A stretch of DNA of 64,000 nucleotides from Acuticoccus mangrovi. GTDB taxonomy: Bacteria > Pseudomonadota > Alphaproteobacteria > Rhizobiales > Amorphaceae. Of this stretch, positions 1-64,000 are shown piece by piece. Made by a program: the position numbers and the translations under genes. Location: the NCBI RefSeq assembly GCF_016411865.1, contig NZ_JAEKJA010000006.1:1-64000 (forward strand). Reading direction: 5' to 3'. The stretch's first letter is position 1. Every line of letters begins with the position of its first letter. Under the pieces are notes generated by a model. That model was not told the origin of the DNA. It did not search any database and saw only the letters and a program-made list of their open reading frames with translations.

Positions 1-524
<524 letters not shown>

Positions 525-532
<8 letters not shown>

Positions 533-1616
533 CCAGCATCTCGCGATACGTGGCGCACGAATCCCAGGCGGTCTGGAACTCGTCGGCGGTGAGCGATACG
601 TCGCCCACATACTGCGAATCGAGCACCGCCTCGACGGTCGGGCGCGTGTCGCCCTCGGCCGAGAGGGTGGAGTAGACGAGCTCGATCATCGATTCGAAGT
701 CGTCCGGGTTCGAGTAGCCGATCGCGTTGGTCTTCAAGGGCTCCTGCACCAGCGACTGGGAGAAGATGCCCATGCCGGCCTCCACCTGCTGGCGGCCGGT
801 GGCGCTGAGGCCGGCCTCGGGCACCGCCTTGAAGAACAGCGACAGCGACTCCTCGGGATTGAGGAGCACGAACTTCATCGCCTTCTGCAGCCCGTCGGCC
901 ATGGCGGCGCAGGTTTCCGGATCGCTCTCGATGCGATCGGCCTGGGTCATCAGGCTGTTGTTGTAGAACTTCATCCCGTAGTGGTTGAACAGGAAGAAGC
1001 GCGTCTTGACGTTGTTGGCGAGGAACACCGGCAGGAACGAGATCGCGAAGCCGCAGATCGACTGCACCTGGCGCTCCACGAGCACGCGCTGGCGCACCGC
1101 CGGGTCGACCTGGATCACCTCGATCGAATCCCAGTCGAACCCGGCCCGCTCGGCGAACGCCGGCAGGAAGGGGAACTCGCCGGAGGTCGTGGTGGCGCCC
1201 ATCTTGGTGCCGTCGAGGCCGGAGGGCTCGGTGATGCCGGAATCGGCGAGGGTGCACACGCCCATCGTCGCGTCGTAGCCGCACGAGGTGATCTGGACGA
1301 CGGGCAGGCCCTTCATCGCCTGCTGCAGGCCGGCGGTCGCCGCGGCGCAGCCGAAGTCGAACTGGCCGGCGCCGATCGCCTGGGCCGCGGCGGTGGAGCC
1401 GTAGCCCCGCGAGATGGTGACGTCGAGGTCGTGCTCGGCCCAGAAGCCCTTCTCCTTGGCGACGAAGCAATAGAGATTGCTGCCTTCCGCGACCCAAGGG
1501 AGGGTGAAGTTGACCGCCTTGGTCTGCGCCCGCGCCACGTGCGGTGCGAAGACGCCCGCCGTCGCGGCGGCCCCCAGTCCCTTCAGCACCGTGCGGCGCC
1601 CAACATTCATCGCCAT
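525..1616 (-). CDS. ABC transporter substrate-binding protein, NMT1/THI5-like (SsuA/TauA class)
   Basis: This is a periplasmic binding protein for the importer whose ATPase overlaps its 3' end. The N-terminus carries a twin-arginine-like export signal (NVGRRTVLKGLGAAATAGV, cleavage near HVARAQ). The mature part begins with the ligand-fold pattern VNFTLPWVAEGSNLYCFVAK and keeps the GYGSTAAAQAIGAGQFDFG segment common to NMT1-like proteins. An open frame extends to 1670. GAGGG sits 9 bases before the ATG at 1616, however, so that start or the ATG at 1622 is more likely. Family assignment is firm. The ligand is unknown: pyrimidine precursors, sulfonates and nitrate analogues are all possible. Confidence 0.9.
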
Positions 1617-1753
1617 GCTCATCATCCCTCGTGTCATGCCGTCGTCGGCGATAGTCGGCCCGTCGCGCACTGCGCCGACTCACACTGCACACAATCATGC
1701 AGGCCTCATGCCAAAAATTATTCCAACTTCCGACAGACCACTTTTTGGGCCGA

Positions 1754-1791
1754 AATTCATAATTGTTTTTAGTATGTTATGTATATGAATT
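1754..1791. promoter_or_regulatory. AT-rich inverted repeat between divergent binding-protein and GntR genes
   Basis: The 313-bp gap between the binding-protein start (1616) and the GntR start (1930) has no gene and is unusually AT-rich for this genome. A perfect 8-bp inverted repeat, AATTCATA at 1754-1761 and TATGAATT at 1784-1791, is separated by 22 bases. A TTGACT at 1790-1795 could be a -35 element for the GntR gene. The placement suits an operator for the adjacent GntR regulator, but this is inference only. Confidence 0.4.
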
Positions 1792-1929
1792 GACTGCGTT
1801 TTCGCGATGGACCTCGGTCAATGGCTCTGCTAGATTCTTTAGATATCAAAGAGATGAGATCATCATCGGATGCAATTTTGCGTTTCGATCCGAATGGTGT
1901 CATCTAGCGCAAAGCAAAGGGAGGCCAGG

Positions 1930-2637
1930 GTGGCGTCGCAGCAGGCAACCGAGGCGCGAATCCGAGAGCGCATCATGGATGCGATCTACGGCTGCCGCCT
2001 CGAGCCGGGTGCCCGGCTGACGGAGGAAGCCCTTGCCGATCTCTTCGGCGTCAGCCGCACCATCGTGCGCCAGGCGCTCGCCCGACTGGCGCAGGACGGC
2101 ATCGTGGTGCACCGGCCCAATCGCGGCACTCAGGTCGCCACCCCGACGCGCAAGGATGCGCAGCAGACCTTCGCCGTCCGCCGGATGGTGGAGCCGGAGA
2201 TCGTGAGCCTTCTCGCCCAGCGTAGCGACGCCGCCCTCGTGCGCCGGCTGGAGCGCCATCTCGACACCGAAAACAAGGCGCGCGAGACGGGGGCGGACAC
2301 ACGCCTCCTGCGTCTCACCGGCCGCTTCCACATGATGCTCGCCGAGGCGACGGGGTTTCCCGTGCTCGCCCGTCTCGTCGCCGAGCTTCAGGCCTTCACC
2401 TGCCTCTCCGTCATGCTCTACAGCCGCAGCGCGGACGACGCGAGCCCGCCGTGCGAGCACGAGGCCATCGTCGCCGCGATCGCAGGCGGCGAGGCGGAGC
2501 GGGCCGCCGAACTCATGCGCCACCATCTGACCCACGTGGAGGCGCGGCTCAATCTGTCGGCGCCGGTGGACGAGGTGGATACGCTCGCGAAGGCGCTCGG
2601 CATGCCGCCTGCCGGAGCTCTCGCCATGCGCCGCTGA
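1930..2637 (+). CDS. GntR-family transcriptional regulator, FCD subfamily
   Basis: This is a DNA-binding regulator with an N-terminal winged helix (residues about 5-70, with LTEEALADLFGVSRTIVRQAL as recognition region) and a C-terminal all-helical FCD domain. The FCD domain normally binds a carboxylate ligand through a metal. The FCD histidines are visible in RFHMMLAEATG, CEHEAIVAAI and MRHHLTHVEARL. I chose the GTG at 1930 because AGGGAGG stands 5 bases before it; the frame is open further upstream to 1870. It lies divergent from the ABC importer genes and upstream of a second binding-protein gene, so it probably controls one or both. Confidence 0.9.
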   Translation: MASQQATEARIRERIMDAIYGCRLEPGARLTEEALADLFGVSRTIVRQALARLAQDGIVVHRPNRGTQVATPTRKDAQQTFAVRRMVEPEIVSLLAQRSDAALVRRLERHLDTENKARETGADTRLLRLTGRFHMMLAEATGFPVLARLVAELQAFTCLSVMLYSRSADDASPPCEHEAIVAAIAGGEAERAAELMRHHLTHVEARLNLSAPVDEVDTLAKALGMPPAGALAMRR

Positions 2638-2656
2638 GCGCACCCCCGCCGCCGTC

Positions 2657-2694
2657 GGAGCATCCTGCGCCCCGTCGCGCAGAAGGGATGCTCC
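2657..2694 (+). terminator. Strong stem-loop after the GntR gene, no U-run
   Basis: GGAGCATCC at 2657-2665 pairs perfectly with GGATGCTCC at 2686-2694. An inner TGCGC/GCGCA stem continues the helix. No run of T follows, so it is not a classical intrinsic terminator. It may be a transcript-stabilising or attenuating hairpin between the GntR gene and the binding-protein gene that starts 73 bases further on. Confidence 0.45.
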
Positions 2695-2767
2695 GCCCGT
2701 TGAATGCCAGCACCCGCGTTCAAGCGATTCCCGCTCGAGCAGCGGTGCTCCAGCCAGGATCTCTTCC

Positions 2768-3688
2768 GTGAAGCTTGTCGTTCCGGACGTGGTGTCCCCG
2801 TCCTACTTCCCGGCGCTCGCCGCGGAGGCGCTCGGCCACTACCGCCGAGAGGGGGTGGACATCGAGGTCGGTCTCCTCGCCCCCGTCGAGGACGCCTATG
2901 CGGCGATGCGGGCGGGCGACGTCGCCTTCGTGGCGGGCTCGGCTCACTCCGCGCTGTCGGCCTTTCCCGAGTGGGAGGGGGCGAGCCTCGTCTGTGCCCA
3001 GTCGCAGGGGCTCTACTGGTTCCTCGTTCTCCACGCCGACTTCGGGGCGGCGCCCGGCGACTTCATGGCGGTCGCGGGCAAGCGGATCGGCGCCGCGCCT
3101 TGGGTGGGCAAGGCGTTCTCCGGCCTGCTCCTCGAAGCGGGCATCGACCTCGCCGCGACCGGCACGCGGATCGTGCCCGTTCCGGCGGGCCACGGCACCA
3201 ATTTCGGCCTCGCCGCCGCCGACGCGTTGCGCCGGGGCGAGATCGACGGCTTCTGGGCGAACGGCATGGGCGCGACGCTCGCCGTGAAGGGCGGCTACGG
3301 CACCATCGTCTACGACGCGCGACGGGCGGCGGGTCCGCCGAACGGCTTCGACTTCACCATGGCGACGGTGGCGGCGAGCGACGCGCTGATCGCGGCGGAG
3401 CCGGAGGCGGTGGCGGCCGTCGTCCGCGCCATCGTCGCCGCTCAAAAGGACCTCAGGCGCGATCCGGCGCTCGCCACCGAGGTCTCCCGAGCCTACTTCC
3501 CCGACGACGCCGTCGATCTCATCGCCGAGCGCATCGCCGCCGACGCTCCCTTCTACGACGCGAGCCTCTCGCCTCGCTTCGTCGCGGGCATGAACGCGTT
3601 CTGCCGTCGGATCGGCATCCTCGACGGCGACCCCGCCTACGACACGGTGGTCGCCACCCGGTTCGCCCCGCTGTGGCGGACCGCCTGA
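2768..3688 (+). CDS. NMT1-like substrate-binding protein without a signal peptide
   Basis: This protein of 306 residues has the NMT1/ThiY-like periplasmic-binding fold: LVVPDVVSPSYFPALAAEAL at the N-terminus, then YRREGVDIEVGL, AMRAGDVAFVAGSAHSAL and KRIGAAPWVGKAFSGLLLEA. It begins directly with the mature domain at a GTG codon (2768), and I see no signal peptide or lipobox. The normal home of this fold is the periplasm, so either it works in the cytoplasm as a ligand sensor or the true start lies elsewhere. It follows the GntR gene on the same strand, 131 bases away. The ligand is unknown. Confidence 0.8.
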   Translation: MKLVVPDVVSPSYFPALAAEALGHYRREGVDIEVGLLAPVEDAYAAMRAGDVAFVAGSAHSALSAFPEWEGASLVCAQSQGLYWFLVLHADFGAAPGDFMAVAGKRIGAAPWVGKAFSGLLLEAGIDLAATGTRIVPVPAGHGTNFGLAAADALRRGEIDGFWANGMGATLAVKGGYGTIVYDARRAAGPPNGFDFTMATVAASDALIAAEPEAVAAVVRAIVAAQKDLRRDPALATEVSRAYFPDDAVDLIAERIAADAPFYDASLSPRFVAGMNAFCRRIGILDGDPAYDTVVATRFAPLWRTA

Positions 3689-3711
3689 CCGGCATGCCGG
3701 CCGGGTTCTCC

Positions 3712-4491
3712 TCAGACGAGGTTCACCGCGCCGCCGTCGATGAGGATGTTCTGGCCGACGATGAAGCCCGCCTGGGCGGAGCAGAGGTAGGCGCATAGGG
3801 CGCCCACCTCGCTCGGGTCGCCGAAGCGGTGCGCGGGAACCTGGGCGGTGCGCTCCTCAGTGAACTCGGCGAGATCGCGGTCGGCGAGGGCAGCGAGGCG
3901 CTGAAGCCCCTTGGCCTGCGTGGCGGTCGCGAACGGGCCGGGGAGGAGGTTGTTGATCGCCACGTTGTCCTTTGCAACCTTGCGCGAGACGGTGGCGACG
4001 AAGCCGGTCAGTCCCGCCCGCGGCGCATTGCCGAGCGTCATGTACTCCATCGGCGCGCGGATCGCGCGGGAGGTGATGTTCACGACCCGGCCGAAGCGCC
4101 GCTCGCTCATGCCGGCCACATAGTGGCGGATCAGCATGATCGGAGCGATCATGTGGTGATAGGTCGCCCTCTCCCAGGCGGCGGCGTCCCACTCGAGCTC
4201 TTCGCCCTTCGGCGAATGGCCGGAGTTGGTGACGAGGATGTCGGCTTGCGGCCGGCCCGCGATGATCGTCTCGACGCCGGCGAGCGTGCCGACGTCGGCC
4301 GGAAGGGTGGTGACGGTCGTCGAGGGGGCGGCCGCGGCGATCGCTTCGGCGGCGCTCTCAAGAGTTTCCGGCGTGCGGGCGACGAGGGTGACGTCGACCC
4401 CTTCGCGGGCGAGAGCCTCGGCGCAGGCCCGCCCGAGCCCCTTGCTCGCCCCGCAGACGATGGCCGTCCGGCCCGCCAATCCGAGATCCAT
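3712..4491 (-). CDS. SDR-family protein lacking the canonical YxxxK catalytic pair
   Basis: This is a short-chain dehydrogenase/reductase-like protein of 259 residues. The cofactor motif is clear (VCGASKGLGRACAEAL, a TGxxxGxG variant), as is NSGHSPKG in place of NNAG and the C-terminal IVGQNILIDGGAVNLV. Where YxxSK should stand after NITSRAIRAPMEYMT, the sequence reads LGNAPRAGLTGF, so neither the tyrosine nor the lysine is in register. This resembles a known subgroup of BKR-like SDR proteins described as departing from the catalytic tetrad. The neighbouring IclR gene reads in the same direction, upstream. Reduction of a keto substrate cannot be assumed. Confidence 0.85.
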   Translation of the reverse strand: MDLGLAGRTAIVCGASKGLGRACAEALAREGVDVTLVARTPETLESAAEAIAAAAPSTTVTTLPADVGTLAGVETIIAGRPQADILVTNSGHSPKGEELEWDAAAWERATYHHMIAPIMLIRHYVAGMSERRFGRVVNITSRAIRAPMEYMTLGNAPRAGLTGFVATVSRKVAKDNVAINNLLPGPFATATQAKGLQRLAALADRDLAEFTEERTAQVPAHRFGDPSEVGALCAYLCSAQAGFIVGQNILIDGGAVNLV

Positions 4492-4562
4492 TCGCCCATC
4501 TCCCTGCTTCGAGCCGGGAAGGGCGCGAGAAGGCCCGCCCCGGCATCGCTGTCGGGTGACGA

Positions 4563-4591
4563 TCGTTACACTAGGCGGACCTCTGTAACAA
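4563..4591 (-). promoter_or_regulatory. Candidate SDR promoter with GTTACA/TGTAAC operator
   Basis: Read on the minus strand, TTGTTA (4591-4586), a 17-base spacer and TAACGA (4568-4563) form a plausible sigma-70 promoter for the SDR gene. A perfect inverted repeat, GTTACA at 4565-4570 and TGTAAC at 4584-4589, covers both hexamers. A closely related block occurs before the ABC operon at 15,814, which supports a shared operator. Confidence 0.45.
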
Positions 4592-4605
4592 GATTGAAGC
4601 GAATG

Positions 4606-5382
4606 TCAGATCTCGCTGCTCTGCGCGTCGACCAGGCGGGGGCGGCGGCCGAGGCGCTCGCGCGGCCCGCCGAGCATCGTCGACAGGCGGTCGGCGGCCT
4701 CGCTGAGGAGAGGGAGCAGGCGCTTCTTCTCCTTCACCGTGAAGCGGTTGACCGGGCCGGTGAGGGCGATGGCGCCGGCGCATCCGCCGCCCGCCGTCAG
4801 CACCGCCGTCGCCATCGAGGCAGTCTGCGCGTTGCGCACGCCGGCGGAGCTGAAGACCGTCCGCACACTGTTGTCCTGCCCCTCGTCGGCGCCCGACAGG
4901 ATCATCCCCATCGAGGAGTCGTCGATCGGGAAGGCGATGGCGAGGTCCACGAAGTCGCGCACCGACTGGGGCGATTCGATGCGGAAGAGGCAGAGCCGCT
5001 TGTCGTGCTCGCGCACGTGGAAGGAGGCGCTCTCGCCGCTCGACTGGGCGAGCTCGCGCAGGATGGGCACGGCATAGTCGTCGAGGCGGAAGCTCGCGCG
5101 GTAGGTGCGCCCGAGCTGCATCACCTTGGCGCCCAGCACATAGCCGCCGCTCGGGCTGCGCACCACGTAGCCCATGTGCTCGAGCGAGACGAGGCAGCGC
5201 AGCACGGTCGGCTTGACGAGGCCGCTCGCCTTGCTGAGCTCGGCAAGGCTCTTCGGACCCTCGCTCGCGATGAACAGATCCAGGATGCCGAGCGCGCGCT
5301 CGACCGCATTGATGCCGGCTCGCCGCGACGGCTCGGCGGCTCCGGCTGCGGGGTCGAGGTCAGATACGTCGCTCTTGGACAC
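4606..5382 (-). CDS. IclR-family transcriptional regulator
   Basis: This regulator of 258 residues has an N-terminal winged helix (about residues 24-85: VERALGILDLFIASEGPKSLAEL, then LVKPTVLRCLVSLEHMGYV) and a C-terminal GAF-like effector domain with DSSMGMILSGADEGQ and ALTGPVNRF. The start is GTG at 5382; the upstream ribosome site is weak. It is divergent from the aminotransferase gene and upstream of the SDR gene. IclR proteins bind short palindromes near core promoters, and two nearly identical palindromic promoters lie in its neighbourhood (5458-5498 and 6865-6907), making it their likely regulator. Confidence 0.9.
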   Translation of the reverse strand: MSKSDVSDLDPAAGAAEPSRRAGINAVERALGILDLFIASEGPKSLAELSKASGLVKPTVLRCLVSLEHMGYVVRSPSGGYVLGAKVMQLGRTYRASFRLDDYAVPILRELAQSSGESASFHVREHDKRLCLFRIESPQSVRDFVDLAIAFPIDDSSMGMILSGADEGQDNSVRTVFSSAGVRNAQTASMATAVLTAGGGCAGAIALTGPVNRFTVKEKKRLLPLLSEAADRLSTMLGGPRERLGRRPRLVDAQSSEI

Positions 5383-5444
5383 GCGCCATGGCCTTCGCTG
5401 CTGTGGTGTTCCAGTCGCGGACGTCTAGCATTTCCGTTGTCGGG

Positions 5445-5498
5445 GTCAATCTGCGGATTGACATGGCATCATGCTCGTTTCACGATGCGTATCATCGT
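5445..5498. promoter_or_regulatory. Divergent IclR/aminotransferase promoter region with operator
   Basis: GTCAAT at 5445-5450 and ATTGAC at 5457-5462 form a palindrome whose arms hold back-to-back -35 elements for the two divergent genes. For the aminotransferase, TTGACA (5458-5463) is followed after 17 bases by CACGAT (5481-5486). The -10 is overlapped by the palindrome ACGATG-N5-CATCGT (5482-5498). The same arrangement recurs at 6865-6907 in front of the monooxygenase gene. Confidence 0.6.
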
Positions 5499-5577
5499 TT
5501 CAAAATAACGATCCCATCGTGGCACTTCTCCCCTCCCACATCCTGGCCCATCCATGTCAGCCCGGAAGGATGACTGC

Positions 5578-6813
5578 ATGAACCTGTCCGCAGGCCTCGT
5601 CGCCGACGAGGCGAGCGCCTTCGCCGCCCGCACCCGGCGGATCAGCCCGTCGGCGAGCAACGTCGCTTCCCAAAAGGCGCGCGAGGCGAGCGCTGCGGGC
5701 CGCAGCATCCTCAACCTGACGGTGGGCGAGCCGGATTTCGAGACGCCGGACCACATCAAGCAGGCGGCGACGGACGCGATCTGGGCCGGCCAGACCCGCT
5801 ATACGCGGGCCGACGGGACGCCGGAGATGAAGGATGCGGTGGCGCAGAAGTTCCGCCGCGAGAACGGCCTCGTGTTTGCGGCCAACGAGATCACCGTCGG
5901 CTGCGGGGCGAAGCACACCATCTTCAACGCCTTCCTCGCGACCGTCGACGACGGCGACGAGGTGGTGATTCCCTCGCCCTATTGGGGCACCTATCCGGAG
6001 ATGGTGCGGCTCGCGGGCGGGATGCCCGTAATCGTGCCGACGGACGAGGCGAGCGGCTTCAAGATCACCCCGGCGCAGCTCGAAGAGGCGCTCACGGAGC
6101 GCACGCGCTGGCTCGTCATCAACTCCCCCGGCAACCCGGCGGGCGGGACCTACAGCAAGGCCGAGCTCGAAGCGCTCGCCGACGTCCTCGAGCGCTTCCC
6201 GAGGGCGTGGGTGCTGAGCGACGACATCTACGAGCACATCCTCTACGACGGGCGCCCGTTCGCGACCTTCGCCGCCGACGTGCCGGCCTTCGCCCATCGC
6301 ACCTACACGGTGAACGGCGTGTCGAAGGCCTATTGCATGACCGGCTGGCGGATCGGCTTCGGCGCGGGGCCGCGGGCGCTCATCACCGAGATCGCCAAGA
6401 TCCAGTCGCAGAGCACCTCCAATCCCTGCACCATCAGCCAGGCCGCCGCGATCGCGGCGCTCAACGGGCCGCAGGACCACGTCTTCGCCCACCGCGACGA
6501 GTTCGCCCGGCGCCGGACGCTGATGCTCGAGGGCCTCTCCGGGATCCCCGGCCTCAGCGTCGCCGCACCGGAGGGGGCCTTCTACGTGTTCCCCGGCGTC
6601 GCCGCGCTGCTGGGGCGCTCGGCGCCGGGCGGCGGGACCATTGCGAACGACGTCGACGTGGTCGCCCATTTCCTCGACCACGGCGTTGCGAGCGTGCCGG
6701 GATCGGCCTATGGCGCGCCCGACCACGTGCGCCTCTCCTTCGCCGCCTCGGACGAGACGTTGCGGGAGGGATGTCGCCGGATCGCGGCCGCCTGCGAGGC
6801 GCTTTCCGGCTGA
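5578..6813 (+). CDS. Pyridoxal-phosphate-dependent aminotransferase, class I (aspartate aminotransferase-like)
   Basis: This fold-type I aminotransferase of about 411 residues transfers an amino group between an amino acid and a 2-oxo acid in the cytoplasm. It shows SILNLTVGEPDFETPDHIK near the N-terminus, INSPGNPAGG, the LSDDIYEHILYDG aspartate/tyrosine block, and the PLP lysine in NGVSKAYCMTGWRIGF (K250). The conserved C-terminal arginine is in DHVRLSFAAS. I chose the ATG at 5578 because GGAAGGA lies just upstream; an in-frame ATG at 5554 is less well placed. The gene is probably controlled by the divergent IclR. The amino donor is not evident. Confidence 0.92.
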   Translation: MNLSAGLVADEASAFAARTRRISPSASNVASQKAREASAAGRSILNLTVGEPDFETPDHIKQAATDAIWAGQTRYTRADGTPEMKDAVAQKFRRENGLVFAANEITVGCGAKHTIFNAFLATVDDGDEVVIPSPYWGTYPEMVRLAGGMPVIVPTDEASGFKITPAQLEEALTERTRWLVINSPGNPAGGTYSKAELEALADVLERFPRAWVLSDDIYEHILYDGRPFATFAADVPAFAHRTYTVNGVSKAYCMTGWRIGFGAGPRALITEIAKIQSQSTSNPCTISQAAAIAALNGPQDHVFAHRDEFARRRTLMLEGLSGIPGLSVAAPEGAFYVFPGVAALLGRSAPGGGTIANDVDVVAHFLDHGVASVPGSAYGAPDHVRLSFAASDETLREGCRRIAAACEALSG

Positions 6814-6864
6814 CGAACGTCGCGAATTTGCCCTAATTTTGGGCAATTCGGCAAGCTGTCGTGA

Positions 6865-6907
6865 TTGACAGCAATTCGCGCGCATTTCACAATGCGTACC
6901 GTTGTTA
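6865..6907 (+). promoter_or_regulatory. Monooxygenase-operon promoter with IclR-type operator
   Basis: TTGACA (6865-6870), 17 bases, then CACAAT (6888-6893) make a promoter whose -10 is overlapped by ACAATG-N5-CGTTGT (6890-6906). Spacing and sequence match the aminotransferase promoter at 5458-5498. The site lies 54 bp before the chosen GTG start, which argues against the longer frame that begins at 6861. Confidence 0.6.
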
Positions 6908-6959
6908 CGATATTGGGCGGTCTTCTCGAGCCGCACCGCAGCAAAGGACGGAGGGCGCT

Positions 6960-8015
6960 GTGAAGTTCGGAAACTTCCTGTTCCCCGAAAGCCGCGAGCC
7001 CGATCAGGACGCGGCCCGGATCACGGAAACTCTCGCGGAGGCGAAGCTCAGCGAAGCCCTCGGCATGGACGCCTTGTGGCTCGGCGAGCACCACTTCGAC
7101 GGCGGCTGCGCCTATGTCGATCCGGTCACCTTCGCCGCGTCCCTCGCGACCGCCACCGAGCGCGTGCGGATCGGCTTCTCGGTGATCCAGACCTCGCTGC
7201 ATCACCCGGTCCGCCTCGCAGAACAGCTCTCGCTGATCGACATCGTCAGCAACGGGCGGCTGATCGTCGGCCTCGGCCGCGGCACCAACATCAACATCTA
7301 CGAATATCTCGGCTACGGCATTGCGCCCGAGGAGGCGCAGCCGCGCTACGAGGAGGCCGACGCGATCATCAACCGTCTGTGGACCGAGGAGCGCGTCCAG
7401 CACGAGGGCGACTTCTGGACCATCGACGTGCCCGTCCTGCGGCCGCGGCCGATGACGCGGCCGCATCCCTTCGTGATCCGCGCCGCCTCCGGCGAAGCCT
7501 CGATGCAGGGGCTCGCCTCGCGCGGTCTGCCCTTCCTCATGAACGTGCAGTCCAACGCCACGACGGCGGACCGCATCGCCCTCTACCGCGACACCATGCG
7601 CAAGGCCGGCTACTCGGAAGAGGAGACGCAGCGCAACGTCGGCGAATGCTGGGTCTGGCGGAACGTCTTCGTGGCGGAGACCGACGCGGAGGCCGAGAAG
7701 ATCGCGCTTCCCGCCTTCGAGGCCATGCGCGAGCATCGCGCGGCGATGCGCACCCGCGTCTACAAGGAGCGCGGCCTCGCGATGAGCCACGCCGGCAACG
7801 AGGGCGCGCCGCCCAAGGTCGCCCCCGAGGACGCGATCGTCTACGGCTCGCCCGCCACCGTTGCGGAGAAGCTGTCGGGGGTCGAGGCGACGGGCGTCGG
7901 CGGTGTTATCATGACGATGCGGCTCGGTCCGATGCCGCATGAGGTGGCCTGCTCCAGCATGGACCTCTTCATGAACAAGGTCGCCCCGGCCCTCGACCGA
8001 CGGGCCGCAGCCTGA
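6960..8015 (+). CDS. LLM-class (luciferase-like) flavin-dependent monooxygenase
   Basis: This 351-residue TIM-barrel flavoprotein of the bacterial luciferase family uses reduced FMN and oxygen. Family blocks are visible: KFGNFLFPESREPDQ, LGMDALWLGEHHFDGGCAYVDP, RVRIGFSVIQTSLHHPVRLAEQLS, DIVSNGRLIVGLGRGTN and the C-terminal VYGSPATVAEKLSGVEATGVGG. Start is GTG 6960, preceded by GGACGGAGGG. It is the first gene of a long operon with an opine-oxidase-like enzyme and a hydantoinase. It is therefore likely to open or oxidise the imported substrate before those enzymes. No flavin reductase is seen nearby. Confidence 0.9.
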   Translation: MKFGNFLFPESREPDQDAARITETLAEAKLSEALGMDALWLGEHHFDGGCAYVDPVTFAASLATATERVRIGFSVIQTSLHHPVRLAEQLSLIDIVSNGRLIVGLGRGTNINIYEYLGYGIAPEEAQPRYEEADAIINRLWTEERVQHEGDFWTIDVPVLRPRPMTRPHPFVIRAASGEASMQGLASRGLPFLMNVQSNATTADRIALYRDTMRKAGYSEEETQRNVGECWVWRNVFVAETDAEAEKIALPAFEAMREHRAAMRTRVYKERGLAMSHAGNEGAPPKVAPEDAIVYGSPATVAEKLSGVEATGVGGVIMTMRLGPMPHEVACSSMDLFMNKVAPALDRRAAA

Positions 8016-8028
8016 GAGAGCGCCCCCG

Positions 8029-9177
8029 ATGCCGTCCCGCCAGCCTCCGACCTCCTTGCCGTCCGAACGGTTCGCGGTGGATGTTGCGGTGGTCGGCGGC
8101 GGCCTCGTCGGCAGCGCCATCGCGTGGGGCGCGCTCGAGGCGGGCGCCACGGTCGCGCTGCTCGATGAGGGGGACGTCGCCCACCGGGCCTCGCGCGGCA
8201 ATTTCGGGCAGATCTGGGTTCAGGGGAAGGGCGAGGGCCATCCGCCCTATGCGCGCCTCACCCAGCGGTCCGCGACGCTGTGGCCGGAGTTCTCCGCCCG
8301 CCTCGGCGTGCGCACCGGCATCGATGTCGGCTTCAGCCAGCCCGGCGGGCTGACCCTCTGCCTCAGCGAGGAGGAGCTTGCGACGCGCGCGGCGATCGCG
8401 AGCCGCCTCGATGCGGAGGGCGGCTCGGCCGGAATGGCGATCCTCGACCGCGACGCGGTGGCGCGCATGACGCCGCTGCCGCTCGGCGACAGCGTGCGGG
8501 GCGCCTCCTTCTGCCCGGCCGATGCCCACGCCAATCCGCTCGCCCTGTTGCGCGCCTTCCATCTCGACATTCAAGCGCAAGGCGGCGCCTTCATCCCCCA
8601 CACGAGCGTCGAAGCGGTGAGGGCGGTGCGGGGCGGCTTCGCGATCGCGACGTCCGCGGGCGAGATCGTGGCCGGCAAGGTCGTGGTGGCGGCCGGGCTC
8701 GGCAGCGCGGGGCTCGCCGCCTCGCTCGGCCTCGACATGCCCGTGCGCCCGGTGCGCGGGCAGGTGATGGTGACCGAGCGCGCCGCCCCGCTCGGCGACT
8801 TCCTCTTCACCGGCCTGCGCCAGACGCGGGAAGGGAGCTTGATGATCGGCGGCACGCAGGAGGAGGTGGGCTTCGACGACGGCACCGCCAACGTCGCGAT
8901 GCGCACGATGTCGCGCCGCGCGGTCGCCTCCTTCCCCGACATCGCCCGTCTCGACGTGGTGCGCTGCTGGGGTGCCCTGCGGATCATGACGCCGGATGGG
9001 CGGCCGATCTATCAGCAGTCCCGGCGCTATCCCGGCGCCTTCGCCGCGACCTGCCATAGCGGCGTCACCCTCGCCGCGGCGCATGCCCTGGTGGTCGCGC
9101 CGTCGATCGTGGCGGGCGACCTGCCGCACGAGCTCGCCACCTTCAGCGCGGATCGCTTCCATGTTCAAGCGGCTTGA
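8029..9177 (+). CDS. FAD-dependent oxidoreductase, DAO family (HcnC / opine oxidase subunit B-like)
   Basis: This 382-residue D-amino-acid-oxidase-fold protein has the dinucleotide motif VDVAVVGGGLVGSAIAWGAL at residues about 17-36. Its C-terminus CWGALRIMTPDGRPI...CHSGVTLA is typical of glycine/sarcosine/opine oxidases. The next two genes encode a small [2Fe-2S] protein and a second FAD protein with a BFD-like domain. The three together match the subunit set of hydrogen cyanide synthase (HcnABC) and octopine/nopaline oxidases. In such enzymes this subunit oxidises the amine substrate. Hydrogen cyanide production should not be assumed: the hydantoinase context points to imino or opine-like compounds. 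Confidence 0.88.
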   Translation: MPSRQPPTSLPSERFAVDVAVVGGGLVGSAIAWGALEAGATVALLDEGDVAHRASRGNFGQIWVQGKGEGHPPYARLTQRSATLWPEFSARLGVRTGIDVGFSQPGGLTLCLSEEELATRAAIASRLDAEGGSAGMAILDRDAVARMTPLPLGDSVRGASFCPADAHANPLALLRAFHLDIQAQGGAFIPHTSVEAVRAVRGGFAIATSAGEIVAGKVVVAAGLGSAGLAASLGLDMPVRPVRGQVMVTERAAPLGDFLFTGLRQTREGSLMIGGTQEEVGFDDGTANVAMRTMSRRAVASFPDIARLDVVRCWGALRIMTPDGRPIYQQSRRYPGAFAATCHSGVTLAAAHALVVAPSIVAGDLPHELATFSADRFHVQAA

Positions 9178-9448
9178 GCGCGGCGGACCGACGGTCCGCT
9201 TCCGCTTCGAGGACGAGGAGATCGAGGCGGTGGAAGGGGAGAGCGTCGCCGCCGCCCTTCTCGCCGCCGGCATCGATACTTTTCGGACGAGCCCGCTCGG
9301 CCCCGCCCGGGCGCCCTATTGCATGATCGGGATGTGCTTCGACTGCCTCGTGAGCATCGACGGGGTGGAGAACCGCCGGGCCTGCCAGGTCGCCGTGGCG
9401 CCGGGCCTCTCGGTGCGTCGCCAGAGCGGGGCGAGGCGGGTCGGATGA
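9161..9448 (+). CDS. Small (2Fe-2S)-binding subunit, HcnA-like
   Basis: This 95-residue plant-type ferredoxin-like subunit has four cysteines spaced as C-x4-C-x2-C and then a distal cysteine (YCMIGMCFDCLV ... NRRACQV). It carries VEGESVAAALLAAGID, as in the small subunits of opine oxidases and HcnA. It starts inside the previous gene (17-bp overlap), and its stop overlaps the next start as ATGA. It probably carries electrons between the two flavin subunits of the complex. Confidence 0.87.
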   Translation: MFKRLERGGPTVRFRFEDEEIEAVEGESVAAALLAAGIDTFRTSPLGPARAPYCMIGMCFDCLVSIDGVENRRACQVAVAPGLSVRRQSGARRVG

Positions 9449-10827
9449 GGAAGGTCGACGTCATCGTGATCGGCGCTGGGCCTGCCGGCATGGCGGCCGC
9501 GACGCACCTTGCCGAGCGAGGGCGGGACGTGGTCGTGGTCGACGATCAGCGCACCCCCGGCGGGCAGATCTATCGCGGGGCGGAGCGCAATGCCGCCTCG
9601 CCGGCGCGGGCGCGCATTCTGGGTGCCGACGCGGCGCGCGGGGCCGCGCTGATCGCCGCCTTCCGTGCGAGCGGCGCGCGCTATTGGCCCGAAAGCCGCG
9701 TCTGGCGTGTGACGGCTGAGCGCGAGGTTTCGCTGACCCGAAACGGGCGGAGCGAGACCCTCGGCACACCCGTCGTCATCGCCGCGACCGGGGCGATGGA
9801 GCGGCCCGTTCCCGTGCCCGGCTGGACGCTCCCCGGGGTGATGACCGCCGGCGCGCTGCAGACGCTTCTGAAGGGCGACGGCCTCGTACCGGCCGAGCCG
9901 CCGGTGCTCGTCGGCAGTGGGCCGCTGCTTCTCCTCCTCGCCAACCAGCTCATCGCGGCGGGGGTGGCGCCGGCGGCGATCGTCGAGACCTCGGTTCGGC
10001 CATGGGCGGCGCGCGGCGAGCTCTCGCTGGTGCTCGAGCCCGTCGCGCGACGCGACCTGTGGCGCGGCCTCGCAATGCTCGCGAAGCTGCGGCGCGCGCG
10101 CGTTCCGCACTACCGGAACGCCACGGAGATCCGCATCGAGGGCAGCCGCCGCGCCGAGGCGGTGTCGTTCGTCGCGGGTGGACGGCGCCAGCGGATCGCG
10201 GCATCGCTCTTTGCCCTCCACGAGGGGGTGATCCCGGCCCAGCAGCTCAGCCGCTCGCTCGGCATCGCCCATGATTTCGACGAGCGTCACCATGCCTTCG
10301 GTCCGCGCGTCGACGGGCGCGGCGAGAGCCCCATCCCCGGCATCCTCTTCGCCGGTGACTGCGTGCGGATCGCCGGCGCCGCCGCCGCCGAGCATGCCGG
10401 GCGCATCGCCGCGATCTCGGCGTTGCGGATGCTGACGGCGGACCCCGCGCTCGACGCCGCGGCGCTCGCGGACGAACAGCGCCAGTTGCAGGCGCACGCG
10501 CGGATCCAGTCGCTCGTCGACGCCGTCTACCCGCCGCCCGCGATGCTCGCGGCGACGCCCGACGAAACGGTGATCTGCCGCTGCGAGAACGTGACGGCGG
10601 GCGAGCTGCGGGCGGCGGTTGCCGCCGGCTGCGCGGGTCCCAATCAAGCGAAGAGCTTTCTGCGCGTCGGGATGGGGCCGTGCCAGGGCCGGCTCTGCGG
10701 GCCGACCGTCGCCGGCCTCATCGCCGAGATGCAGCACCGCTCCGTGGGCGACGTCGGCTACTTCCGCATCCGCGCTCCCCTCCAACCCGTAACGGTCGGC
10801 GAGCTCGCCGACATGCAGGACGCATGA
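9445..10827 (+). CDS. FAD/NAD(P)-binding oxidoreductase with BFD-like [2Fe-2S] domain (HcnB / opine oxidase subunit A-like)
   Basis: This 460-residue flavoprotein subunit has the N-terminal FAD motif VIVIGAGPAGMAAATHLAERG, a TPGGQIYRG block and a second nucleotide motif PVLVGSGPLLLLLANQL. The late IPGILFAGDCVRIAGAAAAEHAGRIAA is as expected for this family. The C-terminus holds a bacterioferritin-associated-ferredoxin-like cluster site, VICRCENV ... GMGPCQGRLCGPTV (C-x-C and C-x4-C). The start ATG overlaps the previous stop, and the end overlaps the next start, so the oxidase is one translationally coupled unit. Confidence 0.9.
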   Translation: MRKVDVIVIGAGPAGMAAATHLAERGRDVVVVDDQRTPGGQIYRGAERNAASPARARILGADAARGAALIAAFRASGARYWPESRVWRVTAEREVSLTRNGRSETLGTPVVIAATGAMERPVPVPGWTLPGVMTAGALQTLLKGDGLVPAEPPVLVGSGPLLLLLANQLIAAGVAPAAIVETSVRPWAARGELSLVLEPVARRDLWRGLAMLAKLRRARVPHYRNATEIRIEGSRRAEAVSFVAGGRRQRIAASLFALHEGVIPAQQLSRSLGIAHDFDERHHAFGPRVDGRGESPIPGILFAGDCVRIAGAAAAEHAGRIAAISALRMLTADPALDAAALADEQRQLQAHARIQSLVDAVYPPPAMLAATPDETVICRCENVTAGELRAAVAAGCAGPNQAKSFLRVGMGPCQGRLCGPTVAGLIAEMQHRSVGDVGYFRIRAPLQPVTVGELADMQDA

Positions 10828-11129
10828 TCATTGTCGTGACATCCGATCTTCGGCTGACGCTTGAGGATCCCGAGGATTTTCGCCGCTTCAAGGTCAAGGT
10901 CGACGCCGCCGCGGAGCCCGAGACCGTCGCCGCGGCGCTCGCCCCGCTCGCCGGGCTGGAGGATCGCGACACGGCCTGGGTCGACGAAGCCGCCTTGCGC
11001 CGCCTCGGCCCGGAGGGCGACGCGTGGCAGGCGGGCCTTTCCAAGATGATCGCCGCCGCCGCGCCGCACGGCTGGGTGCACCCGCAGACCGGCGCGATCC
11101 GCGCCCACGTCGAGTGGACGGCGGCGTGA
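10824..11129 (+). CDS. Small hypothetical protein in the oxidase operon
   Basis: This 101-residue protein (MIIVVTSDLRLTLEDPEDF ... HPQTGAIRAHVEWTAA) has no motif I recognise. It has no signal peptide or membrane segment and no cysteines. Stop/start overlaps of 4 bases on both sides (ATGA and GTGA) show that it is a genuine coupled member of the operon, between the large oxidase subunit and the racemase. A role as an accessory or assembly factor for the oxidase is a guess. Confidence 0.75.
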   Translation: MIIVVTSDLRLTLEDPEDFRRFKVKVDAAAEPETVAAALAPLAGLEDRDTAWVDEAALRRLGPEGDAWQAGLSKMIAAAAPHGWVHPQTGAIRAHVEWTAA

Positions 11130-11839
11130 GCGAGCGCCACCGCACGGTCCACGGGGTGACGGTGGGCATCCTGATGCTCGACACCGGCTTCGAGCGGTTG
11201 CCGGGGGATATCGGCAACGCGGTGACCTTCCACTTTCCCGTGCAGTACGCCGTGGTGCGGGGCGCGACGTCGGCGCGCGTCGTGTCGCGCCGGCCGGACG
11301 CGGAGCTGTTGCCTCTCTTCATCGAGGCTGCGCGGGGGCTCGTCGCCCTCGGCGTCGACGGGATCGCCACGAGTTGCGGCTTTCTCTCGCTGTTTCACCC
11401 GGAGCTGAAGGCCGCGCTGCCGGTCCCGGTGGCGACGTCGAGCCTCCTGCAGGTTGCGCTCGTCGACCAGGTGCTCCCCGCCGGCCGCCGCGCCGGGGTT
11501 CTCACCATGGATGCCGAGGCGTTGACGGCGGACCACCTGCGCGCCGTCGGCGCGCCCGTCGACGTGCCGGTCGCCGGGATCGCACCGGATTCGAAGTTCC
11601 GCCGCGGCCAGCGCGGCAACGCGACGTCGGTGTCGTTCGCCGACCACGAGGCCGACACGATCGCTGCCGCCGAGCGCCTCCTCGCCAGCCATCCCGAGGT
11701 CGGCGCGCTGGTGCTCGAATGCACCAACATGCCCCCCTACGCACGCTCGCTCGCCCGGCGCTTCGACATGCCGGTGTTCGACGTCGCGACCCTCATCAAC
11801 TGGTTTCACGCCGGGCTGCGGCCCCGCGTCTACGACTGA
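11126..11839 (+). CDS. Aspartate/glutamate (hydantoin) racemase-family protein
   Basis: This 237-residue protein of the Asp/Glu/hydantoin racemase fold uses two cysteines as acid and base. One is in the block GIATSCGFLSLFHPELK and the other in VLECTNMPPYARSLA. The start is GTG at 11,126, overlapping the preceding stop. Adjacent hydantoinase subunits make racemisation of a hydantoin or of the amino acid released from it the most natural role, but maleate isomerase-like activity is also possible in this fold. Confidence 0.82.
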   Translation: MSERHRTVHGVTVGILMLDTGFERLPGDIGNAVTFHFPVQYAVVRGATSARVVSRRPDAELLPLFIEAARGLVALGVDGIATSCGFLSLFHPELKAALPVPVATSSLLQVALVDQVLPAGRRAGVLTMDAEALTADHLRAVGAPVDVPVAGIAPDSKFRRGQRGNATSVSFADHEADTIAAAERLLASHPEVGALVLECTNMPPYARSLARRFDMPVFDVATLINWFHAGLRPRVYD

Positions 11840-11865
11840 TCCGCCGGACACGAAGAGATAGCTCG

Positions 11866-13989
11866 ATGAATGCGCCCGCTTCCCTACCCGCAGCAGGCAC
11901 CGCGCCCCGGTTGAGGATCGCGGTCGATATCGGCGGCACCTTCACCGACGGGATCGCCGAGGAGAGCGGCACCGGCCGCATCTGGGTGGGCAAGTGCCTC
12001 ACCACCCCGGCCGACCCCGGCGAGGGGGTGTCGGAGGTGATCGCCCAGCTCCTCGACAAGATGGCCGCCGACGGCGAGCGGGTGGAGGAGGTGGTGCACG
12101 GCACGACGCTCGTCACCAACACGCTCATCGAGCGGCGCGGCGCGCCGACCGGCCTCGTCGTCACCAAAGGCACGCGCGACACGCTCGATATCGCCCGTGA
12201 GGTCCGCTACGACCTCTACGATCTGCGCCTGGAGCTGCCCGAGCCGCTGGTGCCCGGCGAGGCGCGCGCCGAGGTGGGGGCGCGGATGGACCGCACCGGC
12301 GCCGAGATCACCCCGCTCGACGAGGCGATGGTGGAGGCGGTCGCCGACGCGATCGGCGCGATGGGGGTGAGCGCCGTCGCGGTGTGCCTCCTCCACGCCT
12401 ACGTCAACGAGGCGCACGAGGAGGCGCTGGGTAAGGCTCTCGCGGCCCGCTTCCCCGACCTCGCGATCAGCCTCTCCTCGCGCGTCGCGCGCGAGATCCG
12501 CGAATATGAGCGGATGTCGACGACGAGCGCCAACGCCTACGTGCAGCCGCTGGTGCGCGACTATCTCAACGCGCTCGGCGAGCGGATCGGCGGGGCGGGC
12601 ATTGCCGGGCTTCTGCGCATCATGCTGTCGAGCGGCGGCTTCACCTCGGCGGAGGCGGCGGCCGACACGCCCATCCTTCTCCTCGAATCGGGGCCGGCCG
12701 CGGGGGTGATCAGCGCGCTCAACACCGGGATCGAGGCGGGGTTCGACACGATCCTCGCCTTCGACATGGGCGGCACCACGGCGAAGGCGTGCGTCGCGAC
12801 GGGCGGGGCGCCGGACATCGCCCACACCTTCGAGGCGGCCCGCGTCAAGCGCTTCAAGAAGGGGAGCGGCCTGCCGATCCTCATCCCGAGCATCGATCTC
12901 ATCGAGATCGGCGCCGGGGGCGGCAGCATCGCCACCATCGACGCGCTGGGGCTTCTGAAGGTCGGGCCGCGCAGCGCCGGATCGGTGCCGGGTCCCGCCG
13001 CCTACGGGCGCGGCGGCGAGGAGGCGACGGTGACCGACGCCGACCTCGTGCTCGGCTATCTCGACGCCAACAGCTTCCTCGGCGGCGAAATGAGCCTGCG
13101 CACCGACCTCGCCGAGGCCGCCCTCGGCCGGCTCGGCGCGCGGCTCGGCCTGTCGGTGACCGAGGTCGCCGCCGGGATCGCCGACATCGTCAACGAGAAC
13201 ATGGCGGCGGCCGCCCGCGTCCACATCGCCGAGAAGGGGCTCGATCCGCGCGCCTTCACCATGGTGGCGACGGGTGGCGCGGGCCCGGTGCATGCGGTGG
13301 AGGTGGCGCGGCGGCTGAGGGTGCGCCGGCTCCTCTGCCCCATCGCCGCGGGGGCGGGCTCTTGCCTCGGCCTCCTCGCCGCGCCGCCGCGGGTCGATCG
13401 GGCCTGGTCGAAGCCGACCCTTCTCGAAGCGCTCGACTGGGACGAGGTGACGGCGATGCTGTCAGGCCTGCGGGTCGATGCGGAGACCGAGCTCACCTCG
13501 GCCTCCGCCGACCTCGGAGCGATCGCGTGGAGCGTCCTCATCGAGATGCGCTACGCGGGGCAGGGGAGCGTCATCTCGATCACCCTGCCGTACGACGAGA
13601 TCGCGTCGCGCCCCGTCGCGGCGATGCGCGAGAGCTTCGAGGCCGCCTATCGCGACCTCTACGGCAACACCGTCCCGAACGCCCGCATCGAGGTGGTGAC
13701 GTGGCGCCTCACCGGCCAGAGCGGGGTGGAGAGCCGCCGCTTCTCCTGGGCCGAAGGCCGCGGCGGTGGGGCGGCGACGCCGAAGGCTCACCGCGAAGTC
13801 TATCTGCCGGCCGAGCGCCGCTTCGCCTCGGCACCCGTCTACGATCGCTACGCGCTGCCTCCGGGCACCCGGCTCGATGGCCCGGTGATCCTGGAAGAGC
13901 GCGAATCGACGCTCGTTGTCCCGCTCACCGCCGCCGTCGAGATCCTTCCCGACCTCGCCGTGTGCGTCGATTTTGGAGAGCCCGCATGA
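11866..13989 (+). CDS. hyuA: Hydantoinase/oxoprolinase subunit A
   Basis: This 707-residue ATP-dependent ring-opening enzyme subunit is of the N-methylhydantoinase/5-oxoprolinase/acetone carboxylase family. The actin-like ATPase motif IAVDIGGTFTDGIAE is at the N-terminus. It is followed by VVHGTTLVTNTLIERRGAPTG, the FDMGGTTAKAC second phosphate motif and VATGGAGPVHAVEVA. The start ATG at 11,866 lies 26 bases after the racemase stop. It acts with subunit B, which overlaps its stop codon. The family hydrolyses cyclic amides (hydantoins, 5-oxoproline) at the cost of ATP. Confidence 0.95.
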   Translation: MNAPASLPAAGTAPRLRIAVDIGGTFTDGIAEESGTGRIWVGKCLTTPADPGEGVSEVIAQLLDKMAADGERVEEVVHGTTLVTNTLIERRGAPTGLVVTKGTRDTLDIAREVRYDLYDLRLELPEPLVPGEARAEVGARMDRTGAEITPLDEAMVEAVADAIGAMGVSAVAVCLLHAYVNEAHEEALGKALAARFPDLAISLSSRVAREIREYERMSTTSANAYVQPLVRDYLNALGERIGGAGIAGLLRIMLSSGGFTSAEAAADTPILLLESGPAAGVISALNTGIEAGFDTILAFDMGGTTAKACVATGGAPDIAHTFEAARVKRFKKGSGLPILIPSIDLIEIGAGGGSIATIDALGLLKVGPRSAGSVPGPAAYGRGGEEATVTDADLVLGYLDANSFLGGEMSLRTDLAEAALGRLGARLGLSVTEVAAGIADIVNENMAAAARVHIAEKGLDPRAFTMVATGGAGPVHAVEVARRLRVRRLLCPIAAGAGSCLGLLAAPPRVDRAWSKPTLLEALDWDEVTAMLSGLRVDAETELTSASADLGAIAWSVLIEMRYAGQGSVISITLPYDEIASRPVAAMRESFEAAYRDLYGNTVPNARIEVVTWRLTGQSGVESRRFSWAEGRGGGAATPKAHREVYLPAERRFASAPVYDRYALPPGTRLDGPVILEERESTLVVPLTAAVEILPDLAVCVDFGEPA

Positions 13990-15527
13990 GCCGCAACGAT
14001 CTCGACCCCGTCACGCTGGAGATCCTGTGGACGCGCCTCGTGAGCGCGGTGGACGAGGCGTCCGCCGCCTTCGTGCGCACGTCGTTCTCCACGCTCGTGC
14101 GCGAGGCCAACGACTTCGCCGTGGTGCTGACCGACAAGGAGGGGCGCTCGGTCGCCCAGTCGTCGATGAGCATTCCCTCCTTCATCGGCACGCTGCCGGC
14201 GACGGTGAAGCACTTCATCCGCCACTTCCCGCCCGAGACGCTCGCGCCGGGCGACGTGCTCATCACCAACGATCCGTGGATGGGGACGGGCCATATCCAC
14301 GACATCACGGTGGTGATGCCGATCTTCCGCGACGGCAGCATCCACGGCTATGCCGCGGTGACGAGCCACATGCCGGACATCGGCGGCCGGCTGCGCTCCT
14401 CCGGCACGCGCGAGATCTTCGAGGAGGGATTGCAGATCCCGATGCTGAAGCTCGTTCGCGCCGGCGTGGTCGACGACACGGTGGTCGCCTTCATCTCGCA
14501 GAATGTGCGGGTGCCGGAGCAGACGATGGGCGACGTCTGGGGCGAGGTGGCCGCCTGCCGCATGCTCGAAGGTCGCCTCAACGAGCTGCTCGACGATTCC
14601 GGGCTCGACCTCGACCGGCTGAGCGGCGAGATCCGCGGCCGCTCCGAGGCGGCGATGCGCGCCGCCGTCGCCGCCTTGCCGGACGGCGACTATCGCTATC
14701 GCCTCGAGCACGACGGCTTCGAGGAGCGGATCGTGATCCAGAACCGGGTCGAGATCCGCGGCGACCGGGTGCACATCGACTATACGGGGACGTCCGAGCA
14801 GCTGCCCCGCTCGGTGAACACCGTGCCGATCTACACCTTCGCCTACACCGCCTTCGGGGTGAAGGCGCTGCTGTCGCCCGACATTCCGAACAACGAGGGG
14901 AGCTTCCTGCCGATCTCGACCTCGGCGCCGGAAGGGACGATCCTCAACCCCCGCTACCCCGCCGCGAGCGGTGCCCGCGGGATGATCGGCCATCTTCTGC
15001 CGGTCGCCTTCATGGCCGCCCTCGCCGATGTCCTGCCCGACCGGGTGATGGCGCCGGGGTCGGCCAACTCCTCCTTCACCATGGCGGGCGAGGACGAGGG
15101 GCGGCGCTACGCGACGGCGAACTTCCTGAACGCCGGGCAGGGAGCGTTCGCCGACCGCGACGGCCTGTCGGTGGTGAGCTTCCCGTCGAACCTCGGCAAC
15201 ACGCCGATCGAGGTGATCGAGGCGGGGGCGCCGGTGCGCGTGCTGCACCGGGCGGTGCGCCCGGGCAGCGGCGGCGGCGGCGCCCATCGTGGCGGCGACG
15301 GGCTCGACTTCGCCTTCGAGTTCGTCGGCGACACGCCGGCCGTCTGCTCCTTCCTGATGACGCGCCTCAAGGCGGCGCCGCCGGGGCTTGCGGGGGGCGA
15401 TCCCGGCGTCGTCGGCCGCCTCACGCTGAACGGTACCGACATCGACCCCGCCGACCACTGGATCCTCAAGAAGGGCGATCGGGTGGTGATGCAGACCGCG
15501 GGCGGCGGCGGCTACGGCAAGGCCTAG
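13986..15527 (+). CDS. hyuB: Hydantoinase/oxoprolinase subunit B
   Basis: This 513-residue subunit B completes the cyclic amidohydrolase with HyuA. Family features include DPVTLEILWTRLVSAVDEA, SFIGTLPATVKHFIRHFPPE, LITNDPWMGTGHIHDITVV and the glycine-rich end RPGSGGGGAHRGGDG ... MQTAGGGGYGKA. The ATG at 13,986 overlaps the HyuA stop as ATGA. It is the last gene of the operon that begins with the monooxygenase at 6,960. Confidence 0.95.
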   Translation: MSRNDLDPVTLEILWTRLVSAVDEASAAFVRTSFSTLVREANDFAVVLTDKEGRSVAQSSMSIPSFIGTLPATVKHFIRHFPPETLAPGDVLITNDPWMGTGHIHDITVVMPIFRDGSIHGYAAVTSHMPDIGGRLRSSGTREIFEEGLQIPMLKLVRAGVVDDTVVAFISQNVRVPEQTMGDVWGEVAACRMLEGRLNELLDDSGLDLDRLSGEIRGRSEAAMRAAVAALPDGDYRYRLEHDGFEERIVIQNRVEIRGDRVHIDYTGTSEQLPRSVNTVPIYTFAYTAFGVKALLSPDIPNNEGSFLPISTSAPEGTILNPRYPAASGARGMIGHLLPVAFMAALADVLPDRVMAPGSANSSFTMAGEDEGRRYATANFLNAGQGAFADRDGLSVVSFPSNLGNTPIEVIEAGAPVRVLHRAVRPGSGGGGAHRGGDGLDFAFEFVGDTPAVCSFLMTRLKAAPPGLAGGDPGVVGRLTLNGTDIDPADHWILKKGDRVVMQTAGGGGYGKA

Positions 15528-15613
15528 CCACGCCGCCGACGCCCATCGAGCGGGCTCGTCGCGCGACCGCTTGCCTTCGTGGCGGGCAGCGACGCCGGGC
15601 CCCGCCGATCCGG

Positions 15614-15657
15614 CCGGTCGACGTCGCCGTCGGGCGGTCGCGGGCCACGTCGACCGG
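15614..15657. other. 11-bp perfect stem-loop in the gap after hyuB
   Basis: The 392-bp gap 15,528-15,919 contains no gene. CCGGTCGACGT at 15,614-15,624 pairs perfectly with ACGTCGACCGG at 15,647-15,657, with a GC-rich 22-base loop. No T-run follows, so it may end or protect the hyuB transcript without being a standard intrinsic terminator. Confidence 0.4.
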
Positions 15658-15795
15658 GCGGGCGAAGACCCCAGAAGATAAGACGGAGTTCGGACGTGGC
15701 GGGGTGAGGGGGCCGCGCCGCGGGGCTGGTCGTCGGCCGTGAGGTGCGACATTGATCATGCTCAAAATTTGGACAGAAACGCCCGATTTCGAGCG

Positions 15796-15839
15796 TTGAC
15801 CGTCGAGCCCCTTCGTTACACCATTCGGACCGTCATTAC
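15796..15839 (+). promoter_or_regulatory. Candidate promoter and operator of the spermidine/iron-type ABC operon
   Basis: TTGACC (15,796-15,801), 17 bases and CACCAT (15,819-15,824) form a likely promoter. From 15,814 the sequence matches the SDR promoter block at 4,564 in 18 of 26 positions, including CGTTACAC and CGGACC at the same spacing. A common regulator for the SDR gene and this ABC operon is therefore plausible. Confidence 0.45.
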
Positions 15840-15919
15840 GTTTTTCGACGGTTCGCCGACACAACGGACACCCATCGCCGCGGAACGCCAGGCGATACCA
15901 GCAGGAGGGGCGGAGAGTT

Positions 15920-17083
15920 TTGGCATCGGACGCGAACGCCGTGGTGTCCTTCAAGGACGCATTCAAGCCCCGGACCTCGCCGCCGCCGGAGCCGACGACA
16001 CGCACGGCCCATCTCGAAGTCATCAACGTGACGATGGACTACGGCAGCTTCCGCGCTGTCGACAACGTGTCGTTCGCGCTGAGCCGCGGCGAGCGGCTCG
16101 CGCTGCTCGGGCCGTCGGGCTGTGGCAAGACCACGCTGATCAACGTCATCGCCGGCTTCAACAAGCACGCCGTCGGCCATGTCCGGATCAACGGCACCGA
16201 CGTGTCCCGCCGGCCGGCCTACCGGCGCGACATCGGCGTCGTCTTCCAGAACTACGCGCTGTTTCCCCACCTCACGGTGGAGGACAACGTTTACTTCGGT
16301 CTCAAGATGCGGCGCGTCTCGAAGGCCAAGGCGAAGCCGGCGATCGATCGGGCGATCGAACTCGTACGGCTCGAGCCCTTCCGCGGCCGATATCCGCACC
16401 AGCTCTCGGGCGGCCAGCAGCAGCGCGCGGCGATCGCGCGGGCGATCGCCATCGAGCCGGAGATCCTGCTTCTCGACGAGCCGCTCAGCAATCTCGACGC
16501 GAAGCTGCGCGAACAGATGCGCACCGACCTTCTGGAGATCCTCGACGAGCTGTCGATCACCACGATCCTCGTCACCCACGACCAGGCCGAGGCGCTGGCG
16601 CTCGCCGACCGCGTCGCGGTGCTCAACGCCGGCCACGTCGAGCAGATCGCCCGCCCGATCGACGCCTACGAGAACCCGAAGACGCAGTTCGTCGCCGGCT
16701 TCCTCGGCGAGAGCAACGCCTTCGACGGCACCGTGCAGCACCGCCCCGACGGCACGGCGGCGATCCAGATCGGCCCGCAGGAGCTGACCTTCGCGCCGCG
16801 TGTGGAGATGCCTTCCGGCACCAAGGCGCGCGTCTTCATCCGCGCCGAGCGGCTGCGCGTCTCGCGCAGCCGGCTCGCCACCGACAACCTGATGGAGGCG
16901 CGGCTCAAGCACGCGATCTATCTCGGCGGCGAGCATCGCTTCGTGCTCGAGAGCCCCATCGGCGTGCTGATGGCGGTGTCGTCCAGCGAGTCGGACCTCT
17001 CCAACACCTACAAGACGGGCGAGAAGGTGATGGTGGGGTGCTCGGCCGCCTCCCTCATCGTGCTGCCCGACGACGAGGGCTGA
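15920..17083 (+). CDS. ABC transporter ATP-binding protein, spermidine/putrescine/iron (PotA) type
   Basis: This 387-residue ATPase has Walker A GPSGCGKTT at residues 64-72, Q-loop FQNYALFPHLTV, signature LSGGQQQR, Walker B LLLDEPLSNLD and a C-terminal TOBE-like regulatory domain (from about residue 290). The FPHLTVEDN block is typical of the Pot/Fbp group. The start appears to be the TTG at 15,920, close behind GGAG; a GTG shortly downstream is an alternative. Two permeases and a binding protein follow in order, giving a complete importer. A polyamine or other cationic amine fits the family, but the ligand is unproven. Confidence 0.9.
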   Translation: MASDANAVVSFKDAFKPRTSPPPEPTTRTAHLEVINVTMDYGSFRAVDNVSFALSRGERLALLGPSGCGKTTLINVIAGFNKHAVGHVRINGTDVSRRPAYRRDIGVVFQNYALFPHLTVEDNVYFGLKMRRVSKAKAKPAIDRAIELVRLEPFRGRYPHQLSGGQQQRAAIARAIAIEPEILLLDEPLSNLDAKLREQMRTDLLEILDELSITTILVTHDQAEALALADRVAVLNAGHVEQIARPIDAYENPKTQFVAGFLGESNAFDGTVQHRPDGTAAIQIGPQELTFAPRVEMPSGTKARVFIRAERLRVSRSRLATDNLMEARLKHAIYLGGEHRFVLESPIGVLMAVSSSESDLSNTYKTGEKVMVGCSAASLIVLPDDEG

Positions 17084-17085
17084 CG

Positions 17086-18018
17086 ATGTCCATGGCGACG
17101 ACGGCCGCGCCGCGCCTTGCCTTCCTGCGCGAGATCACGCTCGACCGCATCATCACGGCGATCCTCTTCGTCAGCCTCGCCGCCTTCTTCTTCGTGGTGC
17201 TCGTCATCCCTTTCGGGCTGCTGCTCTCCACCGCGTTCCGGCAGATGGACCTGATGACCTATCAGTTCCAGGACGGCTACAGCTTCCATCAGTTCCTGCG
17301 CTTCTTCAGCGACGCCTACTATCTGCGCATCCTGTTCGACACGGTTGTGCTGGCGCTCGAGACCACCTTCGTCACCTTGGTGCTCGCCTATCCGCTGGCG
17401 CTCTACATGTCCCGCGCCGGGGTGCGCGAGCGCCAGATCCTGCGGCTTCTGTCGGTGTCGCCGATCCTCATCAGCATCGTGGTGATGAACTTCGGTTGGG
17501 TGATCGTGATGGCGCCGCAGGGGCTCGTGAACAACACGCTGATGGGGCTCGGCCTCATCGACGAGCCGCTACCGCTCCTCTATTCCCACGTCGTCGTGGT
17601 GCTCGGCCTCGTCCACGTGCACCTGCCGTTCATGATCCTCGCCATCGACAACGGGCTCGGCTCGATCCAGCCGGAGGTCCTGAAAGCGGCCGAGTCGCTC
17701 GGCGCGAGCCGCTGGAAGACCCTGCGCAACGTCATCTGGCCGCTCTCGATCAACGGCGTCGTCTCCGGCTCGATCGTCGTCTTCGCCCTCACCGCGAGCT
17801 CCTTCGTGACGCCGATGCTCCTCGGCGGGGCCTGGACGAAGACGCTCGCGACGGTCGCCTACCAGCAGATCCTCTTCACCCTCGACAGCCCGTTCGGGGC
17901 CGCGATCTGCCTGATCCTCCTCAGCGTCACCGCCACCTTCAGCATCGGACTGACGCGGCTCGCGATCCGTCTCCAGCCCCATCGCGCCGCCCCCGCGGCG
18001 CCCGCCCCCCGGCCCTAG
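17086..18018 (+). CDS. ABC transporter permease, PotB type
   Basis: This 310-residue integral membrane protein has about six hydrophobic segments, starting with AILFVSLAAFFFVVLVIPFG. The cytoplasmic EAA loop that contacts the ATPase reads KAAESLGASRWKTLRNVIWP. The start ATG is two bases after the ATPase stop. It pairs with the next permease to form the channel of the importer. Confidence 0.92.
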   Translation: MSMATTAAPRLAFLREITLDRIITAILFVSLAAFFFVVLVIPFGLLLSTAFRQMDLMTYQFQDGYSFHQFLRFFSDAYYLRILFDTVVLALETTFVTLVLAYPLALYMSRAGVRERQILRLLSVSPILISIVVMNFGWVIVMAPQGLVNNTLMGLGLIDEPLPLLYSHVVVVLGLVHVHLPFMILAIDNGLGSIQPEVLKAAESLGASRWKTLRNVIWPLSINGVVSGSIVVFALTASSFVTPMLLGGAWTKTLATVAYQQILFTLDSPFGAAICLILLSVTATFSIGLTRLAIRLQPHRAAPAAPAPRP

Positions 18019-18027
18019 GAGAGCGTC

Positions 18028-18804
18028 ATGGCCCGCATCATCGCCTACTGCGTGGTCGGCTTCATCCTCCTGCCGAACATCATCATCATCATCGCCTCGT
18101 TCAGCGAGCTGCGCTTCATCACCTTCCCGCCGTCGGGCTTCACCATCGACTGGTATGTCGAGGCGCTCCACCGCCAGGAATTCCTCGCCTCCTTCCGCAC
18201 CAGCCTCCTGCTGTCGGCGACCGTCACGGCGATCGGCACCGTGATCGCCCTGATGACGGCGCTCTCGCTGCGCGTCCTGACCGGCCCCGTGCGCAACTGG
18301 GCGGTCGGGGTGGTGATGTCGCCGCTGATGCTCCCCGGCATCGTGATCGGCATCGCGCTCCTGCAGTTCTTCAGCCTGCTGCGGGTGCCGACGTCGGGGT
18401 GGACGCTCGTCCTCGGCCACCTCGTGATCACCATTCCCTATGCGGTGCGCCTCATCACCGACAGCCTCTCGGCGCTGCCGCGCAATCTCGAGGCCGCCGC
18501 CTCGAGCCTCGGCGCCAATCCGCTGCGCACGGTGCTCGCCGTCGTCATCCCCTGCATCAAGCCCGGGGTGATCGCGGGGGCGTTGTTCGTCTTCATCGTC
18601 TCGTTCGAGAACATCACCATCTCGATCTTTCTCGCCGCACCGCAGACGATGACGCTTCCGGTTCGAATATTCGGCTACACCGAGCAAGGTGTGGAGACGT
18701 GGCTTGTTGCGATCTGCAGCATGACCATTCTGTTTACGCTTCTTCTGATGGGGATTATCGAGCGTTTCATTGGTGTGCGTCGGATCATCTACGCCACCAA
18801 ATGA
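18028..18804 (+). CDS. ABC transporter permease, PotC type
   Basis: This 258-residue permease has about six membrane segments, with the first (IIAYCVVGFILLPNIIIIIA) directly at the N-terminus. The EAA loop reads EAAASSLGANPLRTVLAVV. It starts 9 bases after the stop of its partner permease and forms the second half of the translocation channel. Confidence 0.92.
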   Translation: MARIIAYCVVGFILLPNIIIIIASFSELRFITFPPSGFTIDWYVEALHRQEFLASFRTSLLLSATVTAIGTVIALMTALSLRVLTGPVRNWAVGVVMSPLMLPGIVIGIALLQFFSLLRVPTSGWTLVLGHLVITIPYAVRLITDSLSALPRNLEAAASSLGANPLRTVLAVVIPCIKPGVIAGALFVFIVSFENITISIFLAAPQTMTLPVRIFGYTEQGVETWLVAICSMTILFTLLLMGIIERFIGVRRIIYATK

Positions 18805-18859
18805 GGCTGCCGCGTCCTCAGGCCACCCCCACTGCACGATACGATGGAAGGCTTTGACT

Positions 18860-19936
18860 ATGAATGGCATCCCTCTGCTGACCGGCGGTTCAGGTGACCG
18901 GGGCGCGGGCCGAAAACGACTGCGAACCTTCGCCGCCGCTCTCGCCCTCGCCGCGTTGCCGGCTCTGGCGATCTCGGACCGCGCCGCGGCCGAGGACTTC
19001 GTGGTGGCCGCCAACGGCGATCCCTACCTCAGCATGTGGCGCGAATCGCTGATCCCGGAGTTCGAGAAGGAGACCGGCCTCACCGTGGTGTGGTCGCCGG
19101 GCCTCTCCTCCCAGAACCTCGCCAAGGTGATGTCGCAGCGCAACAACCCGCAGATCGACCTCGTGCTTCTCGACGAGGGCCCGTTCGTGCAGGGGAGCGC
19201 CGCCGGGCTCTGGGAAACGCTCGACCGGTCGAAGCTCGGCGATCTCTCGACGATCACCCCGGCCGCCCTCGAGTTCGACGACGGCATCGCCTACGGCTTC
19301 TCCGCGGCGGGGCTCTTCTACAACACCAAGATCTTCGAGGAGAACGGCTGGGAGCCGCCCACCTCCTGGCTCGATCTCCTCCGGCCGGAGCTCGATAAGA
19401 AGATCTCGATGATCAGCATCAACAACAGCATCGGCCTCAACTCGCTGATGGCGTTGACCGCCGTCGGCGGGGGCAGCGTGCCGGACGACATGGACCCCGG
19501 CTTCGAGCTCGCCGCGAAGATCGCGAGCCACGCGCTCACCGTCGACGCGGCCGGCGAAACGCCCCAGCTCGTCCAGCAGGGCGCGAGCGTCGCGGGGATC
19601 TGGGTCTATCAGCGCGTCGTCGGCATGGCGGCGGAAGGGGTGCCGATCGAGTTCGTCGCGCCCACCGAAGGGGTCTGGGGCCATCGCTTCATGGCGGCCA
19701 TCCCGAAGGGCCGTCCGCCGGAGGCGGTCGCCGCGGCGCACAAGTTCCTGGAGCTGCTCCTGACCGAGCGCCAGCAGCGCCACGCGCTCACGTTGAACCC
19801 GTTGCCGGTCAACTCGGCCGTGCCGATGAGCGACCCGACGATGCTCGACCGCACCCACGTCTCCGATCAGATCGCCGTGCAGCGCAACCGCCCGGCCTGG
19901 ACGGAGCGGTGGGCCCGCGAGGTGGAGAGCCGCTGA
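18860..19936 (+). CDS. ABC transporter substrate-binding protein, PotD/iron-type
   Basis: This periplasmic binding protein of about 358 residues has a long n-region (GSGDRGAGRKRLRTF) followed by the hydrophobic core AAALALAALPALAISDRAAAE. The mature part (DFVVAANGDPYLSMWRESLIPEFEKETGL...) belongs to the type 2 solute-binding fold used for polyamines and ferric iron. Start ATG 18,860 has GGAAGG 8 bases upstream. It is last in the ABC operon and directly precedes an intrinsic terminator. Confidence 0.9.
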   Translation: MNGIPLLTGGSGDRGAGRKRLRTFAAALALAALPALAISDRAAAEDFVVAANGDPYLSMWRESLIPEFEKETGLTVVWSPGLSSQNLAKVMSQRNNPQIDLVLLDEGPFVQGSAAGLWETLDRSKLGDLSTITPAALEFDDGIAYGFSAAGLFYNTKIFEENGWEPPTSWLDLLRPELDKKISMISINNSIGLNSLMALTAVGGGSVPDDMDPGFELAAKIASHALTVDAAGETPQLVQQGASVAGIWVYQRVVGMAAEGVPIEFVAPTEGVWGHRFMAAIPKGRPPEAVAAAHKFLELLLTERQQRHALTLNPLPVNSAVPMSDPTMLDRTHVSDQIAVQRNRPAWTERWAREVESR

Positions 19937-19967
19937 CGCCGCAACGCCGCGGGCGGATGACGAAACG

Positions 19968-19999
19968 AAGGCGGCCGGCGCGTCCCGGCCGCCTTTTTT
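19968..19999 (+). terminator. Intrinsic terminator of the ABC operon
   Basis: AAGGCGGCCGG (19,968-19,978) pairs perfectly with CCGGCCGCCTT (19,985-19,995) around a 6-base loop and runs into six T (19,994-19,999). This is a textbook rho-independent terminator 32 bases after the binding-protein stop. Confidence 0.9.
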
Positions 20000-20038
20000 C
20001 GTGCCCCGCCCATGCCGGATGGCCTGCCGCGCGCGAGC

Positions 20039-21373
20039 TCAGGCCGCCGGAGCCGGCGTGGCGGGGGGCGGGCTCAGGGTGTAGCGGCGGATGCAGGGCG
20101 GGTTGCGGTGGCCCTTGAGGGGAAGCGTCTCGGTGCCGATTACGGCGAGGGCACGCGAGACGGGTGCGGGCATCGTGGCCGTCGCGACGATCTCGCCCGC
20201 TCCCGCAGCCGAGCACAGCCGCGCACCGAGATTGACGGTGCGGCCGAGGATGGTGGCGTCGGCCCGATCGCCGGCGACGATAGTCGCCTCGATCACCTCG
20301 CCGTCGATGAGGCCGATGCCGACCCCGCGCGGCGTGCGGGCGTGCGCGATGCGGGCGAGGATCTCCTCGGCCGCGGCGAACGCCCGCTCGTCGCGATGAG
20401 GCCCGTCGAAACGGGCGACGAAGCCGTCGCCGATCAGACGGTCGACGTCGCCGCCCTGCTTGAGGATGGCGGAAAAGCCGATCTCGCCGACCGTCTTGAC
20501 GAGTGCTGCCGCCTCTTCCGGGGCGACGATGTCGGCGAAGCTCGAGAAGTCGCGAATGTCCATGAAGAGCACGGTCGTCTCGCAGCGTCGGGCGTGCGCC
20601 CCGCCGCGCGCGCTCGCCCGGACGTGGCGCGACACGAACCGCGCGAGCGCCGCGTGGGCGCTGTTGAGGGCTTCGGTCCGCCGGTCGATCTCCCGCTGCG
20701 CCCGGCCGACGAGGACGATCGCGAGCCCCAGTGCGGCCGCGAAGATGGTGGCGAGCCCGCCGACCCAGGCAACGGTGCTCGCGCCGATCACGTGCTTCTG
20801 CGCGGCGGCGTCCACCAGCGTGGCGACGACGATCGGATGCTCGGCGTCGTGTGAGGGCACGCTCGCGACGAGCCAGGAGGTGACGGGGTCGTCGATCTCG
20901 CGAAACAGCGTGGTGCCGGAGGTTTGCAGCTCGCGCCGGATGCGGCCTCGCTCGCCTTCGTCGAGCTCGGGGCAGCTCGCTCCGCCGATGAGGAGCGAGC
21001 TGCCGTCGGAGGCGGCGACGGCGGCGCAGGAGAGGCCGGCCTCGCGGGCGACGTCGCCGAGGATCGCGCGCACCGTCGCCGCCTCGCCTGGCGTCGGCGC
21101 CTCGCCTCCGGAGAGAGCGGCGAAGGCGGCCGGCGCCCGCACGGCGACCGAGGTGATGATCTGCGCATGCCGCCGTCCGGCCTCGGCCTGATAGGCGCGC
21201 TCGACGATCGTCGAGAGCGCGATCGTCGCGGTGACGAGGAGGCCGACGAGGGCGAGGGCGAGCACCGGCAGCACGAGCACCACGAAGCGGCGCAGCAGCG
21301 GATAGGACGCCTCCTCAGGGAAGGCCTCCGCGCTCGTCTCGTCTGTCGGCGCGTTCTCGTCGTCGGCGGTCAA
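20039..21373 (-). CDS. Membrane-bound adenylate/guanylate cyclase (class III)
   Basis: This 444-residue signalling enzyme makes cAMP or cGMP. The order is a short cytoplasmic tail, a membrane segment (FVVLVLPVLALALVGLLVTA, about residues 30-49), an extracytoplasmic sensor region with two cysteines (GLSCAAV, GASCPEL), a second membrane segment (about 200-225), then the cyclase domain. The domain shows the metal site VLFMDIRDFSSFADI and the GGDVDRLIGDGFVARFDG loop. Arginine stands where the purine-selecting lysine is common, so nucleotide choice is uncertain. A cyclic-nucleotide-binding antiporter is encoded about 31 kb away. Confidence 0.9.
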   Translation of the reverse strand: MTADDENAPTDETSAEAFPEEASYPLLRRFVVLVLPVLALALVGLLVTATIALSTIVERAYQAEAGRRHAQIITSVAVRAPAAFAALSGGEAPTPGEAATVRAILGDVAREAGLSCAAVAASDGSSLLIGGASCPELDEGERGRIRRELQTSGTTLFREIDDPVTSWLVASVPSHDAEHPIVVATLVDAAAQKHVIGASTVAWVGGLATIFAAALGLAIVLVGRAQREIDRRTEALNSAHAALARFVSRHVRASARGGAHARRCETTVLFMDIRDFSSFADIVAPEEAAALVKTVGEIGFSAILKQGGDVDRLIGDGFVARFDGPHRDERAFAAAEEILARIAHARTPRGVGIGLIDGEVIEATIVAGDRADATILGRTVNLGARLCSAAGAGEIVATATMPAPVSRALAVIGTETLPLKGHRNPPCIRRYTLSPPPATPAPAA

Positions 21374-21525
21374 CGGGCGGTTCCAGTCTGGGCGATGCCG
21401 GCAGTGTCCTCGCGGGCGACGCCGGTGCGGGTGGAGGCGGACAGGAAGGAGGGCCTCACCGGTACGTCCGTCGCTCCGGCGCGGCGCGTTCGCCTTCTAG
21501 ACGAGGCCTCGGGACAGGTCCACGC

Positions 21526-21552
21526 GCCCGGCGACCCCGCCGGTCGCCGGGC
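21526..21552. other. 11-bp perfect hairpin between cyclase and response-regulator genes
   Basis: In the 370-bp gap between the divergent cyclase (21,373) and response-regulator (21,744) genes, GCCCGGCGACC at 21,526-21,536 pairs perfectly with GGTCGCCGGGC at 21,542-21,552 around a 5-base loop. There is no T-run. Nothing else in the gap looks coding. Confidence 0.4.
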
Positions 21553-21671
21553 AGACCCGGGGCCCGTCCCGGCGTTTGCGCGCACGGCGCGTCGAAAGTC
21601 CAGCGACGGCGGGGGGAAGAGAACAGTGGCGGCGTGGTCGGCGATCCGCCCGCGGCGGCGGCTTGTTCACG

Positions 21672-21686
21672 TGACTTAACATATCC
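21672..21686 (+). promoter_or_regulatory. Tandem pentamer boxes upstream of the response regulator
   Basis: TGACT, TAACA and TATCC stand head to tail (21,672-21,686) in an AT-rich stretch 58 bp before the response-regulator start. Related boxes precede the mipA-like gene at 22,543-22,562, which suggests autoregulation by the response regulator. Confidence 0.4.
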
Positions 21687-21743
21687 AAATCTGGCGTGCT
21701 GATTCGTTGCCCTAGTCCCATATGGTGGGTCGGAGAGGGTCGA

Positions 21744-22478
<735 letters not shown>

Positions 22479-22542
22479 AGGCTCCGCCCACTCCGTCCGC
22501 CGTCGGGACGGGAGTCGCTGCCGTGGCAGCGTACGTGATCCG

Positions 22543-22562
22543 TAACATAACTTAACCTGACT
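22543..22562 (+). promoter_or_regulatory. Four tandem pentamer boxes upstream of the MipA/OmpV gene
   Basis: TAACA TAACT TAACC TGACT run without gaps from 22,543 to 22,562. The same units, in TGACT TAACA order, precede the response-regulator gene (21,672). Direct repeats at a fixed half-turn step are typical contact sites of OmpR-type regulators, so these are candidate binding sites of the adjacent regulator. Confidence 0.45.
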
Positions 22563-22591
22563 TTGCCCAACCGGTGTGGCGCGATCGCTAT

Positions 22592-22650
22592 CTCCGGGGT
22601 CGACCAGACGCCAGCGCAGCTTGCGACGGTCCGTCTCATCGACCCCGGAG
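22592..22650 (+). promoter_or_regulatory. Leader hairpin that could hide the MipA/OmpV ribosome-binding site
   Basis: CTCCGGGGTCGA (22,592-22,603) is perfectly complementary to TCGACCCCGGAG (22,639-22,650), with 35 bases between. The last four bases of the right arm (GGAG) are the ribosome-binding site of the gene starting at 22,657. If transcription starts upstream, this 12-bp stem would block translation initiation. Confidence 0.5.
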
Positions 22651-22656
22651 TTCACA

Positions 22657-23520
22657 ATGATTGCGTCGTCATCTCACGTTGTTCGGTGCTGCTCGGTCAG
22701 TATCGGCGCGCTTTTCGCCGTCGCGCTATGGGGACCGCCGACCGCCTCTGCCAGCGACCTTTTCTCGCAGTCCCTGCAGGACGACACGAAGGACGACGTC
22801 GCGGAGCTGTCCCGCCTGCAACGACTGAGACAGCGGCTGCACGACTGGGACACGGTGGTCGGCGCCGGCGCCAAAATCAGCCCGGAGTACGAGGGGAGCG
22901 ACAATCTCAGCATCAGCCCGATCCCCTATGTCTCGATGACGTTCTTCGACCGTGTGACGGTCGACCCCACCGGCGTCGTCGGCAAGCTCTACGAGGCGGG
23001 TCCCTTCACCCTTTCCGCCAAGGTCGGCTACGAGGACGGCCTCACCGAGGACGACGCCGACGAGCTCGAAGGCCTCGGCGACGTCGACTTCGGCGCGACG
23101 GTCGGAGGCCGGATCAGCGCCGCCTTCGGCGCCGTCACGATCTATGGCGATGTCGAGAAGACGCTGGGCGGCAGCGACGGGCTCCTCGGCGTCGCGGGTG
23201 TCGACGTCAGCTACGCGGTGAGGCCCTGGCTGCGTCTCGGCGCCGGCGCGTCGGCGACGTTCGCCGACCAGAACCACATGGAGGCCTATTTCGGCGTCGA
23301 CCGGAGCCAGTCGGCCCGCTCGGGCTACCCTGTCTACAAGCCCGACGCCGGCCTGAAGCGGCTCGACCTCACCGCCACCGCGACGGTCGCCTTCAACGAG
23401 CACTGGTTCGTCCGTGGCGAGGCCGGGCTCGGCTTCCTCGTCGGCGACGCGGCCGACAGCCCGATCGTCAAAGACGAGCTCCAGCCCTCGGCCATGCTGG
23501 TCCTCGGATACCGGTTCTGA
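22657..23520 (+). CDS. MipA/OmpV-family outer membrane protein
   Basis: This 287-residue outer-membrane beta-barrel has an N-terminal signal peptide (SVSIGALFAVALWGPPTASAS, cleavage before DLFSQ). Family features follow: VVGAGAKISPEYEGSDNLSISPIPYVSMTFF and alternating barrel strands ending in the terminal aromatic motif AMLVLGYRF. It sits between the response-regulator and RND genes of the same cassette, so it may be the outer-membrane partner or a target of the stress response. Start ATG 22,657 follows GGAG by 6 bases. This GGAG is inside a long hairpin. Confidence 0.88.
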   Translation: MIASSSHVVRCCSVSIGALFAVALWGPPTASASDLFSQSLQDDTKDDVAELSRLQRLRQRLHDWDTVVGAGAKISPEYEGSDNLSISPIPYVSMTFFDRVTVDPTGVVGKLYEAGPFTLSAKVGYEDGLTEDDADELEGLGDVDFGATVGGRISAAFGAVTIYGDVEKTLGGSDGLLGVAGVDVSYAVRPWLRLGAGASATFADQNHMEAYFGVDRSQSARSGYPVYKPDAGLKRLDLTATATVAFNEHWFVRGEAGLGFLVGDAADSPIVKDELQPSAMLVLGYRF

Positions 23521-23544
23521 CGTGGGGCGCCCCGTGGAGCGCCT

Positions 23545-23580
23545 CCTTCGAACGTGCAGCTTCCTTCGAACGTCCAGCTT
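23545..23580 (+). repeat. Two tandem 18-bp repeats before the RND adaptor gene
   Basis: CCTTCGAACGTGCAGCTT (23,545-23,562) is followed at once by a copy with one change (23,563-23,580). A further truncated start, CCTT, follows. CGTGGAGCGCC also occurs on both sides (23,533 and 23,598), so this 95-bp spacer has grown by local duplication. The right outer copy carries the GGAG ribosome site of the adaptor gene. Confidence 0.8.
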
Positions 23581-23615
23581 CCTTGGGCCCTCAACCGCGT
23601 GGAGCGCCTTTCATC

Positions 23616-24851
23616 ATGCCATCGTCGAATGTCGCGCTCAGGATCGCCGCCTTTCCGTTGATCGTCGCCGCTGGGGTGATGGTCTTCGCGTTCTGGCCCG
23701 GCACGGCGAGCCCCTCCGCCGATCCCCACGTGGAGACGAAGTTCCCGTCGATCAGTGTCGTCCGCGCGGACACTGGCGCGATCGCGAGCCGCGTGCGCGT
23801 CACCGGAACGCTCGTCGCGCGAAGTCTCAGCATGGTGCGGGTCGAGCTCGACGGCGCTCGGGTCGTGGAGCTCGCCGCCGAGGTGGGGGACGTCGTCGCA
23901 AAGGGCGATCTCCTCGCCCGTCTCGACGGCACGACCATCGAGATCGAGCGGCAGGGGAACGAGGCCCGGCTCAATCGGGCGAATGCCGCCATCGATCAGG
24001 CGCAGAGCGCCATCGAGGATGCCGAAGCGGCGCACGAGCGGTCGCGGTCGGATCTGGAGCGGGCCCGCAAGCTGAGCGCCAAAGGGGTCGTGTCCGACGC
24101 GACGCTGGAGGAGAAGATCTACAGCGAGCGCAGCACCGGGTCGGCCCTCGAAGCCGCCCGTCACGGCCTGCGCCTCGCCAAGGCCGATCGCGACATCCTC
24201 CTCAGCGAGCGGCGCGATATCGAGACGCGGCTCGCCTGGACCACGGTCAGCGCCCCGGTCGACGGGCTCGTCCTCCAGCGCAACATCAATTTCGGCTCGC
24301 CGGCCGCCCGCAGCGGCGACGACCTCTTCGTGATCGCCGATCACGGCACCGTCGAGATGGAGGGGCGCATTCCCCAGATGGACCTCGCCCGGATCGGGCA
24401 GGGCGCGGCGGCAGAGATTCACGTGCCGGGCTATCGGCAGGCGTTCGCCGGCACCGTGCGCCTCATCAAGCCGGAGCTTACGAGCGCGGGACGGATGGGG
24501 ATCGTCCGCATCGCGCTCGAGGCCGACGTGCCGCTTCCCATCGGCGCGTTCGCACGCGGGGAGGTGGTGGTCGGCCATCACGCGGCCGTCCTCGTTCCCT
24601 CCTCGGCGGTCATCTCGAAGGACGGTCGGGCGGAGGTCTACGTGGTCGAGGGGGATGTGGTGCATCCGCGCGCGGTGGCGACGGGGCTGCGCTCGGGCGA
24701 GATGGTGGAAATCGTCTCGGGTCTCGACGCTGGCGAGACCGTCGTCCTCAAGTCGGCGCGCTTCCTCGACGACGGCGATCGGATCGAGCCCGTCGATAGC
24801 CTCGCCGGGATCGCCTCCGCCGGTGCGGTGTCGATGGCGGCGGGAGAGTAG
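23616..24851 (+). CDS. RND efflux periplasmic adaptor (membrane fusion protein)
   Basis: This 411-residue adaptor joins an inner-membrane RND pump to the outer membrane. The N-terminus has one anchor (LRIAAFPLIVAAGVMVFAFW) and no clear lipobox. A split biotinyl-lipoyl domain (VVELAAEVGDVVAKGDLLARLD and TTVSAPVDGLVLQRNINFG) flanks a coiled-coil hairpin (about residues 100-195). Beta-barrel and membrane-proximal domains follow. It ends two bases before the RND pump start. Confidence 0.9.
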   Translation: MPSSNVALRIAAFPLIVAAGVMVFAFWPGTASPSADPHVETKFPSISVVRADTGAIASRVRVTGTLVARSLSMVRVELDGARVVELAAEVGDVVAKGDLLARLDGTTIEIERQGNEARLNRANAAIDQAQSAIEDAEAAHERSRSDLERARKLSAKGVVSDATLEEKIYSERSTGSALEAARHGLRLAKADRDILLSERRDIETRLAWTTVSAPVDGLVLQRNINFGSPAARSGDDLFVIADHGTVEMEGRIPQMDLARIGQGAAAEIHVPGYRQAFAGTVRLIKPELTSAGRMGIVRIALEADVPLPIGAFARGEVVVGHHAAVLVPSSAVISKDGRAEVYVVEGDVVHPRAVATGLRSGEMVEIVSGLDAGETVVLKSARFLDDGDRIEPVDSLAGIASAGAVSMAAGE

Positions 24852-24853
24852 CC

Positions 24854-27800
24854 ATGCGTTGGAACATCTCCGCCTGGGCGATCCGCAACCCGATGCCCTC
24901 GGCCCTGCTCTTCATCGTGCTGACGGGGCTCGGCCTCATCAGCTTCCGCGCGCTGCCGATCACCTACTTCCCGACCATCGACGTTCCCGAGGTGAAGATC
25001 ACCATCGAGGATGCGGGGGTCGCTCCGTCGCAGATGGAGACGGACGTCACCAAGCCGGTGGAAGATGCGGTCGCCACGCTGACGGGCGTGAAGGAGATGA
25101 AGTCGTCGGTGGTGGAGGGCGAGTCGCAGACGTCGGTGGAGTTCGAGCTCGGCGTGCCGATCGACCGGGCCGTCGCCGACGTGAAGGACGCCATCGCCCG
25201 CATCAGCTCCGACCTGCCGGCGAGCGCCGACGAGCCCGTTACCGAACGGGTCGAGGCGGGGGCGCAGGCCGTCGTCTCCTACGCCATCGCCAACGCGGCG
25301 ATGACGCCGACGGCGCTCTCCTGGTTCATCGACGACACCGTGATTCGCGAACTGCAGGGCATCGCCGGGATCGGCCAGATCGAACGGGTCGGCGGCGCGG
25401 AGCGGGAGGTTCAGATCCGCCTCGACCCCGATCGGCTCTTCGCCTACGCCATCACGGCGGTGGAGGTGACCGACCAGCTGCGCCAGACGCATGTCGACGT
25501 TCCCGCCGGTCGCTCCACCGCCGACGGCCGCGAAAGGGCGATCACCGCGATCGGCACGACCACGACGCTCGCCGACCTCGCCGCCATTCCGATCGCGCTC
25601 GACGGTCTGCCCCCGCTCACCCTCGGCGATCTCGGCACGGTGGCGGACGCGTCGGCAGAGCCGACCGACTTCGCCCTGCTCGACGGGGCCGAGGGCGTCA
25701 GCATCTCGGTCTATCCGGCGCGGGGGGCGAGCGACGTGACGGTGGCCGCGGAAGTGGCGCGTGTCCTCACCGAGATCGCCGCCGCTCACCCGGGGCTCGT
25801 GTTCGAGCGGGTCGACAACAGCGTCGACTTCACGCTCGGCAACTACGACGCGGCGCTGCATACGCTTCTCGAAGGGGCGGTGCTCACCGTCGTCGTGGTC
25901 TTCTTCTTCCTGAGGGACTGGCGGGCGACGCTGATTGCGGCGATCGCGCTGCCGCTCGCCGCGATCCCCACCTTCTGGGTGATCGACGCGCTGGGCTTCT
26001 CCCTCAACATGCTGAGCCTCCTCGCGATCACGCTCGTGACCGGCATTCTCGTCGACGATGCGATCGTGGAGATCGAGAACATCGTCCGCCACGCCCAGAT
26101 GGGCAAAACCCCCTACGATGCGGCGATGGATGCGTCGGACGAGATCGGCCTCGCCGTCGTCGCCATCTCGGCGACGATCATCGCCGTGTTCGTGCCGGTG
26201 GGTCTGATGGGCGGCGAGATCGGTCAGTATTTCCGCCAGTTCGGGCTCACCGTCGCGATCGCCGTGTTCTTCTCGCTGCTCGTGGCGCGGCTCGCGACGC
26301 CCGTGTTCGCGGCCTATCTCATGCGCTCCCACCCGATCGAGACGGCGGGGCCGTCGCGCTTGCAGCGCGCCTATGTGCGCTTCGTCGCCCTCGCGGTGCG
26401 CCGGCGCTGGATCGTGATCCCTACCGCGCTTGGCGTCTTCGCCGTGTCGCTCTCGCTGGCGACGACGATCCCCACCGAGTTCCTGCCGAGCGAGGACACC
26501 GGACGTCTCGCCGTGTCGATCGAGCTGCCGCCGGGCTCGCCCCTCGCCGAGACGAAGCGCGTCGGCGAGGACATCTCCGCCCGCCTCGCCGACGTGCCGG
26601 AGGTGCGCACGGTCTATATCCAGGGCGGCACCGATGCGACCGGCGCGCGCGGGTCGCAGCGGATGGCGGTCATCCTCGATGTCGGGCCGGCGGGGGAGCG
26701 GGTGCGGACGATGGCCGAGATCACCGCCGACGTCGCCGCGATCCTCCTCGCGGTTCCCGACATCCGCTTCGAGACCATCAACGACCGCGGCAAGCGGGAC
26801 GTGTCCTTCTCGGTCCTCGGGCGCGACGGTGCGGCGGTCGAGGATACGGCCGATCGGATCCTCGCGGCGCTCTCGGGCTCCGACGTCGCGGTGAACCCGA
26901 CGGCGGGTGCGCTGCTGGAGCGGCCGGTCATCACCATCCGCGTCGATCCGGAGCGGGCCGCCGATGCCGGCGTCGCGGCGAGCGCCGTCGGCGAGACGGT
27001 CCGGGTCTCCACCGTGGGCGCCTCCGATTCCGATCTTCCGGGTTTCGTCGACGACGCGCGCCGGGTTCCCATTCGGGTTCAGCTCGAGGAGCGCGCCCGC
27101 GACGATCTCGCGACGATCGGCGACCTTCGCATTCCCGCCAACGACGGGAGCACGGTGCCCCTGTCGCAGGTCGCCGACATCGAGTTCTCGATGGATGTCG
27201 GAACCATCGAGCGGATGGATCGGAACCGGCGGATCGACATCGGCTTCGACGTCCCGCCCGGCCTGACGGCAGGGCAGGGGCTCGACGCCGTCTATGCCCT
27301 CGAGGCCGTGCGTACCCTGCCCACCGGGGTGCGGGTGCAGGCGACGGGCGACTCCGACAACGAGGGTGAGGTGTTCGCCGCCTTCGGCACCGCGATGGCC
27401 GCGGGGTCGACGCTGGTGATGATCGTCCTCATCCTCCTCTTCGGCGGACCTTTGACGCCGATCACGATCCTCGCCACGCTGCCGCTTTCCGTGGCGGGCG
27501 TCGTGGCGGCGCTGTTCATCACCGAGATCGCCGTCTCGCTGCCCGTCGTCATCGGGATCTTGATGCTGATGGGGATTGTGACCAAGAACGCGATCATGCT
27601 CGTCGATTTCGCCATCGAGCGGGAGGCGGGCGGTCTGCCGCGGCATCAGGCGGTGGTGGAAGCGGCGTCGGAGCGGGTGAGGCCCATTCTCATGACCACG
27701 TTGGCGATGATCGCAGGCATGCTGCCTGCGGCGATCGGAACCGGGGAGGGCGGCGGCTTCCGCGCGCCGATGGCGATCACGGTGATCGGCGGGCTGCTCG

Positions 27801-27949
27801 TCTCGACCGGCCTCTCGCTCGTGGTCGTGCCGGCGCTCCACACCGTGATGGCCGACTTCGGCGCCGCCTGCACCGCCTGGTTCCGCCGTTTTCTCGTCGA
27901 CGCGGCTGCCGAGCCGGGCGGCGATGAAGCCGAGGTCCCGGAGGGATGA
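24854..27949 (+). CDS. RND-family efflux transporter (HAE1/AcrB class)
   Basis: This 1031-residue inner-membrane proton-driven pump has the RND layout: one N-terminal helix, large porter loop, six helices, second loop, five helices. The proton-relay aspartates are in GILVDDAIVEIEN and the matching C-terminal block is MGIVTKNAIMLVDFAIERE. Length fits the HAE1/AcrB-like class for small amphiphiles rather than the metal (CzcA) class, which carries extra charged residues here. The substrate is unknown. The next gene, a kinase, overlaps its stop as ATGA. Confidence 0.94.
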   Translation: MRWNISAWAIRNPMPSALLFIVLTGLGLISFRALPITYFPTIDVPEVKITIEDAGVAPSQMETDVTKPVEDAVATLTGVKEMKSSVVEGESQTSVEFELGVPIDRAVADVKDAIARISSDLPASADEPVTERVEAGAQAVVSYAIANAAMTPTALSWFIDDTVIRELQGIAGIGQIERVGGAEREVQIRLDPDRLFAYAITAVEVTDQLRQTHVDVPAGRSTADGRERAITAIGTTTTLADLAAIPIALDGLPPLTLGDLGTVADASAEPTDFALLDGAEGVSISVYPARGASDVTVAAEVARVLTEIAAAHPGLVFERVDNSVDFTLGNYDAALHTLLEGAVLTVVVVFFFLRDWRATLIAAIALPLAAIPTFWVIDALGFSLNMLSLLAITLVTGILVDDAIVEIENIVRHAQMGKTPYDAAMDASDEIGLAVVAISATIIAVFVPVGLMGGEIGQYFRQFGLTVAIAVFFSLLVARLATPVFAAYLMRSHPIETAGPSRLQRAYVRFVALAVRRRWIVIPTALGVFAVSLSLATTIPTEFLPSEDTGRLAVSIELPPGSPLAETKRVGEDISARLADVPEVRTVYIQGGTDATGARGSQRMAVILDVGPAGERVRTMAEITADVAAILLAVPDIRFETINDRGKRDVSFSVLGRDGAAVEDTADRILAALSGSDVAVNPTAGALLERPVITIRVDPERAADAGVAASAVGETVRVSTVGASDSDLPGFVDDARRVPIRVQLEERARDDLATIGDLRIPANDGSTVPLSQVADIEFSMDVGTIERMDRNRRIDIGFDVPPGLTAGQGLDAVYALEAVRTLPTGVRVQATGDSDNEGEVFAAFGTAMAAGSTLVMIVLILLFGGPLTPITILATLPLSVAGVVAALFITEIAVSLPVVIGILMLMGIVTKNAIMLVDFAIEREAGGLPRHQAVVEAASERVRPILMTTLAMIAGMLPAAIGTGEGGGFRAPMAITVIGGLLVSTGLSLVVVPALHTVMADFGAACTAWFRRFLVDAAAEPGGDEAEVPEG

Positions 27950-29313
27950 CGCGCCGGCGCAGCCTCGGCGACCGTCTGAGGCCGCGCAGCGCGCTCGGCC
28001 AGATGACGATCATCGTCTGCGTTTCAATCGTCGCGGTGATCGTGAGCGGTCGCGTCCTCGAGGCGATCCGCAAGAGCGAGCTCCTCCGCCTCGCCGACGT
28101 CGACGTGGTGACCGAGCGCGTCACCAACCTCCTGGAGCTCATGCATGCCGCGCCGCCCGATCAGCGCGCCGACCTCGTCTCCTGGGCCAACGCGGTCGAG
28201 CCGAAGGTCACTCTCGTGCGATCGGCCGAGGTGGCGGAGATCGTCGAGCGGTCGACGGAGGAAGGCACCTTCCGCCGCCTCGTCCACGATTTCTTCCCGC
28301 AGGACCAGCCGTTTCCGGAGGGCAGCCGGCTCGTCTCCGACGGCGGACGCTGGACCCTCATCGTCCCGATCGATGCCGGGTCGAGCCTCGTCGTTGCCGG
28401 CGTTCCCAATCAGATCCTGACCAACGACGTCCTCGGGCCGGTCAGCTACTACGTCATCGCCCTCGTCGTGTTCCTCATTCTGTTGCGCAGCTACTCGCGG
28501 CGCACCTTCCTGGGTCCGCTCGCCCGCATTTCCGAGGCCGCGAAGCGGGCGAACGGGCTCGAGGGCGAGAGCTTCGAGATCGAGCGGGGGTCGCTGGAGA
28601 TCCAGACGCTCACCCAAGCGCTCAACGATATGCGCGACCGGGTCCGCGAGCTCATCGAGGCGCGGACGCGGATGCTGCGCAGCGTCAGTCACGACCTCAG
28701 GACGCCGTTGACGCGGCTGCGGCAGCGGGTCGAGCGGTTGGACGAGGGGGAGCTGCAGACGAAGATGCTGTCGGACATCCGGCACATCGATGCGCTGGTG
28801 GAAGAGACGCTCGACTATCTGCGCAGCGACGCTTCGGAAGAGGTCAAGGAGCGGATCGACGTCGCAAGCCTGTTGCAGACGATCCAGGCCGACTTCGCCG
28901 ACATGGGCGCCGACGTCGTCTACGAGGGGCCCGACCGGATCGTGGCGCTCGCAAAGCCCAATGCCTTGCGCCGGGCCGTCACCAACCTCTGCGACAACGC
29001 CTTGCGGTTCGGGAGCCATGCACGGATCGACCTTTGCGGCGCCGACGAGGCGATCCGCATCGTGGTCTCCGACGACGGCCCGGGGATCCCGGAGGACATG
29101 CGCTCCCTCGTGGTCAAGCCGTTCTTCAAGGTCGATGCCGCCCGCCCGGTGGAGGAGGCCGACACCCACGCCGGCACGGCGCTGCGGCTCGGCCTCGGCC
29201 TCTCGATCGTCTCCGAGATCGTTGCCGCGCACGGCGGCACGCTTCGCCTCGGCGACAACGAACCCCATGGGCTCAGCGCTCAGATCGAGCTGCCGCGGTC
29301 CGAGGAGGGGTGA
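27946..29313 (+). CDS. Sensor histidine kinase, EnvZ-like
   Basis: This 455-residue inner-membrane kinase has a first membrane segment at about residues 20-37 (MTIIVCVSIVAVIVSG), a periplasmic sensor of roughly 120 residues, a second segment (YYVIALVVFLILL) and a HAMP linker. The phospho-acceptor box is SVSHDLRTPLTRLRQ. ATP-binding boxes are RRAVTNLCDNALRFG (N), VSDDGPGIPEDM (G1) and LGLGLSIVSEIVAAHGG (G2). It overlaps the RND gene and is the evident partner of the response regulator at 21,744. Confidence 0.93.
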   Translation: MTRRRSLGDRLRPRSALGQMTIIVCVSIVAVIVSGRVLEAIRKSELLRLADVDVVTERVTNLLELMHAAPPDQRADLVSWANAVEPKVTLVRSAEVAEIVERSTEEGTFRRLVHDFFPQDQPFPEGSRLVSDGGRWTLIVPIDAGSSLVVAGVPNQILTNDVLGPVSYYVIALVVFLILLRSYSRRTFLGPLARISEAAKRANGLEGESFEIERGSLEIQTLTQALNDMRDRVRELIEARTRMLRSVSHDLRTPLTRLRQRVERLDEGELQTKMLSDIRHIDALVEETLDYLRSDASEEVKERIDVASLLQTIQADFADMGADVVYEGPDRIVALAKPNALRRAVTNLCDNALRFGSHARIDLCGADEAIRIVVSDDGPGIPEDMRSLVVKPFFKVDAARPVEEADTHAGTALRLGLGLSIVSEIVAAHGGTLRLGDNEPHGLSAQIELPRSEEG

Positions 29314-29459
29314 GAGCGGTCGCGAATCCCGAGACCGATGACGACGGTGCGTAAGGTCGCTAGGATCGCCGCCATGGGTTCCCCGAGGAGCGCCGGCGTC
29401 GTCCGGCGCGAGCATCTTTCGAGGCGCTGCCACAGACCCCCGGCTCTGCGGTCTTGAGC

Positions 29460-30266
29460 ATGCTTGCGGCGACGAAAGAGAACTGGATGCGGACCGAGGC
29501 GGCCCAAGCCGGCTTCGAGCTTGCGGCGGCGCGCTTTGCCGACCACCAGTTCTCGCCGCATCGCCACGACACCTATGCCGTCGGCTGCACGCTCGGCGGG
29601 GTGCAGAGCTTCCGCTATCGCGGCGCCGGCCGTCACGCGCTCGCCGGCGACGTCTTCGTGCTCCACCCGGACGAGCTGCACGATGGCAGGCCGGGAACGG
29701 ACGCCGGCTACAGCTACCGCATCGCCTATCTGTCGCCGGCGCTGATCCTCGCGGCGAGCGATCTCGGCCGCCTGCCGTTCGTGCCGGCCCCCGTCTCGCG
29801 GCATCCGGTGCTGGTGCGGGCCATCCGGGGCGTTCTGGCCCTCGGGCCCGGGGAGGAGGACGATCTCGCCCACGCCGAGGCGCTTGCCGCTCTCGCCGAT
29901 GCCCTGGCGCTGATGTCGGATGCACCTCGTCGGCGGCTGAGCCGGGTCGACGTGGCGAAGCTCCACCGCATCCGCGATCAGATCGCCGACCTCGTGCCGC
30001 ACCGGGTCGCGATCGGCGCGCTGGAGCGCGAGCACGGCATCGATCGGTTCACCCTGGCGCGGCAGTTTCGCGTGCTCTTCGGCGTCAGCCCGCGGCGCTT
30101 CATCACCTTGCGCCGGCTCGACCTGGTGGCGTCGGCGATTGGGCGCGGCTCTCGCCTTGCCGACGCCGCCCTCGCCGCCGGCTTCACCGACCAGAGCCAC
30201 ATGACCCGCGCCTTCCGCGATGCTTTCGGCACCTCGCCCGGTGAGTGGCGACGGCTCCACCTTTGA
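29460..30266 (+). CDS. AraC-family transcriptional regulator
   Basis: This 268-residue regulator has an N-terminal cupin-like sensing domain (FADHQFSPHRHDTYAVGCTLGGVQSF, VFVLHPDELHDGRPG) and a C-terminal double helix-turn-helix. The latter shows EREHGIDRFTLARQFRVLFGVSPRRFI and LADAALAAGFTDQSHMTRAFRDAFGTSPGEWRR, a strong match to the AraC signature. The start is ATG 29,460; a TTG two codons earlier is also open. It converges on the dehydrogenase at 30,292. The ligand and target are unknown. Confidence 0.92.
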   Translation: MLAATKENWMRTEAAQAGFELAAARFADHQFSPHRHDTYAVGCTLGGVQSFRYRGAGRHALAGDVFVLHPDELHDGRPGTDAGYSYRIAYLSPALILAASDLGRLPFVPAPVSRHPVLVRAIRGVLALGPGEEDDLAHAEALAALADALALMSDAPRRRLSRVDVAKLHRIRDQIADLVPHRVAIGALEREHGIDRFTLARQFRVLFGVSPRRFITLRRLDLVASAIGRGSRLADAALAAGFTDQSHMTRAFRDAFGTSPGEWRRLHL

Positions 30267-30291
30267 AGCCCCTGCCGATGCGCTCGCAAGG

Positions 30292-31185
30292 TTATCGCCC
30301 ACCGACCGCCGACCGCGCTTCGATCGCGCGCAACACGGCGACGAGGTCGGCATCGCCGAGCCCCAAGGCGAGCGTTTCCGCGTAGAGCGCCTCGGTGACA
30401 TCGAGGAGCGGCGAGGCGGCGTTCGCCGCTCGCGCGGCTTCGGCGGCGAGGCGGTTGTTCTTCAAGGCATCGGGCACGGCGGCCTGAACGGCGAAGTCGC
30501 CGGCGGCCAGCTTCTGGGCCTTGACGCGCGCGATGGGGCTCGCGAGCTGTCCGCCGCCGATCACCTCGGCGAACAGCTGCCGGTCGAGGCCGAAGCGGTC
30601 GGCAAGGTGGAAGGCCTCGGCGACGGCGACGACCGTCGGGAGCAGCAGCGCATTGCTCGCGAGCTTCATCAGCAGCCCGTTGGGGACGGGGCCGCAGGCG
30701 ATCGTCTGGTGGCAGAGCGGCGCGAGGAGGGGCCGGACCGCGTCCACCGCCGCCGGCTCGCCCGCGAGCATCGCGACGAGCTGCCCGGCTTCGGCGGGCT
30801 TTCGTGATCCCGACACCGGCGCCTCGACATAGCGTCCGCCGGCGGCGCGGATGTCCGCCTCGAGCCCTTGCGAATAGCCGGGCGAAACCGTCCCCATGTG
30901 GACGATCGTGCGCCCCGCCACCCGTTCGGCGAAGTCCGCGGTGCCGCGGGCGAGCACCGCGTCGACCGCGGCCTCGTCGGCAAGCATCAAGATGACCGTC
31001 TCGGCGTGCGAGAACACCTCGTCGAGGCTCGCCGCCACCGTGGCGCCCGCGGCGCGCAAGGGTTCGCACTTTTCGGCCGAGCGGTTCCAGACGATCAGCG
31101 GCGCGCCGGCCTTCGCCAGGTTGAGCGCCATGAGCTGCCCCATCGTGCCGAGGCCGACGAAGCCGAGTGTCCTCTGATCATCCAT
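30292..31185 (-). CDS. NAD(P)-dependent beta-hydroxyacid dehydrogenase (3-hydroxyisobutyrate dehydrogenase family)
   Basis: This 297-residue cytosolic dehydrogenase has the Rossmann motif LGFVGLGTMGQLMALNLAKAG at the N-terminus, the substrate block YVEAPVSGSRKPAEAGQLVAMLAG and the catalytic lysine in GLLMKLASNALLL. The late DRFGLDRQLFAEVIGGGQLASP is as in the glyoxylate/succinic-semialdehyde reductase subgroup. It may therefore act on a small semialdehyde or hydroxyacid. It converges with the AraC gene. Upstream lies a long non-coding stretch with gene remnants. Confidence 0.9.
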   Translation of the reverse strand: MDDQRTLGFVGLGTMGQLMALNLAKAGAPLIVWNRSAEKCEPLRAAGATVAASLDEVFSHAETVILMLADEAAVDAVLARGTADFAERVAGRTIVHMGTVSPGYSQGLEADIRAAGGRYVEAPVSGSRKPAEAGQLVAMLAGEPAAVDAVRPLLAPLCHQTIACGPVPNGLLMKLASNALLLPTVVAVAEAFHLADRFGLDRQLFAEVIGGGQLASPIARVKAQKLAAGDFAVQAAVPDALKNNRLAAEAARAANAASPLLDVTEALYAETLALGLGDADLVAVLRAIEARSAVGGR

Positions 31186-31399
31186 CCGCTGGGAAACTCC
31201 TTTTGTCTTGGGTTCACGGGTCTTGAACGGGGGAGAGGGGCAGGGTCTTGAAGCTTTGTGCAGGTTCGCGCCGCGGCGATCCGGTGTCGGCGTCCGAGCG
31301 GGGATGCCGGATCGCGCAGATGTTGGACAGAGGAGCGCACCGGATGCCGCGAAGCGTTGCAGCCCCGGAGCGTCGACGTGGTCGTCTCCGAGCGTTGCC

Positions 31400-31525
31400 G
31401 AGGCATGAGCGCGGCAACGAGGCGATGGGGTCGGTGCGGCAGACGATCCGCATCGTCTCGACGAAACCGAGAGCGACGACGACTATTCGCGCGAGCTCCT
31501 GTTCGCCCAGCGCATCGCCCACCAT
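31400..31525 (-). pseudogene. LysR-type regulator fragment (effector-domain remnant)
   Basis: The minus-strand reading RIVVVALGFVETMRIVCRTD followed by PIASLPRSCL resembles the part of LysR effector domains that reads like VAVTVPSFLxAxxxVAxTDLIATLPRRLA. No LysR helix-turn-helix or N-terminal half precedes it in frame, and the flanking residues look random. I read it as a decayed fragment. The match is short and judged by eye, so confidence is moderate. Confidence 0.4.
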
Positions 31526-31701
31526 GGTGCGAAACTCCCCCGACCGTGACGCGACGTCATGGCGGCACGCCGCGCAGCGCTCGGGCGTGATGCATCCCCC
31601 ACGGGGTTGCAGCCGGCCTGGGCGAGGCCGACGGATGCGTCGCGGAAGCGGAGCCGGGCCCGCCCTCCGGCGCGGTGGTGCGGGATCGCCCCGATTTCAG
31701 A

Positions 31702-31809
31702 TTGGAGGGTCAGGCCCCGTTGTGTGCGCAGCTTGCGCATGTTGCGGCCGATCGTGTTCAGGACGCCAGCCGTCCTCGCTCCAAATTTGGCATCAGACGC
31801 ATCCGACAC
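31702..31809 (-). pseudogene. XRE-type regulator N-terminal fragment
   Basis: A minus-strand frame starting with GTG at 31,809 reads ...GVLNTIGRNMRKLRTQRGLTLQ, the first helices of an XRE/cupin regulator. After LTLQ the similarity ends abruptly and no second helix-turn-helix half follows in any frame. TTTAGTATTGCTCAA at 31,841-31,855 is a near-palindrome like XRE operators. With the LysR fragment this fills most of the 823-bp gene-free stretch 31,186-32,008, where I see no intact gene. Confidence 0.4.
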
Positions 31810-32008
31810 GCCACACTCTGCCTGCCCATCCGACGCGGATTTTAGTATTGCTCAACACCCCGAACGAAAACCCCGAGCCTCCGAACGGCTTCTCCAGCGT
31901 CCTGTGCGGGACGGAGGGCCGCTGGCGCGTGCGCATTCCGCTCGCACGCCAGCGATCCGGCACCGCTGCGATCGCCGTTCGGACCTCTGACCCGGAAGGC
32001 TGATCGTC

Positions 32009-32569
32009 ATGCCCCCTTCAATGCCATCATACCCACCGCTCGACGATGACGAATGGCCCGCCGCGATCGCCGAGCTTCGATCCGGCTTCGCCGGGCGGTT
32101 GAACGTCTATCGCGTCCTCGCCCATCGTCCCGAGTTGGTGCGGGCATGGTCGGATTTCCGCAATCACGTCGTGGTGGAGACTGCGCTCGGCCGGCAGTTC
32201 AGCGAAGTCGTCATCTTGCGGACGGGCCACGCCATGGAGGCGCCCTACGAGTGGGCGCACCACGTGGTCCGCGGGCGCGCCTGCGGTCTCGACGACGCCC
32301 GTATCGCCTCGCTGCGCGGACCGCTCGACGCCATGCTGCCGGAGGACGCGGTGCTCGCCGAGGCGGTCGACGCGCTCCTTGCAGGGGGCACCTTGTCGGG
32401 GCGCCAGCAGCGGGACGTCGTGGAGCTCGTGAGCACCGAAGGCCTCTTCGACCTCATGGCGACGGTGGCCCACTACGTGTTCCTGGCGTTCATCGTGAAG
32501 TCGTTCGACGTCCCGATCGACGAGGACATTGCGGCGGAGCTTCAGAGGAACCCGCCGCCCGAGGCCTGA
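32009..32569 (+). CDS. Carboxymuconolactone decarboxylase family protein
   Basis: This 186-residue helical protein of the CMD/AhpD superfamily shows VYRVLAHRPELVRAWSDFRNHVVVETALGRQFSEVVILRTGHAMEAPYEWAHH in shortened outline: the block ILRTGHAMEAPYEWAHH carries the conserved glutamate and histidines. The CxxC pair of AhpD peroxidase partners is absent, so it is not a thiol peroxidase of that type. GAAGG lies before the ATG at 32,009. An SDR gene converges on it. The substrate is unknown. Confidence 0.85.
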   Translation: MPPSMPSYPPLDDDEWPAAIAELRSGFAGRLNVYRVLAHRPELVRAWSDFRNHVVVETALGRQFSEVVILRTGHAMEAPYEWAHHVVRGRACGLDDARIASLRGPLDAMLPEDAVLAEAVDALLAGGTLSGRQQRDVVELVSTEGLFDLMATVAHYVFLAFIVKSFDVPIDEDIAAELQRNPPPEA

Positions 32570-32612
32570 GCGGTGAGCAGATGTCGGCGACCCGAGGCGC
32601 TGCCGGAGGGGC

Positions 32613-33356
32613 TCAGACCTGGGCGAGGCCACCGTCGGCGAAGACCTCGCTGCCCGTCATCACCGCGCTGTCCTGCGACGCGAGGAACAGGGCGACCGCT
32701 GCGACGTCGGCGGGATCGGCAATCCGTCCCAGGGGCGTTTGGGCGATCAGCGTGTCGTAGATCGCGTCGCCGCCGACTTCGGCGACGCCATGCAGTCCCG
32801 GCGTCGCCGTCGCTCCCGGCGACAGGACGTTCACGCGAATGCCCGTGCCCTTGAGGTCCAGAGCCCAGCTGCGCGCGAGGTTGCGGACGGCCGCCTTCGT
32901 GGCGCTGTAGATGCTGAAGGCCGGCGTTCCCATCACCCCGGTGGTCGACCCGGTGAGGATGATGGACCCGCCATCCACCATGAGCGGCAGGGCCTTCTGT
33001 ACGGTGAAGACGGTGCCCTTCACGTTGACGCCGAACGCCTGGTCGAAGGCGGCTTCCGTGATCTGCCCCAGCGGCTCCAATTGTCCGGAGCCGGCGTTGG
33101 CGAACAGCACGTCGAGCCGCCCGTGCTGGGAGCGCACCGTGTCGAACAGGCGGTCGAGATCCTCCGGCCGCGACACGTCGCCCTGGACGGCCGTCACGGC
33201 GGAGCCGATCTCCGCGACCGCCTCGTCGAGCGCCGCCTGCCGGCGGCCGGTGATGTAGACGTAAGCGCCTTCGGCCACGAACCGCTTGGCGGTCGCGAGG
33301 CCGATCCCGCTGTTGGCGCCGGTGATGACGGCGATCTTGTGGTCGAGTTTACCCAT
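32613..33356 (-). CDS. SDR-family oxidoreductase (classical)
   Basis: This 247-residue classical short-chain dehydrogenase has the cofactor motif TGANSGIGLATAKRF, then FANAGSGQLEPL. The catalytic serine is in LTGSTTGVMG, and the YSATK motif carries tyrosine and lysine. It ends with MTGSEVFADGGLAQV. An arginine after strand 2 (TGRRQAAL) favours NADP(H). It is divergent from the HxlR regulator at 33,458, a common pairing in which HxlR represses an oxidoreductase gene under electrophile or oxidant stress. Confidence 0.92.
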   Translation of the reverse strand: MGKLDHKIAVITGANSGIGLATAKRFVAEGAYVYITGRRQAALDEAVAEIGSAVTAVQGDVSRPEDLDRLFDTVRSQHGRLDVLFANAGSGQLEPLGQITEAAFDQAFGVNVKGTVFTVQKALPLMVDGGSIILTGSTTGVMGTPAFSIYSATKAAVRNLARSWALDLKGTGIRVNVLSPGATATPGLHGVAEVGGDAIYDTLIAQTPLGRIADPADVAAVALFLASQDSAVMTGSEVFADGGLAQV

Positions 33357-33358
33357 GA

Positions 33359-33384
33359 CAAGCTCTCTCAGTTTGGAGAGCTTG
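33359..33384. promoter_or_regulatory. 9-bp inverted repeat at the SDR start
   Basis: CAAGCTCTC (33,359-33,367) and GAGAGCTTG (33,376-33,384) are perfectly complementary around 8 bases, and they lie directly before the SDR start codon at 33,356. The arm nearest the start supplies the GAGAG ribosome site. It could be an operator or an RNA hairpin that limits translation. Confidence 0.5.
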
Positions 33385-33416
33385 AACTGTGAGGGCGTCG
33401 CCCAACATTCCAGTAT

Positions 33417-33434
33417 GCACCATTTGGTAAGTGC
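33417..33434. promoter_or_regulatory. Candidate HxlR operator
   Basis: GCAC (33,417-33,420) and GTGC (33,431-33,434) flank CATTTGGTAA in the divergent SDR/HxlR intergenic region. Short interrupted palindromes containing TTGGTAAGT-like sequence are usual near HxlR genes. Assignment rests on position and pattern only. Confidence 0.35.
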
Positions 33435-33457
33435 GTCAGAAAGTGAGAGCGTGCGCT

Positions 33458-33838
33458 ATGGCGAGTCCGTTCACCTGCGGTCTGGACGCGGTTCTGTCGG
33501 TCATGGGCGGCAAGTGGAAGCCGCTGATCCTCTATCACCTCATGCGAGGCACGCTGCGCTACGGCGAGCTGCGCCGCGCCGTCGGCAAGGTCAGCGACAA
33601 GGTGCTGATCCAGCAGCTCAAGGAGCTGCAGGCGGACGGGATCGTCCACCGTCGCGATCACGGCGAGATCCCGCCCAAGGTCGAGTATTCGCTCACCGAC
33701 TTCGGCCGTAGCCTCGCACGGGCCCTCGTGCAGCTCTGCCAATGGGGAGAGCAGCATTCCGACGATCTCGCCGCGATCGCGGCGCGCCGGACCCCGGCCG
33801 AGGAACCCGAGCCATCCGCCACGGCGAGAGCAAGGTGA
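33458..33838 (+). CDS. HxlR-family transcriptional regulator
   Basis: This 126-residue winged-helix regulator shows the HxlR pattern: CGLDAVLSVMGGKWKPLILYHL, MRGTLRYGELRRAVGKVSDKVLIQQLKEL and DGIVHRRDHGEIPPKVEYSLTDFG. The N-terminal cysteine (residue 6) is the position used as a redox or electrophile sensor in several family members. The start is ATG 33,458; an open GTG at 33,431 falls inside the candidate operator. It is divergent from the SDR gene it probably represses. Confidence 0.92.
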   Translation: MASPFTCGLDAVLSVMGGKWKPLILYHLMRGTLRYGELRRAVGKVSDKVLIQQLKELQADGIVHRRDHGEIPPKVEYSLTDFGRSLARALVQLCQWGEQHSDDLAAIAARRTPAEEPEPSATARAR

Positions 33839-33974
33839 CACGAGGGCGTTCGCCGAGCCGAGTTCTGCGGATGTGTGATGCCGGCTGCGGGCGGAGGGGA
33901 GGGGTGACGCGCCGCGCTCGCCGGTCCGAGCGCGCGATGTTCCGTCGGAGCCGAGCGGTGTCGGGTCCGGCTCC

Positions 33975-34000
33975 ATCCACGCGCACTATCCACGCGCACT
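33975..34000 (+). repeat. Tandem 13-bp duplication in a gene-free stretch
   Basis: ATCCACGCGCACT occurs twice in a row (33,975-33,987 and 33,988-34,000). The 491-bp stretch 33,839-34,329 holds no convincing gene. Its right part (34,001-34,100) is AT-rich and has a good -10 hexamer TACAAT at 34,062, probably serving the MFS gene. Confidence 0.7.
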
Positions 34001-34329
34001 AGGTTTTCAGGCCAATCCCGCGTCGCTCTTTGAATAGTCGCCAAGCGTATTGGGAATTTGATACAATATTTTTCACTTTTCGGGCTGAATTTGGTTGAAG
34101 ATCGCCATGGGTCACCACCCGGAACCATGCCGCGGGGTGACGTTGTGAGGGCGACTTGGATGGTGGGAGCGGGCGGGACCGATCGGCCCAACGGCGCGAC
34201 GGTATGCGGGTCGAGGCTCGATCCGTGTCTTCGGCCGGAGGGCTCGCAGTCGCGCGCCGGCGGCTCCGGCCAGCGCTTTGGCGCCATTGGCCGACCCCAT
34301 GGCGCGCCGTCCGCGCCCGGCGGGACGAC

Positions 34330-35628
34330 ATGACGGAAGTGGCCGGGCACGCCCCCACCGCAGCGAACGGCGTCATCGTGCGCGCCGCGGGGGCCGGGGC
34401 GGCCGGCAACGTCCTCGAGTGGTTCGACTTTGCCGTCTACGGGTATATGGCGCCGATGATCGCGCCGTTGTTCTTTCCGTCCACGGATCCGCTCAGCGCG
34501 ATTCTCGCCGTATATGGGGCGTTCGCCGCCGGATACTTGGCGCGCCCGATCGGGGCGATGATCTTCGGCCACCTCGGCGATCACTTCGGGCGCAAGCCGA
34601 TGCTCGTCGCCTCGGTCCTGATGATGGGGCTGTCGACCGTTTCGATCGCGCTGCTGCCGACGTTCCAGACCGTGGGGCCGATCGCGGGGGCGCTGCTCGT
34701 GGTCCTGCGCATCCTGCAGGGCCTGTCGGTCGGTGGCGAATATACCGGATCGACCGTGTTCGTGGCCGAGCACGCGCCGCCCGCCCGCCGGGGCTTCTTC
34801 TGCGCCTGGATCACCGGCGGCGCGATCGGCGGCTTCCTCCTCGGTTCGCTCGCGGTCGCCCTCCTGTCCACCATGTTCGACGAAGCCACCATCAAGGCCG
34901 GCCTGTGGCGCCTGCCGTTCCTCTGCGGGCTGTTGATCGTCATCGCCGCGCTCGTCTTGCGCCGGTCGGTGAGCGACGCGCCGGGACCCTCGCACGGGGA
35001 GCCGGTGCAGCATCCGGTGCCGCACGCCTTTCGCCATTCCTGGCGCGAGATCCTGAAGGTCGGCGCCATCGCCCTCGGGGCGTCGGCGGTGCCGTTCTAC
35101 ATCCTGTTCGTCTACGCGGCGACGTTCCTTCAGGAGCGCCTTCATGTGTCCACCACCATGGCGATGGACATCAACACGATTGCGCTGTGCATCCTCTTCG
35201 TCGTGCCCTTCCTGTCGGGCGCGCTGTCGGACCGGATCCGCGCACGGCGGCCGGTTCTGATCACCGGGTTCGCGCTGATGGTGCTCTTGTGCGTGCCGCT
35301 CTGGGCGCTGATGCACACGGCCGAGCCCATCCGCGTGGTGGCGGCGCAGGCCGGCTTCGCGCTGATCGTCGGCATCACCGCCGGCGTCGCGCCGGTGATC
35401 ATGACGGAGATCGCGAGCACCCGCACCCGCGTGACGGTGCTGTCGATCGGCTACAACGTCACGCTGGCCCTCTTCGGCGGGACGGCGCCGATCGTGGCCG
35501 CCTATCTGATCGCCCGCACGGCCGACGACTACATGCCGGCCTACTACATCCTGGCCACCTCCGCGGTCTCGCTCGTCGTGGCGGTGTTCTTCCTGCGTGT
35601 GCCGGGGCCCAAGCCGGCACCCGGCTGA
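34330..35628 (+). CDS. MFS transporter, metabolite:H+ symporter type
   Basis: This 432-residue transporter with 12 predicted helices is of the MHS subgroup that imports citrate, proline/betaine or shikimate-like acids with protons. Marks are GNVLEWFDFAVYGYMAP at helix 1, the loop motif GHLGDHFGRKPMLV, and RILQGLSVGGEYTGSTVFVAE. The ATG at 34,330 fits the family N-terminus; an upstream extension of 58 codons lacks MFS features. The AEC transporter gene follows 12 bp later on the same strand. The substrate is unknown. Confidence 0.92.
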   Translation: MTEVAGHAPTAANGVIVRAAGAGAAGNVLEWFDFAVYGYMAPMIAPLFFPSTDPLSAILAVYGAFAAGYLARPIGAMIFGHLGDHFGRKPMLVASVLMMGLSTVSIALLPTFQTVGPIAGALLVVLRILQGLSVGGEYTGSTVFVAEHAPPARRGFFCAWITGGAIGGFLLGSLAVALLSTMFDEATIKAGLWRLPFLCGLLIVIAALVLRRSVSDAPGPSHGEPVQHPVPHAFRHSWREILKVGAIALGASAVPFYILFVYAATFLQERLHVSTTMAMDINTIALCILFVVPFLSGALSDRIRARRPVLITGFALMVLLCVPLWALMHTAEPIRVVAAQAGFALIVGITAGVAPVIMTEIASTRTRVTVLSIGYNVTLALFGGTAPIVAAYLIARTADDYMPAYYILATSAVSLVVAVFFLRVPGPKPAPG

Positions 35629-35640
35629 GACGGCGCCCGC

Positions 35641-36549
35641 GTGGAGCATCTGACGTTCATCCTGATGTTCCTCGCGATCGGCGTCGTGCTGAACGCCACG
35701 GGACGCATGCCGGAAAACGCGTCCAAGGTGCTCGGCGCCTGGGTCATCAACGTGGCCCTGCCGGCGACGGCGCTCCACAGCGTCCACGGGATCACCTTCG
35801 ATCCGGGCTGGGCCTTCGCCGCGCTTACGCCGTGGATCGGCGTCGCGCTCGCCATCGTGGTGTTCGCCGTGGTGGGCCGCGCCGCGGGCTGGTCGCGCCA
35901 GCGCGTCGGCGGGCTGGTGCTCGTCGCGGGGTTCGGGAACACCTCCTTCGTGGGACTGCCCATGATCGCCGCCTTCGCCGGGACGCAGTGGCTGCCGCTC
36001 GGCCTGGTGATCGATCTGTTCGGCTCCTACCTCGCCCTTTCCACCGTGGGTCTGGTGGTCGCCACCGTCTGCAGCCGGCGCACCATCTCCGCCGGCGCCA
36101 TCCTGCGGCGGATCGGCACCTTTCCGCCGTTCATCGCCATCGTCCTGGCGCTCGCGACCAACCATCTCGGCCGGCCGGCGCTGATCGACGACGGCCTCGC
36201 CGCGCTGTCGGCCACGATGACGCCCGTCGCGCTCGCCGCCGTGGGGTGCGCGCTGCGCTTCGACCGGCTCGCCGGAATGGCGCTCCCGATCACGGCCGCG
36301 CTGGTGTTCCGCCTGCTGGTCGCGCCGGCCGCCCTTCTCGGCCTCTATTTCGCCCTCGTCGGTGCCGGATCCGCGGCCGTGCGCGACGTGACGATCCTCG
36401 AAATGGCGATGCCGCCGATGCTGGGAGCCACCATCATCGCGCTGGAGTACGACCTCGACAGCGACCTCGTGGCCCTCGTGATCGGCCTCGGCATTCCGCT
36501 TTCGCTGCTCACCACCGCGCTGTGGTGGCACCTTCTTTCGCTGGTCTGA
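35641..36549 (+). CDS. AEC (auxin efflux carrier)-family permease
   Basis: This 302-residue integral membrane protein has about ten hydrophobic helices and a GTG start. FGNTSFVGLPMIAAFAG is the conserved AEC block in the first half, and the C-terminal ILEMAMPPMLGATIIALEYDLDSDL repeats it. Bacterial AEC proteins move malate, malonate or other carboxylates. It is very likely co-transcribed with the MFS gene, so the pair may handle import and export of related organic acids. Confidence 0.9.
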   Translation: MEHLTFILMFLAIGVVLNATGRMPENASKVLGAWVINVALPATALHSVHGITFDPGWAFAALTPWIGVALAIVVFAVVGRAAGWSRQRVGGLVLVAGFGNTSFVGLPMIAAFAGTQWLPLGLVIDLFGSYLALSTVGLVVATVCSRRTISAGAILRRIGTFPPFIAIVLALATNHLGRPALIDDGLAALSATMTPVALAAVGCALRFDRLAGMALPITAALVFRLLVAPAALLGLYFALVGAGSAAVRDVTILEMAMPPMLGATIIALEYDLDSDLVALVIGLGIPLSLLTTALWWHLLSLV

Positions 36550-36780
36550 CGCCGGGAACGGATGGCCCCCCGCCGGCCGATCCCCCAGCGGCCCGACGAA
36601 GGCGCGCGCGGGAGCGCCTTTGGAACGCCCCTATTGTTGCTCCCCGAACTTGATGAACGTTGCCGGTGTGTTACGCAGACGATGTGCGGGGGCGTTGCGG
36701 GGTATCCGAAAAGCGTACGGCGGAGGCTCCGGGACCGCGGATCGCTCGGTGTGGGGTACTGCAGCAGGATTGCGCCTCTC

Positions 36781-37479
36781 GTGACGCCTCTCCAGAGCCG
36801 GATTCTCTTCGTCGACGACGACATGGCTCTCGCGCAGGCGACGGCGGAGTTCCTGCGTGAGCGGGGCTTTGCGGTCGCCCACGCGGCGACGGCGGCGCAG
36901 GCGCGCCAGATGGTTGCCAACGAGACCTTCGACGTGTTCCTTCTCGACATCGTGATGCCCGGCGTCAGCGGCAAGGTGCTGTGCCGCGAGATCGCCGCCA
37001 CCCAGCGGGCGGGCATCATCATGGTGTCGTCGCTGGAGAGCGACGCGGAGCGCATCGCGCTGCTCGAGATGGGCGCGGACGACTATATCGTGAAGCCCTT
37101 CAACCCGCTGGAGCTCCTGGCGCGGATCCGCGCCTTCCTGCGGCGCCGGGCGGGGGATGGGCCGCCGGCGCGGGCGACCCGTCTCGGGCCGTGGTCCATC
37201 GGCGAGGGCGGGCGGCTCCTCAAGCACGAGGATGGCCGCGTCGTCACGCTGACGCCCAGCGAGGCGCAGGTCTTGCGCCACTTCCTGGCGAACCCGGGCC
37301 TCGTCTGCTCGCGCGAGGAGATCCTCGCCATCTCGCGCCTGCGCCAGCACGCCGGGCTCAACGACCGCAGCGTCGACAACCTCATGAAGCGCCTGCGCCG
37401 CAAGATCGAGCCGGATCCCGCCCATCCGACCTACCTGCAGACCGTTTGGGGTCGGGGCTACGTCTTCGTGGAGGGGTGA
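36781..37479 (+). CDS. OmpR-family response regulator
   Basis: This 232-residue regulator shows ILFVDDDMALAQ (acidic pocket), the phospho-acceptor in VFLLDIVMPGVSG, the SSLESD threonine/serine position and the lysine in DYIVKPFNPLELLARIRAFL. A C-terminal winged helix follows (TPSEAQVLRHFLANPGLVCSREEIL, DRSVDNLMKRLRRKIE). Start GTG 36,781. Its kinase partner is probably the convergent gene on the other strand, whose stop lies only 6 bases away. The 231-bp region upstream of it carries no gene. Confidence 0.92.
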   Translation: MTPLQSRILFVDDDMALAQATAEFLRERGFAVAHAATAAQARQMVANETFDVFLLDIVMPGVSGKVLCREIAATQRAGIIMVSSLESDAERIALLEMGADDYIVKPFNPLELLARIRAFLRRRAGDGPPARATRLGPWSIGEGGRLLKHEDGRVVTLTPSEAQVLRHFLANPGLVCSREEILAISRLRQHAGLNDRSVDNLMKRLRRKIEPDPAHPTYLQTVWGRGYVFVEG

Positions 37480-37485
37480 GCGCCG

Positions 37486-39024
37486 TCAGAGCGGCAGCAT
37501 CACGGTGACGCGGAGGCCGCCTTGGGCGCGGTTGCGCAGCGTCACCGTGCCGCCATGGTCGACGACGATCGTCTTCGCGATGGCGAGCCCGAGCCCGGTG
37601 CCGGAGGGCGTGTCCGAGGCGCGGGCGAACGGCTCGAAGAGATCGTCGATGTCGCCGAGCGGAATGCCGGGGCCGCAATCCTCGACCTCGACGACGGCAT
37701 AGCGCTGGTCGCACCGCAAGGTGACGGCGACGCTGCCGCCATATTTCGAGGCGTTGTCGATGAGGTTGCGCAACGCCCGCTCCAGCGCGTTGTAGCGGGC
37801 GGGCACGCAAGGTTCGTCGACGACCGTGAGCGTGATGTCCGCCTCCAGCATGGCCGCCTCCTCGACGAGCGCCTCCAGCAGGGAGATGAGGTCGACCGAT
37901 ACGATCTCCCCGTCGCGCATGGTGGCGCGGGTGTAGGTCATGATGGCGGTGGTGATGCGCTCGGCCTGGGCGAGGCACGTCTTCAGGACGTCGCGCGTCG
38001 GTGGCGGCTCCACCGCGTCGACATAGGCCGACATTGCCGCGAGCGGCCCGCGCACGTCGTGTCCGAGGCTGCGCATCAGCGTGACCTGATAGTCGATCGC
38101 CTGGTTGATCCGATGGCTCATCGTGTTGAACGCGTGGATGGTGGAGCGCATGTCGGGACCGCCTTCCTCGGGGATGTCGCCGGCGGGCTCGCCACGGCCG
38201 AGCCTGTCGGCCTGGACGGTGATATGGCGCAGCGGGCGCATGATCCGCCACAGGACGATGAGCGAGGCGCCGACGAGGACGAGGGCGATCGGCAACGTCA
38301 ACAGGCTGGTGAGGAAGAGCGGGCCGAGCGGCGGATCGAACGGCTGCAGGGTGGCGAGGTTGTACCACGTCGGATCGCCCTCGAGCCGCAGCGCCAGCAC
38401 GTGGGAGGTCGCCGCGCGCAGGGCGCGCGAGGGCGGCGTCGGGTCCAGGCCGCCGGGGACGGCCCAGCGCGGTGGGTTGTCGGGCTCGTTGGCGAGGGCG
38501 AGCATTCTCGTGCCCTCGCCGAGGTGGACGATGTTGCGATCCTCCAAGGCGAGACCGGGGGGGCGGATCGGGATCATCGTGGTTCGGCTGCCGGCGACGA
38601 CCTCGGCGACGGGAAGGCCGAGCCCGCGCAGGAATTCGCTCACCACCGCGGCGCGTTGGGGATCGCGAACGTCGCCGAGGGCGGGATCGAGCGCGGGGGC
38701 CTCGTCCACGGTGAAGTGGCGCATCGGGTTGCGGAACGAGCGGGCGACGGCCTGGCGCAGTTCCGGCGGCGCGCCTTGGACGGACGGCACGGCGACGCGG
38801 AAGAAGCCGGCGGACCGGTCACGCGTGTCGAGCTCCATGCGCGCCTTGAGATAGGCGAAGTTCACGCCGATCGAGATGGCTTGGGTCAGGAGCACGGTCG
38901 CGACGATCAGCAGCGTGACCTGGATGCGCAGCGAGAGGCGGTTGAGGCGGGGAAGGCGCTCGAAGAGGCGGAGCGCGCGCACCGGCGGCGCCGCCAAGGC
39001 CTCGGTGTTCGGCTCGACACTCAT
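37486..39024 (-). CDS. Sensor histidine kinase
   Basis: This membrane kinase of about 512 residues has one segment near residues 40-60 (VTLLIVATVLLTQAISIGVNF), a periplasmic domain of about 185 residues and a second segment (LFLTSLLTLPIALVLVGASLIVLW). HAMP follows, then H-box MRSLGHDVRGPLAAMSAY, N-box LERALRNLIDNASKYGG, G1 EDCGPGIPLGD and G2 GTGLGLAIAKTIVVDHGG. The start is ATG 39,024, giving the N-terminus MSVEPN. It is arranged tail to tail with the response regulator at 36,781, so kinase and regulator are not in one operon. Confidence 0.9.
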   Translation of the reverse strand: MSVEPNTEALAAPPVRALRLFERLPRLNRLSLRIQVTLLIVATVLLTQAISIGVNFAYLKARMELDTRDRSAGFFRVAVPSVQGAPPELRQAVARSFRNPMRHFTVDEAPALDPALGDVRDPQRAAVVSEFLRGLGLPVAEVVAGSRTTMIPIRPPGLALEDRNIVHLGEGTRMLALANEPDNPPRWAVPGGLDPTPPSRALRAATSHVLALRLEGDPTWYNLATLQPFDPPLGPLFLTSLLTLPIALVLVGASLIVLWRIMRPLRHITVQADRLGRGEPAGDIPEEGGPDMRSTIHAFNTMSHRINQAIDYQVTLMRSLGHDVRGPLAAMSAYVDAVEPPPTRDVLKTCLAQAERITTAIMTYTRATMRDGEIVSVDLISLLEALVEEAAMLEADITLTVVDEPCVPARYNALERALRNLIDNASKYGGSVAVTLRCDQRYAVVEVEDCGPGIPLGDIDDLFEPFARASDTPSGTGLGLAIAKTIVVDHGGTVTLRNRAQGGLRVTVMLPL

Positions 39025-39364
39025 CGCGCCGCCGTCCGGTCCGCCGCGCACGGGCGCATCGGGTCAGGCGCGAGGGGGCTGCCGGGTGAGCGACTGATGA
39101 TCATGTCCGCCACGGTAAGCGAACGCCGCCGCTCGATGAAGGGTTCGATCTGTTGCGCGGCAGAGCCTCGCTTGCCGGCATCGACCCCCGGCCGACCGGG
39201 ACGCGATCACCGCCGGCGGCGCCACCCGCACGGACTTCGAGCCTACCTCACGCGGTGCCGGCAAGCGTGCGCGGCAAGGGTTCTCTCGGGCGTGTTCGAG
39301 GCGCCCGAGCGCCGACACCCCACCGCACCCCACCACATCCCGCGAGAGCGCAGGGACGCGCCGG

Positions 39365-39391
39365 AAGCCTGGCTCAGCGCCCGGGCTTTTT
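39365..39391 (+). terminator. Possible intrinsic terminator left of the integrated element
   Basis: AAGCCTGG (39,365-39,372) pairs with CCGGGCTT (39,381-39,388), with one G-U pair, and ends in five T. No plus-strand gene directly precedes it, so its role is unclear. The host flank 39,025-39,435 otherwise shows nothing coding. Confidence 0.35.
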
Positions 39392-39435
39392 CATCGCCGG
39401 CGTTCACTGGCGGGAGAGAGAGGTGCCAAAGGGGG

Positions 39436-39454
39436 GAATGGTGCCCAGGGGCGG
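39436..39454 (+). repeat. attL core
   Basis: GAATGGTGCCCAGGGGCGG here is identical to 50,900-50,918, where it forms the 3' end of tRNA-Phe. After the core the two copies differ (A versus G), which sets the core length. Host sequence lies to its left. Confidence 0.85.
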
Positions 39455-39492
39455 AATGCAGAAACCGCCCAAAAACAATAGCATAACGGAAA

Positions 39493-39548
39493 GTGGGACA
39501 GTCAAAAGTCCCATGAACTTTCAGGGTTTTTCGGGAAAAGTGTCCCAC
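39493..39548. other. Putative integrase arm-type sites, left end
   Basis: GTGGGACA at 39,493-39,500 and its complement in AAAAGTGTCCCAC at 39,536-39,548 lie just inside attL in opposite orientation. The same pair is found just inside attR (50,816-50,857). Repeats near both ends of an integrated element, outside genes, are typical integrase or excisionase arm sites. Confidence 0.6.
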
Positions 39549-39670
39549 CGAAAAGCCCGCTGATCCACCGAATTCCCATCTGAAACGAGAACCGCCGCCC
39601 AGGGTGATGACCTGGACGGCGGAAGGCGAACTTGTGCTCTCTCGCCAGCCATCGAAGGAGAACCAAAACC

Positions 39671-41968
39671 ATGACCGGCGCGGTATTAAAATACCACAAC
39701 AAACCTAGAAAGGGCAACCCTGCCGTCTCCCTGGGCGACCTGAAGGAAGCCCCGATCTGGGTGGCGTGGAGGGAGAACAGCAACGGGCGAAAACTGCCCG
39801 TGAACCCCTCCACGGGGTGCGCGGCGAAGTCCGATAGCCCCGACACCTGGGGCAGCCGGAAAGCCGCGCACAAGCGCGCCCAGAATGCCCGCTGGCAGCG
39901 CGAGAAGGTGGGAAAGGTCGGCGTGGGCGTCATGTTCGCGCCCGTTCCCCAAGCGCGCGGCTGGCGGCTGTGTGGCGTCGATCTGGACGGGTGCCTGGAC
40001 GGCGACAAGCTGGCCCCCTGGGCGTCCGCCGTGGTGGACCGCTTCAACAGCTACACCGAACGGTCCCCGAGCGGCACGGGTGCCCACATCCTGTTCCTTT
40101 GTCGGGAGTCGGACATGGCCGCTTTGCGGGACGCGGGGCTGGTCACGCCGAAAGGCGGTGCCGAATTCTCCCTGGGCGGTCATACTGAAATCGCCCTGTT
40201 CCTGGGTGGACGATACTTCACCGTCACCGAAGACCAGCTTGGCGACGGGTCGACCATCCGCACCGTGAAGCGCGCCGATCTGGAATGGCTGGTCCGCGAG
40301 CACGGTCCCGCGTTCAAGCGGGCCGCCGGGGAGAGCGGGCCGAAGGGTGGCGACGAGTCCGGGTCTGGCATCGCCTTCAAGTTCCTCTGTGACCGATTCC
40401 GCGAGGGGAAGGGCGAAGAGGAAGTCCGAGACGACATCGCCCAGGATGACGGCGACGCGGGCGACTGGTGGCACCGCGCGGGAGACCGGCAACAAGACCG
40501 TGCCGTCCACAACGCAAGCGCGCGGATTACCGGCGAAGGGGCGAAAGTCATCGCGCTCTTCGACGACCTGGACGACCCCGACGTGGAAGCCGCCTACATC
40601 CTGGGCGAAGACCCGCCGGGGACGGACGACGACTTCGAACTGGACGAAGACGGCGTGATCCGGGCCTTCACGGCGGCCTACAAGGATGAACTGCGGTTCG
40701 ACCATGCGGCGGGAAGCTGGTTCCGCTTCGACGGCAATTCCTGGCGGCGGGAGGAAACCAAGCTCGCCCACCACTACGCCCGCCGGCTTGCGACCGACAT
40801 GGCGGACAACGATCCGAAGGCGAAGGCGCTTCGGAAGGTCCACACCTGGGAAGCTATCGAGCGCGCCGCGCGGACGGTTCGGGAATTTGCCATCGCCGGG
40901 GGCTGGGATCCGGACCCGTGGCTTCTGGGGACCCCCAGGGGGGCGGTGGACCTTCGCACGGGCGTTCTTCGCCCCGGTGATCCGGCGGACCACATCGCCC
41001 GCCTGACCGCCGCCGCGCCCATCCCTCGGGAGCGGTTCGACCCGTCGCGGGACTGTCCCCGGTGGCTGGCCTTCCTCGACGAAGCCCTGGGCGGCGACGC
41101 GGACGCCATCCGGTTCTTCCGCACGTGGTGCGGCTATGGGCTGACCGGCGAGACCAAGGAACACGCGCTGGTCTTCGTCTACGGGCGCGGCGGTTCCGGG
41201 AAATCGACGGCCATCAACACGGCGGCGGACATCCTGGGCGACTATTCCATCACCGTGGACACGTCGACTCTGACCGCCCAGAAGCATGAAGCCCACAAAC
41301 AGGAAATAGCCCGCCTGGACGGCGCACGGTTCGCCTGGGCGTCGGAGACCGAAAAGGGGCGGGCCTGGGCCGAGAGCCGTATCAAGTCGCTCACGGGCGG
41401 CGACAAGATCACGGCGAACTTCATGCGCCAGAACAGCTTCGAATTCGTCCCGCAACTGAAGCTCACCATCGTCGGGAACAACGCACCGACCCTGAGCAAC
41501 GTGGACGAAGCCATGCGGCGGCGTTTCATCATCCTGCCGTTCGATCATCCCCCGGCGACGAAGGACGCCGATCTGCCGGAGAAGCTGAAGGTGGAATGGT
41601 CCGGGATTCTGTCGTGGATGATCGAAGGGTGTCTGGACTGGCAAGCGTACGGTCTCATTCGCCCGGAAGTCGCGGTGCGCGCAACGGAAGCCTACTTCGA
41701 CGAACAGGACATCTTCGCCCAATGGATTGAAGAGTGCTGCGAGACCGGGGAGCACATCGCGGACACGACGGCAAATCTCTGGAAATCGTGGAGTGACTAC
41801 GCTTTCGACAACAGGGAACACCCCGGAACGAAGGTGCGGACTTTCCCGGAGACGCTTTCTCAGCGTGGATTTGACGCGATCAAGGACACTCTGGGAATTC
41901 GGGGGCGTGGGTATCGCGGACTCCGGGTGCAGAAGGAGGACTTCACCGATGACTTCGAAATCCTCTAA
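39671..41968 (+). CDS. P4-type primase-helicase (prim-pol plus SF3/D5 helicase)
   Basis: This 765-residue replication protein of the satellite has three parts. The N-terminal third is an archaeo-eukaryotic primase-like domain (APIWVAWRENSNGRKLPVNP, GWRLCGVDLDGCLDG, SYTERSPSGTGAHILF). The middle is a D5-N-like linker (LRFDHAAGSWFRFDGNSWRRE, LGTPRGAVDLRTG). The C-terminal helicase has Walker A GRGGSGKST at residues 505-513, Walker B-like region FAWASETEKG and the SF3 sensor block LKLTIVGNNAPTL. GAAGGAGA precedes the ATG. It should open and prime at an origin; the repeat array directly downstream is a candidate. Confidence 0.93.
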   Translation: MTGAVLKYHNKPRKGNPAVSLGDLKEAPIWVAWRENSNGRKLPVNPSTGCAAKSDSPDTWGSRKAAHKRAQNARWQREKVGKVGVGVMFAPVPQARGWRLCGVDLDGCLDGDKLAPWASAVVDRFNSYTERSPSGTGAHILFLCRESDMAALRDAGLVTPKGGAEFSLGGHTEIALFLGGRYFTVTEDQLGDGSTIRTVKRADLEWLVREHGPAFKRAAGESGPKGGDESGSGIAFKFLCDRFREGKGEEEVRDDIAQDDGDAGDWWHRAGDRQQDRAVHNASARITGEGAKVIALFDDLDDPDVEAAYILGEDPPGTDDDFELDEDGVIRAFTAAYKDELRFDHAAGSWFRFDGNSWRREETKLAHHYARRLATDMADNDPKAKALRKVHTWEAIERAARTVREFAIAGGWDPDPWLLGTPRGAVDLRTGVLRPGDPADHIARLTAAAPIPRERFDPSRDCPRWLAFLDEALGGDADAIRFFRTWCGYGLTGETKEHALVFVYGRGGSGKSTAINTAADILGDYSITVDTSTLTAQKHEAHKQEIARLDGARFAWASETEKGRAWAESRIKSLTGGDKITANFMRQNSFEFVPQLKLTIVGNNAPTLSNVDEAMRRRFIILPFDHPPATKDADLPEKLKVEWSGILSWMIEGCLDWQAYGLIRPEVAVRATEAYFDEQDIFAQWIEECCETGEHIADTTANLWKSWSDYAFDNREHPGTKVRTFPETLSQRGFDAIKDTLGIRGRGYRGLRVQKEDFTDDFEIL

Positions 41969-41988
41969 CCCTTTGAAATCCCTTGATC

Positions 41989-42092
41989 TGCGACATGTGC
42001 GACATGTCGTCCAATTATCGCCTTACGCGCGCGAAAACACCAAAAATCCCGGCACTAGGGGCTCATATGGAACACATGTCGCACTTGTCGCA
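41989..42092. other. Inverted iteron-like array, candidate replication origin
   Basis: TGCGACATGTGCGACATGT (41,989-42,007), itself two copies of TGCGACATG, faces an 18-of-19 inverted copy at 42,074-42,092 across 66 bases that are relatively AT-rich. It lies 20 bases after the primase-helicase stop, in the longest gene-free stretch inside the element. P4-type replication proteins act at iterons, so this is the best origin candidate. Confidence 0.5.
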
Positions 42093-42152
42093 CGGGTCCC
42101 TCCTGGGGGCGGCGCGTCGCGGGGGACGCGGAGCCCCGGCTTTTCACGCACT

Positions 42153-42212
42153 CCAGAATTTCTGGAATCGGGAATCCAATTCCCGCGTTCCGGCTCACTC
42201 TGGAATTTCCAG
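42153..42212. promoter_or_regulatory. Three palindromes before the terminase genes
   Basis: CCAGAATTTCTGG (42,153-42,165), CGGGAATCCAATTCCCG (42,169-42,185) and CTGGAATTTCCAG (42,200-42,212) are perfect or near-perfect palindromes packed within 60 bp, and end 23 bp before the small-terminase start. The spacing between centres is roughly two to three helical turns. They look like operators for a regulator of the packaging and head genes. Confidence 0.5.
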
Positions 42213-42235
42213 AAATCCTAGAAAACGGGGCGCGC

Positions 42236-42739
42236 ATGACTGCCTATGACGCCGAAATCGAAGCCGTCCTGGGCGGTGGCACTGAAGCCCCTTCCGGCGA
42301 GACCGTGACCGCCGCCGAACTGTCGGAATGGCTGAACCTGTCCACCGCCCGGATTCATGCGCTGGCCCGCGAAGGCGTCATGCCCCGGACGGACGGACGC
42401 TTCGATCTGCAACTCACCATCCGCGCCTATGTGGAGCACCTGCGCGCGGGGCAGCGGGGGCGGCAATTCACGGACCCGGACCTGAACGCCGAAAAGCTGC
42501 GGCTGGCCCGCGCCAATGCCGAGAAGATCGAACTGGCAAATGCCAAGACCCGCGCGGCGCTGGTCCCCGTGGCCGAAGTCGAGTCCGCCTGGGCATCGGT
42601 CCTTCGGGACGTGCGCGCCGCCATGCTCGCAATTCCCGCCCGCGTTCAACAGCGGCTTGGGCATCTGACCGCCCATGACGTGCAGATGATCGACCGCGAA
42701 GTCCGCGACGCGCTCGAAGAGGCAAGCCATGACGACTGA
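42236..42739 (+). CDS. Terminase small subunit, Nu1-like
   Basis: This 167-residue DNA-recognition subunit of the packaging motor has an N-terminal winged helix (VTAAELSEWLNLSTARIHALAREGVMPRTDGRFDL in outline) like lambda Nu1. A long helical oligomerisation region (NAEKLRLARANAEKIELANAKTRAALVP) follows. It overlaps the large-terminase start by 11 bases. In satellites with their own terminase, this subunit ensures that satellite DNA rather than helper DNA enters the small heads. Confidence 0.85.
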   Translation: MTAYDAEIEAVLGGGTEAPSGETVTAAELSEWLNLSTARIHALAREGVMPRTDGRFDLQLTIRAYVEHLRAGQRGRQFTDPDLNAEKLRLARANAEKIELANAKTRAALVPVAEVESAWASVLRDVRAAMLAIPARVQQRLGHLTAHDVQMIDREVRDALEEASHDD

Positions 42740-44498
42740 CATCCTGACCGCCACCCGCGCCCGTGCTCTGGCCGCCCTGAAGCCCCCTCCGCGCCTGTCC
42801 CTGGGGGATTGGATGGAAGCCCACATGCGGCTTCCCGAAGGCGTCTCTGCCCTCCCTGGGCGCGTCACCCTCTGGCCCTATCAACGCGGCATTGCCCAGG
42901 CAGTCAGCGACCCGCTGGTCGAGCGTGTGACGCTGGTGAAGCCCGTCCGCGTCGGGTTTACGACCTTGCTCACCGGGGCGCTGGCGTCCTACGTCGCCAA
43001 TGAGCCGTCCCCGATCCTGGCCCTTCTGCCCACGGAAGCGGACGCCCGAGACTATGTCGTCTCCGATCTGGAACCGATCTTCGACGCGACGCCCAGCTTG
43101 CGGGGGCTTATCTCTGCCGACGCGGACGAAGGCGGGCGGTCCACGCTTCTGTCGCGCCGCTTCCCCGGCGGGTCCCTGAAGATCGTCGCGGCCAAAAGCC
43201 CCCGGAACCTGCGCCGCCACAACGTCCGAGTACTGCTGATCGACGAAGCGGACGCCATGGAACCGTCCGCCGAAGGCAGCCCGATCACCTTGGCCGAACG
43301 GCGGACCCTCAGCTTCGCCAATCGCAAGATCATCCTGGGCAGCACCCCGACGCTTCTGGACACGTCGAACGTGCTGCGGTCCTACGCCCAATCGGACCAG
43401 CGGGTCTTCGAAGTCCCGTGCCCGGATTGTGGGGCCATGGCCGAAATCCAGTGGCGACATATCGAATGGCAGCCTGACCAGCCCCAGACGGCGGCTTTCC
43501 GCTGCCCCCATTGCGAGTCCCTGATCGACGAACGCCACAAGGCGGGCATGGTGGAGGCGGGGGCGTGGCGGGCCATGCGGCCCGAAATCGAAGGCCATGC
43601 GGGCTTCCGGCTGAACGCCCTTGTTTCGACGCTGGCAAACGCTTCCTGGGGCAAGCTTGCGGCGGAATTCATCGCGGCCAAGGGGCACCCGGACCAGCTT
43701 CAAACCTTCGTCAACACGATCCTGGCCGAAGGCTGGCGAGAGGCGGTGGAAGAGATCGACGAAACCGCCCTGGCATCGCGGCGGGAACGGTTCGGCCTGG
43801 ACGCGCTGCCCCGTGACGTGCTGGTCCTGACCGCCGGAGTCGATGTGCAAGGGGACCGGCTGGAAATCGTGATCCTGGGGCACGGGAAGACCGAATTCTT
43901 CGTCCTGGGGCAGCATGTCATCTGGGGCAGCCCCCATGAAGATCACAACTGGGCGGAACTGGACGACTTCCTTCGGGGGCAATGGCCGCACCCCGGCGGC
44001 GGGACCATGCGCTTGGACGCCGTGGCGGTGGACGCGGGCGACGGGGGGACCATGGACGCGGTTCTGGCCTTCTGCCGTCCCCGCTTTGCCCGCCGGATCG
44101 TCGCCATCAAGGGGGCACCGGGGGCGCGGCCCGGTATCAAGGCTAGCGAGACGCGCGGGTCCCGCCTGTTCATCCTGGGCGTGGACGGGCTGAAGGCCAC
44201 GCTTGCCAGCCATCTGTCGCGCGGGCGGACGGTGAGATTCAGCGACACCCTGGAAGACAGGTTCTTTGAAGAACTGGCGGCGGAACGGCGGCTGGTCCGA
44301 TACAAGCGGGGGGCACCTGTCCGGGTCTGGGAACGGATTGCGGGGCGGCGGGCCGAGTCCCTGGATTGCATGGTGTATGCCCTAGCCGTCCGCCCGCTTG
44401 TCGGGGTTGACCTGGACAGACGGGAAGCGGAAATTTCGACGAAAGCCGCCCCCGCGCGAACTCCGCCTGTCGTCAGGTCCGCTTGGCTTGATCGTTGA
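42729..44498 (+). CDS. Terminase large subunit, GpA family
   Basis: This 589-residue ATPase and nuclease of the packaging motor shows the GpA-family N-terminus LSLGDWMEAHMRLPEGVSALPG and WPYQRGIAQAVSDP. The ATP-binding loop is KPVRVGFTTLLTGAL (the family form, without a classical GxGKS), with Walker B VLLIDEADAME. Zinc-ligand-like cysteines follow in VPCPDCGA and FRCPHCES. The C-terminal nuclease region has LTAGVDVQGDRLEIVI and AVAVDAGDGGTMDA. It starts inside the small-subunit gene. Confidence 0.92.
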   Translation: MTTDILTATRARALAALKPPPRLSLGDWMEAHMRLPEGVSALPGRVTLWPYQRGIAQAVSDPLVERVTLVKPVRVGFTTLLTGALASYVANEPSPILALLPTEADARDYVVSDLEPIFDATPSLRGLISADADEGGRSTLLSRRFPGGSLKIVAAKSPRNLRRHNVRVLLIDEADAMEPSAEGSPITLAERRTLSFANRKIILGSTPTLLDTSNVLRSYAQSDQRVFEVPCPDCGAMAEIQWRHIEWQPDQPQTAAFRCPHCESLIDERHKAGMVEAGAWRAMRPEIEGHAGFRLNALVSTLANASWGKLAAEFIAAKGHPDQLQTFVNTILAEGWREAVEEIDETALASRRERFGLDALPRDVLVLTAGVDVQGDRLEIVILGHGKTEFFVLGQHVIWGSPHEDHNWAELDDFLRGQWPHPGGGTMRLDAVAVDAGDGGTMDAVLAFCRPRFARRIVAIKGAPGARPGIKASETRGSRLFILGVDGLKATLASHLSRGRTVRFSDTLEDRFFEELAAERRLVRYKRGAPVRVWERIAGRRAESLDCMVYALAVRPLVGVDLDRREAEISTKAAPARTPPVVRSAWLDR

Positions 44499-44772
44499 TG
44501 TTCAAGAGCGACCCGACGCTGGCAAACTTGGAAATGTCTTCGCGCGCGAACCGTCGCTTGTTGTCCCCACGGGGGCCTTTCTGTCGCAGGGCGGCGCGGA
44601 CGGACGTGATCGCCTTGTGCAGATAGTCCCGTTCGGTCTGGACCAGCCCCATGGCGTTGGCGTCGATCTGGATCGCGGCCAATTCACCTTCGGCCCGCTG
44701 CGCGAAAGCCGCGCCGCGAAGAACGTCGCTCAGGCGGTCTGCAATCTGCTGGTGTTCTTCACGGGTGGCCAT
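44473..44772 (-). CDS. Hypothetical protein, element cargo or regulator
   Basis: This 99-residue minus-strand protein is predicted to be largely helical (REEHQQIADRLSDVLRGAAF, VQTERDYLHKAITSVRAALRQ). It has a basic tail and no recognised motif. Its 3' end overlaps the large-terminase 3' end by 26 bp. The two genes here are the only ones in the element that run against the head genes, the usual place for accessory or interference functions in satellites. It is a real gene on balance; its function is unknown. Confidence 0.55.
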   Translation of the reverse strand: MATREEHQQIADRLSDVLRGAAFAQRAEGELAAIQIDANAMGLVQTERDYLHKAITSVRAALRQKGPRGDNKRRFAREDISKFASVGSLLNINDQAKRT

Positions 44773-44796
44773 GCCACCTGAATAGCAGGCTGACGG

Positions 44797-45012
44797 CTAA
44801 TCCGTCCACTTCTTGGGCGCGGCCTTGTCCACATAGCGTTCAACGTCCCCGATCTGGTGAGCCCACCAGACGAGTCTACCGTCTTCGGTGACGACGCGGT
44901 ATCTGGGCACCCCACGCGCGGGATTGGGGCACGATCGGAAGAACAGGCCGCACCGGTGGACCTTGTAGTAGACCCGCGCCTTCGCTCTTTGATGCTTTGA
45001 TCTGTCCGGCAT
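44797..45012 (-). CDS. Small basic hypothetical protein
   Basis: This 71-residue protein (MPDRSKHQRAKARVYYKVHR ... GDVERYVDKAAPKKWTD) has two cysteines (HRCGLFFRSCPN) and aromatic-rich strands. The frame is open upstream to a GTG at 45,105, so the start is uncertain and the ribosome site is weak for both. It lies 24 bases upstream of the 99-residue gene on the same strand. I do not recognise the family. It could be an inhibitor of helper-phage packaging or a defence cargo, but nothing in the sequence proves it. Confidence 0.45.
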   Translation of the reverse strand: MPDRSKHQRAKARVYYKVHRCGLFFRSCPNPARGVPRYRVVTEDGRLVWWAHQIGDVERYVDKAAPKKWTD

Positions 45013-45115
45013 CCTCGAATGGCCGGGGGCGGCTCTCGCAAACCGCCCCCGACTCCCCTTCAACGTCTGAGAAAAGCGACGCGCGTCCAACGCGCCGTGC
45101 CCCACTTCTACATGA

Positions 45116-45157
45116 GGAGATAAAACCCTGCAAATTTACTTGCAGATTTTAATCTCC
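45116..45157. promoter_or_regulatory. Nested palindrome between minus-strand accessory genes and plus-strand head genes
   Basis: GGAGAT (45,116-45,121) pairs with ATCTCC (45,152-45,157), and inside it CTGCAA (45,128-45,133) pairs with TTGCAG (45,140-45,145). The stretch is AT-rich compared with its surroundings and lies at the divergence point of two transcription units. It is well placed for a shared operator or divergent promoter. Confidence 0.5.
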
Positions 45158-45202
45158 TAATGTATGTTTTGGGCCGACCGAACCGCCGCGAAGGGACCCA
45201 AC

Positions 45203-45748
45203 ATGGCTGAAACACTAACGCTTCGAGCGATCGCCGACCATCTGGCGGACCAAGATGGAATCGCCGACCTGCAAGAGCGGGAAGCCCGCTATCAGCGCCT
45301 TCGGGCCATCGTGCAACAGGGCATGGTCACGTCTGACGTGGAAGTATCGAAAGGCAAGACCGCCACGTTTGGCGCGGTCAAGATCGCCCAGCTTCGTGTC
45401 CTGCAAGCCCTTATGGAAGCGGGCTTCAAGGGGCCGGTCCTATGGAAATTCAACGCCCATCTCAACAAGACACCGATCACGGGGGAGGCTGGCCACCAGC
45501 CGGGGACGATGATCGCCAAAGCCGTTGCCGGAACTGCGGCGGGCGAAGACTGGCAACTGGACATTCGGATCACGCGCCGCCGGGACGCCGACGAACCGGA
45601 ATATCTGGGCGGCCTTCGCCGCGCGGATGAACCCCGAAACCCGGTGAGCGACCAAATCCTCATGGCGGGCCGCGTCCTCTATGCCGCCGTGTCTTTGCCC
45701 GTGTCGGACTTGATCTGGCCCGTCCTGTCCGTTCTGGAGGCCGAATAG
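45203..45748 (+). CDS. Unknown protein upstream of the portal, possible winged-helix domain
   Basis: This 181-residue protein starts at ATG 45,203 behind GAAGGGAC. The N-terminal half (LTLRAIADHLADQDGIADLQ; KTATFGAVKIAQLRVLQALMEAGF) resembles a MerR-like winged helix only loosely. The C-terminal half is strand-rich without a motif I know. It ends two bases before the portal start, so it is in the head operon. It could be a scaffold, a packaging factor or a regulator, and no choice among these is possible by eye. Confidence 0.75.
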   Translation: MAETLTLRAIADHLADQDGIADLQEREARYQRLRAIVQQGMVTSDVEVSKGKTATFGAVKIAQLRVLQALMEAGFKGPVLWKFNAHLNKTPITGEAGHQPGTMIAKAVAGTAAGEDWQLDIRITRRRDADEPEYLGGLRRADEPRNPVSDQILMAGRVLYAAVSLPVSDLIWPVLSVLEAE

Positions 45749-45750
45749 TC

Positions 45751-47139
45751 ATGGCCTTCCGCCTTCCTCGACTCCCGAAACTGTTTCGGACAACTGAAAC
45801 CCCGGCGCGTCGCATGATCGACGCCGCCGCTGGCGGGCGTCGGGGCGGCGGCTTCGGCACCTTCGGGCCGATCAATCCCGAAGTGGCGGCGGGGGCGACG
45901 CTCACGCGGTCCCGCGCCCGTTACCTCGCCGCCAACAATCCCTTCCTGTCCAATGGCGTGGACAACTGGTCCGCCGCGCTGGTGGGGGCTGGCATCCGTC
46001 CGACGCCCCGCGCTGAAGATGCGGACACCCGCCGCGCCGCAAGTCGTGCTTTCGAGACCTGGGCGGACGACGCCGACGCGGCGGGGCGGACGGACTTCTG
46101 GGGGCTGCAACGGGACATCGCCCGTCACCTGATCGTGGACGGCGAAGCCCTGGTCATTATTCACGACGACGGGGACGGGCTGCGGCTTCAGACCGTCGCG
46201 CCCGAACAACTGGACGAAGCCAAGACGGCGGAACTTGGTGGCGGGCGGATGATCGTGAGCGGCGTGGAATTCGACGCCCAGGGCCGCCGTGTCGCCTATT
46301 GGCTTCTGCCCCACCGTCCGCATTCCACCTTCACCGATTACGCCCCGTCGATCCGCTTCGACGCCGCCGACGTGCTGCACATCATGCGCCCTCTGGGCGC
46401 GGGGCAGGTGCGCGGCTTGTCCTGGCTGGCCCCGGCGGTCCTGTCCGCTTCCGAACTGGACCAGTTGATGGACGCCCTGCTGGTGGGTGCGAAGACCAGC
46501 GCCATGTTCGCGGGCTTCCTCACCGATCTAAACGCCACGGGCGGGCTGCCCTTCGACGGCGACCAAGCCGGAAGCATCATGGACACGGGCCTGGAACCCG
46601 GAACGCTGAAGGTCCTGCCCGCCGGGATCGACGTGAAATTCTCTGCCCCCGACGCGGCCAAGGACTCGCCTGCCTTCCTGCGGATGAACCTGCAAGCCTT
46701 GGCTGCCGCCCTGGGGCTGCCCGAACACCTTCTGTCCGGGGACCTGACAAACGCCAACTATTCCAGCCTTCGGGCGGGCCTGCTGCCATTCCGGGCGCGG
46801 GTGGAACAGACGCAATACGGAACCCTCGTCCCGCAATTCCTGCGGCCTGTCTGGCGGCGGTGGATTGTTGCCGAAGTCCTGTCCGGGCGCTTGGACCTGA
46901 CCCCCGATCTGGCGGCGGAATGGATCATGCCCCGCCCGATGCAGGTGGACCCCCAGAAGGACTTGGCGGCCATGAAGGAAGCCTTGGCCCTGGGGCTGAC
47001 CAGCCGAACGAAGGCGGTCAACGAATTGGGCTGGAACGCCGACGATCTGGACGAGGAAATCGCCGCTGACCATGCCCGCGAACGCGACCTGGGGCTGACC
47101 TTCAGCCCCAGAACCCCGGAGTCCCCCAATGACGACTGA
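45751..47139 (+). CDS. Phage portal protein, lambda GpB family
   Basis: This 462-residue subunit of the dodecameric ring is where DNA enters the head. Lambda-type portal marks are RARYLAANNPFLSNGVDNWSAALVGAGI, WGLQRDIARHLIVDGEALVII, the loop DVLHIMRPLGAGQVRGLSWLAPAVL and LPEHLLSGDLTNANYSSLRAGLLPF. Full family length. GGAGG precedes the ATG. It overlaps the capsid-fusion gene by 11 bp. Confidence 0.93.
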   Translation: MAFRLPRLPKLFRTTETPARRMIDAAAGGRRGGGFGTFGPINPEVAAGATLTRSRARYLAANNPFLSNGVDNWSAALVGAGIRPTPRAEDADTRRAASRAFETWADDADAAGRTDFWGLQRDIARHLIVDGEALVIIHDDGDGLRLQTVAPEQLDEAKTAELGGGRMIVSGVEFDAQGRRVAYWLLPHRPHSTFTDYAPSIRFDAADVLHIMRPLGAGQVRGLSWLAPAVLSASELDQLMDALLVGAKTSAMFAGFLTDLNATGGLPFDGDQAGSIMDTGLEPGTLKVLPAGIDVKFSAPDAAKDSPAFLRMNLQALAAALGLPEHLLSGDLTNANYSSLRAGLLPFRARVEQTQYGTLVPQFLRPVWRRWIVAEVLSGRLDLTPDLAAEWIMPRPMQVDPQKDLAAMKEALALGLTSRTKAVNELGWNADDLDEEIAADHARERDLGLTFSPRTPESPNDD

Positions 47140-48916
47140 CGCCTTGACGCGGGCCGCCCAGACGCGCCCGAACAGCTTCGATCCGGCAACGCGAACGGTG
47201 TCCGCCGTCATCGCGTCGCCGACTCCCGTGCCCCGACGCGACTCGCGGGGGCCTTTCCTTGAAGTGTTGATGGCTGCCACCCTGGACCTGTCCGCCGCTG
47301 ACCTTCCGGTCCTCGACTCTCACCGGACTGCCAGTGTCCGGGACCAGTTGGGCCGGGTCCGGTCCATCGCCGTGGAAGGCGACTCTGTCGTCGCCGTCCT
47401 TTGGCTGTCGTCCGCCGAAGATGTTGCGCCCGTGGTGCAGCGGATCGCGGACGGCACGGTGACGGGGGTGTCCATCGGATACCGCGTCGCCGGGTGGACC
47501 GAGAAACAGACTCAGGCGGGGCGGGTGAAGAGCCCGACCGCATGGACGATTACCGAAGTCACCCTGACCAGCAATCCGGCGGACCCGTCCGCTCGTCTGA
47601 GGCATCAAGAGGAGTCCCCCATGCCCGAAGCTACCGAAACCGTTTTGCGGGATGTGGCGGAACAGACCCGCCGCCACGACATCCGCGCCCTGGTCCGAAC
47701 CGCTGGCCTGGACGCCCAGGTGGCGGACGACCTGATCGACGCGGGCGCGGACATGACCCGCGCCAAGGCGGAAATCGTCGACGCCGTGCAGGACCGCCGC
47801 CGCGCGGCCCCGATCATCCGGTCCCATGCCCCCGCGAACGACGATCCGGCGACGATCATCCGCCGCCAGTCCGACGCGCTGGCCTTCCGCATGGGCGGCG
47901 GCGGGGAACCCGCCAAAGACGTGCGTCCCTTCCTGAACCTCAGCCTTCGGGACATGGCCGTCGACTCCCTGACCCGTGCGGGGGTGTCCACGCGCGGCAT
48001 GTCGGCGGACGAAGTGTTCACGCGGGCCGGTGAGCACACCACCAGCGACTTCGCCCTGACCGTAAGCAATGCCATGGGCAAGGTGGCGCTGGACACCTAC
48101 AAGGCCGCCGAGTCCCCGCTCAAGACGCTTTGCCGCCAGCGGACGCTTCCCAACTTCAAGGACTCCACGTCCATCCGCCTGGGCGAAATGGGCCGCCTGG
48201 AAGAACTCGCCGAGTCGGGTGAGATCACCCACACCAGCCGCGCCGAAAGCGGCGAGACCATGCGCCTGAAGACCTTCGCTCGGGGCGTCACGGTTTCCCG
48301 GAAGCTGATGATCGACGACGATCTGGGCCTTCTGGGCGACATGACGGCGGCCCTGGGCGAAGCGGCGGCCCAGACCGAAGCGGACATCCTAGTCACGCTG
48401 CTGACCGGCAATCCGAACCTCAGCGACGGGACCCCGGTCTTCGACGCCACCCGTGGCAACCTGGGCAATGCTGGCGGCGGTTCCGCCGGGGCCATCGGTT
48501 CGGCGGGCGTGGACGTGTTCACGGACGCGCGGCAAGCCATGCGGACGGTCAAGGGCATGGACGGCAAGACCATCGTCGGCGCGGCCCCGCGCTTCATGAT
48601 CGTCGGGCCGGAAATCGAGACCCTGGCCGAAAAAATCCTGGCGGAAACCTACCCGACGAAATCGGACGAAGTGAACGTGGCCGCTTCGAAGATGACGCTT
48701 CTGGTGGAACCCCGCCTGGAAGGGGATGCGGTCTACATCTTCGCCGATCCGGCGCGGTTGGCGGCCATGCAATACGCCTATCTGTCGTCCGCCCAGGGCA
48801 TCCAGATTCAGCGGACGGAAGCCTGGGACACCCTGGGCATGAAGTATCGCGCCTTCCTGGACTTCGGCGCGGGCTGGCTCGACTGGCGCGGCGCGTATCT
48901 CCACGAAGGAAGCTGA
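47129..48916 (+). CDS. Prohead protease / major capsid protein fusion
   Basis: This single 595-residue chain contains a prohead serine protease and the capsid subunit. The N-terminal 170 residues hold the protease with candidate catalytic H65 (VLDSHRTAS) and S115 (VTGVSIGYRV). A helical, charged middle (about 170-260; ALVRTAGLDAQVADDLIDAG) may be the scaffold segment. From about 265 on it matches capsid subunits of the Mu-gpT-like group (PFLNLSLRDMAVDSLTRAG, FARGVTVSRKLMIDDDLG, SKMTLLVEPRLEGDAVYIFADP). Self-cleavage would release the mature capsid protein. Such fusions are known in some phages. Confidence 0.92.
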   Translation: MTTDALTRAAQTRPNSFDPATRTVSAVIASPTPVPRRDSRGPFLEVLMAATLDLSAADLPVLDSHRTASVRDQLGRVRSIAVEGDSVVAVLWLSSAEDVAPVVQRIADGTVTGVSIGYRVAGWTEKQTQAGRVKSPTAWTITEVTLTSNPADPSARLRHQEESPMPEATETVLRDVAEQTRRHDIRALVRTAGLDAQVADDLIDAGADMTRAKAEIVDAVQDRRRAAPIIRSHAPANDDPATIIRRQSDALAFRMGGGGEPAKDVRPFLNLSLRDMAVDSLTRAGVSTRGMSADEVFTRAGEHTTSDFALTVSNAMGKVALDTYKAAESPLKTLCRQRTLPNFKDSTSIRLGEMGRLEELAESGEITHTSRAESGETMRLKTFARGVTVSRKLMIDDDLGLLGDMTAALGEAAAQTEADILVTLLTGNPNLSDGTPVFDATRGNLGNAGGGSAGAIGSAGVDVFTDARQAMRTVKGMDGKTIVGAAPRFMIVGPEIETLAEKILAETYPTKSDEVNVAASKMTLLVEPRLEGDAVYIFADPARLAAMQYAYLSSAQGIQIQRTEAWDTLGMKYRAFLDFGAGWLDWRGAYLHEGS

Positions 48917-48918
48917 CC

Positions 48919-49149
48919 GTGGCCGTGTTGACGACCTCTGAACGGCTGGAAGAGGCGCAAGAGGCGCTTCACCAGCTTCTGACGGGGACGCAAGCCGTCG
49001 CTGTTACCGACCAGAACGGCGAGCGGGTGGAGTATCGCCCCACGAACCGCGCCGCGCTGGAACGGTATGTGGCGGACCTCGAAGCCCAACTGGCGGGGGC
49101 GCACAAGCCCCCGCACACCATCCGATTCCAGACCTCGAAAGGACTCTGA
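48919..49149 (+). CDS. gpW-like head-tail connector protein
   Basis: This 76-residue protein closely follows the lambda gpW pattern: ERLEEAQEALHQLLTGTQAVAV, then a short strand NGERVEYRPTN and ALERYVADLEAQLAG. gpW closes the portal after packaging and provides the platform for the tail. The start is GTG, two bases after the capsid-fusion stop. Its presence in an element without tails fits a head that receives a tail from a helper phage. Confidence 0.85.
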   Translation: MAVLTTSERLEEAQEALHQLLTGTQAVAVTDQNGERVEYRPTNRAALERYVADLEAQLAGAHKPPHTIRFQTSKGL

Positions 49150-49150
49150 A

Positions 49151-49480
49151 ATGAAGAACTTCGTTCAAGCCGGTGAGAATATCACCGTGACCGCCGCCGC
49201 CGCTGCCACCAGCGGGGATAGCGTGAAAATCGGCAGCCTGTTCGGCATCGCGGCGGGTGACGCCGAAACCGGGGACCCGCTGGTACTGGTGACGGCGGGC
49301 ATCTTCGACATGCCCAAGGTGGCCGCCGACGACATCACCCTGGGCGCTGCCGTCTACTGGCGCTCCAGCGACGGGCTGGTGACGACGACGGCGAGCGGGA
49401 ACACGAAAGTCGGCGTGGCCGTCACCGCCGCCGGCAATGGCGCGGCGAGCGTCCGCGTCCGCCTGAACGGCGCGTTCTGA
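49151..49480 (+). CDS. DUF2190 family capsid decoration protein
   Basis: This 109-residue strand-rich protein of the DUF2190/RecA-associated-like capsid cement group shows KNFVQAGENITVTAAAAATSGD, SLFGIAAGDAETGDPLVLVTAGIF, TLGAAVYWRSSDGLVTT and KVGVAVTAAGNGAASVRVRLNG. Family members sit beside capsid genes and bind the outer surface as cement. It starts two bases after the connector gene, in the same operon. Confidence 0.85.
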   Translation: MKNFVQAGENITVTAAAAATSGDSVKIGSLFGIAAGDAETGDPLVLVTAGIFDMPKVAADDITLGAAVYWRSSDGLVTTTASGNTKVGVAVTAAGNGAASVRVRLNGAF

Positions 49481-49490
49481 CGCGTCCCCC

Positions 49491-49745
49491 TTGGGCGTGG
49501 CCGATCATACCCAAAACCGGGAACTGGCAGTCCTACCGCCCACGAAGCGGGGGCTGTCGCGTGTCCTGGCGGCCGGTTACATCGACGTGAGCCCGACCAA
49601 ATTCGATCAAATGGTGGCTGATGGGCGAATGCCCAAGCCGAAGAGGATCGATGGACGGAAAGTCTGGGACGTGCGCGCTCTGGACCGATGCTTCGAAGCC
49701 TTGCCCAGCGACGGGGACGTGAACCACAATCCCTGGGACGAATGA
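49491..49745 (+). CDS. AlpA-like helix-turn-helix protein (excisionase/activator)
   Basis: This 84-residue protein (78-82 with other starts) has an excisionase-type winged helix: VLAAGYIDVSPTKFDQMVADGRMPKPKRIDGRKVWDVRALDRCFEAL. This follows the AlpA pattern, helix-turn-helix followed by GRFPKPxRxGxRxxxW. Start codons TTG 49,491 and GTG 49,497 are both possible. Its stop overlaps the integrase start as ATGA. AlpA proteins activate P4 and PICI excision, so it may be the switch of this element. Confidence 0.8.
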   Translation: MGVADHTQNRELAVLPPTKRGLSRVLAAGYIDVSPTKFDQMVADGRMPKPKRIDGRKVWDVRALDRCFEALPSDGDVNHNPWDE

Positions 49746-50812
49746 CGATGACCAGGGACGCCATGAAGATACGCTTGAAATACGTTGTGGAGGACGTGGA
49801 CCGCCACGGCAATGTCCGCCTCTATTTCCGCCGAAATGGCAAGAAAATCAGGCTTCCCAGCCCTATAGGCTCCCCGGAATTTCTTGCCGCCTACAAGACC
49901 GCATTTGCGGGCGAATCGAAGGCCAAGTCCGCGCCCAAGGTGGGGCAGGTCATTCCCGGTTCGGTGCGGTTCCTTTACGCGGAATACTACAAATCGGCCA
50001 TGTTTCGGGAACTCGACCCCCGGACTCAGAAGGTCCGCCGGGGCATTCTGGACCGCTTCTGTCAGCACAAGAACGACGGGGACAAGCCCTTCGCTTTGCT
50101 CCAGCCGAAGCACATCCGGGCGCGGCGCGACGAAATGATGGACCGCCCCGAAGCCGCGAACGGCATGGTGAAGGCGCTTCGCCAACTCTACAAATTCGCC
50201 GTCCGCTATGATCTTCACGACCGGAACCCGGCAACCGAAATCGAATATCTCAGCCCAAAGAACGCCGACGGATTCCATTCTTGGACCTTGGCCGAAATCG
50301 AGAAATTCGAAGAAACGCACCCGGTGGGGACCATGGCGCGGCTCGCGCTCGCTCTGGCGCTCTACACGGGCCAGCGGCGTTCCGATCTAGTGCAGCTTGG
50401 CAAACAGCACGTCCGCGACGGGTGGCTGGTCTTCACCCAACACAAGAACCGGAACCGCTCGCCTGTCCGTCAGGAAATTCCCATTGTGCAGGACCTTCAG
50501 CGGATCATCGACGCCAGCCCTACCGGGGACCTGACGTTCCTGGTCACGGCGTTCAATCGGCCCTTCACGTCGAACGGTTTCGGCAACCGCTTCCGCAAAT
50601 GGTGCGACGAAGCGGGCTTGCCCCAATGCTCAGTCCACGGACTCCGCAAGGCCGCCGCCGCGCGGCTCGCAGAAATGGGCTGCACCGAATTCGAGATCAT
50701 GGCGATAACGGGTCATCGGACTTCGAAGGAAGTCACCCGATACACTCGCGCCGCCAGCCAGAAGACCCGCGCGGAAAGCGCCTTGAAGCGCATGACGGCG
50801 GAACGGAAGTAG
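49742..50812 (+). CDS. int: Tyrosine integrase of the element
   Basis: This 356-residue site-specific recombinase has an N-terminal arm-binding domain (about 10-75), a core-binding domain (about 75-170; LYAEYYKSAMFREL) and a C-terminal catalytic domain. Catalytic residues are R212 (TGQRRSDL), H299 and R302 (HGLRKAAAARL), H325 (TGHRTSKE) and nucleophile Y334 (VTRYTRAAS). It ends 87 bp before attR at tRNA-Phe, the normal position for an integrase of a tRNA-targeting element. It is co-translated with the AlpA-like gene. Confidence 0.95.
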   Translation: MTMTRDAMKIRLKYVVEDVDRHGNVRLYFRRNGKKIRLPSPIGSPEFLAAYKTAFAGESKAKSAPKVGQVIPGSVRFLYAEYYKSAMFRELDPRTQKVRRGILDRFCQHKNDGDKPFALLQPKHIRARRDEMMDRPEAANGMVKALRQLYKFAVRYDLHDRNPATEIEYLSPKNADGFHSWTLAEIEKFEETHPVGTMARLALALALYTGQRRSDLVQLGKQHVRDGWLVFTQHKNRNRSPVRQEIPIVQDLQRIIDASPTGDLTFLVTAFNRPFTSNGFGNRFRKWCDEAGLPQCSVHGLRKAAAARLAEMGCTEFEIMAITGHRTSKEVTRYTRAASQKTRAESALKRMTAERK

Positions 50813-50815
50813 GAC

Positions 50816-50857
50816 AAAAGTGTCCCACTTTTCGAAGTGTTGGCAGACGGTGGGACA
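50816..50857. other. Putative integrase arm-type sites, right end
   Basis: AAAAGTGTCCCAC (50,816-50,828) and GTGGGACA (50,850-50,857) mirror the left-end pair at 39,493-39,548. The 13-bp AAAAGTGTCCCAC is identical at both ends. They lie between the integrase stop and attR. Confidence 0.6.
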
Positions 50858-50899
50858 AAACCGCCACCTAAGCCCCTGAAAACACTGAGGTAGGAAAAT

Positions 50900-50918
50900 G
50901 AATGGTGCCCAGGGGCGG
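50900..50918 (+). repeat. attR core within tRNA-Phe 3' end
   Basis: This is the second copy of the 19-bp core found at 39,436. Positions 50,903-50,918 are the last 16 nucleotides of tRNA-Phe including CCA, so insertion leaves the tRNA intact. Confidence 0.85.
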
Positions 50919-50978
50919 GATCGAACCACCGACACTGCGATTTTCAGTCGCATGCTCTACCAACTGAGCTACCTGGGC
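50903..50978 (-). tRNA. tRNA-Phe (GAA)
   Basis: A full 76-nt cloverleaf with encoded CCA: acceptor GCCCAGG/CCTGGGC, D arm GCTCAGTTGGTAGAGC, anticodon stem TGCGA/TCGCA with loop CTGAAAA (anticodon GAA), and T arm GGTGG-TTCGATC-CCGCC. Its 3' end is the attachment site of the satellite. It lies downstream of the antiporter on the same strand. Confidence 0.97.
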
Positions 50979-51005
50979 GACGCGCCGAGGGGCGTCGAGG
51001 CCGGG

Positions 51006-51034
51006 TTTATAAGGGGCATGGGCGGGGCTGTCCA
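51006..51034 (-). promoter_or_regulatory. tRNA-Phe promoter
   Basis: On the minus strand, TGGACA (51,034-51,029), 17 bases and TATAAA (51,011-51,006) lie 28 bp before the tRNA 5' end. The TATAAA stands out in this GC-rich genome. Confidence 0.7.
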
Positions 51035-51091
51035 GCACCGTCGTGCCGCTTTTCTGACGCGCCCCCGTATGCCGCTGCGCCGGCTCGACGC

Positions 51092-53578
51092 TCAGGACGC
51101 CAGCGCCGGCACCAGCGCGCCTCGGCCGGCCTCGCCGCCGCCACGTTCGGCGACGATCGCCTCGATCTTCTGACGCATGGCGGCGTTGCGCTCCAGAAGC
51201 GTGCGGAAGGCCCGGCCCTGCAGCACCAGAAGCTCGCCGTAGCCGAGCATCGTCACGTGGGCGCTGCGCGGGGCGCCGGAGAAGGCCGCGAGCTCGCCTA
51301 CGCACACCCCACGGCCGAGCGGGATGCGCTGGTTGCCCGTGTCGACCTCGACCGCGCCGGAGGCGACGAAGAACACCGTGTCGCCGAGGTCGCCGCGGCG
51401 GATGATGCGCTCGCCGGGCACCACGAAGCGCGTCCGCAGCACGCGGGCGATCTCGGCGAGCTCGCTGTCGGAGAGATCGGCGAAGATCGGCAAACCCGCG
51501 AGCAGGGTCCGCTTGTCGATGCCGAGATCGAGCTTCAGCGCGCCGGCGAAGCGCCGGCTCGCGGCGGCAAGATGCGCGTCGAGGGCCGTCGAGATCTCGG
51601 CGCCGATCAAGCCCTCCTCGCGCAGCATGCGGTACTCGTGCTCCTCGGCCCGTAGTGCGACGCGCTCCAGGAAGCGCTGCTCCATGGCGGCGGCGTAGCG
51701 CGGATATTGGAGGGAGAGGGCGTCGAGAGCGTTGCGGACGGCGCGGCTGCGCCGGTCGAGGATCCGCCGGCACACCGTCGCGACGCGACGGCCGAGCACG
51801 GGGGCGATGCGGTCCTCGCAGAAGGGGCGGAGCTCGTTGAGCACGATCCGCCGCACCAGCAGCCGCTCGAAGCGCTCCGCGAGCACCGTCGAGAGCGGTC
51901 CACGCAGGCCGAGGATGCGCTGGAGGCGAAGGGCGAGGCGGAAGTCGGCGGAAAAGCCCAGCGTGCGGGCGGACGAGCGCAGATAGCCCGATCGTCCCGA
52001 CTGGCGGGCCGCCTCGCGGATGCGCTGGGCCTCGCGGTTGAGGATCTCGGCGACGCGGGGCGTGACGAAGCCGTTCTCGCCGTGCCGGGTGAGGGCGGCG
52101 CGCTCGGCCTGGGCGAGTACCACGAGGGCGAGCGCCAGGCGCTGGCGCGCCGATACCGGCACGGCGCCGTCGCTGGTGGCCGCCTCGTCGTATGCGGCGA
52201 GCGCCTCGTCGACCACCGGGGCGGCGATGCCGTAGCTCGTGGCGGCGGAGGCGACGGTGGCGCGGGCGGTGTTGGTCGCGAGCGCGCGGGCACCCTCGCC
52301 GAGGCTGCGGTCGAACGGGCTGAGGCGGTGGAGGCCGAGGAGGCGGGTGAGCCCGCGCAGCGTCAGCCCGTTGACGAGGATGGTGAAGAGGGTGAAGGCG
52401 GTGGCGAGCACCGCGATATATTCCTGCGCGTCGGCCGGGATCGTGGCGTGTTCGGTGACCGAGAGGGCGAGGACGAGGGTCAGTGCCCCGCGCAGTCCGC
52501 CCCACCACAGCAGCGTCTTCGCCCGGTTGGAGATGCGCTGGGCGAGCGCCGCCTTCTGGAGAAGCGGCAGAAAGCCCCACAGGACGAGCGCCCGCGCTCC
52601 GAACGCCGCGACCACGAGGACGACGACGGCGAGCGCCATCGTCGCGTCGAAGCGGGTGAGGAGGGTCGGCACCAGGAAGGCGGCGAGCACGAACACCAGC
52701 GAGTTGGACCAGAAGGCGAGCTGCTCCCAGATGTCCTTCACGTGCCGCCAGGTGGCGGGGGCGCGGCCCGACTGCCCGCGCTCCGCCGTGACGAGGCCGG
52801 CCGTCACCACCGCCATCGCGCCGGAGATGCCGAGGAGCTGCTCGCAGGCGATGTAGCTGAGATAGGCGAGGGCGAGGCTGATCGACATCGTCGCCGCCGG
52901 ATGGTGGCGGGTGAGGGCGGACAGCATCGAGCCGACCACGCCCATCGCGAAGCCCGCCGCGATGCCGCCGAGCCCGGTGAGGAGGAACACCACGATGCCG
53001 TCGGTGAAGCTCACCGTGCCGGTGGAGGCGGCGGTGACGAGGATGGTGAAGAGGGCGATGGCGGCGGCGTCGTTGAGGAGGCTCTCTCCCTCCACGATGC
53101 GCACGAGGCGGGCCGGGGCGCCGACGTCGCGGAAGATCGACAGGACGGCGAGCGGATCGGTGGTGGAGACGATCGCGCCGAGGAGCAGGCAGACGACGAG
53201 CGGCTGGGCCCCGAGCGGGGCGAGGGCGAAGCCGACGGCGAAGGTGGATACGCACACCGCGACGACCGCGAGGAGGAAGATCGCGGCCGCGTCGTCGAGC
53301 ATGCGCCGCGCATCGATGCGCAGGGCCGCGTCGAAGAGCAGCGGCGGCAGCAGGATGAGCGTTATCGTGTCGGCCGAGAGCGGCAGATCGCGGAACAGCA
53401 GCGCGACGGGGGCGAGGGCGCCCACCTCGTCGCCGAAGGTGGCGAAGGTGCCGAGAAGCATGCCGAGCCCGGCGAGCATCACCGACTGGGGCAAGGCGAG
53501 GCGGCTTGCGGTCGCCTCGGTGACCGCAATGAACACGACGAGGATGGCGAGTGCCGCAAGCACCAGTGAGAGGGTCAT
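51092..53578 (-). CDS. Na+/H+ antiporter (CPA1) with C-terminal cyclic-nucleotide-binding domain
   Basis: This 828-residue inner-membrane protein has an exchanger with about 12 helices in its first 400 residues. The ion site is in LVRIVEGESLLNDAAAIALF and GAIVSTTDPLAVLSIFRD. A long helical cytoplasmic region follows, then a cNMP-binding domain near residues 690-800 (ADLSDSELAEIARVL, PGERIIRRGDLGDTVFFV, phosphate cassette VGELAAFSGAPRSAHVTM). Sequence upstream of the ATG at 53,578 is open but non-coding in character. Ion exchange may thus be gated by cAMP or cGMP, perhaps from the cyclase at 20,039. Confidence 0.9.
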   Translation of the reverse strand: MTLSLVLAALAILVVFIAVTEATASRLALPQSVMLAGLGMLLGTFATFGDEVGALAPVALLFRDLPLSADTITLILLPPLLFDAALRIDARRMLDDAAAIFLLAVVAVCVSTFAVGFALAPLGAQPLVVCLLLGAIVSTTDPLAVLSIFRDVGAPARLVRIVEGESLLNDAAAIALFTILVTAASTGTVSFTDGIVVFLLTGLGGIAAGFAMGVVGSMLSALTRHHPAATMSISLALAYLSYIACEQLLGISGAMAVVTAGLVTAERGQSGRAPATWRHVKDIWEQLAFWSNSLVFVLAAFLVPTLLTRFDATMALAVVVLVVAAFGARALVLWGFLPLLQKAALAQRISNRAKTLLWWGGLRGALTLVLALSVTEHATIPADAQEYIAVLATAFTLFTILVNGLTLRGLTRLLGLHRLSPFDRSLGEGARALATNTARATVASAATSYGIAAPVVDEALAAYDEAATSDGAVPVSARQRLALALVVLAQAERAALTRHGENGFVTPRVAEILNREAQRIREAARQSGRSGYLRSSARTLGFSADFRLALRLQRILGLRGPLSTVLAERFERLLVRRIVLNELRPFCEDRIAPVLGRRVATVCRRILDRRSRAVRNALDALSLQYPRYAAAMEQRFLERVALRAEEHEYRMLREEGLIGAEISTALDAHLAAASRRFAGALKLDLGIDKRTLLAGLPIFADLSDSELAEIARVLRTRFVVPGERIIRRGDLGDTVFFVASGAVEVDTGNQRIPLGRGVCVGELAAFSGAPRSAHVTMLGYGELLVLQGRAFRTLLERNAAMRQKIEAIVAERGGGEAGRGALVPALAS

Positions 53579-53893
53579 GGCCGTCTCTTGCCGCAAAGGA
53601 CGCCGGCCCGCAAAGGGACTTGAGGGGGGCTGGCGAAATAGCGCACTTTTCACATGGCCCCTCTTGCAATTCGGGGTCCGCCAATGCATATCCGGCCTGC
53701 CCAATTTCGCACGTGCCTGTGGTCGCGTGCCGGTCACACCGAGCGGTCGGGAGGGATCCTCAGTCCGCAAAGTGGGGCATGACCGGTCTTCCGGATTGAA
53801 CCGGACCCTGCGTCGGAAGGTTGGCGGTGAGGAGCCGCCGGTTTCACCGAGCGCAGCGCGACTTGAAGCAACGACGTAGAGGGCTTCCTTGGT

Positions 53894-53930
53894 CTCTTCC
53901 GGCTGTCCAAAAGCCGGGGTCACTGAAGAG
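53894..53930. other. Stable two-part stem-loop in the gap before the decarboxylase
   Basis: CTCTTC (53,894-53,899) pairs with GAAGAG (53,925-53,930), and inside it CGGCT (53,900-53,904) pairs with AGCCG (53,912-53,916). It lies in the 634-bp gene-free region between the divergent antiporter and decarboxylase genes. Function unknown; it could be the start of the decarboxylase leader or an end structure. Confidence 0.4.
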
Positions 53931-54009
53931 GCGACTACATCCTTGCCAGGCGTGCGGTTCGGGCCGCAGCCGTCCCCGCGATCGGGCACGGCTCCCCCCA
54001 GACCAAAGC

Positions 54010-54212
54010 GCTAGCATCACGGGACGCGAGGCTTCGTGCCGACCGTCCAATCGCCCCGCCGTTCGGCTATCCGAGCGCGCGGATCGTGTGACGCGAAGCG
54101 TCCCCGCCAGAACCGCGGGGGCCATCGGAACGGAAGACGACGGTGCACGCCTCCAACGCGCGCCCGACGAACGCCGCGCCGACGCCGTAACTTTGACTTT
54201 GGGGTTACTGCG
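54010..54212 (+). ncRNA. Candidate speF leader RNA upstream of ornithine decarboxylase
   Basis: The stretch directly before the decarboxylase carries CATCACGGGACGCGAGGC and TTCGTGCCGACCGTCCAAT. From memory these resemble the conserved core of the alphaproteobacterial speF leader, a structured RNA found before this very gene. Just before the start, GTAAC (54,187-54,191) can pair with GTTAC (54,204-54,208) and cover the GGGG ribosome site. A covariance search is needed to confirm it. Confidence 0.5.
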
Positions 54213-55337
54213 ATGACCGACCGCATCCTCGACTTTCTCCGACGCACCCGTCCCGAAGGCCCCTGCCTCGTCGTGGACCTCGACGTGGTGCGCGACAACT
54301 ATCTCGCCTTCGAGCGGGCGATGCCGGACAGCCGCATCTTCTATGCGGTGAAGGCGAATCCCGCGCCGGAGATCCTCCATCTCCTCGCCGGGCTCGGCTC
54401 CAACTTCGACTGCGCCTCGGTGCAGGAAGTCGACATGGCGCTTGTCGCCGGCGCCTCGCCCGACCGCATCTCCTTCGGCAACACGATTAAGAAGGAGCGC
54501 GACATCGCCGCCGCCTTCGCGCGGGGCGTGCGCCTCTTCGCGGTCGACTGCGAGGCCGAGGTCGACAAGGTCGCCCGCCAGGCGCCCGGCGCCCGGGTGT
54601 TCTGCCGCATCCTGTGCGAAGGCGAGGGCGCCGAGTGGGCCCTCTCGCGCAAGTTCGGCTGCGACCCGGCGATGGCCGTCGACGTGCTCGATCATGCCCA
54701 TCGGGCCGGCCTCGTGGCCTACGGCGTGTCCTTCCACGTGGGCTCGCAGCAGAAGAACCCGCACGCCTGGGACGCGGCGCTCGCCTCGGCGGCGGAGATC
54801 TTCCGCATCCTCTCCGACCGCGGCATCGAGCTGAAGATGGTCAACCTCGGCGGCGGTTTCGCCACGCGCTACCTGGAGGCGATCCCGGGCGAGGGCGAGT
54901 ACGGCCAGGCGATCAACGACGCGATCCGCAGCCACTTCGGCAACCGTCTGCCGGAGACCATCATCGAGCCGGGCCGCGGCATGGTGGGTAACGCCGGCGT
55001 GATCAAGTCCGAGGTCATCCTGATCTCGCAGAAGGCCGAGGGCGACATCCGCTGGGTGTACCTCGACATCGGCAAGTTCAACGGCCTCGCCGAGACGATG
55101 GACGAGGCGATCCGCTACCCGATCCTGTCGCATCGGGACGGGGAGGCGACGCCGTGCGTGCTCGCGGGCCCGACCTGCGATTCGGTCGACGTGATGTACG
55201 AGAAGAAGCCCTATCCGCTGCCGGTGAACCTCGAGATCGGCGACGAGCTCCTGATCGCCGGCACCGGGGCCTACACGACGACCTATTCGTCCATCGCCTT
55301 CAACGGCTTCCCGCCGCTGCAGTCGTACGTGATCTGA
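54213..55337 (+). CDS. Type III PLP-dependent decarboxylase (ornithine/lysine decarboxylase)
   Basis: This 374-residue alanine-racemase-fold enzyme makes putrescine from ornithine (or cadaverine from lysine). PLP-binding K47 is in FYAVKANPAPE. Other family motifs are SNFDCASVQEVDMAL, ISFGNTIKKERDI, FHVGSQQKNPHAW, VNLGGGFATRY, IEPGRGMVGNAGV and the active-site C322 in LAGPTCDSVDVMYEK. Length and motifs fit bacterial enzymes close to the eukaryotic ornithine decarboxylase group. It is monocistronic, with a structured leader and a strong terminator. Confidence 0.95.
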   Translation: MTDRILDFLRRTRPEGPCLVVDLDVVRDNYLAFERAMPDSRIFYAVKANPAPEILHLLAGLGSNFDCASVQEVDMALVAGASPDRISFGNTIKKERDIAAAFARGVRLFAVDCEAEVDKVARQAPGARVFCRILCEGEGAEWALSRKFGCDPAMAVDVLDHAHRAGLVAYGVSFHVGSQQKNPHAWDAALASAAEIFRILSDRGIELKMVNLGGGFATRYLEAIPGEGEYGQAINDAIRSHFGNRLPETIIEPGRGMVGNAGVIKSEVILISQKAEGDIRWVYLDIGKFNGLAETMDEAIRYPILSHRDGEATPCVLAGPTCDSVDVMYEKKPYPLPVNLEIGDELLIAGTGAYTTTYSSIAFNGFPPLQSYVI

Positions 55338-55370
55338 ACTCTGGTCGGCGCGGTCGGTCACCGCCCTTTC

Positions 55371-55402
55371 GCCGGGCTGCTCGTGGGAGCGGCCCGGCTT
55401 TT
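55371..55402 (+). terminator. Intrinsic terminator of the decarboxylase gene
   Basis: GCCGGGC (55,371-55,377) and GCCCGGC (55,392-55,398) form the outer stem, GCTC/GAGC extends it, and TTTT follows. It lies 34 bp after the stop codon. Confidence 0.88.
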
Positions 55403-55611
55403 CTGCGTTGGGCGCCCGCCTTTTCGGCCCGCAGCGGCGCTCCGGTCGCGCTGACGTGAGACGGTTCCCTTCCCGACTCGGGCTCGCAAGGCGCGGCCCG
55501 ACGGGCTCGCCCGCCGAACCCCCGACGGATCGTCGCTCCGCCGCGTTGGCGGTTGGCAGGGCGGGCCCGCGCCCTGTAGAGCGGGACGAGCCGGTGGCAA
55601 GGAGGACCGTC

Positions 55612-56700
55612 ATGAAGCGCGGTGGGATGACCGCCGCGATCGTCGTCTCCGTGCTGTTGCACGTGGTGCTGGTGGTAGCGGTCCTATGGGAGGGTGACGC
55701 CGTTCCGCAGACGCCGGAGGTGGAGCCCGTCCCGATCGAGATCGTGGAGCTTCCGCCGGAGGACGGCGAAGAGGGCGAGGAGGCCCCGCCTCCCGCGCCC
55801 GCGTCGGCGCCCGAGGGTGAGGAAGCGGAGACCGAGACAGGTCAGGCAGGCGCGCCCGCCGGTCTCCCCGACACCATGGCGCCGGCGAGTCCCGTCCGGT
55901 TCGACCTCGGCACCCCCAACGCGCTCGAAGGGAGCGACGCGGCGGGCCCGGAGGGTGGCGCCACCGAGAGCGACGCCGACACGCCCCCGACCGACACGCC
56001 CCCGACCGACACGGCCGCAACCCCCGAAGCGACGGCGGCGCCGGCGGAGAGCGAAACCACCAGCGAGGCGGCGCACGATCGGGAAACGGACGAGCCCGCG
56101 TCCGACGACGCCGCGAGCGAGACGGAGGCGGCCGAGGGCGCCCCGAGCGAGACGGACGAGCCGATGCCGCTCGCCGCGCTCGACCCCGAGGCCTCGAGTT
56201 GGGACGGCCCCACCAGCGGCACGGCGACGGAGCCGCTTCAGGATCCGGCCGAGCATTCCCCGGCGGCGGACGAGCCGTCCGACGACACCGAGCCCCTCTC
56301 GGAGCGGACGCCACCCGACGAGACCGTTGCCGAGACCGTGGTCGTGCCGATGCCCAACCCGCAGCGTCAGGCGGCGGTGGAGGGAACGGCGTCGGAAAGC
56401 GGCGAGAGCGATGGGGCGTCCGAAGCGGCCCAGGTCGCCTACACGGAGGCCGTGCGCCGTGCCATTGCGCCGGGCTTCTTCAGCGCCATGCGCACCGTCA
56501 GCGGCTCGGGGGTGGTGGTGATCGAGGTGGCGATCGAGCGCAGCGGTCGCGTTCAGTCGGCGGAGCTGATGCAGAGCTCCGGCAGTCCGGCCCTCGACGC
56601 GGCGTCGCTGAAGGCGGCGCGGGAAGCGCCCTATCCGCCGCTTCCCCCGGCGGTTGTGCAGGATCCCTTGCGGGTCCTCATCCCGCTGCGCGCGCGCTGA
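55612..56700 (+). CDS. TonB-like energy transducer with acidic linker
   Basis: This 362-residue inner-membrane protein has a TonB-type anchor, MTAAIVVSVLLHVVLVVAVLW, with the S-x3-H motif (S13, H17). A long periplasmic linker follows, rich in Glu, Asp, Thr, Pro and Ala (about residues 40-270). The C-terminal TonB domain contains AYTEAVRRAIAPGFFSAM, VVIEVAIERSGRVQSAELMQSSG and LDAASLKAAREAPYPPLPP. TonB linkers are usually Pro/Lys-rich; this one is strongly acidic and includes a 15-bp tandem duplication (55,978-56,007). GGAGG precedes the start. ExbB, ExbD and a receptor are not in the window. TolA is an alternative. Confidence 0.85.
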   Translation: MKRGGMTAAIVVSVLLHVVLVVAVLWEGDAVPQTPEVEPVPIEIVELPPEDGEEGEEAPPPAPASAPEGEEAETETGQAGAPAGLPDTMAPASPVRFDLGTPNALEGSDAAGPEGGATESDADTPPTDTPPTDTAATPEATAAPAESETTSEAAHDRETDEPASDDAASETEAAEGAPSETDEPMPLAALDPEASSWDGPTSGTATEPLQDPAEHSPAADEPSDDTEPLSERTPPDETVAETVVVPMPNPQRQAAVEGTASESGESDGASEAAQVAYTEAVRRAIAPGFFSAMRTVSGSGVVVIEVAIERSGRVQSAELMQSSGSPALDAASLKAAREAPYPPLPPAVVQDPLRVLIPLRAR

Positions 56701-56785
56701 GGCGGACGGCAAGTCCCGCGCGGCATCGGCTCGTCCGTCTCGCTCCGGGCGCCCTCGCTCCGGGCGCCCACGAGCGACGGCCCGT

Positions 56786-58813
56786 TCAGGCGGCCTTGCG
56801 CACGAAGGACAGAAAGCTCTGGGCGCGGGTGCCGAGCTCGCGGCCGGCCCGGTCGAGATCGTCGGTGACGCGGCTCACCTCGCCCGCGGCCTCGCCGGTC
56901 TTGCCCGAGGCGGTGTTGACGTTCTGCGACAGGCGCTGCACGCGGCTCGCGCTCTCGGCGACGTTGTGGACGGTGCGGGCGATCTCGTCCGTCGTCACCT
57001 GTTGCTCGTTGACGGCGGCGGCGACGGCGGTGCTCACCTCGTCGACGTTGCGGATGGCGACCTGCACGTTCTCCACCGCCTTCAGCAGGCTGTGCCCGGC
57101 GGCGTTGACGCGCGCCACCTCCGTCGAGATCTCGGTGGTGGCGTTGGCGGCGCGTTCGGCGAGGTTCTTCACCTCGCTCGCCACCACGGCGAAGCCCTTG
57201 CCGGCCTCGCCGGCGCGGCTCGCCTCGATGGTGGCGTTGAGGGCGAGAAGGTTCGTCTGCGCCGCGACGTCGGCGATGAGGCTCACGACGTCGGAGATCC
57301 GCTGTCCCGCCTCCTCCAGCGCCCGCGCCGAGGCGGAGGCGCCTTCGGTCGCCGATGCCGCCTCGCGCGCCATCGCGGCGTTGACGCTGATGCGCTCGGC
57401 CACCTCGGCGAACGAGCCGTTGAGCTCTTCGACCGCGGAGGCGACCGTCTGCACCGCTTCGGAGGTCTGGGTGGCGACCTGGGCCGCTTCGCCGCTGTCG
57501 AGCGTGCCGGAGTTCGCCGCTTCCTCCAGCGCCGCCGTGCGTGCCTTCAGGGTGTCGAGGGATTCCTCCACGTTGCGCAGCAGCGAGGCGACGTCGGTCT
57601 CGAACTGGGTGGCCGTGCGCTCCTGCTGGGTGGCGGGGATCACGGTGAGCTTGGGGCCGGCATAGGTGCCGTCGCGGTTGGTGAGGGCGGAGAGGCGGAA
57701 GATCGCCACCTCCTCGCCGATGCGGAACTGCTCCACGTGGGGAAGCTGTCGCGGGTCGCGGGCGATGCGCTCGATCTCGGCGCCGCGCGGGTGGACGGCG
57801 CTGAGGCGGGCGCCGCGGATCTCGGCCGGCAGCTTGGGGTCCTGCCGGCGCAGGTCGGCGAACACCTTGCCGGCCGAGGGGTTCATGTAGTCGATGCGCA
57901 GCTCGTCGTCGGCGGATGCCGTCAGCACCGCCTGGCTCGACTGCTCGATCATCTGCGCCTGACGGAAGGCCCGCTCGGCGGTGACGGCGAGCTTGCCGAG
58001 CGCGGCCTGCATCCGCCCCACCTCGTCCTGACGGTTGACCGTGATGTCCACGACCTCGCCGTTCGACAGGGCGGTGATCTGGTCCGCCGCGGTGCCGAGG
58101 GGGCGAAGCAGCACGTAGGAAATGGCGCAGGCGGCGAGCGTCGCGAGCAGGATCAGCACGGCGTTCATCAGCACCAGGCCGATGGCGGTCTCGTTGTAGC
58201 GGGCGCTCAGCCCGGTGTCGCGCACGCCGACATAGAGGATGCCGGCGACGCCGGCGGCGTTCTTGGGCACGCTCGCCGAGGAGCTGAAGATCGGCAGATA
58301 GAGCGTCTGGTAGGAGGTGCCGAGAATGACGGCGGTGCCGAGATAGGGCTTTCCGCTCTGGATGGGGGCGTAGGCGGCGCTGGCGCTGCCGAGCACGGTC
58401 CCGACCGCGCGCTGGCCGTCGGGCTTGATGATGTTGGTGGTGCGGCGGACGAAGTCGTTCTGGGCCGGATCGTAGGCGAAGATGGTGGCGGTCTGGCGGG
58501 TCAGCTTGCCGATATAGTCGATGAACGAATGATCGGGCTCCGACTTGCTCGCGAGAGCCGGCCACATGGTGACGGTGAGGCGGGAGATGCCGCCGCTCTT
58601 GTTCTCCTGGAAGCTGACGCCCTCCACCTCGCCGGCGAGGAGGTTGGCGGCGACGCGCAGATTCTCCCGTTGCATGGCGAGGATCTGATCGGTCATCGTG
58701 GCGCGCATTTCGAACAGCGCGAACAGCGTGACCAACACGCCCATCGTGACCATCGCCACCGTCGTCACGGTGACAAGTTTCACCCAGAGGGGCAAACGAC
58801 TCACAATCGCCAT
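56786..58813 (-). CDS. Methyl-accepting chemotaxis protein
   Basis: This transmembrane chemoreceptor of about 675 residues has a first helix ([19 protein letters not shown]), a periplasmic Cache-like sensor (about 35-200; [36 protein letters not shown]) and a second helix ([24 protein letters not shown]). HAMP follows, then a PAS-like segment ([11 protein letters not shown]) and the signalling tip [24 protein letters not shown]. The sensor carries a single-cache type seen for small organic acids. The start ATG at 58,813 follows GGTGAG. A GTG three codons earlier is also open. Confidence 0.93.
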
Positions 58814-58888
58814 TGCACTCACCGCAGCTTCGAGGAACGGACCGCCCGGTGAGCTATGCGCGAGACTGCTTTGGTCAGCCTTGCCGGC

Positions 58889-59611
58889 CTAGTTGTAGGG
58901 CTCGGCGACCACGTCCTCGAGCTGATAGCCGACGTCGGCGAGGATGGTGGCGACGGGCTTTGCCCGCAGCGTGCCGGTGACCCACACGGGGGCGAACATG
59001 TTCGGCGTGGTCGCCGCCTTCTCCACGTAGACGATCTGGTTGGGCGGCGGCGGCGGAACGTGGATGCAGGCGCCGAGCTCCGGCACGAGCAGGAACGACG
59101 TCTCCTCCGGGCCGAAGCCCACCGGCGTGGTGTAGCCGGCAAGGCGCACGCGCTTGCCGTCGAGGTCGGGGCGGATGCCGCCGACATTCGCCTGCAGGGC
59201 GCGCATGTCGGCGATGTCGAGGAAGAAGTTCGAGATGTCCTCCGCCGTGGAGCCGTCGGGGAAGAGGTCCTTGCCGGGCGTGCCGAGGCGATCCTTGCCG
59301 CCATCGTCGATGGTGAGGGTGCCGTCGGTCCAGAGATCCTGCCAGGTGAGGTCGGTGGCGCCCGCGCGTAGTGGCGGCAGCGTCTTCGGCCGGGGCATCT
59401 CGTAGCGGATCAGCTGATGCGGTCCGGCGGCGTCGGAGACGGGCGCGAGGTCGCCACCGTCGGTCGGCGCGGGGACTTCGCTGATCTGCGCCTGGCCGCC
59501 GGCCCCGCGGCCCGACAGCCCCGTCGGCGGCGACCACAGCGCCAGCACCACGACGACGATGGCGACCACCGCTGCCGCCGCCATCGCGGACCTCAGTAGG
59601 AAGGCACCCAT
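58889..59611 (-). CDS. DUF3299 domain protein, membrane-anchored
   Basis: This 240-residue protein has an N-terminal anchor (LLRSAMAAAAVVAIVVVVLALW), a Pro/Gly-rich spacer, then the DUF3299 core. The core shows RPDLDGKRVRLAGYTTPVGF, FLLVPELGACIHVPPPPPNQIVYVE and PVWVTGTLRAKPVAT, which are the conserved blocks of this family. The cysteine in GACIHVP is invariant-looking and could bind metal or heme. No catalytic role is established for the family. It follows the M20 gene by 116 bp on the same strand and is likely exported or periplasmic. Confidence 0.87.
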   Translation of the reverse strand: MGAFLLRSAMAAAAVVAIVVVVLALWSPPTGLSGRGAGGQAQISEVPAPTDGGDLAPVSDAAGPHQLIRYEMPRPKTLPPLRAGATDLTWQDLWTDGTLTIDDGGKDRLGTPGKDLFPDGSTAEDISNFFLDIADMRALQANVGGIRPDLDGKRVRLAGYTTPVGFGPEETSFLLVPELGACIHVPPPPPNQIVYVEKAATTPNMFAPVWVTGTLRAKPVATILADVGYQLEDVVAEPYN

Positions 59612-59727
59612 CGCCGTCTCCCGAACATCGAACTGGTGGGGCGGCGGCCCGCACCCACCCGATATAGGCCCATGCCGGCCGCCGTGCAGCGCCTCGGTTG
59701 TCGCGGGTGGCGCGTCTCGGCGCGGCG

Positions 59728-61011
59728 TCAGGCGCCGTCGATGGGCTCCACGCCGCACCAATCGGCGATGAAGAGGGCGATGGCGCCGGTGACCCGCTGC
59801 AGCGAGGACAGGCTCACGCGCTCGTCGAAGCCGTGGATATTCTCCGTCAGCGGACCGTATACCAGGCAGGGGATGCCCTGGTAGATCACGAACACGCGAC
59901 CGTCGAGATAGCCGGCGGTGACGAAGGATTCGAGCGCCTTGCCGTGCGCCGTCCGGTGGGCTTTGGCGAGCGTCTCCTCCGCCGCCGTGCCCTCCTCGAG
60001 CACATATCCCTCGGCGTAGAAGCCGTTCCACACGATCTTCGGCGGCGAGTTGGACAGGAACGGGTCGTCCCGCGCGGCCGCGGCGATCGCGGCCTCGATC
60101 TCGCGGGCGGCCTCCGCCGCAGGGGTGCCGGGATAGATTGCGATGCGGCAGTCGATGGCGCACCAGGCGGGCACGGAGGAGGCCCAGTCGCCGCCCTCGA
60201 TCTTGCCGACATTGAAGTTGATCGGATGGTCGAGGTCGCCGAAATGGCGGTGGGAGAAGCGGCGGGCGTTCCACTCCGCCTCGAGCTTGCGCAGGGCGGC
60301 GATGACCCGGTAGGTCGCCTCGATGGCGTTCGCCCCGGTCCCCGCCTCGCGCACGTGGACGGGCTTGCCCGACACCTCGACGCGGAACCAGATGACGCCG
60401 GTGTTGGCGCGCACCAGCATGTCGTCCTCGGGCTCGGGGATGATCGCCGCGTCGGCCTCGAAGCCGCGCGCCATGCAGGCGAGGGCGCCGTTGCCGGTGC
60501 ACTCCTCCTCGCTGACGGCCTGGAGGTAGACGGTCGCCGCCGGTTGCAGGCCGAGCCGCCGCAGCGCGTCGAGCGCGGCGATGTTGGCTGAGAGGCCGGC
60601 CTTCATGTCGCCGGCGCCGCGGCCATAGAGCCAGTCGCCGTCGCGGCGGGCCGAGTAGGGCGGGTCGGTCCACATCTCCACGGGACCGGTGGGCACCACG
60701 TCCATGTGGCCGTTGAGGATCAGCGAGCGGCCCGTCTCCTGCCGCGGCCGATGGGTCGCGACCACGTTGACGACGTTGTCGTAGCTGATCGTCGTCGGCG
60801 AGAAGCCCGGGTGGTCGCGGATGAGGTCGAGATCGATCGGGAAGACCTCGGTCGCGTAGCCGCGGGCGCGGGTGGCGCGCGCGAAATAGTCCTGCGCCGG
60901 TGCCTCGTCGCCCCGCTGAGAGGGGATCTTCACGAGGTCCGAGAGGAAGGCGACCTGCTCCTCGAACCCGTCGGCGACCGCCTGGAGGATCGCCTCGTCG
61001 CTCGGCTTCAT
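59728..61011 (-). CDS. M20-family metallodeacylase (ArgE/DapE type)
   Basis: This 427-residue zinc hydrolase of the M20 family removes acyl groups from amino acids or cleaves small peptides. First metal ligand ILNGHMDVVP (H, with the conserved D), bridging ligand RGAGDMKAGL, general base and ligand SEEECTGNG, then IIPEPEDD, and the final histidine in LTENIHGFDERVS. The dimerisation domain lies between. It starts 20 bp after the ABC ATPase gene, so it probably processes the oligopeptides or acylated amino acids imported by the ABC system. Confidence 0.92.
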   Translation of the reverse strand: MKPSDEAILQAVADGFEEQVAFLSDLVKIPSQRGDEAPAQDYFARATRARGYATEVFPIDLDLIRDHPGFSPTTISYDNVVNVVATHRPRQETGRSLILNGHMDVVPTGPVEMWTDPPYSARRDGDWLYGRGAGDMKAGLSANIAALDALRRLGLQPAATVYLQAVSEEECTGNGALACMARGFEADAAIIPEPEDDMLVRANTGVIWFRVEVSGKPVHVREAGTGANAIEATYRVIAALRKLEAEWNARRFSHRHFGDLDHPINFNVGKIEGGDWASSVPAWCAIDCRIAIYPGTPAAEAAREIEAAIAAAARDDPFLSNSPPKIVWNGFYAEGYVLEEGTAAEETLAKAHRTAHGKALESFVTAGYLDGRVFVIYQGIPCLVYGPLTENIHGFDERVSLSSLQRVTGAIALFIADWCGVEPIDGA

Positions 61012-61030
61012 CGGGACTGTCCCATCGTTG

Positions 61031-62644
61031 TCATGCGCTTTCGAGGGCGCCGGTCCATGTCGCGCCGGGCACGGCGGCGAGGAGGCGCTTGGTGTAGTCG
61101 TCCTGCGGGTTGAGGAACACGTCGGCCACCTTGCCGATCTCTACGAGACGGCCCTTCTGCATCACCGCGATGCGGTCGCAGAGCTGGGCCGCCACACGCA
61201 GATCGTGGGTGATGAAGAGGATCGAGAGGCCGAAGCGGTCCTTGAGGTCGCGCAGCAGCTCCAGCACCTGCGCCTGGATCGAGACGTCGAGCGCGGAGAC
61301 GGCCTCGTCGGCGATGATCAGCTCCGGGCGCATCGCGAGGGCGCGGGCGATGCCGATGCGCTGGCGCTGACCGCCGGAGAATTCGTGCGGGTAGCGGTCG
61401 GCGGCGGAGGCGTCGAGGCCCACGGTCTCGAGGAGGCGTCGGGCGTCGGCCATCGCCTCACGCCGGGGTGTGCCGGCGGCGATTGGCCCCTGGGCGATGG
61501 CGCGGGCGATCTTGGTGCGTGGGTTGAGCGAGGCGTAGGGGTCCTGGAACACCATCTGCGCCCGGCGGCGGGCGCGGCGCAGACCGGCGGCGTCGAGGCT
61601 CGTGATCTCCTCGCCGTCGATGGTGACGCTCCCCCCGTCCGGCTCGACGAGACGCACGAGGCAGCGCCCCACGGTGGACTTGCCGGAGCCCGATTCGCCC
61701 ACGAGCCCCAGCACCTCGCCCTTGGCGATGGCGAAGGAGACGTCGTCGACGGCGTGCGTCACCCGCGGCTTGGCGAAGAGGCCGCCGCCGGTGGTGTAGG
61801 TTTTGCGCAGATGCTGAACCTCGAGCATCGGCGTGTCGCGCACCGCCCCGGCGGTGGGAACGACGTCGGACGGGACGGCGGCGAGGAGGCGCTTGGTGTA
61901 GTCGTGCTGCGGCGCGTTCAGCACCGTCTCGCGCTCGCCCTCCTCGACGATCTCGCCGTGGCGCATGACGATGACGCGCGTCGCGATCTCCGCCACCACG
62001 CCGAAGTCGTGGGTGATGAACATGACCGCCATGCCGTGGCGGTGCTGCAGGTTGCGGATGAGGTCGAGGATCTGCGCCTGGGTGGTGACGTCGAGGGCGG
62101 TGGTCGGCTCGTCGGCGATGAGGATCGAGGGCTCGAGCGCCAGCGCCATCGCGATCATCGCCCGCTGGCGCTGGCCGCCGGAGAGCTGGAAGGGGTAGGA
62201 GTGGACGATCGCGGCGGGGTCGGGAAGGCCGACCTCGGCGGCGAGCGCCACGGCCCGCTCCCGGCGTTCGCGCGGAGAGAGCTTGCCGTGCGCCTCGAAC
62301 ACCTCGGCGATCTGCTCGCCGATGCGCATCAGCGGGTTGAGCGCCGTCATCGGCTCCTGGAAGATCATGGCGATGCGGTCGCCTCGGATCGCCTGCTTCG
62401 CGCGCTCGGGCAGGGCAAGGAGGTCGCGCCCCTCGAACGTCGCGGTGCCGCGCTCCACCCGCACGAGGTCGGGCAGGAGACCCATGATGGCGTTGGCGGC
62501 CATCGACTTGCCGGACCCCGATTCGCCGACGACGCAGAGGATCTCGCCGGCCGCGAGGTCGAACGAGATGCCGTCGACGGCATAGGCGCGGTCGGCGCCC
62601 CGCGGCAGGCGGATCGCGAGGTCGCGGATCGCGAGCACGCTCAT
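61031..62644 (-). CDS. Dipeptide/oligopeptide ABC transporter, double ATP-binding protein (DppD-DppF fusion)
   Basis: This 537-residue protein holds two complete ATPase domains. Domain 1 has Walker [30 protein letters not shown] and [13 protein letters not shown]. Domain 2 (from about residue 275) has [33 protein letters not shown] and [13 protein letters not shown]. Each is followed by the peptide-transporter C-terminal region ending near [11 protein letters not shown], which occurs twice. The start overlaps the permease stop by 4 bases. The partner permeases are upstream and a binding protein is probably further upstream, outside the window. Confidence 0.94.
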
Positions 62645-63525
62645 CGGCCCTTCCTCGCGAGGCGCGGGTTGAGCGCGTCGTTGAGCCCTTCGCCGATGAG
62701 GTTGAGGGCGAGCACGGTGACGAGGATCGCGACGCCCGGGAAGAAGGAGAGCCACCAGGCGGTGCGGATCACGGTGCGGGAGGCGCCGATCATGTAGCCC
62801 CAGCTCATGATGTTGGGATCGCCGAGGCCGAGGAAGGAGAGCGAGCTCTCGAGGAGGATCGCCGTCGCCACCATCAGCGAGGCCATGACGATGATGGGGC
62901 TCATCGCGTTGGGCAGGATCTGGCGCACGAGGATGTGGGCGTTGGAGAGGCCGGCGAGGCGCGAGGCCTCCACGAACTCCCGTCGCTTGAGGCTCATCAC
63001 CTCGGCCCGCACCAGGCGGGCGACGGGCGGCCAGGAGACCACCGCGATCGCCGCCACGATGGAGGTGAGGGAGGGCTGGAAGATCGCCACCAGCACGATG
63101 GCGAGGGCGAAGGGGGGGATCGTCTGGAAGAATTCGGTGAAGCGCATCAAGGCGTCGTCGACGATGCCGCCGAAATAGCCGGCGGCGGCGCCGAGCGGCA
63201 CGCCGATCGCCAGCGAGAAGAGGGTGGAGACGAGCCCCACGATGAGCGACACGCGCGCCCCGTGGGCGAGCCCGGAGGCGACGTCGCGGCCGAGCGTGTC
63301 GGTGCCGAGGGGCAGCCCCTCAACCTGGAAGGGGGCGAGGAAGGGGCGCTGCACCATCTTCCACGGGCTCTGCGGGAACATGACCGTGGCGAGGATCGCC
63401 ACCGCGATCACCGCGAGGAGGATGAGGAGCCCGAGGAGGGCGCCCCGGTTGCGGGCGAAGCGGAACCAGAAGTCGAGGACGGGTCCGCGCGCGGCGGAGC
63501 GGGGGGCGTCGGCGGCAAGGCTCAT
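62641..63525 (-). CDS. Peptide ABC transporter permease, DppC type
   Basis: This 294-residue membrane protein has an N-terminal helix (GALLGLLILLAVIAVAILATV), the DppC N-terminal block LPLGTDTLGRDVASGLAHGARVSLIVG and a C-terminal permease domain. The latter carries the EAA loop REFVEASRLAGLSNAHILVRQILPNA. It overlaps the ATPase gene at one end and the DppB-type gene (63,522) at the other, so all are coupled. Confidence 0.94.
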   Translation of the reverse strand: MSLAADAPRSAARGPVLDFWFRFARNRGALLGLLILLAVIAVAILATVMFPQSPWKMVQRPFLAPFQVEGLPLGTDTLGRDVASGLAHGARVSLIVGLVSTLFSLAIGVPLGAAAGYFGGIVDDALMRFTEFFQTIPPFALAIVLVAIFQPSLTSIVAAIAVVSWPPVARLVRAEVMSLKRREFVEASRLAGLSNAHILVRQILPNAMSPIIVMASLMVATAILLESSLSFLGLGDPNIMSWGYMIGASRTVIRTAWWLSFFPGVAILVTVLALNLIGEGLNDALNPRLARKGR

Positions 63526-64000
63526 GGCGCGGCTCCGATGCGGGGATCGACGATGGAGTAGATGACGTCGGTGAGGATGTTGAAGGCGATCACCAAGGCG
63601 GCGGAGATCAGAAGGATGCCGAGGAGGAGGTTGTAGTCGCGCTGGGCGAGGGCATCGAACATCAGCCGGCCGATGCCGGGCCAGGCGAACACCGTTTCGG
63701 TGAGCACCGCGCCGCCGACGAGCTGGCCCGCCTGGAGGCCGGCGAGCGTCACCACGGGCAGGAGGGCGTTGCGCAGCACGTGGCGGCGCTGGACGCGGCC
63801 GGGCGACAGGCCCTTCGCCTTCGCGGTCTTCACGAAGTCCATGCCCGACACCTCCAGCATCGAGGCGCGCGTCATGCGCATGTAGATGGCGGTGAAGAAC
63901 AGGCCGAGGGTGAGGGCGGGCAGCACCAGATGGCGGGCGACGTCGAGGGCGTGGGCGAGGCCGGTGGCGTCGGAGCCGATCGTCTCGTAGCCGTAGCCCG
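63522..64000 (-). CDS. Peptide ABC transporter permease, DppB type (partial)
   Basis: This is the C-terminal 159 residues of the partner permease; its N-terminus is outside the window on the right. Visible are LPALTLGLFFTAIYMRMTRASMLE, the EAA loop VKTAKAKGLSPGRVQRRHVLRNALLPVVTL, TVFAWPGIGRLMFDALAQRD and the final helix. Its last codon overlaps the DppC start. Confidence 0.93.
   Translation of the reverse strand, partial: GYGYETIGSDATGLAHALDVARHLVLPALTLGLFFTAIYMRMTRASMLEVSGMDFVKTAKAKGLSPGRVQRRHVLRNALLPVVTLAGLQAGQLVGGAVLTETVFAWPGIGRLMFDALAQRDYNLLLGILLISAALVIAFNILTDVIYSIVDPRIGAAP

Follow-up and report, generated by a model that had tools for sequence, protein, structure and literature searches.

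Our analysis of a 64,000-nucleotide stretch of the Acuticoccus mangrovi genome (the window) revealed an element of 11,464 bp inserted at tRNA-Phe, which, judged from its sequence, is very probably an intact, integrated and capsid-forming phage satellite, one that would excise, replicate, pack heads of its own and take its tails from a helper. In fact the element is integrated in tRNA-Phe, its genes are intact, and it has two cis regions, a tail-less gene set that is conserved in other genomes and a unit size that varies little among them. A helper and a particle are what we infer for it: since head and packaging genes are present without recognisable tail genes, the element probably borrows the tails of another virus.

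The integrated element and its genes

The element is bounded by an exact direct repeat of 19 nt, and as the tRNA-Phe gene lies at its right end on the minus strand, the right copy is the 3' end of that gene (Table 1); repeat and tRNA call agree with the sequence-only reading, which had placed direct repeats of this length at tRNA-Phe. Moreover, the word GTGGGACA occurs four times in the window, all four within the two element ends, and in a second element of the same genome all three copies in a 20-kb stretch lie in its 200-bp ends. The host 16S is 96.5% identical to that of Acuticoccus sp. (Hyphomicrobiales). In the seven other genomes of the genus no empty integration site was found; the tRNA-Phe with the antiporter side is kept in all seven, and the left flank with the kinase does not adjoin it. 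In a metagenome relative, L053, the integrase is followed by a stretch like the 3' end of tRNA-Ser and then by the primase, without a tRNA gene.

Table 1. Features of the tRNA-Phe element, with positions in the window
Feature	Position	Strand	Evidence or remark
attL	39436..39454	.	19-nt copy of tRNA-Phe 3' end; exact match to 50900-50918
Inverted pair of GTGGGACA, left end	39493..39548	.	putative integrase/AlpA arm sites
Primase-helicase (D5_N, DUF5906), 765 aa	39671..41968	+	PF08706 6.9e-20, PF19263 2.5e-11, phrog_6088 3.9e-105
Inverted iterons, TGCGACATG type	41989..42092	.	putative replication origin
Three TTCCAGAAWTTCTGGAA-like palindromic repeats before terS	42149..42223	.	putative TerS-binding (cosB-like) site
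Terminase small subunit TerS (Nu1 type)	42236..42739	+	phrog_57 7.7e-29; PF07471 3.8e-6, below its cut-off
Terminase large subunit TerL, gpA (ATPase and nuclease)	42729..44498	+	PF05876 1.4e-83, PF20454 7.8e-81
99-aa ORF in cargo slot	44473..44772	-	maybe no gene
102-aa ORF in cargo slot	44797..45105	-	conserved in close relatives
MerR-like winged-helix gene, 194 aa	45164..45748	+	putative switch/repressor
Portal, lambda family	45751..47139	+	PF05136 2.5e-81
Prohead protease/major capsid fusion (S78 protease)	47129..48916	+	phrog_4523 2.4e-140; PF25209, PF04586
gpW head-completion protein	48919..49149	+	PF02831 6.7e-14
Cement/head decoration protein	49151..49480	+	PF09956 1.2e-27, phrog_122
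AlpA-like regulator/excisionase	49491..49745	+	phrog_25900 4e-15, phrog_66 0.002; no Pfam match
Tyrosine integrase	49742..50812	+	PF00589 8.7e-18; single open frame
Inverted pair of GTGGGACA, right end	50821..50857	.	putative integrase/AlpA arm sites
attR	50900..50918	.	right copy of 19-nt repeat
tRNA-Phe (gaa)	50903..50978	-	integration site

Ten genes of the element are intact, nine named ones and a 194-aa gene, each of which runs uninterrupted in one frame from its start to a sole stop at the end, and the start codon of the integrase overlaps the alpA stop. Pfam profiles were run on all 12 proteins of the element and PHROGs on ten of them (all but the 102-aa ORF and the integrase); each head, packaging, replication and integration gene named from the sequence has its profile match, no tail or lysis family was matched in either search, and gpW is the one connector recognised. 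Thus the gene list, the intactness of every recognised gene and the lack of tail and lysis genes, as first read, are all borne out. Integrase, AlpA and primase are usual genes of PICIs.

As candidate control genes, the element has the AlpA-like gene, recognised by PHROG only, and the 194-aa gene, whose product (AF2 pLDDT 86.4) has CvkR as best PDB fold match (7xn2, E 7.3e-5) and so folds like a MerR-type regulator, a putative switch or repressor; the genes at this position in 17 other elements show 13-26% identity on alignment. The MerR-like gene was absent from the earlier gene list. The statement that there is no lysogeny-repressor gene was too strong in view of this fold; no Stl is recognisable. 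The two minus-strand ORFs sit between TerL and the MerR-like gene. The 102-aa ORF is kept in four of the five close relatives examined (66-70% in L003, L029, L035 and L036, dN/dS 0.27-0.41; no match in L038), and the 99-aa ORF, with no match in any of the five, may not be a real gene. We propose that this slot holds exchangeable, sometimes defence-like, cargo.

Two cis regions lie between the primase and terS. The iterons follow the primase gene, with 25-nt arms that are 88% complementary, and their layout is identical in L003 and L035, the word being changed in L029. Before terS a repeat excess is found (p=0.005 in the window element), and the same excess at p<0.01 is seen in 14 of 24 elements versus 0/24 terL-coding controls. 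Triplets like TTCCAGAAWTTCTGGAA precede terS in L003, L035 and L029 as well; with up to 3 mismatches allowed, the TTCCAGAAWTTCTGGAA pattern matches two of the three repeats, where 0.03 matches are expected in the window.

A family of tail-less islands

A search of related genomes, proposed as a check along with the sequence-only reading, found the same tail-less head and packaging set again. Among 30 tRNA-adjacent loci examined, the window element included, 24 are att-bounded by repeats of 14-52 nt, and the other six have no repeat of at least 13 nt. The 24 att-bounded elements measure 11,278-13,179 bp (mean 12,240, SD 501), use ten kinds of tRNA (Ser, Phe, Lys, Gly, Val, Glu, Met, Arg, Asn and Trp), and all carry terS, terL, portal, capsid and cement in this order on one strand. 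By record titles the relatives come from roseobacters, rhizobia, sphingomonads and others; culturable carriers include Rhodovulum bhavnagarense DSM 24766 and Sinirhodobacter ferrireducens, the latter with a TerL identity of 94%. The primase and integrase are not conserved across the whole family, the window primase being matched by BLAST in 7 and the window integrase in 13 of the 24, the window element included. Moreover, dN/dS is 0.03-0.50 for each gene that could be matched in five close relatives, where the five are in effect four, because L003 and L036 give equal numbers and look like one element.

Tail genes were also sought among the non-core ORFs (321 from 92 regions, at least 90 aa and filtered by a G+C-at-third-position score), which form 183 clusters, and the 120 longest representatives (at least 136 aa) were scanned with PHROGs. 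Altogether 102 families were matched; among the 25 listed there is one tail family, in one member, and further single tail matches may occur among the others. The full tables, covering 30 of the 120 representatives, hold the tail match of L092 and a match to a lysis-family amidase at L050, which falls outside the tRNA end. Contig L092, labelled as satellite, starts with a baseplate-hub-like ORF ahead of terL. L092 apart, none of the PHROG families listed is a tail family in the 24 att-bounded elements, which leave little room between their core genes.

These findings bear on the possibility of an autonomous small virus that borrows no tail and travels as a bare head, in a vesicle, or with a tail made of unrecognised small genes. 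Such a life is suggested by L101, a circle of about 9.7 kb with a 127-nt end repeat and no integrase recognised, and by L099, whose layout is alike. However, gpW and the lambda-type portal serve tailed virions, and little space is left that could code for a tape measure or baseplate, since the stretch from terL to portal, regulator included, spans 0.76-2.46 kb and differs in content among elements; we therefore regard an autonomous virus as unlikely.

Capsid and terminase phylogenies

A further alternative is a prophage remnant that has lost its tail and lysis genes, and head genes of the same kinds do occur in tailed relatives: the TerL identity is 55% with the tailed prophage L119 and 57% with the 36.5-kb record behind L104. 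In the TerL tree the satellite and tailed labels need five changes, with the tailed L104 and L119 nesting among satellites, which rules out TerL as a satellite marker. The first capsid tree, with 70 rows labelled as satellite, needs two label changes, because L086 joins the tailed L104, and a single satellite clade is not rejected (AU p 0.566). In the final tree all 46 satellite-labelled rows stand on one side and all 11 tailed rows on the other (support 100/99), with L086, a 5.7-kb fragment, and L218 put in no group after the first tree had been seen; counted as satellite, L086 sits beside the tailed L104 and a second label change is needed. For the final tree the satellite rows were reduced from 70 to 44 before L214 and L215 were added, and L204 was dropped for its very long branch.

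In the TerL and first capsid trees the satellite label was given to any locus with the needed genes that was not marked as tailed, fragments included and near-copies thinned. The tailed label came from profiles for L119, L120 and L122, from annotation for L202-L204, L206, L207 and L209, and from taxonomy for L205 and L208, while L030, L104, L110, L111, L216, L217 and L219-L221 were called tailed solely by their gene order, the length of the record or long ORFs resembling a tape measure; the fused ORF of L104 was trimmed to its last 700 residues.

With the tailed capsids outside the satellite clade, the case that would have spoken against a satellite, namely tailed relatives of which this copy is simply a deleted form, is not what we find. 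Tail-less relatives in many hosts, at ten kinds of tRNA and of tight size, mean that the window copy is not a lone deletion, and a prophage deleted in this copy alone is ruled out. A decayed prophage of any kind hardly agrees with 24 att-bounded copies of 11.3-13.2 kb in one gene order, nor with intact genes under purifying selection and a capsid clade that excludes the sampled tailed phages; the remnant is largely refuted and very unlikely. Finally, gene transfer agents are host-bound loci without integrase and with tail genes, whereas the window element lacks tail genes and carries an integrase with att sites, a primase of its own and repeats like those of an origin, and its relatives sit at differing tRNAs. 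Although alphaproteobacteria are known carriers of such agents (part of PMC8224337), a gene transfer agent or another host-owned capsid locus has next to no probability here.

Comparison with known satellites

A phage satellite being the preferred reading, the nearest known systems are the cf-PICIs, which in the accessible portion of PMC10690885 have their own capsid, protease, portal, connector, TerS, TerL and HNH endonuclease and need helper tails; PMC10803314, as far as available, gives an average of 14 kb and no alphaproteobacteria among the named hosts. Likewise the window island is integrated, with integrase and att sites, and codes for both terminase subunits, portal, protease, capsid and connector without tail or lysis genes. 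It differs in having a gpA/Nu1 terminase, a lambda portal and a PF25209/gpT-like capsid fusion. No HNH match was found in the 12 proteins of the element, and PF05065, with which cf-PICI capsids were searched (in the part of PMC13230959 at hand), has no match at E up to 0.1, the capsid matches being PF25209, PF10124, PF04586 and two weak others. Putative tape-measure genes are reported for some cf-PICIs in the excerpt of PMC12987554, unlike the window element, where none is recognised. The available text of PMC11389934 mentions three capsid radiations. The cf-PICI make-up seen in the sequence-only reading is therefore upheld as a way of working and not as membership: the element appears to function in the cf-PICI manner, yet we do not place it among the cf-PICIs, because its capsid is not PF05065, HNH is missing, and portal and terminase are of lambda/gpA type.

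The cf-PISP/PISP satellite-plasmids of Vibrio, as described in part of PMC13230959, likewise have their own capsid and no tail genes, and PISP has a MerR-like regulator as well; they are episomes, however, whereas the window element is integrated and has an integrase. The relatives L099 and L101, without recognised integrase, resemble them in life style. MulchRoom and MiniFlayer, satellites of Streptomyces phages, also have their own capsid and packaging genes but differ by direct terminal repeats, virulent helpers and no obvious replicase, a helper tail being suggested for MulchRoom (all from the accessible part of PMC10690885). Among tailed phages, RcOceanus and RcKemmy of Rhodobacter capsulatus share a gpA-like terminase, a gpW-like gene, the portal and the protease/capsid fusion, but their head genes are followed by a complete tail module, and the capsid identity is 27-30%. 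Since the fusion is annotated in tailed Rhodobacter phages too, it is no mark of a separate family, and the suggestion that it might be one is given up.

In the literature searched, which lay outside the founding cf-PICI papers, no such satellite is described in alphaproteobacteria; nor was such an element found in the available portions of the works on Rhodobacteraceae prophages (PMC8224337), Hyphomicrobiales prophages (PMC11080155) and Charybdis elements (PMC12324425). On balance we lean towards a separate alphaproteobacterial radiation of tail-stealing satellites with a single origin. As its head module is lambda/gpA-type and not the HK97-type of cf-PICIs, tail-stealing would then have arisen again independently. 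The radiation would include circular members without recognised integrase, a second island of this same genome in which a capsid but no terminase is recognised, and, at a fixed place, a slot for exchangeable, partly defence-like cargo.

Proposed life cycle and implications

In the cycle that we envisage, the MerR-like gene would keep the element silent until a helper phage lifts the silencing, whereupon the AlpA-like protein and the integrase would excise it via att and the GTGGGACA arm sites, and the primase-helicase would replicate it, starting at the iterons that follow the primase gene. The protease/capsid, portal and cement proteins would build a small head, TerS would bind the palindromes before terS, TerL would fill the head with one unit of roughly 11.5 kb, and gpW would close it; tail, outer connector and lysis functions would come from the helper. 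The host genome has prophage tail genes on contig C65, with a tape-measure gene of other type, and a PhageMin_Tail search of this genome gave no match. The second island of the genome (L117) has a capsid and no terminase recognised; its packaging by the terminase of the window element is not supported, as L117 has no match to a TTCCAGAAWTTCTGGAA-like site.

If the separate radiation holds true, satellites that steal tails have more than one evolutionary origin and are spread through alphaproteobacteria, where units of this kind of about 12 kb may go under the label of short or incomplete prophages. Defence-like genes could travel by such islands. Moreover, since their size is fixed and the head module complete, it can be tested directly in culturable strains whether single units are packaged and tails borrowed.

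Ends and gene content of the element

The element in the 5.46-Mb genome lies on contig C56 and forms a unit of 11,464 bp delimited by an exact 19-nt repeat, with its genes following one another in one direction as primase-helicase, TerS, TerL, a 194-aa gene, portal, protease/capsid fusion, gpW, cement, an AlpA-like gene and integrase. In a search confined to the plasmid collection, the 16S of the genome is 96.5% identical to Acuticoccus sp. I52.16.1 (Alphaproteobacteria, Hyphomicrobiales). All ten co-directional genes of the element are intact frames, and the interval between TerL and the 194-aa gene holds two small minus-strand ORFs. The sequence-only reading had described an island with these genes between 19-bp direct repeats at tRNA-Phe, every recognised gene intact; the repeat search and the gene profiles bear this out, each checked frame being intact, so that the observation stands as a whole while some of its details needed correcting.

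Features with coordinates in the window, elsewhere in the same genome and in related loci
Feature	Location	Setting or content
Left 19-nt repeat	window, 39436-39454	
Right 19-nt repeat	window, 50900-50918	3' end of intact tRNA-Phe
Inverted iterons	window, 41989-42092	after primase gene
Three TTCCAGAAWTTCTGGAA-type repeats	window, 42149-42223	immediately upstream of terS
Second island (10.7 kb)	L117:5675-16379	same genome, contig C1, tRNA-Asn
Prophage L122	contig C65:1-20000	same genome, contig start; gpA terminase, gpT-type capsid, major tail protein, tape measure
Baseplate-hub-like ORF	L092:7-948	first ORF of a 9.1-kb satellite-like contig, directly upstream of terL
Amidase match	L050:35-802	outside tRNA-Arg
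tRNA-Arg	L050:1025-1101	
Similar element, Paracoccus versutus pBEN	L210:13472-22195	adjoins tRNA-Glu, 2.2-Mb replicon

The same genome carries a second island, whose genes comprise primase pieces spread over two frames, an XRE gene, a 180-aa gene before the portal, portal, capsid, a gpW-like gene, cement, an AlpA-like gene and integrase, together with strong inverted iterons; neither TerS nor TerL was recognised in it.

A family of tail-less elements

A TerL scan of GTDB genomes gave 29 loci, and all those whose titles name a group are alphaproteobacteria, the titles of three others giving only "bacterium" or "Proteobacteria bacterium"; IMG/VR was sampled by TerL (best 80 of 83) and by capsid alignment (best 80 of at least 556). 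An att repeat of 14-52 nt was found in 24 of the 30 tRNA-adjacent loci examined, the window counted. These 24 att-bounded elements occupy ten kinds of tRNA and measure 11,278-13,179 bp (mean 12,240, SD 501), and each of them has the order TerS-TerL-portal-capsid-cement on a single strand. By BLAST, 7 of these elements have a match to the window's primase and 13 have one to its integrase, the window counted in both; the remainder have different primases or integrases. In one locus, L019, the TerL, portal and capsid frames are split.

Several variants of the layout were also seen. In L083, L105, L173 and L196 the head genes precede the terminase; L083 and L196 have a window-like primase between the two, and L083, L173 and L196 an apparently different integrase at one end, as judged by eye. 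In L146 and L181 the left module of primase, terS and terL is inverted relative to the head genes. The P. versutus record has a gene table of three features in total, none of them at its element, and two such elements (L133 and L145, records of 12.2 and 13.0 kb) stand under one IMG genome id, 2698536701.

Among five close relatives, in effect four since L003 and L036 give equal numbers, dN/dS is 0.03-0.50 for every gene with a match; the 194-aa gene is matched in L038 alone, and the 99-aa ORF, one of the two on the minus strand, in none of the five. Comparison of the nearest relatives shows an exchange of modules. For example L003, sited at tRNA-Ser, is 94-97% identical to the window in TerS, TerL, portal, capsid, gpW and cement and 41% in the integrase; for L035 and L029, both at tRNA-Phe, the integrase is 99% and 94% identical.

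Capsid and terminase phylogeny

In the capsid tree of 46 satellite-labelled and 11 tailed loci, one branch splits the two groups with support 100/99, and it is present in 100% of 200 bootstrap trees. An earlier capsid tree placed 69 of 70 satellite-labelled rows together (SH-aLRT 97), the 70th, fragment L086, grouping with the tailed L104; a single clade of all 70 is not rejected (AU p 0.566). The TerL tree requires 5 label changes between satellite and tailed, and TerL is by these trees swapped more freely than the capsid. Terminase exchange shows in two loci, the prophage L119, which has a tail sheath, and L104, which comes from a viral record of 36.5 kb. Their TerLs share 55% and 57% identity with that of the window, but both capsids fall outside the satellite clade. 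Against 50,697 phage records, the top matches listed are 33-37% (TerL), 38-42% (portal) and 25-30% (capsid) identical.

Tail and lysis genes

From 92 regions, some of them whole contigs with flanks, 321 non-core ORFs were extracted and grouped in 183 clusters, and a PHROG scan was made of the longest 120 cluster representatives, with full result tables for 30 of them. Among the 25 families listed of the 102 matched there is one tail family, a baseplate hub with one member, in L092, which may be either a chimera or a real mosaic. The full tables also contain one amidase (lysis) match, in L050. When the 321 ORFs were compared by BLAST with 14 tailed loci, none matched at a recognised tail gene, the matches being to terminase small subunit, primase or one 25-residue stretch. 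Of 190 genomes drawn across the class, 7 have a capsid relative whose E-value is 1e-40 or lower, the element's own genome counted. That genome accounts for two places; of the eight elsewhere, two are satellite-like, five tailed-prophage-like and one unclear.

Cis sites

The word GTGGGACA occurs in four copies in the 64-kb window, two inverted at each element end and none elsewhere; four copies anywhere in the window arise in 3 of 100 shuffles, and it is the placement at the ends, not the count, that matters. In 20 kb around the second element there are three copies, all inside its 200-bp ends. L003 and L035 show both the iteron and the TTCCAGAAWTTCTGGAA-type repeat layouts again, and L029 has an altered iteron word but keeps the terS-side repeats at a different spacing. 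An excess of 8-mer repeats in the 450 bp upstream of terS is present in 14 of 24 elements (p<0.01) and in 0/24 terL-coding controls. The iterons are read as a putative origin on the model of SaPI origins, and the terS-side repeats as a putative TerS-binding site on the model of lambda cosB.

Putative regulator and cargo slot

The 194-aa gene has neither a Pfam nor a PHROG match. Its protein model (18 alignment rows, pLDDT 86.4) matches the MerR-type regulator CvkR (E 7.3e-5, TM 0.46/0.58, rmsd 6.0), which is the sole structure match at E up to 0.001, further MerR proteins appearing only at E above 0.2; the gene is read as a putative MerR-like regulator. Genes of 144-216 aa in 17 other elements were picked as counterparts by position, and since they are 13-26% identical to it, their homology is likely rather than proven.

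The gap from terL to portal, including the regulator gene, spans 0.76-2.46 kb, and its other genes vary by element. Seven of the first 10 cargo proteins match Pfam at E up to 0.01, the families being MrcB_N with HNH, MUG113/T5orf172, Abi_alpha, DUF3800, SEC-C, DUF4062 and HEPN, with DUF3800 and HNH scoring slightly below their cut-offs; three further slot proteins and the L018 ORF between terS and terL have no match, and PADLOC gives weak matches for 4 of the 10. Because of these Pfam and PADLOC results, a defence-like cargo is only a suggestion.

Putative excised and circular forms

The 12,347-bp metagenome record L053 runs from terS to cement and then holds an opposite-strand integrase-like gene, a stretch resembling a tRNA-Ser end, the primase and iterons. 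This 21-nt stretch, TGGCGGA...GGGATTCG, is patterned like the 3' ends of tRNA-Ser genes in alphaproteobacteria; ten such ends share the pattern, none of them being identical to it, and no tRNA gene was found in the record. Since there is no repeat between its two ends, L053 would be an opened circle or an opened concatemer rather than a proven closed circle. One end of the record bears what we take to be a random-PCR tag. At one contig end of L212 there is a presumed random-PCR amplification tag, a sign that the sample may be an amplified virome. L101 is by its 127-nt terminal repeat a circle of about 9.7 kb. L099 is similar in layout; both are satellite-like, about 9.7-10 kb, with no integrase or cement recognised.

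Relation to known satellites and proposed mechanism

In the available text of the sources, cf-PICIs are stated to be widely distributed across Bacteria (PMC10690885), with a host list lacking alphaproteobacteria (PMC10803314); their capsids are cited as PF05065 (PMC13230959), and three capsid radiations are spoken of (PMC11389934). The literature searched, of limited coverage and hence not proof, describes no such satellite in Alphaproteobacteria.

Integration site, intact genes, cis repeats, unit size and conservation are established by the sequence. From these parts, the MerR-like protein would keep the element silent until a phage induces it; the integrase and the AlpA-like protein would then excise it, and the primase-helicase would replicate it. 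The element would build its own small heads and package its own DNA, one unit per head, with gpW closing the filled head, and a helper would contribute tail and lysis. Behind the capsid, RcOceanus and RcKemmy have one hypothetical gene and one for head-tail attachment; the element has gpW, cement and then alpA, so that its outer connector, like the tail, would be supplied by the helper. The C65 prophage is a possible helper. In its way of working the element would be like a cf-PICI, but it differs in the capsid and HNH tests, and we file it as an element that would work like a cf-PICI without being a member.
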